From NCBI RefSeq assembly GCF_028401385.1, contig NZ_JAQOMR010000001.1, positions 3,702,501 through 3,766,500 of the forward strand: 64,000 bases of DNA, read 5' to 3'. Source of the DNA: Marinicella algicola (GTDB taxonomy: Bacteria > Pseudomonadota > Gammaproteobacteria > Xanthomonadales > Marinicellaceae). Shown here piece after piece: positions 1 through 64,000 of this stretch; position 1 is the first letter of the stretch; each line of letters starts with the position of its first letter. The translations under genes were made by a program, and so were the position numbers. The notes under the pieces were generated by a model that was not told the DNA's origin, did not search any database, and was given only the letters and a program-made list of their open reading frames with translations.

Positions 1-133
1 CCTCAAACCGCGCGCCAAGCGCTTCCAGCACCTTGTCCGGGCAACCGAGCCCGGAGGAGGAAGACACCGAAACAACGGCGTTGTCTGAAATCCGGCTGAC
101 GGCGGCTTCCGCGCTGACGACTTTGGTTTCCAT
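1..133 (-). CDS. CoA-transferase family protein, N-terminal fragment
   Basis: The leftward reading frame starts at ATG 133-131 and runs off the window edge, so only about 44 residues are visible. They read METKVVSAEAAVSRISDNAV followed by a Ser/Gly-rich turn and LGCPDKVLEALGARF. This pattern (start, 'SAEEAAxxIxDGxxVxVSGxGGxGxPxxVLxALxxRF') is that of the first strand and helix of class I CoA-transferases (3-oxoacid/acetate CoA-transferase). The start lies 3 bp after the stop of the downstream-read oxidoreductase gene, so the two are probably co-transcribed. The catalytic Glu is outside the window. Substrate unknown. Confidence 0.6.
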   Translation of the reverse strand, partial: METKVVSAEAAVSRISDNAVVSVSSSSGLGCPDKVLEALGARFE

Positions 134-136
134 GTC

Positions 137-1138
137 TCAGTATCCCTTGTAGTCCACATCAACGGCCCGGCCCTCGCGGGCCGAGCGGGCAACAGCAAGC
201 GCGACGGCCAACGATTTCAGGCCATCGACGCCATCGGCGGCCGGAGCACCATGGCCTGTGACCGCACTGTTGAAGGCCTGGAGGCCGTAGCCGTAGAGCT
301 CGTGCCGCTCGTAGTTCAACTGCAGTGTGCCGTCCTTGTCGGTGAGCGTGATTATGCCGCTCGGGTTCTGTGTCATCACGTTACGAGCAAACACCGACCC
401 CTTTGTGCCGTGCACCTCGATGCCGGAGCCGGCAAAAGGATGGGTGAAGCTCTCATGGCTTTGCACCATGACCCCGGATGGCATAGTCCAGACCGACATG
501 ACGCTGTCTTCCACGCCCTGGCCAAGCCCGGACGACACCGCCTGAGCGACGACGGTCTTCGGGTCTTCACCCAGATGAAAGCGCACCGTATCGGCGTCAT
601 GGACCGTGATATCCGCAATAACGCCGCCGCCGGCAGCAGCATCGTCGATCCGCCAGCCGCGCAGATGTTCCGGCAGACTGACGGCATGGAAGACCCGCAT
701 CGACAAAATGCGGCCGATCCGGCCTTCGGCAATCAACCGCCGGATGGCCAGATGCGCGCCGCTGCAGCGCAGGTGATGATTGGTCGCAAACACGACACCG
801 GCCTCCCGGGCGGCCTCAATCATTGCTGCCGCGTCTTCAACTCTGAGCGCGAGCGGTTTTTCGCACAGAACGTGCTTGCCGGCGGCAATGGCGGCCATCG
901 CTTGGGGAAAATGCTTCTCATTGGTGGTGGAGATGTAAACGGCGTCGATCCCGGGTTGCGCCAAAAGGGCTTCAAGATCGGTAAACACATGCAGGATTGC
1001 GTTGCGCGCGGCAAAGGCCTGACCCCGTTCGGCATTGGACGACAGCACCGCTTCGACCGTGTGACCAGACTGCGCCCGGATTGCACCGATCATGTGTTCG
1101 GACGCAATCGTACTGGCCCCGATGAGCCCCCACTTCAT
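137..1138 (-). CDS. Gfo/Idh/MocA family NAD(P)-dependent oxidoreductase
   Basis: The protein of 333 residues begins MKWGLIGAST, the N-terminal Rossmann glycine motif of the Gfo/Idh/MocA family. It carries the conserved GKHVLCEKP motif near residue 90, whose Lys takes part in hydride transfer on a sugar or cyclitol hydroxyl. The C-terminal half fits the GFO_IDH_MocA_C substrate domain. I chose the ATG at 1138 over an in-frame upstream start because GGAGGAG lies 6 bases before it. It is followed 3 bp later by a CoA-transferase gene on the same strand, which suggests one operon. The substrate cannot be told from sequence. Confidence 0.85.
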   Translation of the reverse strand: MKWGLIGASTIASEHMIGAIRAQSGHTVEAVLSSNAERGQAFAARNAILHVFTDLEALLAQPGIDAVYISTTNEKHFPQAMAAIAAGKHVLCEKPLALRVEDAAAMIEAAREAGVVFATNHHLRCSGAHLAIRRLIAEGRIGRILSMRVFHAVSLPEHLRGWRIDDAAAGGGVIADITVHDADTVRFHLGEDPKTVVAQAVSSGLGQGVEDSVMSVWTMPSGVMVQSHESFTHPFAGSGIEVHGTKGSVFARNVMTQNPSGIITLTDKDGTLQLNYERHELYGYGLQAFNSAVTGHGAPAADGVDGLKSLAVALAVARSAREGRAVDVDYKGY

Positions 1139-1447
1139 ACCATCTCCTCCCGATTTGGTACGTTCCAATTCCTTGGCCGATATTTATGGAATCAGTTCCC
1201 ATTCGTCAATCGTCAAGCTACGATTTTACCAAGATGGCCGGGTCGAAGCGGCCAGAACCGCGACGATCACCGGATCGGGCATCATCCAAAAAGCATCGAT
1301 AACAGGATAAATCAGCTGCTTTGCGCATCGGTCCGGGGAAAATCCGAAGCAACGGAGATATTCCAGAATCCGTACATCCATAAGAGCGACTTTGAGTGCG
1401 AACCGTTTTTCGGGCCATTCGCATCTCTGCCGAGCACGCGACGCGCC

Positions 1448-2484
1448 CTACTTATCATTCACGGCGCGCCTGACGATCCTGTTGCATTTCCGGATGACGC
1501 GTTTGATCGGGAAAATCACCAGAGCAAGCGTGATCGCCATTTTCTGCTTGAGGCCCCATTCGGGTGCGTCTTCTTCTGTGAGAAACGTCAAAAGATCACT
1601 CGCGATTGCGGGCTTTGTAAACCGTTCTGCCTGCTTGGCGATCTCTGCATGAAGCTGGCTCAGATCGTTTGAGACGACCTTGACGAGAAGCGAAAACAAC
1701 TCCTCCTGGGCATCCTGCGGGCTACAGCGGTGGTCGGCCCTGAGAAGCAGGCAATCCCTGTCAGGCGTGCCGACGGAAAGGTATCCGGGCTCCCGGTCGA
1801 TGATCGGTATGGTATGAGCCGCCCAGGCATTGATCAGCTTTGTCGGCGGCTTGCGCCCGACTTCGCGCTCCTGCGGATTACGCAGACAGAGGGTAACCAG
1901 AATATTACTGAAATCGAGTGCCTCATTCGGGTTTTCTTTGTCGAAATCACAAAAGCGAAATGCGATGCCTGCTTTTTCGCAGCGGGCAATGAAATCCCGC
2001 GTCATGATATGATCGGGCCGGTTTTTCGTCCGCCGTAAACTGCAACCGTTTTTCTGTTCCCGTTTGACTTGATCAATCCGTTCTGCGGCAACAGAGGAAT
2101 AAATCTGTCATTCGCTTCGGTAAGCCGGAACAGATTGGGCACAACAGACCGGCTGACAAAGAATACCGGCAGGCTCTCGAGTGGCGCGTCAGAATGAATC
2201 GAAACGATCTGAGGCGGGCTTTTTCGCCGCATCATTTCCCAATAAACAGCCAGGTTATTGCGATAGCTGTACCGTTTCTTCTGATAGACGACGTAGATAT
2301 CAGCCTTGCCGGTTGTTTTGGAAATCACCGTTTCCGGATGCAAACCCCGGACAGCAAGGAAGTTTTGGAAAAACCCGTGGCCGACTCCGTCAGGAAAGCG
2401 CATAGGGTCCTTTTCAGGGTCCCAATTTCTAACCGCATCAAGGTCAACCGGCCCCTCATACAGAAAGTGTATTTTCTTAGTCAT
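1448..2484 (-). CDS. Glycosyltransferase-like protein (frameshifted)
   Basis: Two overlapping leftward frames join into one protein of about 345 residues if one A is added to the A5 run (T run 2022-2026 on +). The seam then reads GGRKNRPDHIMTRDFIARC. The start MTKKIHFLYEG has AGGT just upstream. The C-terminal half has a segment PPTKLINAWAAHTIPIIDRE, typical of the donor-binding region of GT-B-like or fucosyltransferase-like enzymes, followed by a basic C-terminus. The exact family is uncertain. It faces the GT2 gene at 2772 tail-away (divergent), and both have lower GC than the rest of the window, hinting at an acquired surface-polysaccharide locus. Confidence 0.6.
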
Positions 2485-2771
2485 TACCTGCGGTCCAGTC
2501 GAGCCCGGAAAAATCGGGTTTTCACATGCTATGCCGTACTCACGCTGGCCTCGCAAGGCTATTTTTCCACAACCGAGAGCGCCTGCTGCAGGCGGTTTTC
2601 GATTTCTGGGCATGGATACCTGACTGTATCAGGAATAGACAAACGCTCTGTGGAAATCGGATTTGGCGTTATCGTCCCTCGTGATACATTGCATTGCTTG
2701 CCATTCAGAACTCAGAGTGATGTATAGAATACAGCAATTTACATAGTGATAAACCCGGGAATATTCCGTGA

Positions 2772-3680
2772 ATGAAAGCCACATTTCTGATATTAACCTA
2801 TAATCAAGAAGATTATATCGAAGAGGCTTTGAATGCGGCATTCAAGCAGACATATCGTCCCCTCGAAATCTTAATCTGTGATGACGCATCGACAGATGGA
2901 ACGGCTTCATTAATTGAACATATTCTGAGATATGCACCCGATGACATCGCAGTAAAATTTGTCGCACACAAGAAAAACCTTGGTTTTGTTGGAAATCTGA
3001 ATCAATCCATTCTGCTGGCAAGCGGCGAGGTAATCGTGTTCGCACCCGGCGACGATGTTTCCTACCCGGAGCGAACAACCAGAATCGTTGAGAAATTCAA
3101 GGAAACAAATGCGCTGTTGGTACATTCGCATGCGAAATGCAAAGACCTGGCAGGCAATGATATCGAACGATTATACTCCAAAACGATTTTCACCCGGAAG
3201 AATAATATATATTTAGTATCGAAGTCGCGTTCGCTTTATCTTGGTGCGTCAGGCGCCTGGCACCGCGACCTGTTCGAAAAATACGGCCTGATAACAGCCC
3301 AGGGCTTTATCCCCGAAGATCTGGTATTCGGCTACCGTGCCTATCTCGAGGATCGTATCGGTTTTATCGACGAAGAATTGCTGGATTACAGGGTCGGAAG
3401 CGGAATCACGACACGCAAGTTCATCATGCCAAAAACCGTGATGGATTTACAAGAAATCGCGGACAAAATGGGCGAGGTGAAACCAGTTCTGACCCAACGT
3501 CTGATTGATATTAATCGTTATGATGGTGACGAGGGTTTCAAGAAATCTGTAAAGCGTTTTCTCAACCGAAGAATTGATAAAGTCAACAAGAAGCAAGCCT
3601 TCTTGACCAAAGGTTTTTTGAGGCATTCTTCCAATACAGGATCAACCTGGCCACCTTTGAAGCGGCCGTATATGCACTGA
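2772..3680 (+). CDS. Glycosyltransferase family 2 protein
   Basis: The protein has 302 residues and starts MKATFLILTYNQEDYIEEAL, the classic GT-A family 2 beginning. ICDDASTDGT near residue 35 and the DxD-like APGDDVSYPE near residue 93 bind the nucleotide sugar and metal. No membrane segment is evident, so it is probably a cytoplasmic enzyme working on a lipid-linked glycan. The gene is AT-rich (many AAA, ATT and AAT codons) compared with its 60% GC neighbours, which supports recent transfer. Its divergent neighbour is another glycosyltransferase-like gene. Sugar donor and acceptor are unknown. Confidence 0.8.
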   Translation: MKATFLILTYNQEDYIEEALNAAFKQTYRPLEILICDDASTDGTASLIEHILRYAPDDIAVKFVAHKKNLGFVGNLNQSILLASGEVIVFAPGDDVSYPERTTRIVEKFKETNALLVHSHAKCKDLAGNDIERLYSKTIFTRKNNIYLVSKSRSLYLGASGAWHRDLFEKYGLITAQGFIPEDLVFGYRAYLEDRIGFIDEELLDYRVGSGITTRKFIMPKTVMDLQEIADKMGEVKPVLTQRLIDINRYDGDEGFKKSVKRFLNRRIDKVNKKQAFLTKGFLRHSSNTGSTWPPLKRPYMH

Positions 3681-3733
3681 GGCTAAAATTCAAAGCCAGA
3701 AAGAATAACCCTGACTGAACCGTGTTTCGGTAT

Positions 3734-3751
3734 TCACCGTTTTGACGGTGA
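3734..3751. terminator. Small hairpin between GT2 gene and choV
   Basis: A 7-bp perfect stem TCACCGT/ACGGTGA with loop TTTG lies between the convergent ends of the GT2 gene and choV. No clear T tract follows on either strand, so its function as a terminator is only plausible. Confidence 0.3.
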
Positions 3752-3845
3752 GATCTGTGTTGGGCGTCACGCGTTTATGCAGACTTCATCATGCAGCAAC
3801 CGGCTGCCGCATGATTTTACAGAGGTTTCCCGAGACCCATCTCAA

Positions 3846-4880
3846 TTAATTGAGACTGTTTTCCGGATTGAGGGCGGTGACGACATTGGAAGGCCGGATG
3901 CTGCCGACGGTATTGCCGCTGTCGTCAACCACGCGCAGGATCGCGCCCTTACCAAGGGCATTCATCATTTCCGCCAGTTTGATGTTAGGGCTGACAGGAC
4001 GGGCATCCTCCGGTGCGGGATCGTCGCTCATCACATCGGCGGCGCGCAGAACACCCAGCGGGTTAACATTGGCGACAAAGTCGGCGACATAGGCGTCGGC
4101 GGGCTTGCGCACGATCTGGGACGGCGTACCGCACTGGACGATCCGCCCGCCTTCCATGATAGCGATCCGGTCGCCGATCTTGAAGGCCTCGTCGAGGTCG
4201 TGGCTGACGAAGATGATGGTGCGCTTCAGATTGCGCTGCAATTCAATCAGCTCATCCTGAAGACGCGTGCGGATCAACGGATCAAGCGCGGAAAACGGCT
4301 CGTCCATCAGCAGGATCGGCGCTTCAGTGGCAAAGGCGCGGGCAAGACCGACGCGCTGCTGCATTCCGCCGGAAAGTTCACCGACAAGCTGGTCGCCCCA
4401 GTCCTTCAGCCCAACGAGTTCGAGCTGGGCTTCCGCCCTCTTCAGACGCTCCTGTTTGCTCAGGCCCGCAAATTCCAGTCCGAGAGCGATATTGTCGCGG
4501 ACATTGCGCCACGGCAACAGCCCAAACTGCTGGAACACCATGGAAACCCGTGACAGCCGGATATGGCGCAGCGTCTTGTTGTCGGCCTGGGTCACATCAG
4601 TCATCTGGGTGCCGTCATTGACCAGAACGCGGCCGCGGCAGACCGGGTTGAGGCGATTGACAGCCCGAAGCAGGGTCGATTTCCCCGACCCCGAAAGCCC
4701 CATCAGCACCAGAAGCTCGCCTTCACCGACGGCCAGCGAGCAATTGTGCACGCCGAGCACCTGTCCGGTCTCGTCCTGAACTTCCGCGCGGTCCTTGCCG
4801 GCATCCATCAACGGAAGGGCGCTTTCCGGCTTGTCACCGAACACGATATTCACATCTTCAAAGACGACGGCATCAGCCAT
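3846..4880 (-). CDS. choV: Choline ABC transporter ATP-binding protein ChoV
   Basis: This 344-residue ATPase energises choline import with ChoW and the periplasmic ChoX. It has Walker A GLSGSGKST near residue 67, a Q-loop, signature LSGGMQQR near residue 168, Walker B ILLMDEPFSALD and switch His in VSHDLDEA. A C-terminal CBS-like region ends in RVVDDSGNTVGSIRP. This is the ProV/OpuAA class of glycine betaine-type importers. I chose ATG 4880 because it overlaps the end of choW by 8 bases and gives the usual MADAVVFEDVNIVFG start. It is the last gene of choXWV. Confidence 0.93.
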   Translation of the reverse strand: MADAVVFEDVNIVFGDKPESALPLMDAGKDRAEVQDETGQVLGVHNCSLAVGEGELLVLMGLSGSGKSTLLRAVNRLNPVCRGRVLVNDGTQMTDVTQADNKTLRHIRLSRVSMVFQQFGLLPWRNVRDNIALGLEFAGLSKQERLKRAEAQLELVGLKDWGDQLVGELSGGMQQRVGLARAFATEAPILLMDEPFSALDPLIRTRLQDELIELQRNLKRTIIFVSHDLDEAFKIGDRIAIMEGGRIVQCGTPSQIVRKPADAYVADFVANVNPLGVLRAADVMSDDPAPEDARPVSPNIKLAEMMNALGKGAILRVVDDSGNTVGSIRPSNVVTALNPENSLN

Positions 4881-5715
4881 TGTTACGCCCTCCGATCTTG
4901 AGAACCCGGTCGAGAATGATGGCGACGACAACGATGACGAAGCCGCTTTCAAAGCCGAGCGCGGGATTGACCTGATTGAGCGCGCGCACCACCGGAACGC
5001 CAAGCCCGTCTGCACCAACGAGCGCTGCGACAACCACCATCGACAGCGACAGCATGATGGTCTGGTTCAGCCCGGCCATGATCTGCGGTAGCGCATGATG
5101 CAGCTCGACCTTGGTAAGCTTCTGCCACGGTGTTCCGCCAAAGGCATCAGCCGCCTCAAGCAAGGGCTGCGGCACCGAGGAGATACCGAGATGGGTCAGG
5201 CGAATGGAGGCCGGGATCACGAAGATCACGGTGGCCAGGAGACCCGGCACCATGCCGATGCCGAAGAAGATGATCGCCGGGATCAGATAGACGAAAGGCG
5301 GCAGCGTCTGCATCAGGTCGAGAACAGGTTGCACCACCTGATAAAAACGGGGCCGATGGGCTGTGAAGATGCCGATCGGCACGCCGACGGCCATGCAGAT
5401 CAGGCAAGACGAGATCACCAGCGCCAGGCTTTCGGTGGTTTCTTCCCAATAGCCCTGATTGACGATGAACAGAAAGCCGAAAAACACGAACAGCGAAACC
5501 TTCCAGTTGCGCTGAAGCCAGTAGGAAAGCGCGGTCACGACAATAGCGACGGCGATCGGGCCGGGTGCCTGCAGCACCCAGAGCAACCTGTCGATGAGCC
5601 AGCTCATGACCTCGGCCAGACCGTCGAAAAACCAGCCGCCATGGATCTGCAGCCAGTCGAAGATGTCCTGGGCCCAGTGTCCCAGCGGGATCTTGTAGTC
5701 TGTCAGCCAGTGCAA
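4873..5715 (-). CDS. choW: Choline ABC transporter permease ChoW
   Basis: This 280-residue inner-membrane permease of the ProW/OpuAB type has about six to seven hydrophobic helices. The conserved EAA loop is visible as 'EAADAFGGTPWQKLTKVELHHALP' in the C-terminal half (quoted in part), where it contacts ChoV. It carries the typical extended N-terminal region of glycine betaine/choline permeases. It sits between choX and choV with an 8-base overlap into choV, so translation is probably coupled. The assignment to choline rests on the adjacent ChoX. Confidence 0.92.
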   Translation of the reverse strand: MHWLTDYKIPLGHWAQDIFDWLQIHGGWFFDGLAEVMSWLIDRLLWVLQAPGPIAVAIVVTALSYWLQRNWKVSLFVFFGFLFIVNQGYWEETTESLALVISSCLICMAVGVPIGIFTAHRPRFYQVVQPVLDLMQTLPPFVYLIPAIIFFGIGMVPGLLATVIFVIPASIRLTHLGISSVPQPLLEAADAFGGTPWQKLTKVELHHALPQIMAGLNQTIMLSLSMVVVAALVGADGLGVPVVRALNQVNPALGFESGFVIVVVAIILDRVLKIGGRNNG

Positions 5716-5814
5716 GAGGTTGCTCCTTCTTTGTCCCCCGGATAGCCACGACAGGGCCGTGGCCGCGCCGCCGTGCTGCCGGCCGCGTCTCGATCACAAT
5801 CAATGCAGATAAGG

Positions 5815-5851
5815 AAAGGCCCGGAAAAGCGTTTCGCCAGTCCGGGCCTTT
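5815..5851 (-). terminator. Hairpin between choX and choW
   Basis: An 11-bp perfect inverted repeat AAAGGCCCGGA/TCCGGGCCTTT with a 15-base loop lies in the gap between choX and choW. There is no long T run after it on the minus strand. It probably acts as a partial terminator or mRNA-stabilising hairpin that keeps choX transcript above choWV, as is common for binding-protein genes. Confidence 0.5.
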
Positions 5852-5856
5852 TGTCC

Positions 5857-6795
5857 TTAAAGGCCGAGCGAGGCCTTGACCGCCGGCAGGCCCGGCTCGC
5901 CGGACGTGGTGGTCACACCGTCCAGCCAGGCGTCCAGCGCGTCTGGATTAGCCTTGATCCACGCAGCCGTGGCATCGCCCTCATTCTCGCCGTCATTGAG
6001 GATCTGGCCCATGATTTTGTTTTCCATGGCCAGCGAGAACTTCATGTTTTCCAGAAGCTTGCCGACATTCGGGCATTCATCGGCAAAACCCTTGCGGGTC
6101 ACGGTGCGGACAATGCCCTCGCCGCCGAAGAAGTCTTCACCGCCGGTGAGATATTTCAGCGAATAGGTGGCATTCATCGGATGCGGTTCCCAGCCGAGGA
6201 ACACGATCGGCTGTTCCTTGCGGTATTTGCGGCCGACCATGGCGAGCATGCCCTGTTCGGAGCTTTCGGCAACCTTGAAGCCTTCGAGGCCGAACTTGTT
6301 CTCCTCGATCAGCGAGACGAGATAGGCATTGCCCTCATTGCCCGGCTCAATGCCGTAGATCGTGTCATCAAGTTCATCGGCGAACTTGGCGATATCACCA
6401 TAGGTCTTCAGACCCTTTTCATAGGTGTAGGTCGGCACCGCCAGGGTGTATTTTGTGCCTTCCAGATTGGTGGCGACAACGTCGATTTCGCCCTCATCCG
6501 TATAGGGTGTGATCGCGCCGGACTGGGCCGGCATCCAATTGCCGAGGAAGACGTCGATATCGTCGCTCTTCAGCGATGCGAATGTCACCGGAACCGAGAG
6601 AACCTTGACGTCGACATCATAACCGAGGCCTTCAAGCACATGTTTCGCTGTTGCCGTCGTGGTGGTGATGTCCGTCCAGCCGACATCGGAGAAGCTTACA
6701 CTGTCGCAGGCCGTTTCCTGGGCCTGGGCTGCGCCGACGGAAAGGGTTGTGGCGGCGGTAAGAGCTGCGAGCATCATTCGGAAGTTATCAGTCAT
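5857..6795 (-). CDS. choX: Periplasmic choline-binding protein ChoX
   Basis: This protein of 312 residues has a Sec signal peptide ending AAQAQ near residue 26. The aromatic box known from Sinorhizobium meliloti ChoX (W43, W90, Y119, W205) is present with a constant shift of three as W40, W87, Y116 and W202. The polar residues D45 and N156 appear as D42 and N153. That agreement makes choline (and acetylcholine) the likely ligand. It is the first gene of choXWV and lies divergent to betICBA. The palindrome at 6871-6890 lies upstream of both. Confidence 0.95.
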   Translation of the reverse strand: MTDNFRMMLAALTAATTLSVGAAQAQETACDSVSFSDVGWTDITTTTATAKHVLEGLGYDVDVKVLSVPVTFASLKSDDIDVFLGNWMPAQSGAITPYTDEGEIDVVATNLEGTKYTLAVPTYTYEKGLKTYGDIAKFADELDDTIYGIEPGNEGNAYLVSLIEENKFGLEGFKVAESSEQGMLAMVGRKYRKEQPIVFLGWEPHPMNATYSLKYLTGGEDFFGGEGIVRTVTRKGFADECPNVGKLLENMKFSLAMENKIMGQILNDGENEGDATAAWIKANPDALDAWLDGVTTTSGEPGLPAVKASLGL

Positions 6796-6870
6796 GTCAG
6801 CGTTCCTTTCGGGTCCGTTGCAAGATTGCCATTGCGCCTGAAATGGCGCGGCGAAAAACTGTTGGCTTCT

Positions 6871-6890
6871 TTGATTGATCAGTCAATCAA
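6871..6890. promoter_or_regulatory. Perfect palindrome, probable BetI operator
   Basis: TTGATTGA and TCAATCAA form perfect 8-bp arms around a TCAG centre. The site is 75 bp upstream of choX and 98 bp upstream of betI, in the AT-rich divergent promoter region. A dyad of TTGA/TCAA repeats is the kind of site TetR-family BetI binds. A second short palindrome AACATATGTT follows at 6894-6903. Inference: choline-bound BetI releases both operons from this one site. Confidence 0.65.
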
Positions 6891-6988
6891 TATAACATAT
6901 GTTAATTCCTGTAAACGGCGAAGCCAGCAGAGTTGCATATTTCTTCGCCATTAAACGTCTCTGAGCATTTTTTCAGCGGGTTGAGCCG

Positions 6989-7579
6989 ATGCCGAAAACC
7001 GGAATGGAAACCATTCGTCGCGAGGCCCTTGTCAGGGCAGCGATCGAGGAAGTCGGCAAGGTCGGCATGGTTGAGGTCACGGTCGCCAAGATCGCGCGGC
7101 GGGCGGGCGTTTCGCCTGCGCTCGCGCACCATTATTTCGGCTCCAAGGACAAGATATTGTTCGCGGCCATGCGGCGCATCCTTGATGAGTTCGGCACCTC
7201 GGTCAAGGCCCGCTACAAGACGGCGACCACACCGGAGGAACGTCTGTTCGCGGTGATCGAGGCAAGCTTTGGCCGCGACCAGTTCGATCCCGCCGTCGTT
7301 GCCGCCTGGCTTGCCTTTTACGTTCAGGCCCAGCGCAAGGGCGATGCCAGCCGGCTTCTCGCGATCTACGACGCGCGGCTGCGCTCCAATCTTGTCTTTG
7401 CACTCAGACAGCGTGTCAGCCGGGAGGTGGCAAACCGCATCGCCGAAGGGCTCGGATCAATGATCGACGGGTTTTACCTGCGCGCGGCGCTGAAGGATTT
7501 CGGCACCAGCCGCCAGGGCGCCATCGAAATGACCCGGGAATATCTCGAACTCACACTCGCCAAGGAGATGTCTTCATGA
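6989..7579 (+). CDS. betI: Transcriptional repressor BetI (TetR family)
   Basis: The protein has 196 residues. The N-terminal HTH is seen at about residues 10-55, with VTVAKIARRAGVSPALAHHY and FGSKDKILFAAM as the TetR helix-turn-helix and following helix. The C-terminal part (MIDGFYLRAAL near residue 160) matches BetI, which represses betaine synthesis genes and is relieved by choline. The last four bases overlap betC (ATGA), so betI and betC are translationally coupled. It heads the betICBA operon and faces choXWV. Confidence 0.93.
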   Translation: MPKTGMETIRREALVRAAIEEVGKVGMVEVTVAKIARRAGVSPALAHHYFGSKDKILFAAMRRILDEFGTSVKARYKTATTPEERLFAVIEASFGRDQFDPAVVAAWLAFYVQAQRKGDASRLLAIYDARLRSNLVFALRQRVSREVANRIAEGLGSMIDGFYLRAALKDFGTSRQGAIEMTREYLELTLAKEMSS

Positions 7580-9091
7580 CCGCGCGGCCGAACATTCTCG
7601 TTCTCATGGTCGATCAGCTTGCCGGGACCCTGTTTCCCGACGGTCCGGCCGACTTTCTGCACACGCCGAACCTGAGAAAGCTCAGCCAGCGTTCGACGCG
7701 TTTTCAAAATGCCTATACCGGCTCGCCACTGTGCGCGCCGGCGCGCGCCTCTTTCATGAGCGGTCAACTGCCGCGCCGCACCCGCGTTTATGATAATGCC
7801 GCCGAGTTTTCGCCTGATATCCCGACCTATGCCCATCACCTGCGCCGCGCCGGCTACCAGACCGCGCTTGCCGGCAAGATGCACTTCGTCGGTCCCGACC
7901 AGCTCCACGGCTTCGAGGAGCGGCTGACCACCGATGTCTATCCGGCCGATTACGGCTGGACCCCCGACTATGCCAGGCCCGGCGAGCGTATCGACTGGTG
8001 GTATCACAATATGGGTTCGGTGACGGGAGCCGGTGTCGGCGAGATCACCAACCAGCTCGAATATGACGACGAGGTTGCCTATGAGGCGGTGCGCAAGGTC
8101 TATGACCTCGGCCGACGCAAGGACGACCGCCCGTTCATGCTGACCGTCTCCTTCACCCATCCGCATGACCCTTATGTGGCCCGGAAGAAATACTGGGACC
8201 TCTACGAGGGCTGCGACCATCTCGAGCCGGAGATCGACGGGATCGGTTACGATGCGCAGGACGGCCATTCGAAACGGATTTTAGATGCCAATGACTGGCA
8301 GAATTTCGATATTGCGAAGGAAGATATCCGCCGGGCGCGGCGCGCCTATTTCGCAAATGTCTCCTATATCGACGACAAGATCGGCGAAATCCTCGAAGCG
8401 CTGGACGGGACCGGTCTTGCCGAAGACACAGTGATCGTCTTCCTCTCTGACCATGGCGATATGCTGGGCGAACGCGGCTTATGGTTCAAGATGAGCTTTT
8501 ATGAGGGCTCGTCGCGCGTGCCGCTGATGATCGCCGCCCCGGTATGGCACCGGGCCTGGTCAAGACCCCGGCCTCGACCGTCGATATTGCGGCAACGCTT
8601 GCCGATCTCGCCGGCATCGACATGGCGACGATTGCGCCCTGGACCGACGGCGAAAGCCTGATCCCCGTGGCAGCAGGCGCTGCGCGAAAAATGCCGGTGC
8701 GCATGGAATATGCGGCCGAAGCCTCCGAGGCGCCGCTGGTTTCGATCCGCGAAGGCCGGTTCAAGTATAATCATTGCGAACTCGACCCACCGCAGCTTTT
8801 CGATCTTGAGGCCGATCCGCACGAGCTTACCAACCTTGCTGCAGATCCTGCCCACGCCGCCACCGTTGCCGGTTTTGCGCAAAGGTGCGCCAGATGTGGG
8901 ACATGGCGGCCTATGACGCCGAAATCCGCGAAAGCCAGGCGCGCCGTCATATCGTCTATGAGGCGCTTCGAAACGGCGACTACAAGCCATGGGATTATCA
9001 GCCGGTCAAAAATGCCTCGGAACGGTTCATGCGCAATCACATGGACCTCAACATTCTCGAAGCCAGCCAGCGCTGGCCCCGTGACAGATAG
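7576..9091 (+). CDS. betC: Choline-sulfatase BetC (two frameshifts)
   Basis: BetC hydrolyses choline-O-sulfate to choline and sulfate in the cytoplasm. The sulfatase signature [11 protein letters not shown] places the formylglycine-forming Cys at residue 53 (54 in S. meliloti BetC). Metal ligands are seen at MVDQ near residue 12 and [13 protein letters not shown] near residue 295. The frame breaks twice: adding one C to the C4 run 8537-8540 gives [13 protein letters not shown], and adding one A to the A3 run 8881-8883 gives [11 protein letters not shown]. The C-terminal end [14 protein letters not shown] tail matches the full length of about 505 residues. betC in the operon is typical of rhizobia and absent from E. 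coli. Confidence 0.9.
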
Positions 9092-9141
9092 GGCGTTCGC
9101 GCACCCCGAAACAACGAATGCGGACCAAGCGGAGAGCAACA

Positions 9142-10604
9142 ATGCGTGCACAGCCGAAAGCCAGCCATTTCATCGATGGCGACTATGTCGAGGACAAGGC
9201 CGGCCAGACCTTTGAAAGCATTTATCCGGCCACCGGCGAGGTGATCGCGACGCTTCATGCGGCAACACCGGCGATCATCGAACGCGCTATGGCGGCCGCC
9301 GAACGCGCTCAGAAACAGTGGGCTGCCCTCCTTCCGGTCGAACGTGCCCGCGTGCTGCGCCGGGCATCCGACCTGATGCGTGAGCACAATGATGCACTGT
9401 CGGAACTCGAAACGCTGGACACAGGCAAGGCCATTCAGGAAACGCTCGTGGCTGACGCGGCATCGGGTGCGGACGCGCTTGAATGGTTTTCCGCGCAGGC
9501 CGCCGGCCTTTCCGGCGAGAGCGTGCCGCTCGGCGAAGGCTTTGCCTATACGCTGCGTGAACCGCTCGGCATCTGTGTCGGTATCGGCGCCTGGAACTAT
9601 CCGATCCAGATCGCCTCCTGGAAGGCCGCGCCGGCGCTTGCCTGCGGCAATGCCATGGTGTTCAAGCCGTCCGAAATGACGCCGCTCTCGGCACTGAAAC
9701 TGGCGGAAATTTTTATCGAGGCGGGAGCGCCGAAGGGGCTCTTCAACGTGGTCCAGGGCTTCGGAGACGTGGGCGCCGCCCTTGCCAGCCATCAAAAGAC
9801 CGCCAAGGTTTCGCTGACCGGTTCGGTCCCGACCGGCGGCAAGGTCTATGCCGCAGCGGCGTCGGGCATGCGCCACGCCACCATGGAGCTTGGCGGCAAG
9901 TCGCCGATGGTGGTGTTCGAGGATGCCGACATCGAAGACGCGATCGGCGGCGCCATGCTCGGCAACTTTTATTCCACCGGCCAGATCTGCTCAAACGGCA
10001 CACGGGTTTTGTGCAGAAATCCATTCTGGAGGCGTTCCTCACCCGGCTTGCAGAGCGCACGGCCACCATCCGCCTGGGCGATCCGCTGGATCCCGAAACC
10101 CATCTTGGGCCGCTGATTTCCGAGGCCCAGCGGGGCAAGGTTCTGGCCTATATCGCCTCAGGAAAAAGCGAGGGCGCGCGGCTCGTCACCGGCGGCGGTG
10201 TTCCAGATGGCCCGGCGTTTGCCGACGGTGCCTATATCGAGCCCACCGTGTTTGCCGATGTCACCGACGATATGACGATCGCGCGCGAGGAGATCTTCGG
10301 CCCGGTGATGAGCGTGCTTTCCTTCGACAGTGAGGACGAGGTGATTGACCGCGCCAACGGCACACCGTTCGGGCTGGCCGCCGGCGTGTTTACCCGTGAT
10401 CTCGCGCGCGGTCACCGCGTTGCAGGCCGTCTTCAGGCCGGTATCTGCTGGATCAATACCTATAATCTGACACCGGTGGAAATCCCCTTCGGTGGCGTCA
10501 AGCAATCCGGCTTCGGCCGCGAAAACGGTCGTGCAGCGATGGAATACTATTCGCAGACGAAAACCGTTCAGGTGGCGCTCGGCAGGGTCGACAGTCCCTA
10601 TTGA
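9142..10604 (+). CDS. betB: Betaine aldehyde dehydrogenase BetB (frameshifted)
   Basis: BetB oxidises betaine aldehyde to glycine betaine with NAD+. [15 protein letters not shown] near residue 150, the catalytic Glu in MELGGKSP and catalytic Cys in GQICSNGTR near residue 284 are all present. The frame breaks at the T4 run 10007-10010; one more T restores [12 protein letters not shown], giving about 487 residues. I chose ATG 9142 because GGAGAG precedes it and [15 protein letters not shown] matches the family start. It lies between betC and betA as expected in betICBA. Confidence 0.93.
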
Positions 10605-10615
10605 GCATCGCCGGT

Positions 10616-10638
10616 CGCCGGGGTGCGCTGCCCCGGCG
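10616..10638. repeat. GC-rich hairpin in betB-betA gap
   Basis: CGCCGGGG and CCCCGGCG form a perfect 8-bp stem with a 7-base loop, 11 bases after the betB stop. No T run follows. It could stabilise the upstream mRNA or reduce read-through into betA. Confidence 0.45.
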
Positions 10639-10767
10639 GAACGGTGCGGCAAGCGCTGGAGGAGGACAATTAAGGCCCGTGGGGCCAACCGGCCGGAGAG
10701 TATCTCCCGGCGGGTGAGAATGAAAATTGCCGGCCTCGCCGACAGATTAAAAGGTGAATGACACCCC

Positions 10768-12431
10768 ATGACTGAAGCAGATTTTGTCATCGTCGGTTCC
10801 GGATCGGCAGGCTCGGCACTGGCCGCGCGCCTCTCGGAAGACGGAAAGCACTCCGTGCTGGTGCTCGAATTCGGCGGAACCGATATCGGCCCGTTCATCC
10901 AGATGCCGGCAGCGCTCTCCTACCCGATGAACATGAAGCGTTACGACTGGGGTTTTGTCTCCGAACCGGAGCCGCATCTCGGCAACCGCCGGTTGGCAAC
11001 CCCGCGCGGCAAGGTGATTGGCGGCTCGTCATCAATCAACGGCATGGTCTATGTCCGTGGTCACGCCCGCGACTACGACCACTGGGCCGAAAGCGGCGCC
11101 ACCGGCTGGGGTTATGCGGATGTGCTGCCCTATTACAAGCGCATGGAACACTGGCACGAGGGCGGCCATGGCGGCGACCCGGCCTGGCGCGGCAAGGACG
11201 GCCCGCTGCATGTGACGCGAGGCCCGCGCCAGAACCCGCTGTTCCATGCCTTTGTCGAGGCGGGAAAACAAGCAGGCTTCGAGACGACGGGCGATTATAA
11301 CGGCGAGAAGCAGGAAGGCTTCGGACCGATGGAGCAGACGGTGTGGAAGGGACGGCGCTGGTCTGCGGCCAACGCCTATCTCAAACCAGCGCTGAAAAGA
11401 CAAAATCTCGACCTGATCCGCTGCCTTGCCCGCAAGGTGATCATCGAGGATGGCCGCGCGGTCGGCGTCGAGGTGGAGCGTGGCGGCGTGGTCGAGACCA
11501 TCCGTGCCCGGCGCGAGGTCATTCTCGCGGCCTCTTCGATCAACACGCCGAAAATTCTGCTTCTCTCCGGTATCGGGCCTGCAGCGGAGCTTGCCGAACA
11601 CGACATTCCCGTCGTCGCCGATCGCCCCGGTGTCGGCAAGAACCTGCAGGACCATCTGGAGGTCTATATCCAGCAGGCGAGCACCCAGCCGATCACGCTC
11701 TACAAGCACTGGAACATCTTCGGTAAAGGGCTGGCGGGCGCGCAGTGGCTGTTCTTCAAGAACGGCATCGGCGCGTCCAACCAGTTCGAAAGCGCCGCCT
11801 TCGTGCGTTCCCGGCCCGGCGTCGACTATCCCGATATCCAGTATCACTTCCTGCCGATGGCGGTGCGCTATGACGGCACAGCGCCGGCGGAAGGCCACGG
11901 CTTTCAGGCCCATGTCGGGCCGATGCGCTCGCCCTCGCGCGGGAAGTGACGCTGACGGGCAATGATCCGAAGGACGCCCCGAAGATCGTGTTCAACTATA
12001 TGAGCCATGAAAAGGACTGGGAAGATTTCCGCCATTGCGTTCGGCTGACGCGCGAAATCTTCGCGCAACCCGCTTTCGATCCCTATCGCGGCAAGGAAAT
12101 TCAGCCGGGCAGCGATGTCGAAAGCGATGACGAGATCGACGGTTTCATCCGCGAACACGCCGAAAGCGCTTACCATCCTTGCGGCACCGCGAAGATGGGC
12201 CGTGCCGATGACAAGATGGCGGTGGTCGATCCCGAATGCCGGGTGATCGGTGTCGAGGGCCTCAGGGTTGCCGACAGCTCGGTGTTTCCACGCATCACCA
12301 ACGGCAATCTCAACGCACCGTCTATCATGGTTGGCGAAAAGGCCAGCGATCACATCCTCGGCCACCAGCCACTGGCGCCGGAAAACGCGGTTCCGTGGTC
12401 AAATCCGCGCTGGCAAACCTCCGACCGCTGA
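10768..12431 (+). CDS. betA: Choline dehydrogenase BetA (frameshifted)
   Basis: BetA is a membrane-associated FAD enzyme of the GMC family that oxidises choline to betaine aldehyde. The ADP-binding motif [11 protein letters not shown] starts at residue 8. GMC signatures are at [14 protein letters not shown] near residue 90 and in the [16 protein letters not shown] region near 260. The active-site His lies in [11 protein letters not shown] near residue 465. The frame breaks at the G3 run 11941-11943; one more G joins [16 protein letters not shown] and gives about 554 residues. It is the last gene of betICBA and is followed by a strong terminator. Confidence 0.93.
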
Positions 12432-12489
12432 GGCACCGCCGAATGCAAAGCTCCCGAATTAAAGCGGGCAGGCCCACCAGGAAACAAAA

Positions 12490-12514
12490 ACCCGGCCGCA
12501 AAGCCGGGTCTTTT
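12490..12514. terminator. Intrinsic terminator between betA and secB
   Basis: Stem ACCCGGC/GCCGGGT with loop CGCAAA is followed by CTTTT on the plus strand and preceded by AAAAA, giving a T run on the minus strand too. It can serve both convergent genes betA and secB. Confidence 0.85.
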
Positions 12515-12534
12515 ATACGTAATGAGCGTGCGGC

Positions 12535-13016
12535 TCAGTTGGCCGGCTGCTGCACCTTGGCGCGGGCCTGCTCCTCGGCCATACGCTTCTGGAACATCTG
12601 CGCAAAATCGATCGGGTCCACCAGAAGCGGCGGGAAGCCGCCATTGCGGGTGGCATCGGCCACGATCTGACGGGCAAACGGGAACAGCAGGCGCGGGCAT
12701 TCGATGAACAGCATCGGCAGCACGTGTTCCTTGGGGAAGTTCGCGACCCGGAAGACGCCGCCATAGACCAGTTCGCACAGGAACACAGCCTTGTCCTTGG
12801 ACTTGGCTTCGGCCTTCAGCGAAAGCAGAACATCGTAATTGTCTTCGCCAAGCGGATTGGCGTTGACGTTGACACTGATGTTGATGTTCGGCTGGCCATC
12901 ACGCTTCTGCAGCGAAGCCGGAGCACCGGGATTTTCAAAGGAGAGATCCTTGATGTACTGAGTGAGAATGCTCAGCGAAGGGCTTTCCTTCTTTCCGCAC
13001 CGTTTTCCTCTGCCAT
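12535..13016 (-). CDS. secB: Protein-export chaperone SecB (frameshifted near start)
   Basis: SecB is a cytosolic tetramer that keeps preproteins unfolded and passes them to SecA. The frame from ATG 13016 reads MAEENGAE and then breaks. Adding one A to the A3 run (T 12992-12994 on +) gives [20 protein letters not shown]. The rest ([42 protein letters not shown]) is SecB throughout, about 160 residues as expected. Rhizobiales genomes usually have secB near fxsA and the Tim44-like gene, as here. An essential-type gene being broken supports a sequencing error. Confidence 0.93.
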
Positions 13017-13152
13017 TTCGCGTCCTTTCGAGTGATCAATTTGGATTGCCAGTTAGCACTTAGGGCGCGCGCGCACAACCCTTGGCAGGTGTTGCAACGC
13101 CCGCAGCGCAGGGTGAGACGCCGACAGTCGCATGTCGAAGAGACTGAAACGG

Positions 13153-13707
13153 CTACCGGTCCTTGTCGTTCCGCTTGTCGTCATCGGAGCGGTCATCATC
13201 CAGCCGGTCGCGCTCGGCCCAAGGCGAATTGGCGTCAGGGGAACCGGAGGAGAAGTCTTCGGAATCGAGATCGACCACGGTTGCGCCCCTGCCGCCCGGC
13301 GGCCGTCGCGACCCGCCCGGACCGGCTCCCGACCGGAAGAAGGAAGAACCCTGGGATACAACCACCATATTCTTGCTGATCCGCCGCCAGACGAAGTCCC
13401 GGAACGGCGGTATGAACAGCAGAAAGCCGAGGATGTCGGTCACAAAGCCCGGAATCAGCAACAGGATGCCCGCCAGCACGATCATCGCGCCATGCACCAG
13501 CTCCCGTCCGGGATCGCCACCGTCACGCACATCGGTGTTGAGCCGCTGCATCACGCCGAAGCCCTGAACACGCAGCAAAATCGCGCCGATGATGGCTGTG
13601 AGGATAATCAAACCGAGTGTCGGAAACAGCCCGATGGCACGGCCAACAACGATGAAACCGGCGATCTCAACAAAAGGAAAGAGGATGATGGCAATCAGAA
13701 GCGGCAA
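13153..13707 (-). CDS. fxsA: FxsA family membrane protein
   Basis: This 184-residue protein has about four hydrophobic segments in its first 110 residues, with the FxsA motifs IILFPFVEIAGF near the start and IPGFVTDILGFLLFIPPFR near 85-105. The last 60 residues are hydrophilic, rich in Gly, Arg and Asp, and end DDDKRNDKDR. In E. coli, FxsA affects exclusion of phage T7 by the F plasmid, but its normal role is unknown. It lies between secB and the divergent Tim44-like gene, a common rhizobial arrangement. Confidence 0.85.
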   Translation of the reverse strand: MPLLIAIILFPFVEIAGFIVVGRAIGLFPTLGLIILTAIIGAILLRVQGFGVMQRLNTDVRDGGDPGRELVHGAMIVLAGILLLIPGFVTDILGFLLFIPPFRDFVWRRISKNMVVVSQGSSFFRSGAGPGGSRRPPGGRGATVVDLDSEDFSSGSPDANSPWAERDRLDDDRSDDDKRNDKDR

Positions 13708-13830
13708 AACGGTTTCCTGTTCGGTTCGTCTTTCGTTATGATCATGACGAAATGAACGTCTTCATTCGAAGTGTTACATTTGAATCATGGCCCTGTGAAG
13801 TCTATATGGGGGTGGGAAACAACAGGGAAA

Positions 13831-14549
13831 ATGGCGGTTAACACCAAAATGGGCACAAGTGATCTGATTACACTCTTCTTTCTGATTGCCGCGGTGGTGA
13901 TTTTTTCCAGCTCCGCAACGTTCTGGGCCGCCGCACGGGCAACGAGAAGCCGCGCTATGAGCAGACCCCGGTTCGCTCGCGTACCGACGCGACCGAGGCC
14001 GTCGGCGAAAAGGGCAATGTGATTACGCTGCCTGGCGCCGAAAAGGATCAGAAGGCTGCCCGCATGGCCGCCATCGACAAAATTTCGCCGGAGGGGACCG
14101 CAGTAAACACAGGCCTCCGCGAGATCGTTGAAGCCGATCCGCAGTTCGAGCCCGATACCTTCCTCAAGGGCGCAGGCGCGGCCTATGAAATGATCGTGAT
14201 GGCGTTTGCCGAAGGCGACCGGCGCACACTGAAGGACCTCCTTTCCAAGGAGGTCTATGAGGGCTTCAATGCCGCTCTCAGCGAGCGCGAGGCAAGCGGC
14301 GAAACCGTCAAGGCGAATTTCGTCGGTATCGAAAAAGCCGAGATCACCGAGGTGGACGTTGAAAATACGGAGGCCCGGATCACACTCAGGATTGTCAGCC
14401 AGATGATTTCCGCGACCTATGATACGGACGGCGGCGTTGTTGAAGGCGATGCCGAGCAGATTGCCGAGGTTCGCGATCTCTGGACATTCGCACGCGATAC
14501 GCGCTCGCGGGATCCGAACTGGAAGCTGATCGCCACGGCTTCCGAATAG
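13831..14549 (+). CDS. Tim44-like domain protein (frameshifted)
   Basis: One N-terminal hydrophobic segment (DLITLFFLIAAVVIF) anchors the protein. The C-terminal Tim44-like domain runs from about residue 85 (FLKGAGAAYEMIVMAFAEGD) to the end (LWTFARDTRSRDPNWKLI). The frame breaks at the T6 run 13901-13906; one more T gives VVIFFQLRNVLGRRTGNEKP, the conserved start of this family. Start is uncertain: ATG 13831 has AGGG close by, and ATG 13849 gives the more usual MGTSDLITLFF. Mitochondrial Tim44 tethers Hsp70 at the import pore; the bacterial role is unproven but membrane-linked. Confidence 0.8.
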
Positions 14550-14569
14550 CGGTTAGCCTCTGTGGTATG

Positions 14570-14596
14570 AAGCGGCGTTCAGACGCCGCTTCTTTT
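14570..14596 (+). terminator. Intrinsic terminator after Tim44-like gene
   Basis: Perfect 8-bp stem AAGCGGCG/CGCCGCTT, loop TTCAGA, followed by CTTTTG, 20 bases after the stop codon. Confidence 0.8.
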
Positions 14597-14615
14597 GTCG
14601 GGAGTTTCTTTCAAG

Positions 14616-15209
14616 ATGAGCCGCCGGAAGCTCTCGTCAGAAGAGCGGGAATTGTGGAACAAGGTCGCGCGTACGGCACGGCCGTTGCCAGGCAAAAAGC
14701 TGGAAAAACACTCGGCAAATCCGGAAAGTTTTCCCGACCTGATGAATGGCATTGCCGCAGAAGGCAAAAAGGCGGACACAGGAAAGACCAGCGTCTCGCC
14801 GCTGGCATTGCCGAAAAAGCTGGCGCAGGATCAGGCCCGAAAGCACCATCCGCTCGAGCGGCCCATCAAGCGCAAGCTGGCAAGCGGACGGCTGTCGATC
14901 GACGCCAGGGTCGATCTGCACGGCCTGTTTCAGGACGAGGCGCATGCCCTGCTTCTGGCATTTCTGCACCGCGCACATGCCAGGGGGCACCGGCATATTC
15001 TGGTGATCACCGGCAAGGGCGGATCGATCGGCAGCGACGGGGTTTTGAAACGGGCGGTGCCTATGTGGTTTTCGCTGCCGGACTTCAGGCCGCTGATTTC
15101 TTCCTATGAAACGGCGGCCCGCCAGCATGGCGGCGAGGGCGCGCTTTATGTGCGGCTTGCCCGGAGAAAGGGACATGAGCATGACTCCGTTCGGAGAGGC
15201 CGTTCGTGA
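14616..15209 (+). CDS. Smr/MutS2-type domain protein
   Basis: The protein of about 197 residues has a basic N-terminus (MSRRKLSSEERELWNKVART) and a C-terminal Smr domain. Smr motifs are ARVDLHGLFQDEAHALL near residue 105 and ILVITGKGG near residue 135 (the TGxG loop), ending EGALYVRLARR. Smr domains act as small nucleases or in nucleic-acid binding. ATG 14616 is chosen over the TTG at 14595 because homologues start MSRRK-like and GGGAG lies upstream. The 3' end overlaps the XRE gene by 35 bp; an indel near the end could have lengthened it. Confidence 0.8.
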   Translation: MSRRKLSSEERELWNKVARTARPLPGKKLEKHSANPESFPDLMNGIAAEGKKADTGKTSVSPLALPKKLAQDQARKHHPLERPIKRKLASGRLSIDARVDLHGLFQDEAHALLLAFLHRAHARGHRHILVITGKGGSIGSDGVLKRAVPMWFSLPDFRPLISSYETAARQHGGEGALYVRLARRKGHEHDSVRRGRS

Positions 15210-15542
15210 ACTGAGGGCGCGGCGCGGCGTTTCGCAGAAACAGATGGCCGAGGCCATCGGCGTGTCAGCCGCCTATCTCTCCGCGCTTGAACACGGGCGA
15301 CGCGGCAAGCCGAGTTTCGACTTCCTTCAGCGCGTTGCCGGCTATTTCCATATTATCTGGGACGATGCCGAGGCGTTGTTTGCCATTGCCGATCAGTCCG
15401 ATCCTCGCGTGGTGGTCGATACAGCCGGGCTTTCCCCGCCCATACCGCCTTTGCCAACAGGCTTTCGCGCATCATCGGCCAGCTCGATGAAGAAGCACTC
15501 GGAGAACTTGATCTGCTGATTGACCGGAAACTTGCGCGCTGA
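15175..15542 (+). CDS. XRE family transcriptional regulator (frameshifted near end)
   Basis: The protein has about 122 residues. The HTH_3 domain spans residues 6-65, with VSQKQMAEAIGVSAAYLSALEHGRRGKPS as the helix-turn-helix (quoted in part). The frame breaks at the C4 run 15434-15437. One more C continues as SPAHTAFANRLSRIIGQLDE and ends at TGA 15540 in place of an early stop. It is probably co-transcribed with the Smr gene, whose end it overlaps. Target genes are unknown; small XRE proteins upstream of gyrB are common in rhizobia. Confidence 0.8.
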
Positions 15543-16305
15543 CCCCGAAAAATGACGATTCTCACGGAGTTTGAGGGAGATCAAAGAACAATGCAGTCTG
15601 GATTACTAATCTGAAAATGCATTCGGGACCTCAATACGGCTTCTGGCCAAGAGGTTCACTGCATCCGGCCCTGCAAGTCGTGTACGGGGTCCCGATTGCG
15701 AAAACCGTTTCCCACCGGAGAGCGCCTCCCAAACGCCAGATATTCCATGGAGAAGGACATGGCCCCCACGGCCGCCCATTCCAATCGTGTACGTAGTACA
15801 ACCGCCACATCCCCTCGACCAACCAGATCATTCGTGACAGCTATCTCTACCTTCATTGGAACGGCATCCTGACCCATGACAGGGCCGAACACGAGATGGC
15901 GACCTTTGCCGATGCCGCGCTGATCGAGCCGAATGAACGCTGGGGCCGTCGCAAGGCGGGCTGATCTCGCCCTTCCTTGCCGATTTTTCAGGTCGATCCG
16001 CATTTTCGAGGCGGCGCTCCCGGCGGGGCGCCGCCTGCATTTTTCAGGGTTGGTATCGCGCACCCGCAACCGGTCCATCACGGACGGTTACCCGCTGATT
16101 TTCAAGCGCGAGATCGATGGCTTCCGGTGTCGGCATGCCCCGCCATTGAAACAGGCTAGGTTTATCCCCAATTTGACTGTAAAAGGGGCCGTAGTGATTT
16201 GAGCGGAAACGGCTTTTCCCCTAAGCTTTGCGCTTGAAAAAGCAGTGATTCGGTGGCGTTTTACGTAACCTGCCGCACCCCTGACAAATTCGGAAAGACC
16301 TGTTG
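15543..16305. other. Region before gyrB without a clear gene; possible broken ORF
   Basis: No intact recognisable gene is seen in this 760-bp stretch. A plus-frame segment ending at TGA 15961-15963 reads NQIIRDSYLYLHWNGILTHD and continues EHEMATFADAALIEPNERWG. It looks protein-like but has an in-frame stop (TAG near 15801) and no recognised family. A 59-codon frame from ATG 15616 lies just before it and an indel could join them. The last 100 bp are AT-richer and must hold the gyrB promoter. Confidence 0.35.
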
Positions 16306-18742
<2,437 letters not shown>

Positions 18743-18791
18743 CCGGCGCGGCTGTGCCATGCGGCAAGGCGGGCTCATTTCCGCTCTGAGA

Positions 18792-18822
18792 CGTCATCCC
18801 CGGGTTTGTCCCGAGGATGACG
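18792..18822. repeat. Palindromic intergenic element between gyrB and the hutU-like gene
   Basis: CGTCATCC and GGATGACG flank an inner stem CGGG/CCCG with loop TTTGT, one mismatched pair between. The 31-bp palindrome lies 50 bp after gyrB, between convergent genes. 'GTCATCCC..GGGATGAC' palindromes are a common dispersed intergenic unit in alphaproteobacteria. Here it could end transcription from both sides. Confidence 0.6.
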
Positions 18823-18834
18823 CAAATGTCGGGC

Positions 18835-20497
18835 TTAGACTTCCAGCGGCAGATGGCCGACATCACCGCGCTTTGCAGCATCTTCGGCCGCCTCATACCC
18901 TGCATCGGCATAACGGATAATCCCCAGCGACGTATCGTTGGTGAGCGCGTGTTCCAGCCGTTCCGCGCCATCGGCCGTGCCGTCGGCGATGATGGTGACG
19001 CCGGCACTGGTCATGTAACCGGCATAGCCGCCGCCGCCGGAATGGATGACGACCAGATCGGCCATCGAGGCGCACATCGTCATGGCGTTGATCAGCGGCC
19101 AGTCGGCAATCGCGTCCGATCCGTCCTTCATGTTCTCCGTCATGATGTTGGGATGCGCCATGGCTCCGGCATCAAGATGATCGCGGGAAAATGCGACCGG
19201 TCCCTTGAGCTCGCCGTTTTCGACCAGTTCATTGACCGCCACAGCAAGTCTGGTGCGCTCGCCATGACCGAGCCAGGCGATGCGGGCCGGCAGGCCCTCG
19301 AACGGTACGTTTTCGCGCGCCAAACGGATCCAGTTGGTGACGATGAAATTATCCGGAAACATCGCCAGAACCAGATCATCGATGCGGGCGATATCGCTTT
19401 CCTCCCCGACAGCGCCATCCAGCGGAACGGGCCGATCGCTTCGGCAAACAGCGGCCTGAGATAGGCCTCGGTGAAGATCGGAATATCGAAGGCATTGGCA
19501 ACGCCGCCTTCGCGCGCCTGGGTACGAATCAGATTGCCATTGTCAAACACTTCCGCACCGTTTTGCTGGAATGTCAGCATCGCTCGCACATGCTCGGCAA
19601 CCGAGGCACGGCTTGCGGCCATCAGCTGAGCCGGGCCTTCCTCGCGAAGGCGCTTCACCTCCGCAAGGCTCATGCCCTTCGGCACATAGCCATAGACAAG
19701 GTCGTGGGCCGAGGTCTGGTCGGTGACGATATCGGGCGTGATCCCGCGCCGGACAATCTCGGGATAGATATCGGCGGCATTGCCGACAAGCCCGACCGAA
19801 ATCGCCTTTTTGGCGGCAACCGCCTCGTCGATCATCGCAAGTGCTGAATCGAGATCGGGCGCGATCGCGTCGAGAAAGCCGATCTCGTGACGTTTTTGGC
19901 GCGCTCATCATCGATATCGACCACCAGGATGGCGGCACCGGCCATGCGGCCGGCGAGCGGTTGCGCGCCGCCCATGCCGCCGAGTCCTGCAGTCAGGATG
20001 AAGCGGCCGGCCAGCGAACCGTCAAAACGCTTTTCGGCGATCCGCATGAAGATTTCGTAGGTGCCCTGAATGACGCCCTGCGAACCGATATACTGCCAGG
20101 CGCCGGCCGTCAGTCCACCCCAGCAGATCAGGCCCTTGCGTTCCAGCTCGTAGAAGACTTCGGCCTTTGCCCACTGGCCGACGATATTGCAGTTCGCCAT
20201 GATCACCAGCGGGGCTTTTGCATGGGTCTTCAACAGGCCGACCGGCTTGCCGGACTGGATGATCAGCGTCTGGTTCTCGTCCATCTCGAGAAGCGTCTTC
20301 ACGATCATGGCATGTGAGGGCCAGTTGCGCGCGGCCTTGCCAAGGGCGGCATAGACCACGAGGTTGTCCGGGTCTTCGCCAACGGAAAGCACATTTTCCA
20401 TCAGACGCAGCAGAGCTTCCTGCCGCCAGCCTTTGGCGCGGATTTCAGGCCCGCCGGGGATCGGAAAACGCGGGTGGCGCGGATTGTCTTTCGGCAT
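18835..20497 (-). CDS. Urocanase-family enzyme, probable thiourocanate hydratase (two frameshifts)
   Basis: The repaired protein has 554 residues, full length for the urocanase family. The NAD+-binding glycine stretch TAGLGGMGGAQPL is near residue 160. The urocanase signature FQGLPxRICW reads FEGLPARIAW, so the catalytic Cys (Cys410 in Pseudomonas HutU) is Ala at about residue 408. Later VCDGT is replaced by IADGT and the GYSQH stretch by GYMTS. This argues against histidine-derived urocanate as substrate. The frame is repaired by one G at the C4 run 19404-19407 and one A at the T5 run 19893-19897 (both on + strand numbering). AGGAGG precedes ATG 20497. Last gene of the ergothioneine-type operon. 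Inference: hydrates thiourocanate to the thiohydantoin propionate. Confidence 0.75.
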
Positions 20498-20507
20498 GTT
20501 TTCCTCC

Positions 20508-21596
20508 TCAGGCCAGCGCGTAATCGGCAATCGAAATGCCGAGCGCCTTTTCCACCACCGGATAGACCGCCGGGTCCTTCACGCTGGAAGACAGCGGAAT
20601 AACCGTCTTCGGCACATGCAGCACAAAGATCGTCATGCCCTCTTCAAGTTGGCCGACGCTCAAGGGCTCGCCGTCTTCCGAAAGCGTGGTGATCACGTCG
20701 GGAAAGGTTGCAAGCCGCGTCTCGCCCACATCCTCCACGGCCATATATTCGTTCATCACATGCAGCAGCATTGCCTTGTCGCCGGAACCCACCGTCACCG
20801 TGCCGACATCGAAGGCCTCATTGGTGTAGATAACGGCCTTTTTCGTCACCTTGCCCTCGGTCAGGATTGCACCATTGGTGGTTTTGACGATGGCGTCGAT
20901 GACGGCCGAACCGCTCTTTTTCTCCGCCGCGATGATGGCTTCACCGAGTGCGAGCGCCATGGAAATGCCGCCGAGTGCGGCATTGGCTTTCACGTAAGAT
21001 GCGCGCAGCGGATTGCGGCACGACGCGATAAAGCCGCCGGACTGGTCGGCAGCGGTTCGAAGCACCGGCGAGATCTTCGCCGTCGCACCCTTGACCACCA
21101 GTTCGATATAGCGGTTTTCGGCGCGATTGCCGCCAACGGCGGTCTGAATCATCTGCTCCGGCGAACTTGCCATGCCGATTGCGCCCATATCACCGGTCGG
21201 ATGGGCGCGGATATCACCGACGGCATCGACCACCTTGGTACCGAGCACGGCGGATGGCAGCCAGCCGTTGAGCGTCGAGGATTTGCCGTTCTGGCCGACG
21301 ATCAGGCCGGAAAGCCGTTCGCCAAGCGCCTCCTGCAGCAGCTCTGCCGCCTTGATGTAGTCGATGCCCTGCATCTCCCAGGGCGTCGTCGAGGCCGGCG
21401 CGCCGATGGCAGCAGCCGTTGCCACCCAGTCATTGTCGGAAAGCTCTTCCACCGAGACCAGTTCCGGCTTGCCGACATTGACGGCGGCATAGCCCAGCAT
21501 ACGGCCGTGATCGGCCCAACCACCGCCACCGGCGGCATAAACCGAGCCACCCTTGACGGCGGGCTCCACATCTTTGGTCGTCAGGATACGGCCCAT
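20508..21596 (-). CDS. DUF917 protein, probable thiohydantoin desulfurase
   Basis: The 362-residue protein belongs to the DUF917 family (Pfam PF06032, to my knowledge now named S-methyl thiohydantoin desulfurase). The N-terminal domain shows VYAAGGGGWADHGRML near residue 20 and ELSDNDWVATAAAIGAP near 50-65. The C-terminal beta-rich domain ends ALGISIADYALA. The gene lies 1 bp from the carbamoylase gene and 10 bp from the hutU-like gene, so it is tightly in the operon. In ergothioneine breakdown this enzyme replaces the thiohydantoin sulfur with oxygen, giving hydantoin-5-propionate and sulfide. The role here is inferred from family and context. Confidence 0.75.
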   Translation of the reverse strand: MGRILTTKDVEPAVKGGSVYAAGGGGWADHGRMLGYAAVNVGKPELVSVEELSDNDWVATAAAIGAPASTTPWEMQGIDYIKAAELLQEALGERLSGLIVGQNGKSSTLNGWLPSAVLGTKVVDAVGDIRAHPTGDMGAIGMASSPEQMIQTAVGGNRAENRYIELVVKGATAKISPVLRTAADQSGGFIASCRNPLRASYVKANAALGGISMALALGEAIIAAEKKSGSAVIDAIVKTTNGAILTEGKVTKKAVIYTNEAFDVGTVTVGSGDKAMLLHVMNEYMAVEDVGETRLATFPDVITTLSEDGEPLSVGQLEEGMTIFVLHVPKTVIPLSSSVKDPAVYPVVEKALGISIADYALA

Positions 21597-21597
21597 C

Positions 21598-22851
21598 TCA
21601 TTGCTCCATCAGTTGTTTGTCGAGCCGCTTTACCGCCTCGAGCAGGACTTCTGCTGCGAGCGCGATATCGGCGTTTTCCGCGAATTCTTCCGGTGTGTGG
21701 CTGCGCCCGTCACGGCAGGGAATAAACACCATGCCGGCCTTGGCGATCCGGGCCATGAAGGCGGCATCGTGACCTGCGCCAGACGCCATGCGGCGGTGGG
21801 TGGCCCCCGTCGTCTCGCAGGCATCATCGAGCACGTCCATCACCAGCGGATCCATCGGCATGGCAGGATTGTCGGAGACAAGGCGCGGCGCGGCGATGGC
21901 CACACCGTTATCCCCGGCAATGCCTTCAAGGCAGGATTCAAGCGAGGCCAGAAACGCGCCGAGATCGTCGCGGTGCTCCGAGCGGATATCGAGCAGCATG
22001 CGCACTTTCGAGGGCACCACATTGGCGGCGTTCGGCCACATCTCGAATTCGCCGGTCGTTGCGGCAAAATGGCCGGGTGTCGCCGAAAGCTCGCCGGCAA
22101 AGGTTTCAACCGCGAGCACCACATGGGCGCTGGCGGCAAGCGCATCGGCGCGGTGATCCATCGGCGTGGTGCCCGCATGGTCTGCGCGGCCCTCGACAAT
22201 GATTTCCACGCGGGTGATCCCGGCAATGGCGGTGACCACGCCGATATCGCGTTTTTCGCTCTCCAGCACCGGGCCCTGCTCGATGTGGAGTTCGAGAAAG
22301 GCGCGAATATCGTCGCGGGCCTTCTGTTCGGCATCCGGATTGCCACCGACTTGCGTGATGCCATCGGCAAGCGTCATCCCACCTGCCTCCCGGCTCAGCC
22401 ATTCGGCCGGGCGAACACCCGCCATCCCGCGCGAACCAATGCAGGAGACGCCGAAGATCGAGACCTCCTCGGCCAGGAAATCGGCAACCTCCAGATCATG
22501 GTCGAGTTCAACGCCGGCCTCCGTGAGGCCGCGCACCACTTCGAGTGCCACGACCACACCGGCAACCCCGTCGAACCGCCCGCCATCGGGCACCGTGTCG
22601 GAATGCGAGCCGAGCATGATCGTGCCTGAGCCGGGCGTCTTGCCCTTGCGAATGCCGGTCAGATTGCCGGCGGCGTCGATGCGGGTTTCAAGCCCTGCGG
22701 CCCGGAACGCCTTTTCGAGATAGGCACGGCCTTCAAGGAACAGCGGCGAGAAGGCGCGACGGGTCCACGGCCGGTTCTGTTCGGTAATCGCGGCAAGCGC
22801 GTCGATATCGGCTGCAATGCGCGCCGGAGAAACGGTGAGGTTGCGGCTCAT
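21598..22851 (-). CDS. M20 family hydrolase, probable N-carbamoyl-L-glutamate amidohydrolase
   Basis: The 417-residue enzyme is of the allantoate amidohydrolase / N-carbamoyl-L-amino acid hydrolase type. Metal ligands are visible: H83 in GSHSDTVPDGG, D94 in GRFDG, E128-E129 in LAEE, H189 in LHIEQGP and a late His in RSHTPEE. The dimerisation domain lies in the middle (ADHAGTTPMDHR). Its start overlaps the preceding hydantoinase gene by four bases (ATGA), so the pair is translationally coupled. Automatic pipelines would call it hydantoinase/carbamoylase or AllC. With the neighbouring genes the likely substrate is N-carbamoyl-L-glutamate, giving glutamate, CO2 and NH3. Confidence 0.75.
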   Translation of the reverse strand: MSRNLTVSPARIAADIDALAAITEQNRPWTRRAFSPLFLEGRAYLEKAFRAAGLETRIDAAGNLTGIRKGKTPGSGTIMLGSHSDTVPDGGRFDGVAGVVVALEVVRGLTEAGVELDHDLEVADFLAEEVSIFGVSCIGSRGMAGVRPAEWLSREAGGMTLADGITQVGGNPDAEQKARDDIRAFLELHIEQGPVLESEKRDIGVVTAIAGITRVEIIVEGRADHAGTTPMDHRADALAASAHVVLAVETFAGELSATPGHFAATTGEFEMWPNAANVVPSKVRMLLDIRSEHRDDLGAFLASLESCLEGIAGDNGVAIAAPRLVSDNPAMPMDPLVMDVLDDACETTGATHRRMASGAGHDAAFMARIAKAGMVFIPCRDGRSHTPEEFAENADIALAAEVLLEAVKRLDKQLMEQ

Positions 22852-24227
22852 TGTACCGCCTCGCGCAAAGGCAGACTCGCCTCAGGCCGCACGAATGCGC
22901 CGGCGCCGGGGTCGGTCACGCTCTTGCCGTCGAAGACCTGTTTTCCGCGCAGCCATGTCGCCGTCACCTTGTAGGGCAGGCGCATGCCGTTATAGGGCGA
23001 CCAGCCGACGACATTGTTGCCGCTTTCCGCCGCATCATAGACAAAATCGCCCGGCTCGAGAACGGCGATATCGGCATGTTTGCCGATTTCGAGCGCGCCC
23101 TTCACATGATCGAGACGAAAATGCTTCGCGGGGTTTGCCGCCATCAGCCGTGCGGCCCAATGGAGCGGCACGCCATGCTCAAGCGCGCCCTTGATGAAAA
23201 ACGGCATCATCACTTCCAGCCCCGGAACGCCCGAGGCATTGGCCAGCATGTCCGGATTGGTCTTGCGGTCTTCCGACCAGCTCACATGATCGGTGGAGAC
23301 CAGGGTGACATTGCCGCAAGCGACATGACGCCAGAGCTTTTCCACCTCGGCGCGCGGACGCACCGGAGGATTGATCTTGGCCTTGCCGCCAAGCCGCTTG
23401 ACATCGTTTTCCTCGTCCAGCGTCAGGTAATGGATGCAACACTCCACCGTGGCAGTGTGACCCTGGGCACGATAGGCTGCGGCGATCTCGTAGCCGCGAC
23501 CAAGCGAGCAATGCACCACATGGGCGGGACAGCCAGTCGCCGCACCCGTCTCATAGATCTGGTGCATGGCGATGAGTTCCGTCAGCGGCGGGCGCGACAG
23601 GCCGTGGGCGCGGTAATCGGTGAGGCCGGAAGCCTTGACCCTGGCAATTGCCGCATTGACGAATTCATCGTCCTCATTGTGGGCACCGGCAGCAAGGCCG
23701 GTCGGCGCGATTGCGGCAAAGCACTCCTCCAGAAGCGCTGCCGGAATGCGGGGAAAACGGGTCGGGTGTGTGCCGAAGGTGGAGAACTTGAAGGCAGCGA
23801 CCCCGGCTTCCACCTGTTCGGCAATCCGGGCAGCACCTTCAGCCGGATTGACCGTGCCGTAGAGCGCGAAATCAACGCGGGCCTGCGGCGATGCGTGGGC
23901 GATCTTCTTCTTCACGGCTTCGGCCGAATTGACCACATTGCCCTCGTCATAGGGCATGTCGACAATCGTGGTGACACCGCCGGAGGCAGCAGAGCGCGTC
24001 GACCAGATGAAATCCTCCTGGTCCTTCTGGCTGAGCGAATGCACCTGCGCGTCGATGCCTCCCGGCAGGATCAGGGCCGTCCCCAGATCATGACGCTCAC
24101 GGGCGTCAGGCATTGCGCCCTGGCCGACGGCCGCGATCAGCCCGTCGCGGACAGCCACATGGCCGCCCTTCACCACCCGATCGGAAAGCACCAGCGTGCC
24201 TTTCAGAACGAGATCGAAATCCGACAT
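22848..24227 (-). CDS. Dihydroorotase-like cyclic amidohydrolase, probable hydantoin-5-propionate hydrolase
   Basis: The 459-residue protein has the amidohydrolase fold with K147 (AAFKFST) as candidate carbamylated Lys, H183 (AGAHNED), H239 (HVVHCS) and D313 (VSTDHVSW). The first metal motif, normally DxHxH, is GGIDAQVHS, so Gln61 replaces the first His. This is unlike PyrC, AllB and ordinary hydantoinases. It overlaps the carbamoylase by ATGA and lies 10 bp from the permease gene. Inference: opens the hydantoin ring of hydantoin-5-propionate to N-carbamoyl-glutamate. The alternative name 'dihydroorotase' is unlikely because nothing else for pyrimidine synthesis is present. Confidence 0.7.
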   Translation of the reverse strand: MSDFDLVLKGTLVLSDRVVKGGHVAVRDGLIAAVGQGAMPDARERHDLGTALILPGGIDAQVHSLSQKDQEDFIWSTRSAASGGVTTIVDMPYDEGNVVNSAEAVKKKIAHASPQARVDFALYGTVNPAEGAARIAEQVEAGVAAFKFSTFGTHPTRFPRIPAALLEECFAAIAPTGLAAGAHNEDDEFVNAAIARVKASGLTDYRAHGLSRPPLTELIAMHQIYETGAATGCPAHVVHCSLGRGYEIAAAYRAQGHTATVECCIHYLTLDEENDVKRLGGKAKINPPVRPRAEVEKLWRHVACGNVTLVSTDHVSWSEDRKTNPDMLANASGVPGLEVMMPFFIKGALEHGVPLHWAARLMAANPAKHFRLDHVKGALEIGKHADIAVLEPGDFVYDAAESGNNVVGWSPYNGMRLPYKVTATWLRGKQVFDGKSVTDPGAGAFVRPEASLPLREAVQ

Positions 24228-24237
24228 TTGAATACTC

Positions 24238-24978
24238 CTAGTAGCTACGGCCGGTGCGCCGGGCCATGGACCGCTCGAACATCACGAACCCATCGTGAAT
24301 GAGGAGCGCCAGAACGCCGACCACAAGGCCGCCTTGCAGAACGAAAGCGGTGTTGTTCGACAACAGCCCGGCGATGATGACCTCACCAAGCGTCTTGGCC
24401 GCGACAGTCGAGCCGATCGTCGCCGTTGCCAGCGAGATGACCACCGAAAGGCGGATGCCGGCCAGAATGACGGGAAACGCCAGCGGAAACTCGACCTGCG
24501 TCAGCCGCTGGGTGCCGGTCATACCGACCCCGCGCGCGGCCTCGGAGACATTGCCGGGAAGATTGGTCAGACCCGTCAGCGCATTTTCGAAGATCGGCAG
24601 CAACCCGTAGAGGAACAGCGCAATCAGCGTCGGGATCGGTCCGAAACCGAAGATCGGTACGGCCAGCGCCAGCACGGCGACCGGCGGGAAGGTCTGGCCG
24701 ATATTGGCGATCGAGCGCGACAGCGGCAGGAATTCGACACCGAACGGCCTTGTGACGACGATGGCAAGACCGACAGAAAACAGCGTTGCCGCAACGGTTG
24801 CCACGCCGACAATGGCGAGGTGGCTGAGGGTCAGCGACAACAGGCTGGTCTGGGTATAGATCGCAGGGGCGCCGTTTTGTGTGAACGGCCGGAACACCGG
24901 AGCGAAGGCTTGCGGAAAGACGATAAAGGCAATCAGCAGCACCAGAAGGACCAGACGGACAAGAACAGAGGTTTTCAT
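24238..24978 (-). CDS. ABC transporter permease, OpuC/YehW type
   Basis: This 246-residue inner-membrane protein has about six hydrophobic helices and the EAA loop 'EAARGVGMTGTQRLTQVEFP' in the second half (seen in part). It is the smaller of two permeases, like YehW of the E. coli YehZYXW (OsmF) system. Its start overlaps the ATPase stop by four bases (ATGA). With the other permease, the ATPase and the binding protein it forms a quaternary-amine type importer. Its place inside the ergothioneine-type operon makes ergothioneine or a related betaine the likely cargo. Confidence 0.8.
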   Translation of the reverse strand: MKTSVLVRLVLLVLLIAFIVFPQAFAPVFRPFTQNGAPAIYTQTSLLSLTLSHLAIVGVATVAATLFSVGLAIVVTRPFGVEFLPLSRSIANIGQTFPPVAVLALAVPIFGFGPIPTLIALFLYGLLPIFENALTGLTNLPGNVSEAARGVGMTGTQRLTQVEFPLAFPVILAGIRLSVVISLATATIGSTVAAKTLGEVIIAGLLSNNTAFVLQGGLVVGVLALLIHDGFVMFERSMARRTGRSY

Positions 24979-25912
24979 GATGACGGCCCCGCGGCACGAC
25001 GGATCAGCGCGTCCCGGGTGACCCGGCCAACCACCTTGCCGTCACGTTCGACAGGAAGGGCGTCGCGTCCCGACCACAGCGTTGCGGCCAGCGCATCCTT
25101 CAGGCTTGCTGACGCCGGGATCGCTTCGCCGTCAGCCGCCCCGCCCTCGACAAGGTTGTCGCAGGCCTCGAGCGAGAGCATGCGGAAGGCCTTGTCGCCG
25201 GTGCCGAGCAGTTCATTGACGAAATCGCTTGCCGGATCGGCGATGATCTCGGCGGCCGGGGCGTATTGTTCAAGCCTGCCCTCATGCATGACGGCGATCT
25301 TGTGGCCGAGCAGGATGGCCTCGTCCATATCATGGGTGACCAGCACCACTGTGGTCGAAAACCGGCGCTGGATATCAAGCAGGTCCTCCTGCGCCTTGGC
25401 ACGGATGATCGGATCGAGCGCGCCGAAAGGCTCGTCCATCAAAAGCACGGCAGGCTCTGCGGCCAGCGCGCGGGCCACGCCGATGCGCTGCTGCTGGCCG
25501 CCGGAAAGCTCATGCGGCATCCGGTCGCGAAAGGCTGACGGCTCCAGGTGAAAAAGTTCGAGCAATTCATCGACGCGGGCATCGCACCGCTTACGGTCCC
25601 AGCCGAGAAGCTTGGGCACCGTGCCGATATTTTCCGCCACCGAGCGGTGCGGGAACAGTCCGTGGCCCTGGATGGCATAGCCGATACCGCGCCGAAGCTC
25701 GTAGTCAGGCAGTTCGCGGTTGTCGCGCCCGTCAATGCGGATCGTACCGGATGTCGGTTCCACGAGGCGATTGATCATCCGCATCAGCGTGGTCTTGCCG
25801 GAGCCGGAGGTGCCGACAATTGCTGCAAGCTCACCACGCTCGACGGTGAGCGAGACATTATCGACGGCATTAAAGTCGCCATAGACCTTGGTAATTCCTC
25901 GATCTCGATCAT
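24975..25912 (-). CDS. ABC transporter ATP-binding protein, OpuCA/YehX type
   Basis: The ATPase of about 312 residues has Walker A GTSGSGKTT, signature ELSGGQQQR, Walker B VLLMDEPFGALD and switch motif VTHDMDEA. A short CBS-like C-terminus (ALPVERDGKVVGRVTRDAL) follows. In the raw sequence it is fused in frame to the upstream permease. I split them because adding one G at 25897-25898 gives MIEIEGITKVYGDF from ATG 25912, the normal start of such ATPases, and also gives the permease its own stop at 25870. The two genes then overlap by about 43 bp. Confidence 0.75.
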
Positions 25913-27110
25913 GCCCGGCTCCCTTTTTGGCTTTTGTCTGGCTGATTTCAACAAGCGCATCGAGAATAATGGCTGCAGCAAAGGCCATGGCGACGACCGG
26001 CAGCGCGCCCAAAAGCACGAGATCGGTCGCGGTCTGAGCAATGCCCTGAAAAACGAATGTGCCGTATCCACCGCCGCCAATCAGCCCGGCGATCACGGCA
26101 AGGCCGATATTCTGCACCAGCACGATGCGGATTCCGGTGAGGATGACGGGAAAGGCAAGCGGCAGCTCCACCTGGAAAAGCTGCTGACGAACGGTCATGC
26201 CCATGCCACGGGCGGCCTCGCGCGCATCGCGCGGCACACTGTCGAGGCCGGCAACCGTGTTGGAAACAACCGGCAACAGCGAATAGGCAAACAGCGCAAC
26301 AATCGCAGGCGCAAAGCCGATACCGGCAATGCCGAGTTCAGCAGCGCCCGGCACATTACGGCCAACCCACGCCAGCGGCGCGATCAGAAGCCCGAACAGC
26401 GCGATTGACGGGATCGTCTGCAGCACGTTCAGGCTGTTCAGGATCGTGGCCCGCGCCTTCGGCACGCGAAAACACAGGATGCCGATCGGAATGCCGGCGG
26501 CGGCGGCGGCAGCCAGCGAGCCGAAGGCCAGTTCCACATGTGTGCGGCCTTCGCGCCAGAAGGCGTCTGCGCGATTGCTATATTCCTTCAGGATCGAGAG
26601 ATCGTTCCAGGCACCGGACCACAACAGCAGCCCGATCGCAGCGGCGGCGACCACGAGAAAGGCGATGCGCAGCAACGGTGGCAGCGCCTTGCGCACGATT
26701 GCATCGGCCATGGTGATCGAAAACGCGAACAGCATCAGCCAGAAACTCGCGCCGGGCGAGATGCGGGCGTAGGGATTGTCCGGTGGCATCAAATAATAGC
26801 CGGCACGGCCAACCATCAGCGCCAGAACCGCTATGGCGGCGATGGAAACGGCAAGCCGGACATTGACCGGCGTCTTGAACAGAACCACCGCGATGGCGGC
26901 CAGCATGGCAATGATGAGCGCGGCACCCTGCCAGGGCGGCATGGCCGCCCAGACCATCACATTGTCGGCAGAAACGATACGGTTTGCCCGGGAAAGCGCA
27001 AACGGCTGAAGAAACAGCGACAGGATCGCTATCGCCGCGACGATGACGCCGAGCTTGTCGAGCCTGAGCGCGGCGTGGCTTTCCTGTCGGGGGTCGCTGA
27101 TGGCTGACAT
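25870..27110 (-). CDS. ABC transporter permease with long N-terminal membrane region, YehY type
   Basis: About 413 residues starting MSAISDPRQESHAAL. The first 190 residues contain about five extra hydrophobic helices, then a standard permease domain follows with EAARGMGMTVRQQLFQVELP as the EAA loop. This long architecture is that of YehY, the larger permease of E. coli YehZYXW. The raw frame continues into the ATPase, but after the single-base repair at 25897-25898 the protein ends at TAA 25872-25870. Gene order binding protein, large permease, ATPase, small permease equals yehZYXW. Confidence 0.75.
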
Positions 27111-27240
27111 GGCGTGCCCTTCGCTTGGCAACGGTGATCCGTCCCGCTCATGTGGCGGGTGTTCGCAGTAAGTCGGGTAAAGCCCGCTTCGTATCACCCG
27201 CGCCATGCGCGGGCGTTTTGCGTTTGCAGTCCTTTTCCGT

Positions 27241-27265
27241 GGATCCCGGCCTCAAGCCGGGATCC
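27241..27265. repeat. Perfect inverted repeat in the gap after the binding-protein gene
   Basis: GGATCCCGGC and GCCGGGATCC form a perfect 10-bp stem with loop CTCAA, within the 250-bp gap 27111-27362. No gene is seen in the gap. It resembles the palindrome at 18792 in its GGAT..CCGGGAT core. In the operon it could limit read-through so that the binding protein is made in excess over the membrane proteins. Confidence 0.6.
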
Positions 27266-27362
27266 GGAGCCATTTTACGGGCTACTCTATCTGCGTTTTG
27301 CAGCCTTGTGTCTTACCGCCCGCAATGCCAGGCAATCCCGGCATTGCGGAAGGGAAGGCCTG

Positions 27363-28280
27363 TTACTTCACGAACCCGTTTGAGGTCAGGTAGTCCTTGG
27401 CAACCGCATCGGCAGGTTCACCGCCGACCTGGACGCGACCGTTGAGGTCCTGCAGAGTTTCAAGCGTCAGACCCTCGAAGACCGGCTTCAGGATATCTGC
27501 AATCTGCGGATATTCCTCGAGGCTGGCTTCGCGGATGATCGGGGTCGGTAGATAGACCGGCTGCACGCCCTTGTCGTCTTGCATCACCTTCAGGCCCGAA
27601 GGGGCAATGCCGCCGTCGGTACCGTAGACCATGGCAGCGTTGGCGCCGGAGGTCTGCTTGGCAGCCGCCGCAATCGTTGCCGCCGTGTCACCGCCGGAAA
27701 GCTGGATCAACTGACCGGAGGTCAGGGCGAAACCATAGGCTTCCTGAAAGGCCGGCAATGCTGCAGGCGAGGTGACGAATTCGGAAGACGCGGCAAGCTT
27801 CACCTTGCCACCGCCGGCGACATAGGCGCCGAACTCGCTCATATTGGAGAGGTTGTTCGGGTCGGCGACATCCTTGCGCAACGCAATCGCCCAGGTGTTA
27901 TTGGCATCCGCCGGGGTAAGCCAGACGATCTTGTTGGCGTCGTAGTCAAGCTTCTTGGCTTCTTCATAGCCGGCCTCGGGCTTGTTCCAGACCGGCAGAT
28001 CGGTCTTGTTGAAGAAGAAGGCGGCATTGCCGGTATATTCCGGATAGATGTCGATCTGACCTTGCGTGATCGCCTGACGGACGATCGGGGTCCCGCCGAG
28101 CTGTATCTTGTTTTCGGTCGGAATGTCATTGGCCTGAAGAGCCTGAATGATGATGTTGCCGAGCACGCCACCTTCCGTGTCGATCTTGGAGGAAACCACG
28201 ACCGGATCGGCCGAGGCGGTTCCTGCAAAGGAAAACGCGGTGACGGCGAGCGCGCCGGTCAATGTCAAAAGTCGTTTCAT
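27363..28280 (-). CDS. Periplasmic quaternary-amine binding protein (OpuAC/OsmF type)
   Basis: The 305-residue protein has a Sec signal peptide (MKRLLTLTGALAVTAFSFAG, cleavage after ASA near residue 24). The OpuAC domain shows SSKIDTEGGVLGNIIIQAL, GQIDIYPEYTGNAAFF near residue 75-90 and a final PADAVAKDYLTSNGFVK. This fold binds glycine betaine, choline, proline betaine or, in EgtU-type proteins, ergothioneine. It follows the HutH-like gene by 54 bp. The ligand is inferred from the operon, since the ligand-cage residues cannot be assigned by eye. Confidence 0.8.
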   Translation of the reverse strand: MKRLLTLTGALAVTAFSFAGTASADPVVVSSKIDTEGGVLGNIIIQALQANDIPTENKIQLGGTPIVRQAITQGQIDIYPEYTGNAAFFFNKTDLPVWNKPEAGYEEAKKLDYDANKIVWLTPADANNTWAIALRKDVADPNNLSNMSEFGAYVAGGGKVKLAASSEFVTSPAALPAFQEAYGFALTSGQLIQLSGGDTAATIAAAAKQTSGANAAMVYGTDGGIAPSGLKVMQDDKGVQPVYLPTPIIREASLEEYPQIADILKPVFEGLTLETLQDLNGRVQVGGEPADAVAKDYLTSNGFVK

Positions 28281-28334
28281 GATCTGTCCCTCTCTTGCCG
28301 GTCCATCCGGACCTTTAAAGCGTTACCTGCGGCC

Positions 28335-29885
28335 TCAGGCCTTTTCAGGCGGTGCGAGTGCGAAAAAGTCATCGAGCAGGGCAAGTGGTGCCTGTTCGAT
28401 CAGTCTGGTCATCGTCGCGTCCGAGCCGAGTTCCTCTTCGATCTGTTCAACCTCGCTCGAAAGCGGCCTGTCTTTCAGATAGAGCGCGGAGTGCGTTCTG
28501 ACGATAGCATAGACGAGATTTGCTACACCACGCGGCTCATCGCCGGAAATATCCATGGCCTGTGCGGCCAGCAACGCCTCAAGTCCGGCCATGCGTCTCA
28601 GTGCCCGGACCTGGCGCTCGAAACGCTCGACCACCAGCGGCAGAAAGGCGGCCTCGTCCTCGATACCGCCAGCCACCACCAGCGACTGCGCCGAAATCGG
28701 CGCTGACAGTGTCTGGGTCCTGACAAAGAGGTCGCCCGCAAGCTTCAGGATCGGGCCGAAACCGGTTGCCACGGTGCCATGAGGCACCAGATTGACCGGA
28801 AGGCCGCGCCGTCCGCCATTGGTCAGAATGACGCAGCGATTGAAGATGTTGCGGGCCACATGGGCCATCGCGATCTGGGCGGCCTGCACGTAAATGGTGA
28901 CGTCGAGCGGCAGCGAACCACCGGAGGTCAGAACCTCGTTGCCGATCACCACCGGATTGTCGTCGGTGCGACCGGTCGCGGCGAGAATGGTATTGCCGGC
29001 AATCGTCAGACTTTCGATAGCGGTGCCGAACACCTGCGGCATCATGCGGATGCTCAAGGGATCCTGCACATGGCTCGCCGAAATCCAGCCCCAGTCGTCA
29101 TAGGCCCGGCAAAGCCAGGTGCCGATATCCGCATGGGCATGGGTGCCAACCTCAACCACCGAGCGCCAGGGCGCAATTGCCCCGCCCATGGCACCGGCCG
29201 TTGCCAGACCGGTCGCCAGCAGCACGCGCACCGCAAGAGCAGCCTTGTGCAGCGCGGACGCCGCCGAAGCATAGCCGATGGCGTTCAGCGAAAACGAAGC
29301 GAGGGCATCGCGCGGCTCCATCTTGAGCGGCTGAAGCCCGGCCAGCGCAAAAGCTTCGGTCGTCGGCATGCGGCGGCCCTTGTACAGCACATCGCCAGCG
29401 CCGGTGAGCGCCGCCGAAACCTGCCCCATCAAGCCAATATCGGCACAGCCAATCGAGCCGGTGCGGCGCACGACCGGAATCAAATCATGTTCCAACAAGG
29501 CCTGAAAGGCTTCGACCAGCGCCATCGAGCAGCCAACCCGTCCGGTCAGCGCGGTATTGATGCGAATGGCAATCGCATTGCGCACGATCTCGACCGGAAA
29601 GGGATCACCGGTACCGAAATGGTGGGCGCGCACCAGGCCGAGATTGAACTCTTCGAGCGCTTCCAGCGTCCACTCGGTGTCCTTCATCGCGCCGACGCCG
29701 GTATTGGCGCCGTAGATCGAAAGCCCTTCGGCAAGCCGGTCGCGGACCACCTGATGGGCCCGCTCGACCCGTTCGACGCCCGCATAGGTAACCGCGGGAA
29801 GCGCGCAACCGGCGCCGATCCGCGACAGAATGTCGAAGCTCAGCGGCTGGCCTGAAAACATGATGCTTTTGTTCTTCGCGTTCAT
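28335..29885 (-). CDS. MIO-less histidine ammonia-lyase homologue, probable ergothionase
   Basis: The 516-residue protein aligns along its length with HAL/PAL enzymes: YGANTGVG (Y58, like Tyr53 of HAL), QDPLSIRMMPQV (R280) and the C-terminal helical part. However, the site that normally reads GS(V/I)GASGDLAP is GSIGCADIGLMGQ at residues 144-155, so the Ala-Ser-Gly that cyclises to MIO is absent. Ergothionases (ergothioneine trimethyl-lyases) are HAL relatives lacking MIO. ATG 29885 has GGGGA five bases before it. First gene of the leftward operon. Inference: splits ergothioneine into thiourocanate and trimethylamine. Confidence 0.8.
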   Translation of the reverse strand: MNAKNKSIMFSGQPLSFDILSRIGAGCALPAVTYAGVERVERAHQVVRDRLAEGLSIYGANTGVGAMKDTEWTLEALEEFNLGLVRAHHFGTGDPFPVEIVRNAIAIRINTALTGRVGCSMALVEAFQALLEHDLIPVVRRTGSIGCADIGLMGQVSAALTGAGDVLYKGRRMPTTEAFALAGLQPLKMEPRDALASFSLNAIGYASAASALHKAALAVRVLLATGLATAGAMGGAIAPWRSVVEVGTHAHADIGTWLCRAYDDWGWISASHVQDPLSIRMMPQVFGTAIESLTIAGNTILAATGRTDDNPVVIGNEVLTSGGSLPLDVTIYVQAAQIAMAHVARNIFNRCVILTNGGRRGLPVNLVPHGTVATGFGPILKLAGDLFVRTQTLSAPISAQSLVVAGGIEDEAAFLPLVVERFERQVRALRRMAGLEALLAAQAMDISGDEPRGVANLVYAIVRTHSALYLKDRPLSSEVEQIEEELGSDATMTRLIEQAPLALLDDFFALAPPEKA

Positions 29886-30024
29886 TCGGTTCCCCATGCG
29901 TTGACGGCAGAGTATTGGATTATTGTCAAAGACGGGATATCCCATATGTTGAACGGGTGATGCTCTTGATTTATGCAATGTCTCGTTTGCCTAATTTTTA
30001 GGCCGTTCACCGGAGGCGCGATCA

Positions 30025-31199
30025 TTGGATATCCTGACGCTGTGCAGCGTGTATGAAGTGCTGAAATGCGGCGGGCTCAGGCCTGCCGCCCGCGCGCTCA
30101 AACGCCCGCCAGCCAGCATGGCAGCCGCCGTCAACCGGATAGAGAACGAGTTGGCCACACCTCTGGTGCAAAAGCCGGTTCACGGCTGTCGCTGACGCTT
30201 GAGGGCCGGCGGTTGATGCCGGATCTGGCGCTTGCTGCGGGCACCGCCCGCGCGCTCGGCGAGCTTGCGGAGATCGAAGCCGAACGCAGGGCTATGCTAA
30301 ACGTCAGCCTCCTCACGCTTTCGCGCTACTGCCACGTGGCGCGGATGGGCAGCATCCGCCGTGCCGCACGCGAGATCGGCATCGGTCAGCCGCAGCTTTC
30401 CCGGCAGATCTCCGCCTTCGAACATGAGATAAACCGCGCCCTTTTCATCCGCAATTCGGATGGTGTCGACCTGACACCTGCCGGACAGCAAGTGCTGGCG
30501 CTTGCCGAAGTTCTGGAGGAGGTCTGGAAGCGGCTGACCAAGAGTGCAGCCCGTCAGTTTCGCCGCACCGTCTCCACCTGTCATCTCGGCTCTGTGATCC
30601 CGCTCGGCTATGAGAGCAATACGGCGCGTTCGCTCGCCCGCCTTTCGGCGCGCTGGCTGGAACAGCGGCCCGAGGCGCCGCTGTTCATCTCTTCGACCAC
30701 AGCGGACGAACTGATGCGCGGCCTGCAGGGCGGAAGTTATGACGTGGCGCTGCTCGACACTGAGGCGATCCCCGAAAGCTATGAACGCCGGACGATCTCG
30801 CACTCTCGGCTTTCCGTCGTCGGGCCGCGCACGCTGATTGAGAAAAGCGGCGGGGATATTGCCAATCTGGTTCTGACCCGGCCGATCGCGGTGCCGAGCC
30901 TGAAAAGCGGGCTTCGCCAGAAGGCCGATGCGCTGTTCGCCGAAAAGCTGGGCGAGCCCGAACGGGCCGCCATGCGCCTTGTCGAGGTCGATTCCCTGCC
31001 GATCATCGTCAATCTCGTCATCGAACAGGGTTTTGTTGCGGTCCTGCCCGAGGCGGCCTTCCTGACCATGGCGGCCCCGATCGGCAGCATTCCGCTCGAG
31101 GCGCGTTTCAGCCTCACCCTTTCCCTCGTCTGGCCGCCGACGGCCGCCGCCAGCCGTCACGCCGGGCGTATCCTCGAGCTTCTACCTTCGGCCGAGTGA
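30025..31199 (+). CDS. LysR-family regulator with two tandem N-terminal winged helices (frameshifted)
   Basis: The repaired protein has 391 residues. Residues 1-65 form a divergent LysR winged helix (LTLCSVYEVLKCGGLRPAAR then LTLEGRRLMPDL). Residues 96-160 form a second, canonical one (LLTLSRYCHVARMGSIRRAA, GQPQLSRQISAFE, LTPAGQQVLALA), and the LysR substrate domain follows. The frame breaks at the A4 run 30170-30173; one more A gives LVQKAGSRLSLTLEG. The TTG start at 30025 is supported by GGAGG eight bases before. If translation began instead at MLNVSLLTL (residue 91) it would be an ordinary LysR. It is divergent from the ergothioneine-type operon and probably controls it. Confidence 0.75.
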
Positions 31200-31501
31200 A
31201 GCGACGACGTGCAGAAGGTGAGCAATGGTTCTGTTCAAAATACAGTCGAAATCCTAAGTGAGCCGTCTGCAATGGCGCGCGGGATCGGGATGAAGACGCC
31301 CGCCTTCAACCGGTGCTTCGGGCGACACCGGGGGCTTGCCATCGGACGCGCGGCCCTGCCTTTTCTTGCCCGCCTCATGAAGGACAGCCCGGGATGACTG
31401 CCCGGAAGGCTGGAATATCGCCGCATTGTCGCTTAAGTGTAATCCGCCTTTACGTTGGGACGGAGACGGCGCGATCTGCGCCGGGCATGAGGACACTTGC
31501 G
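31200..31501. other. Intergenic region with no gene seen
   Basis: About 300 bp between the LysR gene and the FAH-family gene. I see no recognisable ORF, RNA or strong hairpin. It must carry the promoter of the downstream sugar-acid pair. Confidence 0.5.
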
Positions 31502-32643
31502 ATGATGATTATTGATGACCAGAACGGAACCTGGCTCGGGCGTGTTTTTCTGCCCGAAGCCAAAGGACCGGCCGTTGTAACGCTACGTGGCGGCGCGCTT
31601 TACGATATCACCTCAAAGATCGCGCCGACGGTGCGCGACATCTGCGAAATGCCTGATCCGGCCGGCTATGTCGCCGAGGCACCCGGATTCCGGCTCGCCA
31701 CGCTGGAAGAGATTGCGGATGCCAGCCCCGGCGATGAGAGCCATGTCCATTTCCTGTGCCCATCAGACCTCCAGCCGGTCAAGGCCTGCGGCGTCACATT
31801 TGCGCGCTCGATGGTCGAGCGCGTGATCGAGAAAAAGCCGCCGGCGACCCCAAAAAGGCCGAGACAATCCGCGCGCGTATCGGCGCGGCCATCGGCGCCA
31901 GCCTGAAGAATATCGAGGCGGGATCGAAGGCAGCGGCAGCCGCCAAAGAGGCGCTGGTCCGCGAGGGTCTCTGGAGCCAGTATCTCGAAGTCGGGATCGG
32001 CCCGGATGCGGAAGTGTTTTCCAAGGCACAGGTGCTCTCCGCCGTTGGTCCGGGCGCCGATGTCGGCCTGCATCCGGTCTCGCAATGGAACAATCCGGAG
32101 CCCGAAGTGGTTCTCGCGGTATCGTCGGCCGGCAGGATTGTTGGTGCCACGCTTGGCAATGACGTCAATCTGCGCGATGTAGAGGGACGTTCCGCATTGT
32201 TGCTCGGCAAGGCAAAAGACAACAATGCCTCGGCCTCAATCGGCCCGATGATCAGGCTTTTCGACGACAGCTTTACGCTCGACAATGTGCGCAGGGCCGA
32301 AATTACGCTGACGGTAGCTGGCGAGGACGGTTTTGAAATGACGGGGCATTCCTCAATGTCGGAAATCAGCCGCGATCCGGAAGCGCTTGTCAGCCAAACC
32401 ATCGGCCGGCATCATCAGTATCCCGATGGCTTTATGCTCTATCTCGGAACGCTGTTTGCCCCGAGCGAAGACCGCGAAGTGCCGGGAGAGGGCTTTACCC
32501 ACAAGCCGGGCGACAGGGTGACGATTTCATCGCCCGGTCTCGGCCGTCTTGAAAACACCGTGCAGCTTTCGACCGAATGCCCGCCATGGACGTTCGGTAT
32601 TCGCGCGCTGATGACAAACCTCGCGGCGCGCGACCTTATCTGA
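31502..32643 (+). CDS. FAH-family 2-keto-3-deoxy-pentonate dehydratase, XylX/AraD1 type (frameshifted)
   Basis: The repaired protein has 380 residues. The FAH-fold core is PEVVLAVSSAGRIVGATLGN, then DVNLRDVEGRSALLLGKAKD and ASIGPMIRLFDD (metal and substrate site), ending RALMTNLAARDLI. This long FAH subfamily holds the 2-keto-3-deoxy-D-xylonate / L-arabonate dehydratases that form 2-oxoglutarate semialdehyde. The frame breaks at the A5 run 31832-31836; one more A gives VIEKKAAGDPKKAE. The ATG at 31502 follows GAGGA. The next gene encodes the matching semialdehyde dehydrogenase, which supports the pathway. Confidence 0.75.
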
Positions 32644-32691
32644 GCCGGTATGTGTTTCCGTCCAATTGAAAATTTCCCAGGAGAACTGACT

Positions 32692-34212
32692 ATGACCTTT
32701 AAACCACACGGCAAACATCTGATCGGCGGCGAATGGATTGGGACGGATATCAGTTTTTCCTCAACACCCGTCAGCGGTGAGCCGATCGAATATTGTGAGG
32801 CGAATGATGATCTGATCGACCAGGCCGTGAAGTCGGCCGAGGCCGCCTTCTGGACCTATGGTTATGCGACACGCAGGGATCGCGCCGGATTTCTGAACAA
32901 GATCGCCGACGAAATCGAAAAGCGCGGCAGCGATATTACCGCGATCGCTTCCGCCGAGACCGGCCTTCCCGAAGCCCGCCTCGAGGGCGAACGCGGACGC
33001 ACAACCGGCCAGCTGCGCCTTTTTGCACGCCATATCCTTGATGGCGATTATCTCGACCGCCGCCATGATGCTGCCAATCCCGATGCGACCCCGCCAAGCC
33101 CGGACCTGAAGATGGTACAGCGCCCGATCGGACCTGTCGCCGTGTTCGGGGCATCGAATTTCCCGCTCGCCTTCTCCACGGCCGGCGGCGATACGGCCTC
33201 GGCGCTTGCCGCAGGCTGCCCGGTCGTCGTCAAGGGGCATCCGGCCCACCCCGGCACTGGTGAGATCATCGCTGAGGCGATAGCCGCAGCGGCGGAAAAA
33301 TGCGGAATTCACCCCGGCGTATTCTCGTTGCTGCAAGGCGCGTCGCATGAGGCCGGCAGCGCGCTCGTCACCCATCAGCTGATCAAGGCGGTCGGGTTTA
33401 CCGGCTCGCTTGCCGGCGGCAAGGCATTGTTCGATCTCTGCGCGCGGCGCGACGAGCCTATTCCCTTCTTCGGTGAACTTGGCTCGGTCAACCCGAATTT
33501 CCTGATGCCCGATGCGCTGGCAAACCGTGGCGAGGACATCGCCAGAGGCTGGGCCGGCTCGCTGTCCATGGGTGTCGGCCAGTTCTGCACCAATCCCGGT
33601 ATCGTTATCACGCTCGCCGGCCCGGAATCCGACCGTTTTGCCGATGCAGCCGCAAAGGCCCTCGGTGATGTCGGCCCCTCACCGATGCTCACCGAGGGTA
33701 TCGCCGAAGCATTCCGCCGCGGGCGTGGCAATGTCGCCGGAACGGATGGTGTGAAGACGCTGGTAAAAGCTGCGTCTGAGGGCCGCGAAGGCGCACCGGC
33801 ATTGTTTACCGTAAGCGGCAAGGATTTCCTCGACCATCCGGGGCTTTCGCACGAAGTTTTCGGACCGCTTGGCATCGTGGTGATGGCTGCCAATGCCCAG
33901 GAAATGCGGGCCATAGCCGAACGGCTTGAGGGTCAACTGACCTGCACGCTGCATCTGGACGATGACGATATCGAATTCGCACAGAGCCTTGTGCCCCTGC
34001 TGGAGCGCAAGGCCGGCCGGTTGCTTGCGAATGGCTTTGCCACCGGGGTGGCGGTGGCCGATGCCATGGTTCACGGCGGACCCTATCCGGCCTCGACCAA
34101 TTTCGGCGCCACGTCCGTCGGCTCGCTGGCAATCCGTCGCTTCCTGCGCCCGGTCTGCTACCAGAGCATGCCGTCGGCACTGTTGCCGGAAGATCTGCGC
34201 CATATCGGCTAA
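32692..34212 (+). CDS. 2-oxoglutarate semialdehyde dehydrogenase (KGSADH family)
   Basis: The 506-residue aldehyde dehydrogenase starts MTFKPHGKHLIGGEWIG, with AGGAGA upstream of ATG 32692. VFGASNFPLAFSTAGGDTAS near residue 155, FFGELGSVNPNF (catalytic Glu) near 263 and VGQFCTNPG (catalytic Cys) near 298 match the KGSADH group and not BetB. The end RPVCYQSMPSALLPEDLR is typical. It follows the FAH-family dehydratase by 48 bp and would oxidise its product to 2-oxoglutarate. No sugar dehydrogenase, lactonase, transporter or regulator for the pentose is in the window. Confidence 0.85.
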   Translation: MTFKPHGKHLIGGEWIGTDISFSSTPVSGEPIEYCEANDDLIDQAVKSAEAAFWTYGYATRRDRAGFLNKIADEIEKRGSDITAIASAETGLPEARLEGERGRTTGQLRLFARHILDGDYLDRRHDAANPDATPPSPDLKMVQRPIGPVAVFGASNFPLAFSTAGGDTASALAAGCPVVVKGHPAHPGTGEIIAEAIAAAAEKCGIHPGVFSLLQGASHEAGSALVTHQLIKAVGFTGSLAGGKALFDLCARRDEPIPFFGELGSVNPNFLMPDALANRGEDIARGWAGSLSMGVGQFCTNPGIVITLAGPESDRFADAAAKALGDVGPSPMLTEGIAEAFRRGRGNVAGTDGVKTLVKAASEGREGAPALFTVSGKDFLDHPGLSHEVFGPLGIVVMAANAQEMRAIAERLEGQLTCTLHLDDDDIEFAQSLVPLLERKAGRLLANGFATGVAVADAMVHGGPYPASTNFGATSVGSLAIRRFLRPVCYQSMPSALLPEDLRHIG

Positions 34213-34237
34213 ACAGATCCAGAAACCTGATAAGATT

Positions 34238-34269
34238 ATCGCCTCGCATCGGTTTCGATACGAGGCGAT
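34238..34269 (+). terminator. Hairpin terminator after the KGSADH gene
   Basis: ATCGCCTCG and CGAGGCGAT form a perfect 9-bp stem with a 14-base loop, 26 bases after the stop, followed by TGTCGTTTT. Confidence 0.6.
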
Positions 34270-34357
34270 TGTCGTTTTCGCGGGAACAAACGGAGTTCAT
34301 CGACCATCAGGCAATTCGCCGGCGCCGATGGCCCCAAGCTCTGTGACCACGCCAGTA

Positions 34358-35437
34358 TCATTTCTCCGGGGACGCGGTTGGGCAGGTGGCAAGCCCGTTT
34401 ACAATGCCGCAGGGCCGACTGGGCCTTTTCCAGGTTGGCGCTTCAAGCATTTCCTTCCAGGCCAACGCCACATGTTGCATGCGAAACGGCGCGGGAATGT
34501 CGACTATTGGCGGCGACAGGCGCCATAGGTCGAGCCTCGCGCCGACAGCATCGAGTTCATTGCTATCGATTGCCTGTCCGGACACACCGGCAATCTCGTC
34601 ATTGACGCCAACACCCTTGTGGAAAAGCACAGGTGTCCCAATGGCGTTCGCCTCGGCCAAAAGCTGACTGAAGGGTCCACCGCACCGCGTCTGAGGATAG
34701 AAGACGCACAGTGAACGCCGCATCCGCCCAATCATTGCGGTGCGGGGAAGACGGCCGAGAAAGTTGACGCCGCTAGGAATACGGTCTCCCGGCCACACAA
34801 GACCGGCCGGCTCGGCAATATCAAGCCGCAGCGCCGGTCGGTCGCGGCGCACGGCCTCGAACTTGGCGAGGACCTCCGGCATGCCTTTCAGAGGCATGCC
34901 CGGATAGAAAAGCCGGTCGGGATCACGCGGCGTGTCGTCGGCAACAAGGTCATCGTCAACAGGCGAATAGATCCAACCGATCTCCGGGAGCCAGCGATTT
35001 TCGGGTTGCAGAAATGCCGTGACGCCTTCGGCATGGGTGCGCGAAACGCAAATGATCTTGATCCCGGCATCGGCCAGTGCCTCGCCCATTCGACGATTGT
35101 GACGTCCGGGATTGCGGTGCAGCCACAGGAAAATCGGGCAATCGCGGTTAAGCTTGCGGGCCCGCAGTGCGGCCTTCCAGGAATTGATCACGATGATACC
35201 GGCGACGCCGGCAACATTGTCGCCGTTAACGGCATCGAGCGGACGATAAAGACCGTATCGGTCACGGTCCATGATAGTCCGTCCATTCTGGTAGAAATGG
35301 AAACGCAAGCTGCCGCTCAGCGCGCGCGCGACCCGCAAAACAGCGGTTTCGGTTTCGCCAGCTGCATAGCCGTCAAGCGCGGTCACGGTGCAAGACGTCA
35401 GGCAAAATGGGTCGATAATGGCTACGGCGGAGGACAC
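34358..35437 (-). CDS. Glycosyltransferase-like protein
   Basis: The 359-residue protein resembles GT-B glycosyltransferases of the GT1/GT4 group. SWKAALRARKLN and FLWLHRNPGRHNR lie in the N-terminal domain. RLFYPGMPLKGMPEVLAKFE near residue 192 and a C-terminal CVFYPQTRCGGPFSQLLAEA near residue 262 form the nucleotide-sugar region (the 'P..E.F...EA' pattern). No membrane segment or signal is visible. It stands alone between the convergent KGSADH gene and the divergent Crp/Fnr gene. Donor and acceptor are unknown. Confidence 0.65.
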   Translation of the reverse strand: MSSAVAIIDPFCLTSCTVTALDGYAAGETETAVLRVARALSGSLRFHFYQNGRTIMDRDRYGLYRPLDAVNGDNVAGVAGIIVINSWKAALRARKLNRDCPIFLWLHRNPGRHNRRMGEALADAGIKIICVSRTHAEGVTAFLQPENRWLPEIGWIYSPVDDDLVADDTPRDPDRLFYPGMPLKGMPEVLAKFEAVRRDRPALRLDIAEPAGLVWPGDRIPSGVNFLGRLPRTAMIGRMRRSLCVFYPQTRCGGPFSQLLAEANAIGTPVLFHKGVGVNDEIAGVSGQAIDSNELDAVGARLDLWRLSPPIVDIPAPFRMQHVALAWKEMLEAPTWKRPSRPCGIVNGLATCPTASPEK

Positions 35438-35676
35438 TTAGCGCGCCTCCTTCCGCCGCGGGAGGCAGGCTTCGGACATCCAGGTTCTCCTCGTGTAAGG
35501 CCCGTATCTGAACCCTTTCATTGCAGTACGCATTAAACTGGTTTGAAATCGGAAGATTTGGCGAAATAATGTCACTCGCCACGCAAAACAGATCAGTTTT
35601 CCGTTGCGATGCGTGCCCGCGCACGCCATTTTTGCCGGACCCTGGTCGCAGGGCCTTTCGCCAAGGATCGGAGCAG

Positions 35677-36411
35677 ATGAGCCAAAATAGCTGCCTGGTG
35701 CAGAAACTGTCACATTACGTGCCGCTGAACCCGCGTTCGCGGGACAATATCACCCGTCTGGAGCGGGATGAAAGGGACTATGGCAAGGGTACCGAAATCC
35801 ACCGGGAAGGCCAGCGCAATGCGAACCTCTATGTCGTCAAGCATGGCTGGCTCTACAGCTATACCGACATGAAGGACGGCCGAAGGCAGATTGTCGAAAT
35901 TCATCATCCGGGCGATATCGTCGGTTTCTCCGATATTGCCTTCGACACCTGTACAACCGTGTTGCGCGCGGCGGAGGACGTTCGCCTCTGCCCGTTTCCG
36001 AAAAAGGATCTCGACGACGTTTTCCGCGACGCACCGCAGCTTGCCGCCCTGTTGTTTGCGCTTGCCGTACGTAACCAGGTCATCCTGATTGATTTTCTCC
36101 AGGCCATCGGGCGCATGAGCGCGCGCGAGCGGATCGCCTATCTGCTGCTCGATCTCATGGCCCGCCTGCGCATCACCAACAAGTCGATGAAGACCGTGTT
36201 CCGCCTGCCGCTCAACCAGACCGAGATTTCCGATGTTCTGGGACTGACGAATGTCTATGTCAGCCGCTCCTTCATGGCCTTGCAGAAGGACGGCCTGATC
36301 CGGCGCGACAATGGCACCGTCGAAGTGCTGGAGGAGGAAAAGCTGGTGCAGCTCTGTGACTTCGTTGACCGCCATTCACGGGTCGATACGAGCTGGTTTC
36401 CGGCTGGCTGA
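35677..36411 (+). CDS. Crp/Fnr family transcriptional regulator
   Basis: About 244 residues. The cyclic-nucleotide-like beta-roll covers residues 30-125 (REGQRNANLYVVKHGWLYSY, IVEIHHPGDIVGFSDIAF) and the C-terminal HTH is at about 175-220 (LPLNQTEISDVLGLTNVYVS then ALQKDGLIRR). There is no N-terminal Cys cluster, so it is not a classic Fnr oxygen sensor. The start at 35677 (MSQNSCLVQKL) has GGAG nearby; an in-frame extension upstream to 35569 is less likely. Ligand and targets are unknown. It is convergent with ptsH. Confidence 0.8.
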   Translation: MSQNSCLVQKLSHYVPLNPRSRDNITRLERDERDYGKGTEIHREGQRNANLYVVKHGWLYSYTDMKDGRRQIVEIHHPGDIVGFSDIAFDTCTTVLRAAEDVRLCPFPKKDLDDVFRDAPQLAALLFALAVRNQVILIDFLQAIGRMSARERIAYLLLDLMARLRITNKSMKTVFRLPLNQTEISDVLGLTNVYVSRSFMALQKDGLIRRDNGTVEVLEEEKLVQLCDFVDRHSRVDTSWFPAG

Positions 36412-36452
36412 CCGCATGCGCACATCCGGCGCCGACCAGAACGGCGATCGGC

Positions 36453-36731
36453 TCAGCTCTCTTCTCCGAAACGGCCGGCAATCAGAGCCTTGATGGCGTC
36501 AAGCGCCGCTTCCGCTTCGGGACCTTCCGCCGAAACGACAATCGTGCTGTCGATGCCGGCTGCCAGCATCATAAGCCCCATGATCGATGTGCCTCCAACG
36601 GTCATCCCGTCCTTGGTGACACGGACCGAAGCGTCGATCTTTTCAACGGTCTGCACAAACTTCGCCGAGGCACGCGCATGCAAGCCCCTGCGATTGACGA
36701 TCGTGAACGTGCGGGAAACCGGATCGTTCAT
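36453..36731 (-). CDS. ptsH: Phosphocarrier protein HPr (NPr type)
   Basis: The 92-residue protein carries H18 in RRGLHARASAKF, the site phosphorylated by enzyme I, and Ser49 in GGTSIMGL, the site used by HprK. In rhizobia HPr does not feed sugar uptake but passes phosphate in the nitrogen-type PTS. It ends the chain chvI-chvG-hprK-EIIA-ptsH, all leftward, with 8 bp to the EIIA gene. Enzyme I (ptsP) is not in the window. Confidence 0.95.
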   Translation of the reverse strand: MNDPVSRTFTIVNRRGLHARASAKFVQTVEKIDASVRVTKDGMTVGGTSIMGLMMLAAGIDSTIVVSAEGPEAEAALDAIKALIAGRFGEES

Positions 36732-36739
36732 CGGGGCCG

Positions 36740-37141
36740 CTATTTCCCGCTCAGGACACGGCTTGCGACATTGATATAGCGTCGCCCCGCGTCCTCGGCT
36801 TCGGCAAGCGCCCTTGCCATGTCGTTTTCGGTACGCACAGCCACCAGCTTGATCAGCATCGGTAGATTGACGCCGGCAATGACCTCGGTCGTGCCACTAT
36901 TCATCACCGAAATGGCGAGGTTGGACGGCGTGCCACCGAACATGTCGGTCAGGATGATAACGCCATTGCCGCCATCGACCTTGCCCACCGCAGCAAGAAT
37001 ATCGTCGCGGCGGCGGTCCATATCGTCCTCCGGACCGATCGAAACGGTCTCGATCGCTTCCTGTGGCCCGACAACATGCTCGACCGCCAGCCGGAATTCC
37101 TCCGCCAGACGTCCATGGGTCACAAGCACCAGTCCGATCAT
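36740..37141 (-). CDS. PTS system mannose-type EIIA component
   Basis: The 133-residue protein starts MIGLVLVTHGRLAEEF with His9 as the phosphorylation site. ILTDMFGGTPSN near residue 65 is the second hallmark of the ManX/EIIA-Man fold. No EIIB or EIIC is nearby, so it is a regulatory EIIA as in most alphaproteobacteria. The start at 37141 is chosen from the family start; the raw frame extends 36 codons further upstream. Between it and hprK lies a 158-bp gap containing a weak TTCACGTGAA palindrome. Confidence 0.92.
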   Translation of the reverse strand: MIGLVLVTHGRLAEEFRLAVEHVVGPQEAIETVSIGPEDDMDRRRDDILAAVGKVDGGNGVIILTDMFGGTPSNLAISVMNSGTTEVIAGVNLPMLIKLVAVRTENDMARALAEAEDAGRRYINVASRVLSGK

Positions 37142-37299
37142 TTTCGCGCCACTCCCTTTGCAACTGTCCACGCCCATCGCCTTCGCGCCGACAGTTTCGC
37201 ATCTTGTCGATGCGCGCGCGAAGTGCAAGAAAAATGGGGACATTTTCACGTGAATTCAAATACACGCTCCTCGGGATGCCCGGACCAGGCATTGCCCGT

Positions 37300-37790
37300 T
37301 CAAGGATCTACGAAACGGCTTGGCCGAGCAGGCAGGCCAAATTCAAGCCCCGGGCAGAGCGCGCACAGTTTGTAGAACGGGGCAGGCGCGGGCCAACGCA
37401 GGAAAAGCTGCGGCAGGCGGTGGTCCTGATCGTCAAGCGCAAGCCACCCGTCACGCGGCAGACGTTCGGCCTTATCGGCCGGGACGGGAGCCAGAGCAAA
37501 ATCCATGACAGCACTGTCGAGATCCGGCACTTGCGCAAGACCGGAGCAGCGGACCTCAATCAGACCTGCGATGGCGCCAGGGGCAGATGCGATGACCCGG
37601 CCGGACGCAAATGTCACCAGAACCTGATCGTCGGCCACCAGCGCCGCGTAAAGGGCATGGCGCCGCGCCGCGCCGAGCAGGGCGATTGCGAGTTCGCTCT
37701 TGCCGGCGCCGGAAGGCCCGGTGATCAGGATACCCGTCGCGCCGATGACAATCGCGGTGGCGTGCCGGTTTACGGGGCTCCGGCCGTCAT
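37300..37790 (-). CDS. hprK: HPr kinase/phosphorylase, short alphaproteobacterial form (frameshifted)
   Basis: HprK phosphorylates HPr on Ser. The protein of about 163 residues holds only the C-terminal kinase domain: Walker A ITGPSGAGKSELA near residue 21 and ALVADDQVLV near 50. The N-terminal domain of Firmicute HprK is missing, as usual in alphaproteobacteria. The frame breaks at the G4 run 37774-37777 (+); one more C on the coding strand gives MTAGAPVNRHATAIVIGATG from ATG 37790. That start overlaps the chvG stop by ATGA, which supports the repair. Confidence 0.9.
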
Positions 37791-39659
37791 TGCGCCTTGC
37801 CGCCGGCGGCGGGCAATTTAAGGGTAAAGCGCGCGCCCTTCGCTGCACCGTCAGCTTCCGGACCGGCGATGTTTTCCGCCGTCAGCGTACCACCATGAGC
37901 CTCGGCGATCTGTCTGGAAATGGAAAGACCGAGACCGGAATTCTGGCCGAAGGCCTCGCCATCCGGCCTGTCGGTGTAAAACCGCTCGAAGATCCGCTCC
38001 AGCGCATCCGGGCGAATACCGGGGCCGTTATCCTCGACGGTAATAACGATCTGGTTGCGCGTGCGCGTCAGCGTGACTTCGATGCGCCCGCCCTGGTCGG
38101 GCACGAAGGAGCGTGCGTTTTCGATCAGATTGGTGACGATCTGGCCGATCCGGAGATCATGGCCAAAGGCCTCGAAGGCATTTTGCCCTGACTGGCGGGA
38201 TTGACGGTGAGGTCGAGTTCAACCGACTTGTGCCGCCTGCGGGTTTCGCGCGAAATCGTCACCAGATCCTTCAGCAGGGCCTCCGCATCAAAGCGTCTGG
38301 CATCCTCACGCGCCAGTTCCGCATCGAGGCGGGAGGCGTCCGAGATATCGCTGATCAGCCGGTCGAGGCGTCGAACATCATGCTGGATGATTTCCGTCAG
38401 CCGCGCCTTCGATTCCTCGGTTTTTGCCAGCGGCAGGGTCTCGACCGCGCTTCGCAGCGAGGTGAGCGGGTTCTTCAGCTCATGGGCGACATCGGCGGCG
38501 AAGCTGTCAATGGCATCGATCCGGTCATAAAGCGCCGTCGTCATTTCCCGAAGCATGGTCGAAAGATGGCCGATCTCGTCCTGACGGGCGGAGAAATCCG
38601 GGATTTCCTCGCGCTCGCGCGGCCCGCCGCGGCGCACCCTGACGGCCGCCTCGGAAAGGCGGCGCAGCGGACTTGCGATCGTCGATGACAGCATGAAGGA
38701 AAGGATCATCGTGACCAGCGCCGTGACCCCGAAAACACGGATGATCGCAATCCGCTCGGCGTGGACAATCTTGTCGATATCGCCAGCCTGCGTGGACAAG
38801 AGCAGGACGCCAAGCACCGCGCGAAAGCGCTGGATGGGCACGGCCACGGAGACGATCAGGCCACCCCGGTCTGTGACCCGCACGACGGCCGAACGCTGCG
38901 CGTCGAGCGCTTTGTTGACCTCTGGATAAATCGAGCCATCGCCGCCGGGCGCTTCTTCGTAGCGCGGCAGATCGCCCGGCTGCAGGAACCGGTTCATCAG
39001 ATTGCCGAGTTCTTCGCTGATGTTTTCCGTCGTTGACTGGGCGGTGTCGGGTAAATCGTAGCGCAGAACCTGACCGCGCGAATAGAGATAGCGCGAATCG
39101 AGGATCAGATTGGCGTCGGGGTCGTAAATGCGCGCGCGGGTGCGGGTCGGCGAAATCAGTCTCCTCAGGATCGGCGCGACCTTTTCCGGATTGAGCGGAA
39201 AACGCAGATCCTCATCGCTGGACGATGGACGCGCGCTCTCGCCCGCCTGCAGCTCCAGAAGCTTCTGCGGGTCGATTGTCAGCGTATCGGTTTCGACCGA
39301 AGCGGAAGAGGCGATCGCACCTGCAATGATCTCGCCCTGGGTCAGAAGACTTTCCACACGGGCATCGATCAGTCCTTCACGGAACTGGTTGAGATAGAGG
39401 ATGCCGCCGACCAGAAAGAACAGTGCCAGAAGATTAAAAACAGGATACGCCAGTTGAGGCTCGAAAACACGGTCGAGGCCAAGACCCAGCGCATGACCGC
39501 GAAGGGCTTGCGCCAGCGCCGGGCCGGTTTCCTGCTTTCTGCTTTGTCGCCGTCTTTCGTCAATCTCAACCCTGCTTGCGCTGCCGCATGCGGCGCTGGC
39601 CACGTTTGAAGCCCGCAATTGCGCCTAATCTGTGTCGGGCTGTCCGGCTTGCTTGCCAC
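37787..39659 (-). CDS. chvG: Sensor histidine kinase ChvG/ExoS (two frameshifts)
   Basis: ChvG is the membrane sensor of the acid/envelope response of rhizobia. One hydrophobic segment is before LYLNQFREGLIDARVESLLT, the characteristic start of the periplasmic domain. A second is near FGVTALVTMILSFMLSSTIA, followed by HAMP and the H-box AADVAHELKNPLTSL, then NLIENA, DNGPGI and GLGLSI of the ATPase. Repairs: one base at the A5 run 39436-39440 (rejoining the N-terminus) and one A at the T4 run 38181-38184 (GKNAFEAFGHDLRIG). The start is uncertain: GTG 39659 or TTG 39569/39563. Coupled to hprK by ATGA. Confidence 0.92.
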
Positions 39660-39675
39660 GCCCTGTCCGGCGAAC

Positions 39676-40398
39676 TCAGGCGGCTTCGCGGAAACGGTAG
39701 CCGACGCCGTAAAGGGTTTCGATCATATCGAAATCGGTGTCAACCAGCTTGAATTTCTTGCGCAGGCGCTTGATGTGGCTGTCGATCGTGCGATCATCGA
39801 CATAGACCTGATCGTCATAGGCTGCATCCATCAGGGCGTCGCGGCTCTTGACCACGCCGGGGCGCTGGGCCAGCGAATGCAGGATCAGAAACTCGGTGAC
39901 AGTCAGTGTCACGGGATCACCCTTCCAGGTGCAGGTGTGGCGCTCACGGTCCATCACCAGCGGGCCACGCTCGAGGGGCCTGTTGGCTTCGCCCTCGCCG
40001 GGTTTGGCCCCACCGCCGGCAATGGCGGCCTCGCGGGCGGCAACACGGCGCAGTACGGCGCGCACACGCTCCACCAGAAGCCGCTGCGAAAACGGCTTGG
40101 TGATGAAATCGTCAGCGCCCATCTTCAGACCGAAGAGCTCATCGATCTCTTCATCCTTCGAGGTCAGGAAGATCACCGGAACGTCCGATTTCTGACGCAA
40201 TCGCCGCAGAAGCTCCATGCCATCCATACGCGGCATCTTGATGTCGAAGATGGCCAGCTGCGGCGGATTGGCCTGAAGCCCGGTCAGCGCCGTCGCGCCG
40301 TCGGTATAGGTATCGACACGATAGCCTTCGGATTCCAGCGCAATCGACACCGAGGTCAGAATGTTCCGGTCGTCATCCACGAGCGCGATTGTCTGCAT
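39676..40398 (-). CDS. chvI: Response regulator ChvI
   Basis: This 240-residue OmpR/PhoB-type regulator has Asp52 in [12 protein letters not shown] as the phosphorylation site, the acidic pocket DDD at 8-10 and Lys in ITKPFS. A winged-helix C-terminal domain follows ([43 protein letters not shown]). With ChvG it controls envelope, exopolysaccharide and acid-response genes. It is the first gene of chvI-chvG-hprK-EIIA-ptsH and is divergent from pckA. Confidence 0.95.
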
Positions 40399-40732
40399 GA
40401 TGGGCTCCCTGACTGCAGTTTATGGTCATTGGACGGCAGCTGAGTTCTCCGTCTCTCTGTTTCTAGCATTTGTTGGAAAAAACTAGAACAAATTGTGGCA
40501 AGACCAACCGAAGCGCGCGCTTCGCCGATAAAAACGAATTTAATGACCAGGGCCTGGATCGCGATAACAGATTGAGAATCCACGAAAAACACATGAAGCG
40601 TGTAAATACGACATTTTCTTTAATCGATTAAACTCATGATATTATTAGTTTTTGTCAGATTTCCTGTTGTCGAATACGAACAAATTTAATATGTTTTTAA
40701 AAAATTAGATTTTGTTTAGAGAGGCATTTCGC
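40399..40732. promoter_or_regulatory. AT-rich divergent promoter region of chvI and pckA
   Basis: The 334-bp gap has no gene. Its right half (40600-40715) is strongly AT-rich, with runs such as TTTTTAAAAAATTAG and several TTAA/TTTAAT blocks, and must hold the pckA promoter. The SD GAGAGG is 8 bases before pckA. ChvI binding is plausible but I see no site I can name with confidence. Confidence 0.55.
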
Positions 40733-42340
40733 ATGGTGGAGCATGGAATCTACAATCGCCGTTTTCCGGTTGAAGCCGCGGGTCTGAAAGACCTCGCGGG
40801 GGTCTATTACAATCTGATGCCGTCGGAACTCTGCGAGGAATCACTACGCCGCAGTGAAGCCGTCCTGACAGCCGACGGTGCTTTGCGCGCGCTCACCGGT
40901 CAGCACACCGGGCGCTCCGCCAAGGACAAATTCGTGGTTTGTGACGACAACACCAGGGATCAGATCTGGTGGGACAACAACAAGGCGATGTCGCCGGAGC
41001 ATTTTGCGCTTTTAAAGGCGGACATGCTTGCGCACGCCAGTGGCAAGGACCTGTTCGTGCAGGACCTGATCGGCGGCGCAGATGCCGAAAACCGTCTGCC
41101 GACGCGCGTTGTCACCGAATATGCCTGGCACGCCCAGTTCATCCGCAATCTGCTGATCCGCCCGGAACGCGATGCGCTCGAAGACTTCGAGGCCAAGCTC
41201 ACCATTATCAACCTGCCGAGCTTCGTGGCCGACCCGAAGCGCTATGGCTGCCGCACCGAGACCGTGATTGCCTGCGACCTCGAAAACGGTGTGGTGCTGA
41301 TCGGCGGCACATCCTATGCGGGTGAGATGAAGAAGTCGGTATTCACCGCACTCAACTATCTTCTGCCCGCCCGTGGCGTGATGCCGATGCACTGCTCTGC
41401 CAATGTCGGCGACGCCGGCGATGCGGCCGTGTTCTTCGGCCTTTCGGGCACCGGCAAGACCACGCTTTCGGCCGATCCCTCGCGCACGCTGATCGGTGAT
41501 GACGAGCATGGTTGGGGCGAAAACGGCCTCTTCAACTTTGAGGGCGGCTGCTACGCCAAGACCATCCGTCTGTCTGCGGAAGCGGAACCGGAAATCTACG
41601 CCACCACAAAACGCTTTGGCACGGTTCTGGAAAACGTTGTGCTCGATTCAAACCGCGAGCCCGATTTCGATGACGGTTCGCTGACGGAAAACACCCGCTG
41701 CGCCTATCCGCTGGATTATATTCCCAATGCCTCGCGCACAGGGCTTGCCCCGCATCCCAAGACCATCATCATGCTGACGGCCGATGCCTTTGGCGTGCTG
41801 CCGCCGATTGCGAAACTCACGCCCGAGCAGGCGATGTATCACTTCCTCTCCGGCTATACCGCCAAGGTGGCGGGAACTGAAAAGGGCGTGACGGAACCCG
41901 AGGCAACGTTTTCGACCTGTTTCGGCGCGCCGTTCATGCCGCGTCATCCGACCGAGTATGGCAATCTTCTGAAATCGCTGATTGCAAAGCATGAGGTCGA
42001 GTGCTGGCTGGTGAATACCGGCTGGACCGGCGGCGCCTATGGCACCGGCAGCCGCATGCCAATCCGCCAGACCCGCGCCATGCTGGCCGAAGCGCTGTCC
42101 GGCAAGCTTGCCGGCGCCGAGTTCAGGGTCGATCCGAATTTCGGTTTTGCGATTCCGCTCGCGATTCCCGGCGTCGACGCGGCGATCCTCAACCCGCGCG
42201 GCACCTGGAGCGATGCGGACGCCTATGACGCCCAGGCGGCCAAGCTTGTCGACATGTTCGTCGCCAATTTCGCAAAGTTCGAGGATCATGTGGATGATGG
42301 CGTGAAGGCGGCTTCGCCGAAAATGCTGGCCGCCGCCTGA
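40733..42340 (+). CDS. pckA: Phosphoenolpyruvate carboxykinase (ATP)
   Basis: This 535-residue enzyme converts oxaloacetate and ATP to phosphoenolpyruvate, the first step of gluconeogenesis. The P-loop-like kinase-1a motif [14 protein letters not shown] is near residue 240 and kinase-2 LIGDDEHGW near 262. The R-rich substrate site includes TGRSAKDKF near 64. ATG 40733 has GAGAGG 8 bases before. It is divergent from chvI, the standard rhizobial arrangement, and a hairpin terminator follows. Confidence 0.96.
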
Positions 42341-42374
42341 GCCAGCCAAATCCGTTCCGCAGGAGGAGCGCGGG

Positions 42375-42412
42375 AAATGCCCGGTTGCTATCTGGCGCCG
42401 GGCATTTCTTTT
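42375..42412 (+). terminator. Intrinsic terminator after pckA
   Basis: AAATGCCCGG and CCGGGCATTT form a perfect 10-bp stem, 13-base loop, followed by CTTTTGG. It lies between convergent pckA and the glyoxalase-superfamily gene. Confidence 0.85.
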
Positions 42413-42431
42413 GGATTCCCCGACACAGCCC

Positions 42432-42881
42432 CTACCAGGCAAGTTCGACATGCGGCCTGCCGTCAGACGTCTTTGCCGGTGACCGCCCGGTCTCGTCGAC
42501 CGTGCAGTTGATACGGCGTCTGAAAGAGGAGAAACTGTCGAATGTCACAACATCGACGGGTTCGTCGAACTTCAGCGTCAGACGATAGTGTCCCGGCTTG
42601 TTGGAAAACGCCTTTGCCGAAATAATCTCGGCTTCGAAGGCATGACCCAGATAGGTTCCCGAAACCCGAGAGCCGAGCACCCACGGATTGAGCGGAGGGC
42701 GATTGCCGAGCCGGGCATGGAGTGTGTTCCAGTCGCGAAAGCCGTATTGGGCGGCAATCAATTCCAGAGCACGCGAATGGGTAATCGGCTGGCCTTCGCG
42801 GGCAAGATGCGACCGCAGACGTTTGGCCTGACCCTTGAGCGCCTCAAGCGATGGCAGAGGTGGATTGGATAAATTGGACAT
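42432..42881 (-). CDS. Glyoxalase-superfamily-type small protein, function unknown
   Basis: The 149-residue protein starts MSNLSNPPLPSLEALKGQAK. The N-terminal part (RLRSHLAREG, SRALELIAAQYGFRDWNTLHA) is the helix pair seen in proteins annotated 'glyoxalase superfamily protein', whose C-terminal half is a small beta domain (GTYLGHAFEAEIISAKAF). I chose ATG 42881; the raw frame extends 24 codons more. It stands alone, convergent with pckA. No catalytic residues can be assigned. Confidence 0.6.
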   Translation of the reverse strand: MSNLSNPPLPSLEALKGQAKRLRSHLAREGQPITHSRALELIAAQYGFRDWNTLHARLGNRPPLNPWVLGSRVSGTYLGHAFEAEIISAKAFSNKPGHYRLTLKFDEPVDVVTFDSFSSFRRRINCTVDETGRSPAKTSDGRPHVELAW

Positions 42882-43138
42882 AGCGAAGTCTTTCCTTCGC
42901 ATTCGCCTGTCTGGTGTTTCGGTGCCCGCATTGCCGGAAACGCGAATGCGCAAGGTTTGAAAACATCGCTCATCGGTTCACTGGGCACTTCACCATGGTT
43001 TTCATGAAAACCCGCGGGCGGCCGGCGTCCCTTGCCGTTCATGCTCACTAGGCCGGTTTTCCGTCCACGTCAAGCAAGGTCCACCCGACAGGGATTGCGG
43101 CCTTGAAGGGCAGGGGACGGCATGAGATAACGCCAGTC

Positions 43139-43575
43139 ATGGCATCACGCGATCTTACCATCAACGACCAGATTACGATTTTGGGCTGGGAACTGACCGA
43201 GCAGTTCGTGCTTGCCGGCGGCCCGGCGGGCAGAACGTCAACAAGGTGGCGACCGCCGTTCAGCTGTTCTTTCCGCTAGAAGCCTCGCCGTCGCTGCCCG
43301 ATCGGGTGAAGCGCAATGCGGTGCGCCTTGGCGGCCGCAAGGTCTCCAAGGAGGGTGTGCTGATGATCGAGGCCAACGCCCATCGCAGCCAGGAGCGCAA
43401 CCGTGAGGCGGCGCGCGAAAAGCTGAAGGAGCTGATCCTCACAGCCGCGGCCCCGCCACCGCCAAGACGGCGAAAGACCAGGCCCACCAAGGGTTCCATA
43501 GAACGCCGGCTGAAGGCAAAGACCGGACGCGGCACGATCAAGAAAATGCGCGGCAAACCCGCGTCGGACGAGTAA
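43139..43575 (+). CDS. arfB: Ribosome rescue peptidyl-tRNA hydrolase ArfB (frameshifted)
   Basis: ArfB enters stalled ribosomes and releases the nascent chain. Adding one G at 43225-43226 restores LAGGPGGQNVNKVATAVQLF, with the GGQ catalytic motif near residue 28. The C-terminus is basic and unstructured (RRRKTRPTKGSIERRLKAKT), as needed to sense the empty mRNA channel. Length about 145 residues fits. Without repair the GGQ would be lost. The AlkB-like gene follows after 5 bp. Confidence 0.92.
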
Positions 43576-43580
43576 CCGCG

Positions 43581-44198
43581 ATGACCGGTCTTCCCGAAGG
43601 TTTTCGCTACCTGCCGGATTATCTTGACCGGGAGGCACAGGAGGCGCTGGTCGCCGACATCCGCGCCGTGGTGGCAAAAGCCCCGCTTTACGTGCCGGCC
43701 ATGCCGCGCACCGGGCGGCCGATGTCTGTGCGCATGACCAATTGCGGCCCGCTCGGCTGGGTCACCGACAAGGCGCGCGGCTATCGCTATCAGGACACCC
43801 ATCCGGTCACCGGCAGGCCATGGCCGCAAATGTCGGAACGGCTGGCCGCACTCTGGCGTGAACTTGCAGGTTATCCGCAGCCGCCCGAAGCCTGCCTGAT
43901 CAATTTCTACGACGATACGGCGAAGATGGGCATGCATCAGGATAGCGACGAGGCCGATTTTGCCGCACCTGTGCTTTCAGTCTCGCTGGGTGATACCTGC
44001 CTTTTCCGTGTGGGCGGAACCGACCGCAAGGACAAGGCCGTCTCACTGAAACTCAAAAGCGGCGACATCATGCTGCTGTCCGGCAAAAGCCGGCTCGCCT
44101 ATCACGGCGTCACCCGCACCTATCCCGGCACATCAACGCTTTTGAAGAATGGCGGGCGGATCAATCTGACGCTGCGACGGGTGAGAGAAGCGGATTGA
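43581..44198 (+). CDS. alkB: AlkB-family alpha-ketoglutarate-dependent dioxygenase
   Basis: The 205-residue protein has the Fe(II) HxD motif in MGMHQDSDE near residue 130, the distal His in LAYHGVTR near 176 and the 2-oxoglutarate-binding Arg region GGRINLTLRRV at the end. INFYDDTAKMG precedes the HxD as in AlkB. It would demethylate alkylated bases in nucleic acid; other AlkB-family substrates cannot be excluded. It follows arfB by 5 bp and is convergent with coaA. Confidence 0.85.
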   Translation: MTGLPEGFRYLPDYLDREAQEALVADIRAVVAKAPLYVPAMPRTGRPMSVRMTNCGPLGWVTDKARGYRYQDTHPVTGRPWPQMSERLAALWRELAGYPQPPEACLINFYDDTAKMGMHQDSDEADFAAPVLSVSLGDTCLFRVGGTDRKDKAVSLKLKSGDIMLLSGKSRLAYHGVTRTYPGTSTLLKNGGRINLTLRRVREAD

Positions 44199-44201
44199 CG
44201 C

Positions 44202-45200
44202 TCACAATTTCCTCAGCGCCACCGTTTCCACCAGATGGTCGTGGCCCTTGCGCAGGATCAGGTCGGCGCGTGGGCGGGTGGGGAGGATATTGTCCTCCAG
44301 ATTTTTCAGATTGATGTTGTTCCAGAGGTCTTCTGCCGTCGACAGCGCGTCATGTTCGGAAAGCTGCGCATAGCGGTGGAAATAGGAAGCGGGGTCCTGG
44401 AAGGCGGTGTTGCGCAGCTTCCGGAACCGCTCGATATACCAGTGATGGATCAACGAGACATCGGCGTCGATATAGATCGAGAAGTCGAAGAAGTCCGAGA
44501 CCATCGGCACCATGCGCCCGCCGGCGGGCAGGCTGCGGGCCTGCAACACGTTGATGCCTTCGAAAATCAGGATATCGGGACGGTCGACGGTGACGAAATT
44601 GTCCGGCAGCACATCATAGGTCAGGTGCGAATAAAGCGGCGCCTTCACATTGGGCATGCCCGCCTTGATCGCCGAGAGAAAGCGCAGGATTGCCGCCGTG
44701 TCGAAGCTGTCGGGAAAGCCCTTGCGGCGCATCAGGCCTTCCATTTCCAGAACCGCATTGGGAAACAGAAAGCCATCGGAGGTGACGAGATCGACCTTGG
44801 GGCTTGAGGGCCAGCGGGCCAACAACTGTTTCAGCAGACGCGCCGTGGTGGACTTGCCGACGGCTACCGATCCGGCAACACCGATGATGAACGGGGTTTT
44901 GCTGTCCTGCTTGCCGAAGCTCAGGAACCGGCTACGCTGGCGAAACAGCATCTGCGAGCTTTCCACATGGGTGGATAAAAGCCTCGACAGCGAGAGATAG
45001 ATGCGGCGCACTTCTTCCAGTTCGATCGGATCGTTCAGCGAACGCAGCTTGCGGACTTCTTCCGCTTTCAGCGTCATCGGCGTATCGGCGCGAAAGCGCG
45101 ACCATTCCTCGGCAGAGAAAAACCGATAGGGCGAGACCGGATCGGCCAGCGTCTCACCGGCATTGTCGTCCAGAAATGAGTCGCGAAATTCGGAAATCAT
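44202..45200 (-). CDS. coaA: Type I pantothenate kinase
   Basis: The 332-residue CoaA phosphorylates pantothenate, the first and regulated step of coenzyme A synthesis. Walker [13 protein letters not shown] is near residue 108, SDGFLFPN near 143, EGINVLQ near 216 and [14 protein letters not shown] [13 protein letters not shown] near 236. Its start overlaps the hisE stop by four bases, so the gene is translated with the his cluster. coaE, the last enzyme of the same pathway, is also in this window. Confidence 0.95.
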
Positions 45201-45520
45201 GAAGGCGCGCGTCCCGCCTTTTCGGCAATACCCGATTGACCGGTGCGCCGCGCCAGTTCATCCATCACATCGGCAAGCGGGATATCGGCGATCTTCAGCA
45301 CCACCAGCAGGTGATAGAGCAGGTCGGCGGTCTCGCCAGTCAGGTTTTCCCGGTCCTCGGCGATTGCCGCAATAACGGTTTCAACCGCTTCTTCGCCCAA
45401 CTTCTTGGCGGCCTTTCGCTGGCCTTTTTCGACGAGCTTCGCCGTCCAGCTTTCCTCCGGCGAGGCCTTGGCGCGCTCGGCGACGATCGCCTCAAGATCG
45501 GCGAGTGTGAATTCGGACAT
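45197..45520 (-). CDS. hisE: Phosphoribosyl-ATP pyrophosphatase
   Basis: The 107-residue HisE removes pyrophosphate from PR-ATP in histidine synthesis. Motifs: [20 protein letters not shown] and EAVETVIAA near 35-50, then [11 protein letters not shown] near 70. I chose ATG 45520 from family length; the raw frame runs further upstream. It lies 16 bp after hisF and overlaps coaA by ATGA. Confidence 0.94.
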
Positions 45521-45536
45521 GGTTTTCCTCCCCGCC

Positions 45537-46319
45537 TCAGTCGAGACGCATGGCGATGCCGTGATCAGCCATATACTGTTTTGCTTCGCCGATGGAATAG
45601 GTACCAAAGTGGAAGATCGATGCGGCGAGCACGGCCGTTGCATGGCCGTCGCGAATGCCTTCGACCATGTGATCGAGATTGCCCACGCCGCCGGAGGCGA
45701 TCACCGGCACGGACACGGCGTCTGCAATCGCGCGCGTCAGCGCGATGTCATAGCCCACCTTGGTGCCATCACGGTCCATCGAGGTCAGCATGATTTCACC
45801 AGCCCCCAGACCAACGACCTTGCGGGCGAATTTTACGGCATCAATGCCGGTGGGCTGACGGCCGCCATGGGTAAAAATCTCCCAGGCGCTGTCGCCTTCG
45901 CCAGCTGGCGTTTCCCGCCGTTTGGCATCAATCGAAACAACAATGCACTGATTACCGAATTTATCGGCAGCCTCGGCGACAAAGTCCGGGTTTTTCACCG
46001 CTGCCGAGTTGATCGACACCTTGTCGGCACCGCAGAGCAGCAGCTTGCGGATATCGGCGACCGTGCGCACGCCGCCGCCAACCGTCAGCGGCATAAAGCA
46101 ATGTTCGGCGGTGCGGGTCACGACGTCGAAAATCGTCTCGCGGTTATCGGAGGTGGCGGTGATGTCGAGAAAGCAAAGCTCGTCGGCACCGGCAGCATCA
46201 TAGGCGCGCGCGGCTTCGACCGGATCACCGGCGTCGATCAGATCGACAAAGTTCACGCCCTTGACGACACGGCCGTCCTTGACGTCGAGACAGGGGATAA
46301 CGCGGGCTTTGAGTGTCAT
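45537..46319 (-). CDS. hisF: Imidazole glycerol phosphate synthase subunit HisF
   Basis: This 260-residue TIM barrel is the cyclase half of IGP synthase. D11 lies in [14 protein letters not shown], and the second catalytic Asp in [11 protein letters not shown] near residue 130. Phosphate-binding motifs GGGVRT and [10 protein letters not shown] are present. It overlaps hisA by ATGA and partners HisH, encoded just upstream. Confidence 0.96.
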
Positions 46320-47050
46320 GACTGCGCACCTTTCAGCATCGCCAGCGCTTCGGCCGGATCGATGCGGCCATCATAGAGCGCGCGGCCGGAGATTGCACCT
46401 TCGAGGATCTGGGCGTCGGGCCTCGTCATGCGGGTGATGTCTTCCATCGAGGCAAGGCCGCCGGAAGCGATGACCGGGATGTTGACAGCGGCAGCGAGCG
46501 CGAGCGTGGAATCCCAGTTGATGCCGGTCAGAACGCCATCGCGGTCGATATCGGTGTAGATGATTGCGGCAACACCCGCACCTTCAAACCGCTTTGCAAG
46601 CTCGACCACTTCAAGTTCGGATGCCTCGGCCCATCCCTCGACGGCAACCTTACCGCCGCGTGCGTCGATGCCAACAGCGATCTTGCCAGGATATGCCTTG
46701 CAGGCGGCCTTCACCAGTTCGGGATCGCGCACGGCAACGGTGCCAAGAATAACGCGGGCAAGGCCCTTCGACAGCCATGTCTCGATATGGTCGAGAGAGC
46801 GGATGCCACCGCCGAGCTGTACCGGGTTTTTCGTCGCCTTCAAGATCGCATCGACCGCATCGCCATTGACGCTTTCGCCGGCGAAGGCGCCATTCAAATC
46901 CACCACATGCAGATGGCTAAAGCCCTGATCCTCGAAGGCTTTCGCCTGTGACGCGGGATCGGGATTGTAGATCGTCGCCTGCTCCATATCGCCGAGCTTC
47001 AGGCGCACGCACTGGCCGTCTTTCAGGTCGATGGCGGGAAAAAGGATCAT
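46316..47050 (-). CDS. hisA: ProFAR isomerase HisA
   Basis: The 244-residue TIM barrel starts [17 protein letters not shown] with catalytic D8; the second Asp lies in [10 protein letters not shown] near residue 166-170. GGGIRS and [10 protein letters not shown] bind the phosphates. It lies 22 bp after hisH and overlaps hisF by four bases. Confidence 0.96.
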
Positions 47051-47072
47051 GTCTGGTCTTTCGTTTGAATTC

Positions 47073-47722
47073 TTAAGGCGCCCAGGTCAAAAAGTTGGCG
47101 ATCAGCTTGAGGCCGAGGGTCTGGCTTTTTCCGGGTGAAACTGGCTGCCGGCCTTGTTGCCGTCTGCGACAAAGGCGGTAACCGGGCCACCATAACCGGT
47201 GGTGGCAATCACCTGTTCCGGCTTGTTTGCCGCAAGGTGATAGGAATGCACGAAATATGCGTGCAGTCCGTTCTCGCCGGTCGGGATGCCATCAAAAAGC
47301 CAGTGTTCGCTTTTCAGCTCAAGCGTGTTCCAGCCGATCTGCGGGATCTTGAGGTCGCGATCTTCCGGAGTGATTTCGGTTACATCGCCGGCAATCCAGC
47401 CAAACCCTTCCGAAACTGTCTTTTCCAGGCCGCGCTCGGACATCAGCTGCATGCCGACGCAGATGCCGAGAAAGGGGCGGGCCTTGTTCTCCACCGTCTC
47501 GCGGATGGCATCAACCATACCCGGAACGGCGTGAAGCCCGGCGCGGCAATCGGCATAGGCGCCCACACCGGGCAGCACGATCCGGTCGGCAGATGCCACG
47601 ATCTCGGCCTTGTCGGTGAGAATGATCTCGGCATCGAGGCCTTGTTCGCGCGCAGCGCGTTCGAAGGCCTTGGTGGCCGAGCGCAGATTGCCCGAGCCGT
47701 AATCGATTATCGCAACTTTCAT
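47073..47722 (-). CDS. hisH: Imidazole glycerol phosphate synthase subunit HisH (frameshifted near end)
   Basis: HisH is the glutaminase that feeds ammonia to HisF. GICVGMQL near residue 88 holds the nucleophile Cys; the catalytic His and Glu are in SQFHPEKS near 190. The raw frame ends ...[11 protein letters not shown]. Adding one A to the T5 run 47126-47130 (+) gives [20 protein letters not shown] and stop at 47073, 216 residues, the normal length. Start at ATG 47722 ([15 protein letters not shown]). Confidence 0.95.
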
Positions 47723-47750
47723 GGTCGTCATCTTGCTGAATAGGTATCCA

Positions 47751-48184
47751 TCAGACCAATGCCGGAAGGCAAAGGCCCATGTTTGGCGGCAGGGCCGGGC
47801 GTAAATGGGTAAAGGGCGCACTGCCCTGCTTTTCTGCGAAATAGATGGCTTCCGCCGTGCCGATATCAGGCGCAACCACCACACCATCAAGCGTGAAACC
47901 GCGCCGTTCCATGGCAATCGCCTTCCATTCGCGGGCCTCGAAACCGATCAGCAGGTTGAGCGCAAGCGATGCAGCACTGGCACCGAACGACAGGCTTTCG
48001 AAAAACCCGCCACCCCGAACGCAATGGAAAGCGCAAGGGTGATGAAGCCGGCAACAAAGGCGCGGTTCGCCAGAAGCCAGAACGGGCCGAACAGAAAGCC
48101 CAGCCACGCGAACTGGTCCGGCATGAAGCGGATCTTCTCCGGATCGTTGTCGCCGGGCGGGATCAGGACGAGATAGCTTGCCAT
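47751..48184 (-). CDS. DUF2628 family membrane protein (frameshifted)
   Basis: About 144 residues after repair. The start MASYLVLIPPGDNDPEKIRF has GGAGG five bases before ATG 48184. Two hydrophobic segments follow (LGFLFGPFWLLANR and FITLALSIAFGVAGFFES), as in DUF2628 proteins. Adding one T to the A5 run 48001-48005 (+) joins the two halves, continuing to EAREWKAIAMERRG. The position between hisB and hisH is a constant feature of rhizobial his clusters. Function unknown. Confidence 0.8.
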
Positions 48185-48195
48185 CTTGCCTCCTC

Positions 48196-48804
48196 TCAGG
48201 CGAGCATGCCCTTTGTGGAGGGCACGCGGCCTTTCTGGCGCGGATCGATCTCGGCGGCAGCACGCAACGCGCGGGCGACGGCCTTGAAACAGGTTTCGGC
48301 GATATGGTGGCTGTTGGCACCGTAATGGTTCAGAACATGCAGCGTGATACCCGCATTCTGGGCCAGCGCATGGAAGAATTCGCGCACCAGCTCGGTATCG
48401 AACGTGCCGATCTTCTCGGACGGAAACGTGACGTTCCAGACCAAAAATGGCCTGCCGGAAAGGTCAAGCGCGGCCTTGGTCATGGTCTCGTCCATGGCGA
48501 GATCGATCGAGGCATAGCGGGTCACGCCGGCACGCTCGCCGAGCGCTTTTGCCAATGCCTGGCCGATGGCGATGCCGACATCCTCAACCGTGTGATGATC
48601 ATCGATATGCAGGTCACCCTTCGCCTCGATCGTCATATCGATCAGCGAATGGCGGGAAAGCTGGTCGAGCATATGGTCGAAAAAGCCTATTCCCGTCGAA
48701 ATCCGCGCTTCACCGGTACCGTCAACATTGACGGAAACGGAAATCGCGGTTTCCTTGGTCTTGCGCGCAATTTCCGCGCGGCGGGCTTCGCTTTCAGCAG
48801 CCAT
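48196..48804 (-). CDS. hisB: Imidazoleglycerol-phosphate dehydratase
   Basis: The 202-residue single-function HisB has the two His-rich metal motifs: [16 protein letters not shown] near residue 68 and [17 protein letters not shown] near 165, plus [13 protein letters not shown] near 42. I chose ATG 48804 (AAGG upstream). It is first of the hisB-DUF2628-hisH-hisA-hisF-hisE-coaA run and divergent from the DUF606 pair. Confidence 0.95.
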
Positions 48805-49038
48805 TTGTGCCTTCTTTCTCCAAGACATGCGGTATCGCCATTCCTTAACAGGCAGGCCCGCCAAGCGCAAAAGAAAAGCGGAAAAGCCGACTTCACGCAA
48901 AGCGCGATCCTTGACATCTGAGAGGCCGAATGGCGCTTTCCTGCCGCCGCGAGGTCTGCGCCGGGGCTTCCGGCTTTCATTGCGGCATGTTCTCGGCTAC
49001 AGGCTGAACCGCATAATATTCTCCTGAGAGCCCCTCCC

Positions 49039-49532
49039 ATGTCCCCCACTGCACGTCCTTCGCTCATCTATTTCCTTGCCGCGTTCGCGGCCGGCTGCAT
49101 CATGGCCGTGATGACCCATCTGAATGCCGTTGTCGCCCTTTACGGCTCGCCGATGTATGCCTCGTGGGCCGGTCATGGTTGCGGCACGCTGGCCGCAATC
49201 GCCATTCTCGGCCTTCTCTATTTCCGCAGATCAGGATCTGGCGTGAAAACCGAAAAGTGGAGAACCTTCGTGTGCCATGGTGGGCCTATCTCGGCGGCGT
49301 TTTTGGGGCCGCCACCGTGGTGACTGCCTCGCTTGCGGTCAACTCTCCGCTCGCGCTTTCAGGCGCGATTGCGCTCGGTCTTGGCGGGCAGGTGCTGTTT
49401 TCGCTTGCCGCCGACCAATGGGGCTTTTTCGGCCTTCCGGCCAGACGCCTTGATCTGCGCGACCTGATGGCCGTTCTGTTCATTCTTGCAGGCAGCGTCC
49501 TCGTCATTATCTCGGGAGGGGCACAGGCATGA
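49039..49532 (+). CDS. DMT (DUF606/EamA-like) transporter half, first gene (frameshifted)
   Basis: About 164 residues with four to five hydrophobic helices (IYFLAAFAAGCIMAVM, LAAIAILGLLYF, GAATVVTASLAV, LMAVLFILAGSVLVII). Adding one A at the A4 run 49253-49256 gives GVKTEKVENLRVPWWAYLGG and joins the halves. The next gene overlaps by ATGA and is of the same size and fold, so the two probably form a heterodimeric membrane protein. Substrate unknown. Confidence 0.75.
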
Positions 49533-49969
49533 TTTTCTCAATTATCTTTGCCGTCACCGCCGGCGTTCTTGTCGGCATCAGCCGACAGGTCAATGGCCGC
49601 CTCAGCGTTTCAACATCACCAATGATGTCCTCGTTTTATAACCATATTGTCGGCTTCATCACCGTCAGCGTGGTTGCCGTTTTCATCGGGGGCCTGATAC
49701 CGCCAACGGTTTCGGAGGTTCCGCTCTACGGCTATCTCGCCGGTCCCGTCGGTGTCATCTTCGTGGCGGCCGGTTCATGGGTGATTCCGAAAATTGGCGC
49801 TGTCAACACCGCAGTGCTGATCATCGGCGGGCAGATGTTCATGAGCGCTGTCATGGATGTGGTTGAGGGCGTGGAAGGACAGCCACTTTTGAGGTTGGCC
49901 GGTCTGGCGCTTATTCTCGTCGGCATGATCATCGCCCAGAGTCGCAAGAAACCCCAGATAACGGCCTGA
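49529..49969 (+). CDS. DMT (DUF606) transporter half, second gene
   Basis: The 146-residue protein has about five hydrophobic helices (FSIIFAVTAGVLVGISRQVN, FITVSVVAVFIGGL, PVGVIFVAAGSWVIP, LAGLALILVGMIIAQS). ISRQVNGRLS near residue 17 and the NTAVLIIGGQMFMSAVMD stretch match DUF606 (YdcZ-like). It overlaps the previous half-gene by four bases. The pair is divergent from hisB. Confidence 0.8.
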   Translation: MIFSIIFAVTAGVLVGISRQVNGRLSVSTSPMMSSFYNHIVGFITVSVVAVFIGGLIPPTVSEVPLYGYLAGPVGVIFVAAGSWVIPKIGAVNTAVLIIGGQMFMSAVMDVVEGVEGQPLLRLAGLALILVGMIIAQSRKKPQITA

Positions 49970-50065
49970 GCAACCTTCACGGATTGCAAATGTGGCAAGG
50001 CTGCCTACATAGAATGCCGGACAGGGCTTCGCGCATCAAAGCGAAGCCGGACAAGAGGTTTTATC

Positions 50066-50623
50066 ATGAGCGAACACAATCCCTTCGGCACCATGCACGC
50101 CACCACCATCATTACCGTGCGCAAGGATGGCAAGGTGGTGATGGCCGGTGATGGCCAGGTCTCGCTCGGCCAGACAGTGATGAAAGGTAATGCCCGCAAG
50201 GTCCGCCGGATCGGCAAGGGTAACGTTATCGCCGGCTTTGCCGGTGCCACGGCTGATGCGTTTACCCTGCTGGAGCGGCTGGAGCGCAAGCTCGAGCAGT
50301 ATCCCGACCAACTGATGCGCGCCTGCGTGGAGCTTGCCAAAGACTGGCGCACCGACAAATATCTGCGCAATCTGGAAGCGATGATGCTGGTCGCCGACAA
50401 GGATATCACGCTCGCTGTCACGGGTAACGGCGATGTGCTGGAGCCCGAACACGGTGTCATGGCAATCGGCTCCGGCGGCAATTACGCGCTTTCAGCGGCA
50501 CTCGCCCTGATGGACAGCGACAAGCCCGCCGACGATGTCGCCCACAGGGCGATGGAGATCGCCTCGCAGATCTGCGTTTATACCAATGGCAACATCATCG
50601 TGGAAACCCTGGATGCCGCGTGA
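50066..50623 (+). CDS. hslV: ATP-dependent protease subunit HslV
   Basis: The 185-residue protease makes a double hexamer with HslU. The catalytic Thr is in [11 protein letters not shown]: residues 1-12 are a propeptide, as usual in rhizobia. [16 protein letters not shown] and [15 protein letters not shown] complete the family motifs. The start of the GNAT gene overlaps its last 11 bases. Confidence 0.95.
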
Positions 50624-51113
50624 CGGGATCATACGTTTCAGGCCGCTTGTTGAAAGCGACCTTGAACTGATGGGCCACTGGCTGCAGGAACCGCACGTTG
50701 CGAAATGGTGGGAACGGGCTGAAAAGCAGGTGGAGCAGATGCGTTCGCATATCGATGATCCGACCGTTTCACCCTTTGTCGTTCTGCTGGATGACGTGCC
50801 GTTCGGCTATATCCAGCTGTGCGATCTCGATGGCGAGCGCGACAAGGAACCAACCCTTGACAGCCAGCCAGCCGGGACTTTCGGTCTCGATCAGTTCATC
50901 GGCCCGCCCGACATGATCGGTCGCGGCTTCGGTCCGCGTTTCGTCTCCGCCATGGCGGAACGGGCGCTAAATAACGACGCGAAACGCGTCCTCGTCGATC
51001 CACGCCCCGAAAATGTGGCGGCGATACGCGCCTTTGAGAAGGCCGGCTTTGTTCGGCTTGGAACTTTCAGCATGACAAGCGGTCCGGCCCTGCTGATGGC
51101 CCGTGATCCTTGA
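50613..51113 (+). CDS. GNAT family acetyltransferase, AAC(6')-like
   Basis: The 166-residue GNAT protein starts [32 protein letters not shown] near residue 20 and [11 protein letters not shown] (the acetyl-CoA loop) near 100, followed by [20 protein letters not shown], resemble aminoglycoside 6'-N-acetyltransferases and siderophore acetylases. It is wedged between hslV (11-bp overlap) and hslU (13-bp gap), so it is surely co-expressed with the heat-shock protease. The true substrate is unknown; drug resistance should not be assumed. Confidence 0.85.
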
Positions 51114-51126
51114 GGAGCAGTGACAG

Positions 51127-52434
51127 ATGACCAGTTTTTCCCCGCGCGAGATCGTTTCCGAACTCGACCGCCATATCATCGGCCAGAATGACGCCAAGCG
51201 CGCCGTTGCCATTGCGCTGCGCAATCGCTGGCGACGCCAGCAATTGCCGGACGATCTGCGCGACGAGGTGATGCCGAAGAATATTCTGATGATCGGTCCG
51301 ACCGGTGTCGGCAAGACCGAGATTTCGCGCCGCCTGGCGAAACTGGCAGGCGCACCCTTCATGAAGGTCGAGGCCACCAAATTTACCGAGGTCGGCTATG
51401 TTGGCCGCGATGTCGAGCAGATCATCCGCGATCTGGTTGAGATCGGCCTCGTGCTGGTGCGCGAAAAGAAGCGCCAGGAAGTGCAGGCCAAGGCCCATGC
51501 CAATGCCGAGGAACGGGTGCTTGATGCGCTGGTCGGCAAGACCTCATCGCCCGCCACGCGCGACAGTTTCCGCAAGAAGCTGCGCGACGGCGAGATGGAC
51601 GACAAGGAAATCGACATTGAGGTCACCGATAGCAGTTCAGGCATGCCGGGCCTTGAAATTCCCGGGATGCCGGGCGCCAATATCGGTGTGCTGAACCTGT
51701 CGGAAATGTTCGGCAAGGGCATGGGCGACAAGACCAAGAAGGTGCGTACCACGGTCAAAAACTCCTATTCGGACCTGATCCGCGACGAAAGCGACAAGCT
51801 GCTCGATGACGAGGTAATCCAGCGTGAGGCGGTGCGTCTTGTGCAGGAAGACGGCATCGTATTCCTCGATGAGATCGACAAGATCGCCGCAGGCGATGGA
51901 CGCATGGGGGCCGGTGTTTCGCGCGAAGGCGTGCAGCGCGACCTGCTACCGCTGGTCGAAGGCACGACGGTCGCCACCAAATACGGGCCGATCAAGACCG
52001 ACCATATCCTGTTCATCGCGTCTGGTGCGTTCCACGTCTCCAAACCGTCCGACCTGTTGCCGGAGCTGCAGGGCCGTCTGCCGATCCGAGTTGAGCTGCA
52101 GGCGCTGACCAAGGAAGACTTCCGCCGGATCCTGACGGAAACCGAAGCCAGCCTGATCCGCCAATACCGGGCGCTGATGAAAACCGAGGAACTGAATCTC
52201 GACTTCACCGAAGACGCGATTGACGCACTTGCCGATGTGGCCGTGCACCTCAATGCGACCGTGGAAAACATCGGCGCGCGGCGGCTGCAGACAGTGATGG
52301 AGCGGGTTCTGGACGAAATCTCGTTTACCGCGCCCGATCAATCAGGCCAGGAAATCCTGATCGATTCCGACTATGTGCGCAAACATGTCGGTGATCTTGC
52401 CAATGACACGGACCTGTCGCGCTACATTCTGTAA
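51127..52434 (+). CDS. hslU: ATP-dependent protease ATPase subunit HslU
   Basis: The 435-residue AAA+ unfoldase has Walker [10 protein letters not shown] near residue 61, the pore motif GYVGRDVE near 90, Walker [10 protein letters not shown] near 247 and sensor-2 [13 protein letters not shown] near 385. The conserved C-terminal tail DLSRYIL docks into HslV. A parS-like site and a strong terminator follow within 70 bp. Confidence 0.96.
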
Positions 52435-52450
52435 AGGGTTCGTTAACCCT

Positions 52451-52466
52451 GATTTCACGTGAAACA
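52451..52466. promoter_or_regulatory. parS-like site (ParB binding)
   Basis: The 16-mer GATTTCACGTGAAACA matches the parS consensus TGTTTCACGTGAAACA at 14 of 16 positions, with an intact TTTCACGTGAAA core. It lies in the gap between hslU and the methyltransferase gene, about 8 kb from the proposed origin, where parS sites are expected. Confidence 0.7.
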
Positions 52467-52506
52467 TGAGAAAAGGCCGGCGCTGGTGCACCGGCCTTTT
52501 CTCATG
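52465..52506. terminator. Strong bidirectional terminator hslU / methyltransferase
   Basis: A perfect 16-bp stem CATGAGAAAAGGCCGG/CCGGCCTTTTCTCATG with a 10-base loop separates convergent hslU and the methyltransferase gene. A/T runs lie within the stem arms on both strands, and the element overlaps the last codons of the methyltransferase. Confidence 0.8.
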
Positions 52507-53137
52507 CCGCTTTGGTGGCCACCAGAAAGGCGGCCTTGTTGCGACCGGGACACCACTGGTGGACAATGGAAAATCCGGCCTGCGCCATTTCAGCAATCAG
52601 TTGTTCCTGTGTGAAGCTGCCGACATATGGTGCCTTGCCAATCATCTGCATCGCCGGAATGGCGGTGCGGATATACCAGGAAAAGTCGGCAAGACAGGCC
52701 GTCGAGGAAACGAGCACGCCGCCCGGTTTCAGCGCGGTAAAAATGCTGTCAAACACACGCTCGCGGTGTTCCAGAAGGTGCAGCAGCGAATGCGCCATCA
52801 CAACATCATAAAGTTCATTGGTGCCAGCAAGCGCGCCGACATCACCCTGACGGAAATGGACATTGCAGATAGCAGCGTCTTTGGCCTTGCGCTCGGCGAT
52901 CGCAATCATGTTGTCCGAAAGATCCCAGGCATCGATCCGGTCGACGGCGGGCGCGTGGTAGAGTGCGGTCGTCCCGGTTCCGCAGCCGAGTTCCAGCACT
53001 CTCATATCCGGGTGTAGGTATTCGCGGGTGATGTCGAGCTTGATCTGGTAGGATTCTGGATCGGAGATCGGGTCACGCGCGTATTTTTCGGCGATTTTGT
53101 CCCAGAATTGCTTTGTCTTCGTCTTGGATACGGGCAT
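52502..53137 (-). CDS. Class I SAM-dependent methyltransferase
   Basis: The 211-residue protein has motif I VLELGCGTGTTAL near residue 48, motif II acidic residue in IDAWDLSDNM near 70 and motif IV VVMAHSLLHLLEHR near 112. FWDKIAEKYARDPISDPESY near the start is typical of small-molecule methyltransferases of the UbiE-like group. The start at 53137 (MPVSKTKTKQF) has AGGAA upstream. It is convergent with hslU and divergent from the LysR gene. Substrate unknown. Confidence 0.8.
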   Translation of the reverse strand: MPVSKTKTKQFWDKIAEKYARDPISDPESYQIKLDITREYLHPDMRVLELGCGTGTTALYHAPAVDRIDAWDLSDNMIAIAERKAKDAAICNVHFRQGDVGALAGTNELYDVVMAHSLLHLLEHRERVFDSIFTALKPGGVLVSSTACLADFSWYIRTAIPAMQMIGKAPYVGSFTQEQLIAEMAQAGFSIVHQWCPGRNKAAFLVATKAA

Positions 53138-53242
53138 GATCGGTTCCTGCGGCTGATGTTGTGCTGTTGCTGACAAGACTGATAGGGGGTTTCAGGCTAT
53201 GCGGGAATTGCCTAAATTCCTTGAGCTGTTATACGCAAAGCG

Positions 53243-54160
53243 ATGAAATGGGACGCTGTCAGATATGACTGGAACCAGGTCCGCGCCTTTCTGGCGACGG
53301 CAGAAGAAGGCTCGCTGTCTGCGGCAGCGCGGGCGCTGAAGGTCACACAGCCGACGCTGAGCCGCCAGGTGGCCGGCCTTGAAGCAAGCCTCGGTGTCTC
53401 GCTGTTCGAGCGCGGCACCCGCTCCATGACGCTGACAGCCGCCGGCCGACAATTGCTGGCCTATGCCCGCGAAATGAACAACGCCGCCAACAATATCTCG
53501 CTTGCCGCCTCCGGCCAGTGCCAGGCGGTCGAGGGCGAAGTCCGGATCGCAGCGACCAATGCAATGGCAACCTACCACCTGCCCGCAGTTGTCGCGAAAA
53601 TCCGCAAGCTTGCCCCGGGATCGCGCTGGATATCAAGACCTCCAACGCGCTTTCCGACCTGATCCGCCGCGAGGCCGATATCGCCATCCGTCATGCCCGG
53701 CCAACGGAGCCGGAACTGATCGCCAAACAGGTCGGCGTGACCTCTGCCGGGATGTATGCGGCCAGTGCCTATATCGACCGCCTCGGTCGCCCGGTCACGG
53801 TGGAGAAGCTGAAATCGGCCGATTACTTCGGTTTCGAATTCCGTGAACAACTACTGCCGATCTTTGCCGACGAAGGAATCCGCTGACCGCGGACAATTTT
53901 CCGGTGATCACCGAAAGCGGCACATTGATAATGGAGATGATGCGCGCGGGCCTCGGCATCGGGCTTCTGCTGAAAGAAGATGTGGCGCTGTTTCCGGACC
54001 TGGAGGAAGTGTTTCCGGCTTTCAAGCCGATTTCCGTGCCGATCTGGCTGGTGACCCACCGTGAACTCCATTCCAGCCGCCGCATCCGTGTGGTCTATGA
54101 TATTCTCGCCGAATTCCTCGCAAAACTTTCTGTCCAACAGGCAGTGAAGATTGGTATTAG
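53243..54160 (+). CDS. LysR family transcriptional regulator (frameshifted)
   Basis: Starts MKWDAVRYDWNQVRAFLATA. HTH at residues 8-67 (LSAAARALKVTQPTLSRQVA, GRQLLAYARE). The substrate domain continues through two breaks: one G at 53617-53619 gives KLAPGIALDIKTSNAL, and one base at 53880-53881 gives DEGIPLTADNFPVITE. A third indel near the end is likely because the raw frame runs to 54317 into glcB, whereas one extra A near 54121 would end the protein at TAG 54160, about 306 residues. It lies directly upstream of glcB on the same strand. Target unknown. Confidence 0.8.
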
Positions 54161-54259
54161 TTCCATTTTGGAAACAATATTTCAAATTCGCGCCGAATTG
54201 ACGTTCACACTTGCGTCGCTACATTGGCGGCAGACAAAATATCCGAAAAGGCGTTTCCC

Positions 54260-56427
54260 ATGGCTCGCATCGAAAAATTCGGCCTTGCTTTCGACAAGAC
54301 CCTGCATGATTTTCTGACTGAAACGGCGCTTCCGGGAACCGGGATCGATCCGGATGCCTTTTTCAGTGGATTTTCGGAGATCGTGCATGATCTCGCACCG
54401 AAGAACCGGGCGCTGCTGAAAACCCGCGACGCCATGCAGGAAAAGCTCGACGCCTGGTACAAGGACAATGGCGCGCCGGCCGATATGGCCGCCTATGAGG
54501 CGTTTCTGCGCGAAATCGGCTATATCCTGCCGGAGGGCGATGATTTCTCCGTCTCGACCGAGAATGTCGATCCCGAGATCGCCACAATCGCCGGTCCCCA
54601 GCTTGTGGTTCCGGTGATGAACGCGCGCTATGCGCTGAACGCGGCCAATGCCCGTTGGGGTTCGCTTTATGACGCGCTCTACGGCACGGATGCGATTGCC
54701 GAAGACGACGACGCGGAAAAGGGCAAGGGCTACAATCCGAAGCGCGGCGAAAAGGTGATTGCCTGGGCCAAGGGTTTTCTCGATGAGAATTTCCGCTTGC
54801 AGCCGGCAAATGGGCGGATGTCACCGGCTTTGGCTATCAGGACGGCGTGCTGATCGTCAAAACCACGGCCGGAGAAACCGGACTTTCCGACCCCGGACAA
54901 TATGCCGGCTTCGATGACAAAGACGGCGATGCTTTCCGGCTGATCTTCGCAAACAACAATCTGCATGCGATTGTCGATGTGGATCCGGCAGGCATGATCG
55001 GCAAGACCGACCCCGGCAACATCAACGATGTGGTGCTCGAATCGGCCATTACCGCGATCATGGATTGCGAGGATTCTGTTGCCGCCGTCGATGCCGAAGA
55101 CAAGGTGCTCGCCTATGCCAACTGGCTCGGCCTGTTGAAGGGCGACCTGACGGAAGAGGTCACCAAGGGCGGCAAAACATTTACCCGCCGTCTGAACCCA
55201 GATATCGCGTTTTCCGCGCCGGACGGTTCACCGACGAGCCTCAAGGGCCGCTCGCTGATGCTGGTCAGGAATGTCGGCCATCTGATGACCAACCCGGCGA
55301 TCCACGACCGCGACGGCCGTGAAGTGCCGGAAGGGATCATGGATGCCGCTGTCACAGCACTGATCGCGCTTTATGATATCGGCGAGGATGGTCGCCACAT
55401 GAATTCGCGCACCGGCTCCATGTATGTGGTCAAGCCGAAGATGCACGGGCCTGAGGAAGTGGCCTTTACCGACGAGTTGTTCGCTCGCGTCGAAAAGATC
55501 GTCGGCATGGCGCCGAACACGATGAAGATGGGCATTATGGATGAGGAACGCCGCACCACGGTCAACCTCAAGGAATGTATCCGCGCCGCCAAAAAGCGTG
55601 TCGTGTTCATCAATACCGGCTTCCTTGACCGTACCGGCGACGAGATTCATACCTCAATGGAAGCCGGCCCGATGATCCGCAAGGGCGATATGAAATCGGC
55701 GCCGTGGATGGCGTCCTACGAGGACTGGAACGTCGATATCGGGCTTGAATGCGGGCTTTCCGGCCATGCCCAGATCGGCAAGGGCATGTGGGCGATGCCG
55801 GACCTGATGGCCGGCATGCTCGAAGCCAAGATCGGCCAGCCGAAGGCCGGCGCCAACACTGCCTGGGTGCCTTCGCCGACCGCTGCTACACTGCATGCCA
55901 CGCATTATCACGCCGTCGATGTGGCAAAGGTACAGGAAAAGCTGAAAGACCGCCCGCGCGCCAGCCTCACCAATATCCTCTCCGTTCCGGTCGCTGTTCG
56001 GCCGAACTGGTCGAAAGAGGATATTCAGGCCGAACTCGACAATAATGCGCAAGGGATCCTCGGCTATGTCGTGCGCTGGATCGATCAGGGCGTCGGCTGC
56101 TCCAAGGTTCCCGATATCAACGATATCGGCCTGATGGAGGACCGGGCAACGCTCAGAATTTCCTCCCAGCACATGGCCAACTGGCTCTATCACGGCGTCT
56201 GCACCGAAGAGCAGATCATCGCCACGATGAAGAAGATGGCCGCCGTCGTCGACCGGCAGAACGAGGGCGATCCGGCCTACCGGCCGATGGCGTCAGATTT
56301 CGAAGGTTCAATCGCCTTCCAGGCGGCGATGGATCTGGTGCTGAAGGGCAGGGAACAGCCGAATGGCTACACCGAACCGGTGCTGCATGCCCGCAGACAG
56401 GAGCGCAAAGCCCAGGACGCTGCCTGA
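54260..56427 (+). CDS. glcB: Malate synthase G (frameshifted)
   Basis: GlcB condenses glyoxylate with acetyl-CoA to malate in the glyoxylate pathway. The repaired protein has 722 residues, the normal length of the G form. [15 protein letters not shown] near residue 272, [12 protein letters not shown] near 340 and [20 protein letters not shown] near 470 are family motifs. One more C at 54793-54794 gives [21 protein letters not shown] chose ATG 54260 ([13 protein letters not shown]). A terminator follows 24 bp after the stop. Isocitrate lyase is not in the window. Confidence 0.96.
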
Positions 56428-56450
56428 AGACCATCAGCGACAGAATCAGG

Positions 56451-56477
56451 ATACCCGGCATGCGCCGGGTATTTTTA
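56451..56477. terminator. Intrinsic terminator between glcB and dnaQ
   Basis: ATACCCGGC/GCCGGGTAT perfect 9-bp stem, loop ATGC, followed by TTTT. It lies between convergent glcB and dnaQ. Confidence 0.85.
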
Positions 56478-56539
56478 GCTGACGCTATTCGCGAAGCCTT
56501 GGTTTCAGACCCGATGCTGCGTCCGGTTCAACGATTGTC

Positions 56540-57253
56540 TCAGTCGCCCGAAACGCTGTTCCACAGCGCCTTGTCACCGATATCGGCGATCATCTTCGCA
56601 TGGGCCTCGACCTCGTCGGCGTGCACACGCGATGCCAACGGGCGAGGGCGCACCAGCGGCGGCAGTTTGCGCAGATTTCCGTCGCTGTCATATTCATCGG
56701 TCGAGCTTGCATTGACGAGGCGAAAGGCCGCCTGACGGCCACCCGACATCTCGATATAGACCTCAGCCAGCAATTCGGCATCGAGCAGCGCCCCGTGCTT
56801 GGTCCGGTGGGCATTGTCGATGGAATAGCGCTTGCAGAGCGCGTCTAGGCTGTTGGGGCCCATAGGGTGTTTGCGCCGCGCAAGCGCAAGCGTATCAACC
56901 ACCATTTCCTGATCGATCGGCGGCTTGCCGAGACGGCCGAGCTCCACATTGATGAAGCCCATATCGAAAGCTGCATTGTGGGCGATCCAGCGGGCGCCGT
57001 CGAAAAACGCCAGAAGATCGTCGGCGACATCCGCAAAAACCGGCTTGTCCTTCAGAAACTCGTCGGAAATGCCGTGCACCTGAAAGGCTTCAGGGTGAAC
57101 GGTCTTACCGTCAGGATTGACATAGACGTGGAAGGTCTTGCCTGTCGGAAAATGGTCGATCAGCTCGAGGCAACCGATTTCGATCAGCCGGTCGTCATTT
57201 TTGTCCATACCCGTTGTTTCGGTATCGAAAATGATGTCGCGCGTGACCTTCAT
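56540..57253 (-). CDS. dnaQ: DNA polymerase III epsilon subunit (proofreading exonuclease)
   Basis: The 237-residue DEDDh exonuclease has ExoI FDTETTG at residue 8-14, ExoII IAHNAAFDMGF near 92 and ExoIII HGALLDAELLA near 153, with all four acidic residues and the His. ATG 57253 shares one base with the coaE stop (TGATG), with GGAGAA upstream. Its place after coaE and aroE next to the origin is a constant rhizobial order. Confidence 0.95.
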   Translation of the reverse strand: MKVTRDIIFDTETTGMDKNDDRLIEIGCLELIDHFPTGKTFHVYVNPDGKTVHPEAFQVHGISDEFLKDKPVFADVADDLLAFFDGARWIAHNAAFDMGFINVELGRLGKPPIDQEMVVDTLALARRKHPMGPNSLDALCKRYSIDNAHRTKHGALLDAELLAEVYIEMSGGRQAAFRLVNASSTDEYDSDGNLRKLPPLVRPRPLASRVHADEVEAHAKMIADIGDKALWNSVSGD

Positions 57254-57861
57254 CACTGTTCTCCGTCCTGTTTCGCCGCTTTTTCTTCAAGCGCGGCAAT
57301 GATGTGACCGACCGCCGCCCGTGCCTGGTCAAATCCGTGCCCCGTGTCGACAACATAGTCGGCCCGCGCCCGTTTTTCGCCATCAGGCAGCTGGCGTTTG
57401 AGCACTGTTTCGAACTTTTCCACTGTCATATCGGGTCGTGACAGCACTCGCTCGCGCTGGATCCCGGGATCGCAGGTCACGACCAGCACGCAATCGACCG
57501 CGTGATCGGCGCCGGTTTCAAACAGCAGCGGAATATCGAGCACCGCGATATCAGCACCGTCCTCCCGGGCCTTTTCAAGAAAGCGATTGCGCTCTTTGCG
57601 CACCAGAGGATGGACGATCGCTTCCAGTTTTTCGAAATTTTCCGATTTTCCGGCAAGCGCCTTGCTCAACCGGGAGCGGTCAATCACGCCATCGACAACA
57701 ACGCCGGGAAAGGCGCTTTCCACAGGTGCCACGGCGGCTCCGCGGTAAAGAGCATGCACCACCTCATCGGCATTTTGAACCGGAATGCCGGCTTCGGTGA
57801 AAAACCCCGCCGTTGTGGATTTTCCCATACCGATCGATCCGGTCAGGCCGAGAATGATCAT
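57253..57861 (-). CDS. coaE: Dephospho-CoA kinase
   Basis: The 202-residue CoaE catalyses the last step of CoA synthesis. Walker [13 protein letters not shown] at residues 5-16, [10 protein letters not shown] near 30 and DIPLLFETG near 110 are present. It overlaps aroE by ATGA upstream and shares one base with dnaQ downstream, so the genes are translated as a coupled set. Confidence 0.95.
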
Positions 57862-58718
57862 CCGCTGGTCTCAAGGTCTGCGATGATCTCATCGCGAAGT
57901 GCGGCATCGACCTCGGGCTTGGTATCAAACCATTTCTCAAAGCCGGGAACCGCCTGATGCAACAACATGCCGAGGCCGTCAGCGGTTTTAAGCCCGTGCG
58001 ACTTTGCCTGTTTCAGGATCGGCGTTTCAAGCGGAACATAGACGATATCGGCCACGATCGCGTTTTCGGACAGCAGGCCGAAATCGAAATCCGGAACAGC
58101 ACCGCCCTTCATGCCCAGTGAGGTGGTGTTGACGAACAGACCGGCTCCCGACATCACATCGGCAAGCCGATCCATATCATGAGCGTCGACGCGGTCGCCC
58201 AGCCGAGCCGCCAATTCCGATGCACGCGCCAGTGTGCGGTTGACGATATGGATGTGGGAAATGCCGCGCTGCTTGAGCGCCATCGCAATCGAGCGGGCGC
58301 CACCGCCGGCACCAAGCACAACGGCCTTTTCCACATATTCCCATCCGGGATGGATGGCGTCGAGATTGCCGGTGAAGCCGAGGCCATCGGTGTTGGTTGC
58401 ATGAATGCGGCCTTCTTCGACCCACAGCGTATTGGCAGCACCCAGAAGCGTGGCATGTTCGTCGGCGTGATCGGCAAGCTCAAAGGCGGCCATCTTGTGG
58501 GGAATGGTAACATTGCAGCCCACCAAACCCGCTTCGCCGGAGCGCAGCTTGTCCATGAAGGATGCGATCTCGCCCGACGGGACATCCTGACGGACATATT
58601 CGCCAGAGATCCCGTATTTCTTCAGCCAGTAGCCATGCACCAGCGGCGAGCGGGACTGGGAAACCGGATGGCCGATGACACAGGCGCGCCGCACCGAGGT
58701 TTCACGTGAATCAGTCAT
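57858..58718 (-). CDS. aroE: Shikimate dehydrogenase
   Basis: The 286-residue AroE reduces 3-dehydroshikimate with NADPH. Motifs: [19 protein letters not shown] near residue 14 (shikimate-binding Ser-Arg-Ser), [11 protein letters not shown] near 70 (catalytic Lys) and NTDGLGF near 110. [15 protein letters not shown] near 140 is the Rossmann motif. ATG 58718 overlaps maf by 8 bases. Codons 3-7 of the gene contain a parS-like sequence. Confidence 0.95.
58698..58713. promoter_or_regulatory. parS-like site within the start of aroE
   Basis: Read on the minus strand, TGATTCACGTGAAACC matches the parS consensus at 14 of 16 positions. It lies inside the coding start of aroE and the end of maf, about 1.7 kb from the proposed origin. 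Confidence 0.65.
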
Positions 58719-59333
58719 GCAGCGCTCCGAGTTTGCGTAAGGCGGCCAGAAGCTGAAGCATCGGCATGCCCAGTATCGTAAAGAAATCGCCGTCGATCCT
58801 GTCGAAAAGTCGCACACCCGGACCTTCCAGCTGGTAAATGCCAGATGAATAAAGCGTGTCATCGGATATCAGCGCCAGATAATGATCGATTTCGGCGTCA
58901 TCGAGTGCGCGCATATGCAATGCCGCTGTCTCGCAGGCTTCAAACAGGACGGCACCATCGCGGGCAATCGCGAAGGCGCTCATCAGGTAATGGGTCTTAC
59001 CGGACAGGCGTTTGAGATGCGCGCGCGCTTGCACGCGGCTTTCCGGTTTCGAATAGGGCTTTCCTCAAACGCCATCACCTGATCGCCGCCGATGACGAAG
59101 GCGCCGCGCGCGCGCATTGATACATCGAGCGCTTTCGACCGTGACAGAAGACCGGCGAGGAAGACCGGCGTTGCTCCCGTCTTCAAAAACGGCGCTTCGA
59201 CAGCGCGTTCGTCTACATGCGGGCGCATGCTGGAAAAAGCGATCCCGGCATTGGTCAGAAGCGCGCGGCGAGACGGGCTGGTGGACGCTAGGATCAGCGG
59301 GATATTCAAGGCTTTTGACGCAACATTCGACAT
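58711..59333 (-). CDS. maf: Maf-family nucleotide pyrophosphatase (frameshifted)
   Basis: Maf proteins hydrolyse non-canonical or canonical NTPs. LILASTSPSRRALLTNAGI at residue 13, the VDE motif in RPHVDERAVEAP and FVIGGDQVMAFEESP near 85 are present. Adding one base at 59055 gives ESPYSKPESRVQARAHL and continues through LSGKTHYLMSAFAIARDG to IDGDFFTILGMPMLQLL, about 207 residues. The gene overlaps aroE by 8 bases and lies 37 bp after ppsR. Confidence 0.92.
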
Positions 59334-59370
59334 CGACCGCTTCTCCTCTCACAGCATTTCAACCCTGTGA

Positions 59371-60192
59371 TTACTTGAGCTCGTTTTTCAGGGCAAGAAT
59401 GGCAGCCGCGGTTTCCTCGATCGACCGGCGGGTGACATCGATGATCGGCCAGTTGTTCTGGGCGGCAAGACTGCGGGCATATTTCAGTTCCTCGGCGATC
59501 ACCGCACGGTCGGTATATTCGCTCTTGCCTTCATCGGCGCCGCTGCCGAACTCACGAAATTCACGGACCTGAGAAATCCGCCCCGTGGAAGCAATCAGGC
59601 AGACGATCAATGGCTTTTCCGCCCTGTGCAGGCTTTCAGGCAGCTGGGTGCCGGGCACAATCGGTATATTGGCTGCTTTCACACCGCGATTGGCGAGATA
59701 GACAGATGTCGGGGTCTTCGATGTGCGGGAAATCCCCAGGATCACCACATCCGCCTCGTCATACGTCTCTGGCATCTGCCCGTCATCATGATCCATGGCG
59801 AAATTCAGCGCCTCTATACGAGCGAAATAGTCCTCGTCCAGGCTGTGCTGCGCGCCTGAGCGGCGCCGCGATGCCGTACCAAGATAGGACTGGAACACGG
59901 CGGCAACCGGATCCAGCACATTGACGCAGGGGACATTCATATCCCGGCACATCTCATCCAGAAGAGCGCCGAGTTCTTCGTTGACGACGGTGTAGAGAAC
60001 GATGCCGGGCGCTTCATCGATGGCCCTGAGCACGGCGAGAACCTGTTTGCGGCTGCGCACCAGCGGATAGACATGCTCGATCGGCTCATAACCGCCAAAC
60101 TGGGCGGCAACCGCGCGGCCTGCAGAGATCAATGTTTCCCCGGTAGAATCAGAGATCAAATGGAGGTGAAAGAAGTTTTTTCGGTTTTCCAC
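59371..60192 (-). CDS. PEP synthase / pyruvate phosphate dikinase regulatory protein (DUF299)
   Basis: This 273-residue bifunctional kinase-phosphotransferase switches PpsA or PpdK on and off by Thr phosphorylation. [20 protein letters not shown] near the start and the P-loop-like [18 protein letters not shown] near residue 152 are hallmarks. The start is GTG 60192 ([12 protein letters not shown]), with AAGGA upstream. It is the last leftward gene before the proposed origin and faces hemE, an order conserved in many alphaproteobacteria. Confidence 0.9.
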
Positions 60193-60602
60193 GATGTCCT
60201 TCGCCTCCTGTTCATAACATTGGATAAACCGGGATATTTACACGACGCGGTTTTTGGCCTGTGGGTAGTCCAGTGATTTGTCCACATATGCCCATTTGTC
60301 GAAAAGGTTCAAACCGCTCTGTTGAAAACGGGGATAAACTGCGCACGTTCATCGATAATCCAACAGTTTTGCACAGGCATGGCGGTCAAAGCGGCAACCG
60401 GCAACTAACTGAATCCAAAAATCAATCGGCTTTCTTCCCCACAATTATCAATCAATGACGATTTCGGATCGACTTCGATCAACCGAAACCGTGGAAAAGA
60501 CTCATCACTCAGGAAAAACCTTTAATCCTTGATCCTCACAGACTCTAAGAAATAAAAGGAATCCAAAGATAGAAAGATTCATTATTAAGAAGGGCTGGGG
60601 AT
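60193..60602. other. Proposed chromosomal replication origin (oriC)
   Basis: A 410-bp non-coding gap between ppsR and hemE. Degenerate DnaA boxes: TTGTCCACA at 60278-60286 (one mismatch to TTATCCACA) and others with two mismatches, including TTCCCCACA at 60435-60443, TTTTGCACA near 60366 and inverted copies near 60211, 60260 and 60330. The right third is AT-rich, as an unwinding element would be. GANTC (CcrM) sites occur at 60411, 60499, 60541, 60559 and 60576. In Caulobacter and rhizobia the origin lies next to hemE. It is inferred, not proven. Confidence 0.65.
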
Positions 60603-61628
60603 ATGGGAAAACGGACGCTCGAACGCGTGCTTGAAGGCGAAACCGTCAACCCGCCACCGATCTGGCTGATGCGGCAAGCCGGTCGCTATCTTCCGGAATA
60701 TCGTGCCTTGAGAGAAAAAGCCGGAGGCTTTCTCAAGCTTTGCTACAATCCCGATTTTGCGACTGAAGTGACGCTTCAACCAATCCGACGCTATGGATTT
60801 GATGCAGCCATCCTGTTTTCGGACATACTCGTCATCCCCGATGCGTTGAAATGCGGTGTTCGCTTTGAAAAGGGTGAAGGCCCGAGACTTGATCCGATCA
60901 CCGCTGACGATATCGCTCGTCTGGAAGCCCGCTATGGTGCACAGACGCTCGATCCCGTGATCGAAGCCGTGCGTCGGATACGGGCCAGCCTGCCCGATGA
61001 AACCTCGCTGCTGGGCTTCTGCGGGGCCCCGTGGACGGTCGCGACCTATATGATCGCCGGGAAGGGAACCAGCGACCAGGCGCCGGCACGGCTGTTTGCC
61101 TATCGCCACAGACGCGAATTCCTGAAACTTCTCGATCTTATCGCGGATCTCTCCGCCGATTACCTGATCCGCCAGCTTCAGGCCGGGGCAGACGCTGCTC
61201 AGATCTTCGACAGCTGGGCCGGTGTTCTTTCTGAGGAGGATTTTGCGGATTTTGCTGCGAAACCAGTGGCCAGGATCGTCAGCCAGGTGCGAACAGCAGT
61301 TCCGGGCGCAAAGATCATTGCCTTTGCCAAGGGTGCCGGGGCCAATCTTTCGACCTATCGGCAGGCAACCGGCGCCAACGCCATCGGGCTGGACTGGACA
61401 GTCCCTCTCGATGTTGCCAAGGTGCTGCAGAGCGAAGGCCCGGTTCAGGGAAATCTCGATCCACTCGCAATGGTTGTTGGAGGTGAGATGATGAAGGCCC
61501 GGGCTGCAGCCATTCTCAAAACCTTGTCCGATGGACCGATGATTTTCAATCTCGGTCACGGGATTACACCGGAGGCAGATCCCGAGAATGTGGCCGCATT
61601 GGTGAAGCTCGTTCGGGGCGAAAAATAA
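60603..61628 (+). CDS. hemE: Uroporphyrinogen decarboxylase
   Basis: The 341-residue HemE makes coproporphyrinogen III in haem synthesis. Signatures [17 protein letters not shown] near residue 19 (catalytic Arg) and [16 protein letters not shown] near 139 are present. [15 protein letters not shown] holds the substrate-binding Asp. It is followed after 29 bp by hemJ, which acts two steps later in the pathway. Confidence 0.96.
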
Positions 61629-61657
61629 TATAATTAAAACAAATAGATGTTGAGGAA

Positions 61658-62202
61658 ATGATGACCGATCAGGGTGAAACGAGGACAACGGCTGGAAAGA
61701 AATCGGCAAGCCGGGCGATGACAGCGCTGCTTTTATTTCTGTTCATTTGTCTCGGATTGTTCATCTTTCAGCGTGACAGTTTCTATCTCTGGGCCACGGC
61801 CATTCACGTCATGGCTGTGATATCCTGGATGGCCGGGATGTTCTACATGCCGCGTCTGTTCGTCTATCATGCCGATAGCGCGCCGGGTTCAGACAAGTCT
61901 GAGACCTTCAAGGTCATGGAACACCGGTTGATGAAGGTGATCATGAACCCGGCCATGATCCTGACCTGGATTTTTGGCCTTTATCTGGCCTGGGACGGCG
62001 GCTGGCTCAGCGATGGCTGGCTGCATGTGAAGCTCCTCGCCGTTTTTTGATGTCCGGCGTCCACGGCTATTACAGCAAGGCGATCAAGGATTTTGCCGTC
62101 GACAAGCGGACCACGAGTGCGCGGCACTGGCGGATGATCAATGAAGTGCCGACAGTTTTGATGATCATTGCAGTCATCATGGTCATTGTTAAGCCGTTTT
62201 AA
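61658..62202 (+). CDS. hemJ: Protoporphyrinogen IX oxidase HemJ (frameshifted)
   Basis: HemJ (UPF0093) is the oxygen-independent membrane protoporphyrinogen oxidase of many alphaproteobacteria. Four hydrophobic helices are visible; AIHVMAVISWMAGMFYMPRL holds the conserved His. Adding one T to the T6 run 62043-62048 gives LLAVFLMSGVHGYYSKAIKD and the end MIIAVIMVIVKPF at TAA 62200-62202, about 181 residues. Start ATG 61658 or 61661, after GAGGAA. It sits between hemE and rho as in rhizobia. Confidence 0.92.
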
Positions 62203-62400
62203 TCGCTTGATAAATGGTTTCGCGCGTTTTCCGGGATAAAAACGCGCATTTGCTCTTGTAACGTCAACGGCAAATCAGTATCTTCCTGCCAACTCATCCA
62301 AAAAGGCTGTGCGAACCGATCCCTGAGCCAATCCGAATTGGCACTGTTCCACCCGCGCAACCGGCCTTTCGATCATCACAACAATTTACGGTTTTTCTTC

Positions 62401-63666
62401 ATGTCTCAAATGAAGCTTCAGGAACTGAAGAGCAAGACGCCAACCGATCTCCTCGCCTTCGCGGAATCGCTCGAGGTCGAGGGCGCAAGCACGATGCGCA
62501 AACAAGAACTGATGTTTGCCATCCTGAAAGTGCTGGCGACACAGGATGTCGAGATCATCGGTGAAGGCGTTGTCGAAGTGCTGCAGGATGGCTTCGGCTT
62601 CCTGCGTTCGGCCAATGCCAATTACCTGCCCGGTCCCGACGATATCTATATCTCGCCGTCTCAGATCCGTCGTTTCGCGCTGAAGACGGGTGATACTGTC
62701 GAAGGTCCGATCCGTGGACCGAAGGAAGGCGAGCGCTATTTTGCGCTGCTGAAGGTCAATACGATCAATTCGGATGACCCGGAAAAGATCCGTCACAAGG
62801 TCCATTTCGACAATTTGACGCCGCTTTATCCGGACGAACGCTTCAACATGGAGCTGGAAAATCCGACAACCAAGGATCTTTCCGCACGTGTGATCGATCT
62901 GGTGGCTCCGCTTGGCAAGGGCCAACGCGGTTTGATCGTGGCACCGCCCAGGACCGGTAAAACGGTGCTTCTGCAGAATATCGCCCATTCGATCACCGCT
63001 AACCATCCGGAATGTTTCCTGATCGTTCTTCTGATCGACGAGCGTCCCGAGGAAGTGACCGACATGCAGCGTTCAGTGAAGGGTGAAGTCGTATCTTCGA
63101 CCTTCGATGAGCCTGCCGTGCGTCACGTTCAGGTGGCGGAAATGGTGATCGAAAAGGCCAAGCGTCTGGTTGAACATGGCCGCGATGTTGTGATCCTGCT
63201 CGACTCGATCACACGTCTCGGACGCGCCTACAACACGGTCGTACCGTCTTCCGGCAAAGTTCTGACCGGTGGTGTCGACGCCAATGCGCTGCAGCGCCCC
63301 AAGCGTTTCTTCGGTGCGGCGCGTAATATCGAGGAGGGCGGTTCGCTGACGATCATTGCAACCGCGCTGATCGACACCGGAAGCCGTATGGACGAAGTTA
63401 TTTTCGAAGAGTTCAAGGGAACGGGCAACTCTGAAATCGTGCTTGATCGAAAGGTCGCCGACAAGCGGATTTTCCCGTCTATGGATATCCTCAAATCCGG
63501 AACCCGCAAGGAAGACCTTCTGGTGCCGCGTCAGGATCTTCAGAAGATCTTTGTGCTTCGCCGGATCCTCGCGCCGATGGGAACCACCGATGGGATCGAG
63601 TTCCTGATCGACAAGCTGAAGCAAACCAAAAGCAATGCCGATTTCTTCGAATCCATGAACACCTGA
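62401..63666 (+). CDS. rho: Transcription termination factor Rho
   Basis: The 421-residue hexameric helicase starts [20 protein letters not shown]. The RNA-binding cold-shock domain is at about 50-115 ([20 protein letters not shown]). Walker [16 protein letters not shown] is near residue 180, Walker [17 protein letters not shown] near 265 and the R-loop [15 protein letters not shown] near 315. I chose ATG 62401; a TTG 21 codons upstream is in frame but unlikely. The 198-bp leader after hemJ probably serves autoregulation. Confidence 0.96.
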
Positions 63667-63904
63667 CGTTCTGTGTTCACGGAGAAAATTCGACCAGACC
63701 CTCGTTTACCTTCCGCAGACACAATCCGAACAGAACTGTCGGGTCGTGTTTGAGGATGAGACTATTAAGCGCCGCCTGGCGATAGGCCTATCGGGATTTT
63801 TAGACCTTGAAAATCATCCATCTGGTTCGATCCGAGATACGGGATTTTCTATTAACTATATGAATATAAAAGATATTCTATAATTTTTTCGGTAACGGAC
63901 GCGG
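63667..63904. other. AT-rich intergenic region before mnmE
   Basis: No gene or clear hairpin seen. The right part (63800-63890) is AT-rich (ATTAACTATATGAATATAAA and similar) and probably carries the mnmE promoter. Confidence 0.5.
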
Positions 63905-64000
63905 ATGATGCGAGCTTCCGATACAATCTTTGCACTTTCGAGTGGTGCGCTGCCATCCGGTGTTGCGGTTATCCGCATTTCTGGCGCGGATGCCCATGAG
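63905..64000 (+). CDS. mnmE: tRNA modification GTPase MnmE, N-terminal fragment
   Basis: The first 32 residues of the gene, cut by the window end. DTIFALSSGALPSGVAVIRI followed by SGADAHE is the conserved MnmE start, the folate-binding domain. MnmE with MnmG modifies U34 of tRNAs. ATG 63905 or 63908 are equally possible (MMRASDTIF). mnmE after rho is the usual alphaproteobacterial order. Confidence 0.9.
   Translation, partial: MMRASDTIFALSSGALPSGVAVIRISGADAHE

Follow-up and report, generated by a model that had tools for sequence, protein, structure and literature searches.

The window, the whole 64-kb stretch of DNA that was analysed, comes from a Martelella-like bacterium and holds a leftward nine-gene operon and a divergent LysR-type regulator, and this operon probably imports ergothioneine through an OsmF-type transporter and degrades it by a five-step route under LysR control. 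The pathway is known and its enzymes are not new; what is new is an OsmF-type importer inside an ergothioneine (ert) operon. In the proposed scheme, the divergent two-HTH regulator would control the single operon, and an OsmF/YehZYXW-type ABC transporter would bring ergothioneine into the cell. ErtA would remove trimethylamine from it to give thiourocanate, ErtB would hydrate thiourocanate to thiohydantoin propionate, and ErtC would remove sulfide from the latter; ErtD would then open hydantoin-5-propionate to N-carbamoyl-glutamate, which ErtE would convert to glutamate, ammonia, and CO2. Work by Beliaeva in 2021 and Muramatsu in 2013 reportedly describes this catabolism as the sequence of ergothionase, thiourocanate hydratase, thiohydantoin desulfurase, hydantoinase, and carbamoylglutamase; all five enzyme types are present here, to which the OsmF-type importer and a double-HTH LysR are added in one nine-gene arrangement.

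Open reading frames and domain profiles bore out the order, coordinates, and strands given in the earlier note for the nine gene products and the LysR (Table 1). Neighboring genes overlap by 4 bases or are separated by gaps of at most 10 bases, with the exception of the lyase–substrate-binding protein (SBP) junction (54 bp) and the SBP–large permease junction (about 250 bp). The 3′ boundary of the large permease is approximate because of single-base gaps at the ATPase junction. Scans of the region for promoters (1 site versus 2.7 in shuffles) and terminators (13 versus 10.7) were not informative.

Table 1. Features of the putative ergothioneine operon, with positions in the window and supporting matches
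Feature	Position	Strand	Evidence
LysR-type regulator, divergent, two HTH domains	30025..31199	+	L009 LysR match; frame break near 30174
ErtA, ergothionase-type trimethylamine lyase, HAL fold without MIO	28335..29978	-	PF00221 (HAL family), 274 bits; 6s7j
OsmF-type substrate-binding protein (SBP)	27363..28280	-	NF049931 (OsmF family), 496.6 bits (cut-off 400)
SBP–permease gap, strong hairpins	27111..27362	-	266 nt spanning the gap, folding z = -6.1
Large permease, YehY-like	25914..27110	-	BPD_transp_1; tblastn with L009 large permease, 27125-25917
ABC ATPase, YehX-like	24975..25915	-	ABC_tran; tblastn with L009 ATPase, 25898-24978, 95% identity
Small permease, YehW-like	24238..24978	-	BPD_transp_1, 65 bits
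ErtD, hydantoin-5-propionate amidohydrolase	22848..24227	-	NF058538, 773.8 bits (cut-off 600)
ErtE, N-carbamoyl-L-glutamate amidohydrolase	21598..22851	-	NF058540, 596.2 bits (cut-off 520)
ErtC, thiohydantoin desulfurase, DUF917 / S-Me-THD fold	20508..21596	-	NF058529 (equivalog), 600.8 bits (cut-off 440)
ErtB, thiourocanate hydratase, three frames in assembly	18835..20497	-	Pieces match NF058530

No ergothionase model in NCBIfam matched the lyase, and its assignment draws on structures and motifs. The best PDB match was the Treponema ergothionase 6s7j (183 bits), with the best HutH structure at 133 bits; HutH models gave only 210–215 bits against cut-offs of 524 and 539. The motif reads GSIGCA-DI where HutH has GSVGASGD, leaving no Ala-Ser-Gly triad for MIO formation, and in QDPL a Leu occupies the position of the Tyr in HutH QDPY, as it does in 6s7j, in line with the earlier claim that catalytic residues of HutH are missing from the lyase. 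Among 17 aligned lyase rows the triad was absent from 16, the exception being the lyase of locus L148, whose row, first grouped with ErtA, was counted with the MIO lyases once its motif was seen. Leu was found at the Tyr position in all 16 ErtA rows and 6s7j, and nine columns invariant in these sequences were missing from three MIO lyases; counting against the ergothionase reading, seven columns are common to ErtA and the MIO lyases and do not occur in 6s7j. Four catalytic residues of ergothionase are said to have been named by Maurer in 2019. In the host organism the lyase probably acts on ergothioneine.

For the remaining enzymes, the window proteins ErtC, ErtD, and ErtE each exceeded the cut-off of the corresponding NCBIfam model, ErtE also passing that of the Zn-dependent hydrolase model NF009531 (660 bits; cut-off 486). 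The ErtB pieces had NF058530 as top model, each being too short for its cut-off, which was passed by the intact Martelella lutilitoris copy (locus L009) only (1030.9 bits; cut-off 930). Thus the earlier assignment of all five enzymes to the ergothioneine route holds by model cut-offs for four of them, with ErtB via L009, and by 6s7j and motifs for the lyase. Against structures, the hydratase matched PDB 7ned at 807 bits and the second-best structure at 630. The L009 copy also lies above the general HutU model (689 bits; cut-off 375), so that this model alone would mislead. The claim that the hydratase lacks the catalytic residues of real HutU needs correcting: the HutU fold and general motifs are present, and the specific stretches that differ from HutU are also found in 7ned.

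NCBIfam also contains models for S-methyl versions of ErtB and ErtC, and Yan 2022, a reference of PMC13405746, reportedly describes an ergothioneine sulfonate pathway from Agrobacterium radiobacter; both would suit an operon that serves a close relative of ergothioneine (ergothioneine sulfonate, S-methyl-ergothioneine, or thiohistidine, for example). This we regard as very unlikely: the S-methyl desulfurase model gave 289 bits with ErtC (cut-off 450) and the S-methyl hydratase model 747 bits with the L009 ErtB (cut-off 880), while the plain models were passed, and a thiohydantoin-type desulfurase would presumably not be needed for the sulfonate. The S-methyl-ergothioneine pathway was rejected on these scores.

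A second histidine or general hydantoin utilization operon would also show the folds found here, namely those of the HutH, HutU, hydantoinase, and carbamoylase families. HutI, HutF, and HutG were not found within the operon; a separate hut locus, with HutF, HutI, HutH, HutG, and HutU together, lies ~0.47 Mb away on the same contig, and the reported absence of the first three is therefore correct for the operon and wrong for the genome. The likeness to the hut system thus ends at the HutH and HutU folds, and with the MIO triad missing, HutH models far under cut-off, ErtC, ErtD, and ErtE above pathway-specific cut-offs, and histidine utilization encoded elsewhere, a second hut or hydantoin operon is extremely improbable; histidine utilization was rejected, and the earlier preference for ergothioneine catabolism stood.

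Several of these genes are broken in the assembly. The hydratase is spread over three frames, the large permease and ATPase form one open frame (24975-27206), and the LysR carries a frame shift, the L009 LysR (391 amino acids) matching 30025-30174 and 30171-31196; none of the three is mentioned in the earlier note. Comparison of ten genes (the nine operon genes, LysR, and gyrB, with permease/ATPase counted as one) with M. lutilitoris and M. radicis gave seven indels, six of them single-base: one in LysR, two in permease/ATPase, two in the hydratase, and one in gyrB. Five single-base indels across the operon genes and LysR are what would be seen if the hydratase, permease/ATPase, and regulator were pseudogenes in a decaying operon. 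However, neighboring gyrB is also hit, the genome's real HutU is likewise split, and the remaining operon genes are open, with 88–95% identity to L009 where compared. In L009 each broken gene is a single open frame (likewise in L010 for those compared), and large permease and ATPase are separate genes with a 4-base overlap. Because the essential gene gyrB is also broken, assembly errors are the likeliest explanation on sequence grounds; decay, rejected as the main reading with the M. lutilitoris copies intact, is decidedly improbable. The longest LysR frame of the window retains only one HTH_1 stretch, and the intact L009 regulator has two, as does that of L014, which upholds the description of a double-HTH regulator; the operon is presumably under its control.

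The importer is, by sequence, an OsmF/YehZYXW system and not EgtU. The SBP is above the OsmF family cut-off, two permeases and an ATPase are encoded after it, and the genes run from SBP through large permease and ATPase to small permease, as in yehZYXW; the difference is that the system is here embedded in a catabolic operon and in most rhizobia checked stands alone. Its best PDB matches were 5teu, 5uve, 4nd9, and 4wep, with 445 bits against OsmF-type structures versus 84–91 bits against EgtUC chains; a second Opu-type SBP in the genome is nearer to EgtUC (130 bits), which counts against ergothioneine as cargo of the operon system. In EgtU, the Phe of a Tyr-to-Phe cage switch and G244 determine ergothioneine specificity, and K242, T296, and R379 contact the carboxylate (Zhang 2022, PMC9732360). 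In alignments read by eye, F293, G244, T296, and R379 correspond to Tyr, Asp, Asn, and Ser in the SBP, and the Lys of K242 is kept; 5 of 10 compared pocket positions differ. EgtU is moreover a fusion of permease and binding domain, whereas SBP and two permeases are separate here, and what the two share is an OpuAC-type binding domain, an aromatic quaternary-amine cage, and ABC import. EgtU membership was rejected on the specificity residues, the missing fusion, and the low EgtUC scores.

That ergothioneine is the cargo is suggested by the importer lying inside the operon and by the same nine-gene order in distant genomes. Two genomes of the same class have an identical order and the divergent LysR, with lyases 47 and 36% identical. 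In a class-level draw of 337 genomes, five were above the ErtC cut-off and three of these had the importer inside the operon, one being M. lutilitoris itself and the other two the genomes with the identical order. Among 80 rhizobial-type loci it was inside in four (three Martelella loci and Devosia soli). Ert operons without this importer are the rule. The comparison groups were those of M. lutilitoris because the host's own family and order groups held almost no ErtC (above cut-off in 1/33 and 1/348 genomes, respectively); for G413, the family group comprised a single genome. A search for 16S in the host genome, listed as complete, found none (the control search matched in 9/14), and EgtD was not found by a search whose control matched only 1/14 genomes, below cut-off.

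The enzymes might, on the other hand, degrade ergothioneine while a co-opted or co-regulated importer carries one or more other betaines (such as glycine betaine, proline betaine, or hercynine), which we think unlikely, though less so than the other alternatives. The OsmF family name and cut-off would fit this, as would the predominance of ert operons lacking the importer. When 26 genomes from the 80 loci were checked, OsmF lay away from ErtC in 18 of the 22 that had it; one of the four without OsmF, a Mycoplana (G375), has ErtA, and OsmF is hence not required. Embedded and standalone copies, moreover, showed no difference at the compared EgtU pocket positions. Against this, the importer has the same place in Martelella and two distant genomes, where ErtA and ErtD flank it; in M. 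alba and Devosia its flanking genes are ErtA and ErtC. Ergothioneine remains our preferred cargo; of the "dedicated importer" claimed earlier, the presence in the operon is confirmed, and dedication may only be supposed, most checked rhizobia keeping OsmF elsewhere. In favor of this reading, the host genome and those of M. lutilitoris, M. alba, and Devosia each have the operon SBP as their sole match above the OsmF cut-off.

The SBP tree/alignment included 12 standalone OsmF loci and 5/7 outgroup loci; in place of L106-L108 and L116, longer stretches from the same genomes (L154-L157) were used. The embedded copies did not form a single supported clade, which counts against the preferred reading. 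For a second tree, of 23 loci, L148 served as the root, and this choice influences how the tree is read. Tentatively, and with more doubt than confidence, OsmF/YehZYXW transporters could form a second class of bacterial ergothioneine importer, independent of EgtU, and the operon of nine genes could be an old alphaproteobacterial one from which rhizobia later lost or moved the importer, with ergothioneine or a related histidine betaine as natural cargo of the family, possibly also of E. coli YehZ. E. coli YehZ has poor affinity for glycine betaine. That the OsmF family is named for glycine betaine speaks against ergothioneine as cargo.

A literature search covering the minority of the field's journals found neither ergothioneine use in rhizobia nor a link between OsmF and ergothioneine. 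The earlier description of the system as little described is fair for importer and regulator only, the pathway being already curated in NCBIfam. A gut bacterial pathway (Feng 2024, as cited in PMC12771579) shares ergothioneine catabolism; there, a xanthine oxidase homologue is described as cleaving the C–S bond reductively, and no such enzyme belongs to the operon here. The conserved operon provides a direct OsmF-type candidate for ergothioneine uptake before degradation in Gram-negative soil bacteria, and a single purified binding protein would now suffice to test what the OsmF/YehZ family carries. Ergothioneine breakdown by soil and root bacteria could restrict its supply to plants and, via food, to people.

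The operon has the gene content and divergent LysR that the earlier note described. It encodes a lyase, an OpuAC-type substrate-binding protein (SBP), a large permease, an ATPase and a small permease, then a hydantoinase-like amidohydrolase, an M20 amidohydrolase, a DUF917-type protein and a HutU-like hydratase. Short gaps and 4-base overlaps between genes suggest a single transcription unit. The gyrB–operon–LysR order is kept in Martelella lutilitoris (locus L009) and M. radicis (L010), and the gyrB protein is 96% identical to that of M. lutilitoris (residues 20–812), indicating a Martelella-like alphaproteobacterium. The family and order groups assigned to this genome are nearly devoid of ErtC (thiohydantoin desulfurase, DUF917), a grouping that looks odd given the plainly Martelella-like gyrB and operon. 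Hairpins between the SBP and permease genes could set the ratio of their expression or be a repeat element.

Coordinates of the features discussed, with what was seen at each
Feature	Sequence	Coordinates	Strand	Observation
ert operon	window	18835–31199	−	range includes the divergent LysR (+)
gyrB frame change	window	16303–16383		one base inserted compared with two Martelella loci
SBP–permease gap	window	27111–27362		strong hairpins on folding, z = −6.1
Second Opu-type SBP	own genome, L192	2250–3368		130 bits to EgtUC, above the operon SBP
Class D beta-lactamase-like ORF	own genome, L152	11710–12465		adjoins hut genes; 254.5 bits, cut-off 280
Lyase adjoining ErtC and ErtB	G452, L148	7814–12606		lyase with MIO triad (GSVGASGD)
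ErtE-C-B	L057	3245–12940		adjoins family-3 SBP amino-acid-type ABC importer, GntR regulator and luciferase-like monooxygenase; ErtA, ErtD without match

Frames of the LysR, permease/ATPase and hydratase genes are broken in the window assembly, and the same genes are open in L009. Relative to L009, six single-base indels were found among the genes examined, and gyrB carries one of the six. Elsewhere in the genome, the true HutU gene is split as well. The breaks are best put down to errors in sequencing or assembly; the gyrB break is likely an assembly error, and other window genes may be affected too.

The lyase (ErtA) matched Treponema denticola ergothionase best among structures (6s7j, 183 bits; HutH, 133 bits), and no ergothionase model in NCBIfam matched it. 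In an alignment with the own-genome HutH, the ASG triad was missing from 16 of 17 lyase rows (exception, L148), and the QDPY tyrosine was leucine in these 16, as in 6s7j. Across the 16 and 6s7j, nine columns did not vary, and none of these occurred in three MIO lyases; 7 were common to the 16 and the MIO lyases and missing from 6s7j. Ergothionase is described as lacking MIO in PMC13405746. The L148 lyase, which has the triad, possibly acts on unmethylated thiohistidine.

ErtC, ErtD (hydantoin-5-propionate amidohydrolase) and ErtE (N-carbamoyl-L-glutamate amidohydrolase) of the window exceeded NCBIfam equivalog cut-offs, as did ErtB (thiourocanate hydratase) in its L009 copy. The closest structure to the hydratase was 7ned (807 bits; second-best, 630), annotated as urocanate hydratase in the structure listing, which we take to be the Paenibacillus thiourocanate hydratase. 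Its SGGGGYAGYMTSAG is common to 7ned and absent from the two urocanases compared, and the RICW cysteine of 7jfz is alanine in the window hydratase and glycine in 7ned. HutF, HutI, HutH, HutG and HutU lie together in L152, on the same contig about 0.47 Mb away, which rules out the operon as the genome's histidine pathway, in agreement with the earlier note; the reported absence of HutI, HutF and HutG is true of the operon and not of the genome.

The SBP exceeded the OsmF model cut-off (496.6 versus 400 bits), and its best structures were OsmF-type (445 bits; EgtUC chains, 84–91 bits). The OsmF pocket was read by eye against the EgtUC sequence and the EgtU pocket residues named in PMC9732360. 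It has Lys at K242, Asp at G244, Tyr at F293, Asn at T296, Asn at N339, Trp at Y341, Glu at E375, Ser at R379, Tyr at Y419 and Tyr at Y443. The quaternary-amine cage is therefore retained, and EgtU's specificity residues are not. The importer is not an EgtU. The second Opu-type SBP is another candidate betaine or ergothioneine binder. In the proposed route, the OsmF-type system would import the substrate and ErtA to ErtE would convert it to glutamate, with trimethylamine, sulfide, ammonia and CO2 as the other products. The steps would follow the order reportedly set out by Beliaeva in 2021, a study cited in PMC9732360.

Two HTH_1 stretches were found in the LysR of L009, L014, L011 and L150; the listed L149 ORF has one, with the first HTH-like stretch in an upstream frame. 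The halves of the L009 protein align with a score of 54 (at most 41 in 200 shuffles). The operon is a variant in which ert genes show conserved coupling to an OsmF importer and to a LysR with a double HTH; no description of it was found in the literature searched, which covered a minority of the relevant journals. "Little described" thus holds for this coupling and not for the enzymes and route, which are already known and curated.

Among the best 80 of 370 ErtC loci found, the examined stretch included an OsmF SBP in four: L009, L010, L014 (Martelella) and L086 (Devosia soli), the last two without an ErtD or ErtE match. An ErtA match was missing from 12 of the 80, including L030, which ends at a contig end. 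OsmF exceeded the cut-off in 22 of 26 genomes searched from those 80. It was embedded in the operon in 4 and standalone in 18, on a different contig in 12 and on the ert contig in the remaining 6, where the distance is about 10 kb (G370), 52 kb (G377), 125–127 kb (G363, G365, G366) and 1.5 Mb (G376). None was found in G360, G361, G362, whose ert loci lack an ErtA match too, or G375 (Mycoplana), which has ErtA. In a class-level draw, 5 of 337 genomes exceeded the ErtC cut-off: G356 (M. lutilitoris), G413, G600, G394 (ErtA, ErtC, ErtB) and G452 (ErtC, ErtB, ASG-triad lyase). G413 and G600 carry the identical nine genes in identical order with divergent LysR (lyase identity, 47 and 36%; SBP, 71 and 61%). 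A phylum-level draw gave 8 of 397, and the OsmF SBP was not seen near ErtC in the 7 other than G356.

Chance insertion, judged from gene order, is no explanation for an importer at the same ErtA–ErtD position in three lineages. In an ErtC + ErtB tree with the root placed on L148, a long branch, G413 and G600 diverge below the rhizobia (support 0.73 to 0.99). This pattern is consistent with an ancient nine-gene unit and subsequent loss; alternatively, the whole operon may have been transferred. In the SBP tree, 12 standalone rhizobial copies split from embedded copies and outgroup (support 0.983), and the embedded copies form no single supported clade. At EgtU-pocket positions, embedded and standalone OsmF are alike. 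The G413 SBP, at 71%, is no closer to the Martelella SBP than the standalone copies are (66–73%), so specialisation is not apparent from sequence alone. Rhizobial loci L011, L012 and L013 carry ErtD-E-C-B and a divergent LysR, with no ErtA match in the stretch and no OsmF in their genomes; a different substrate may feed into the route there.
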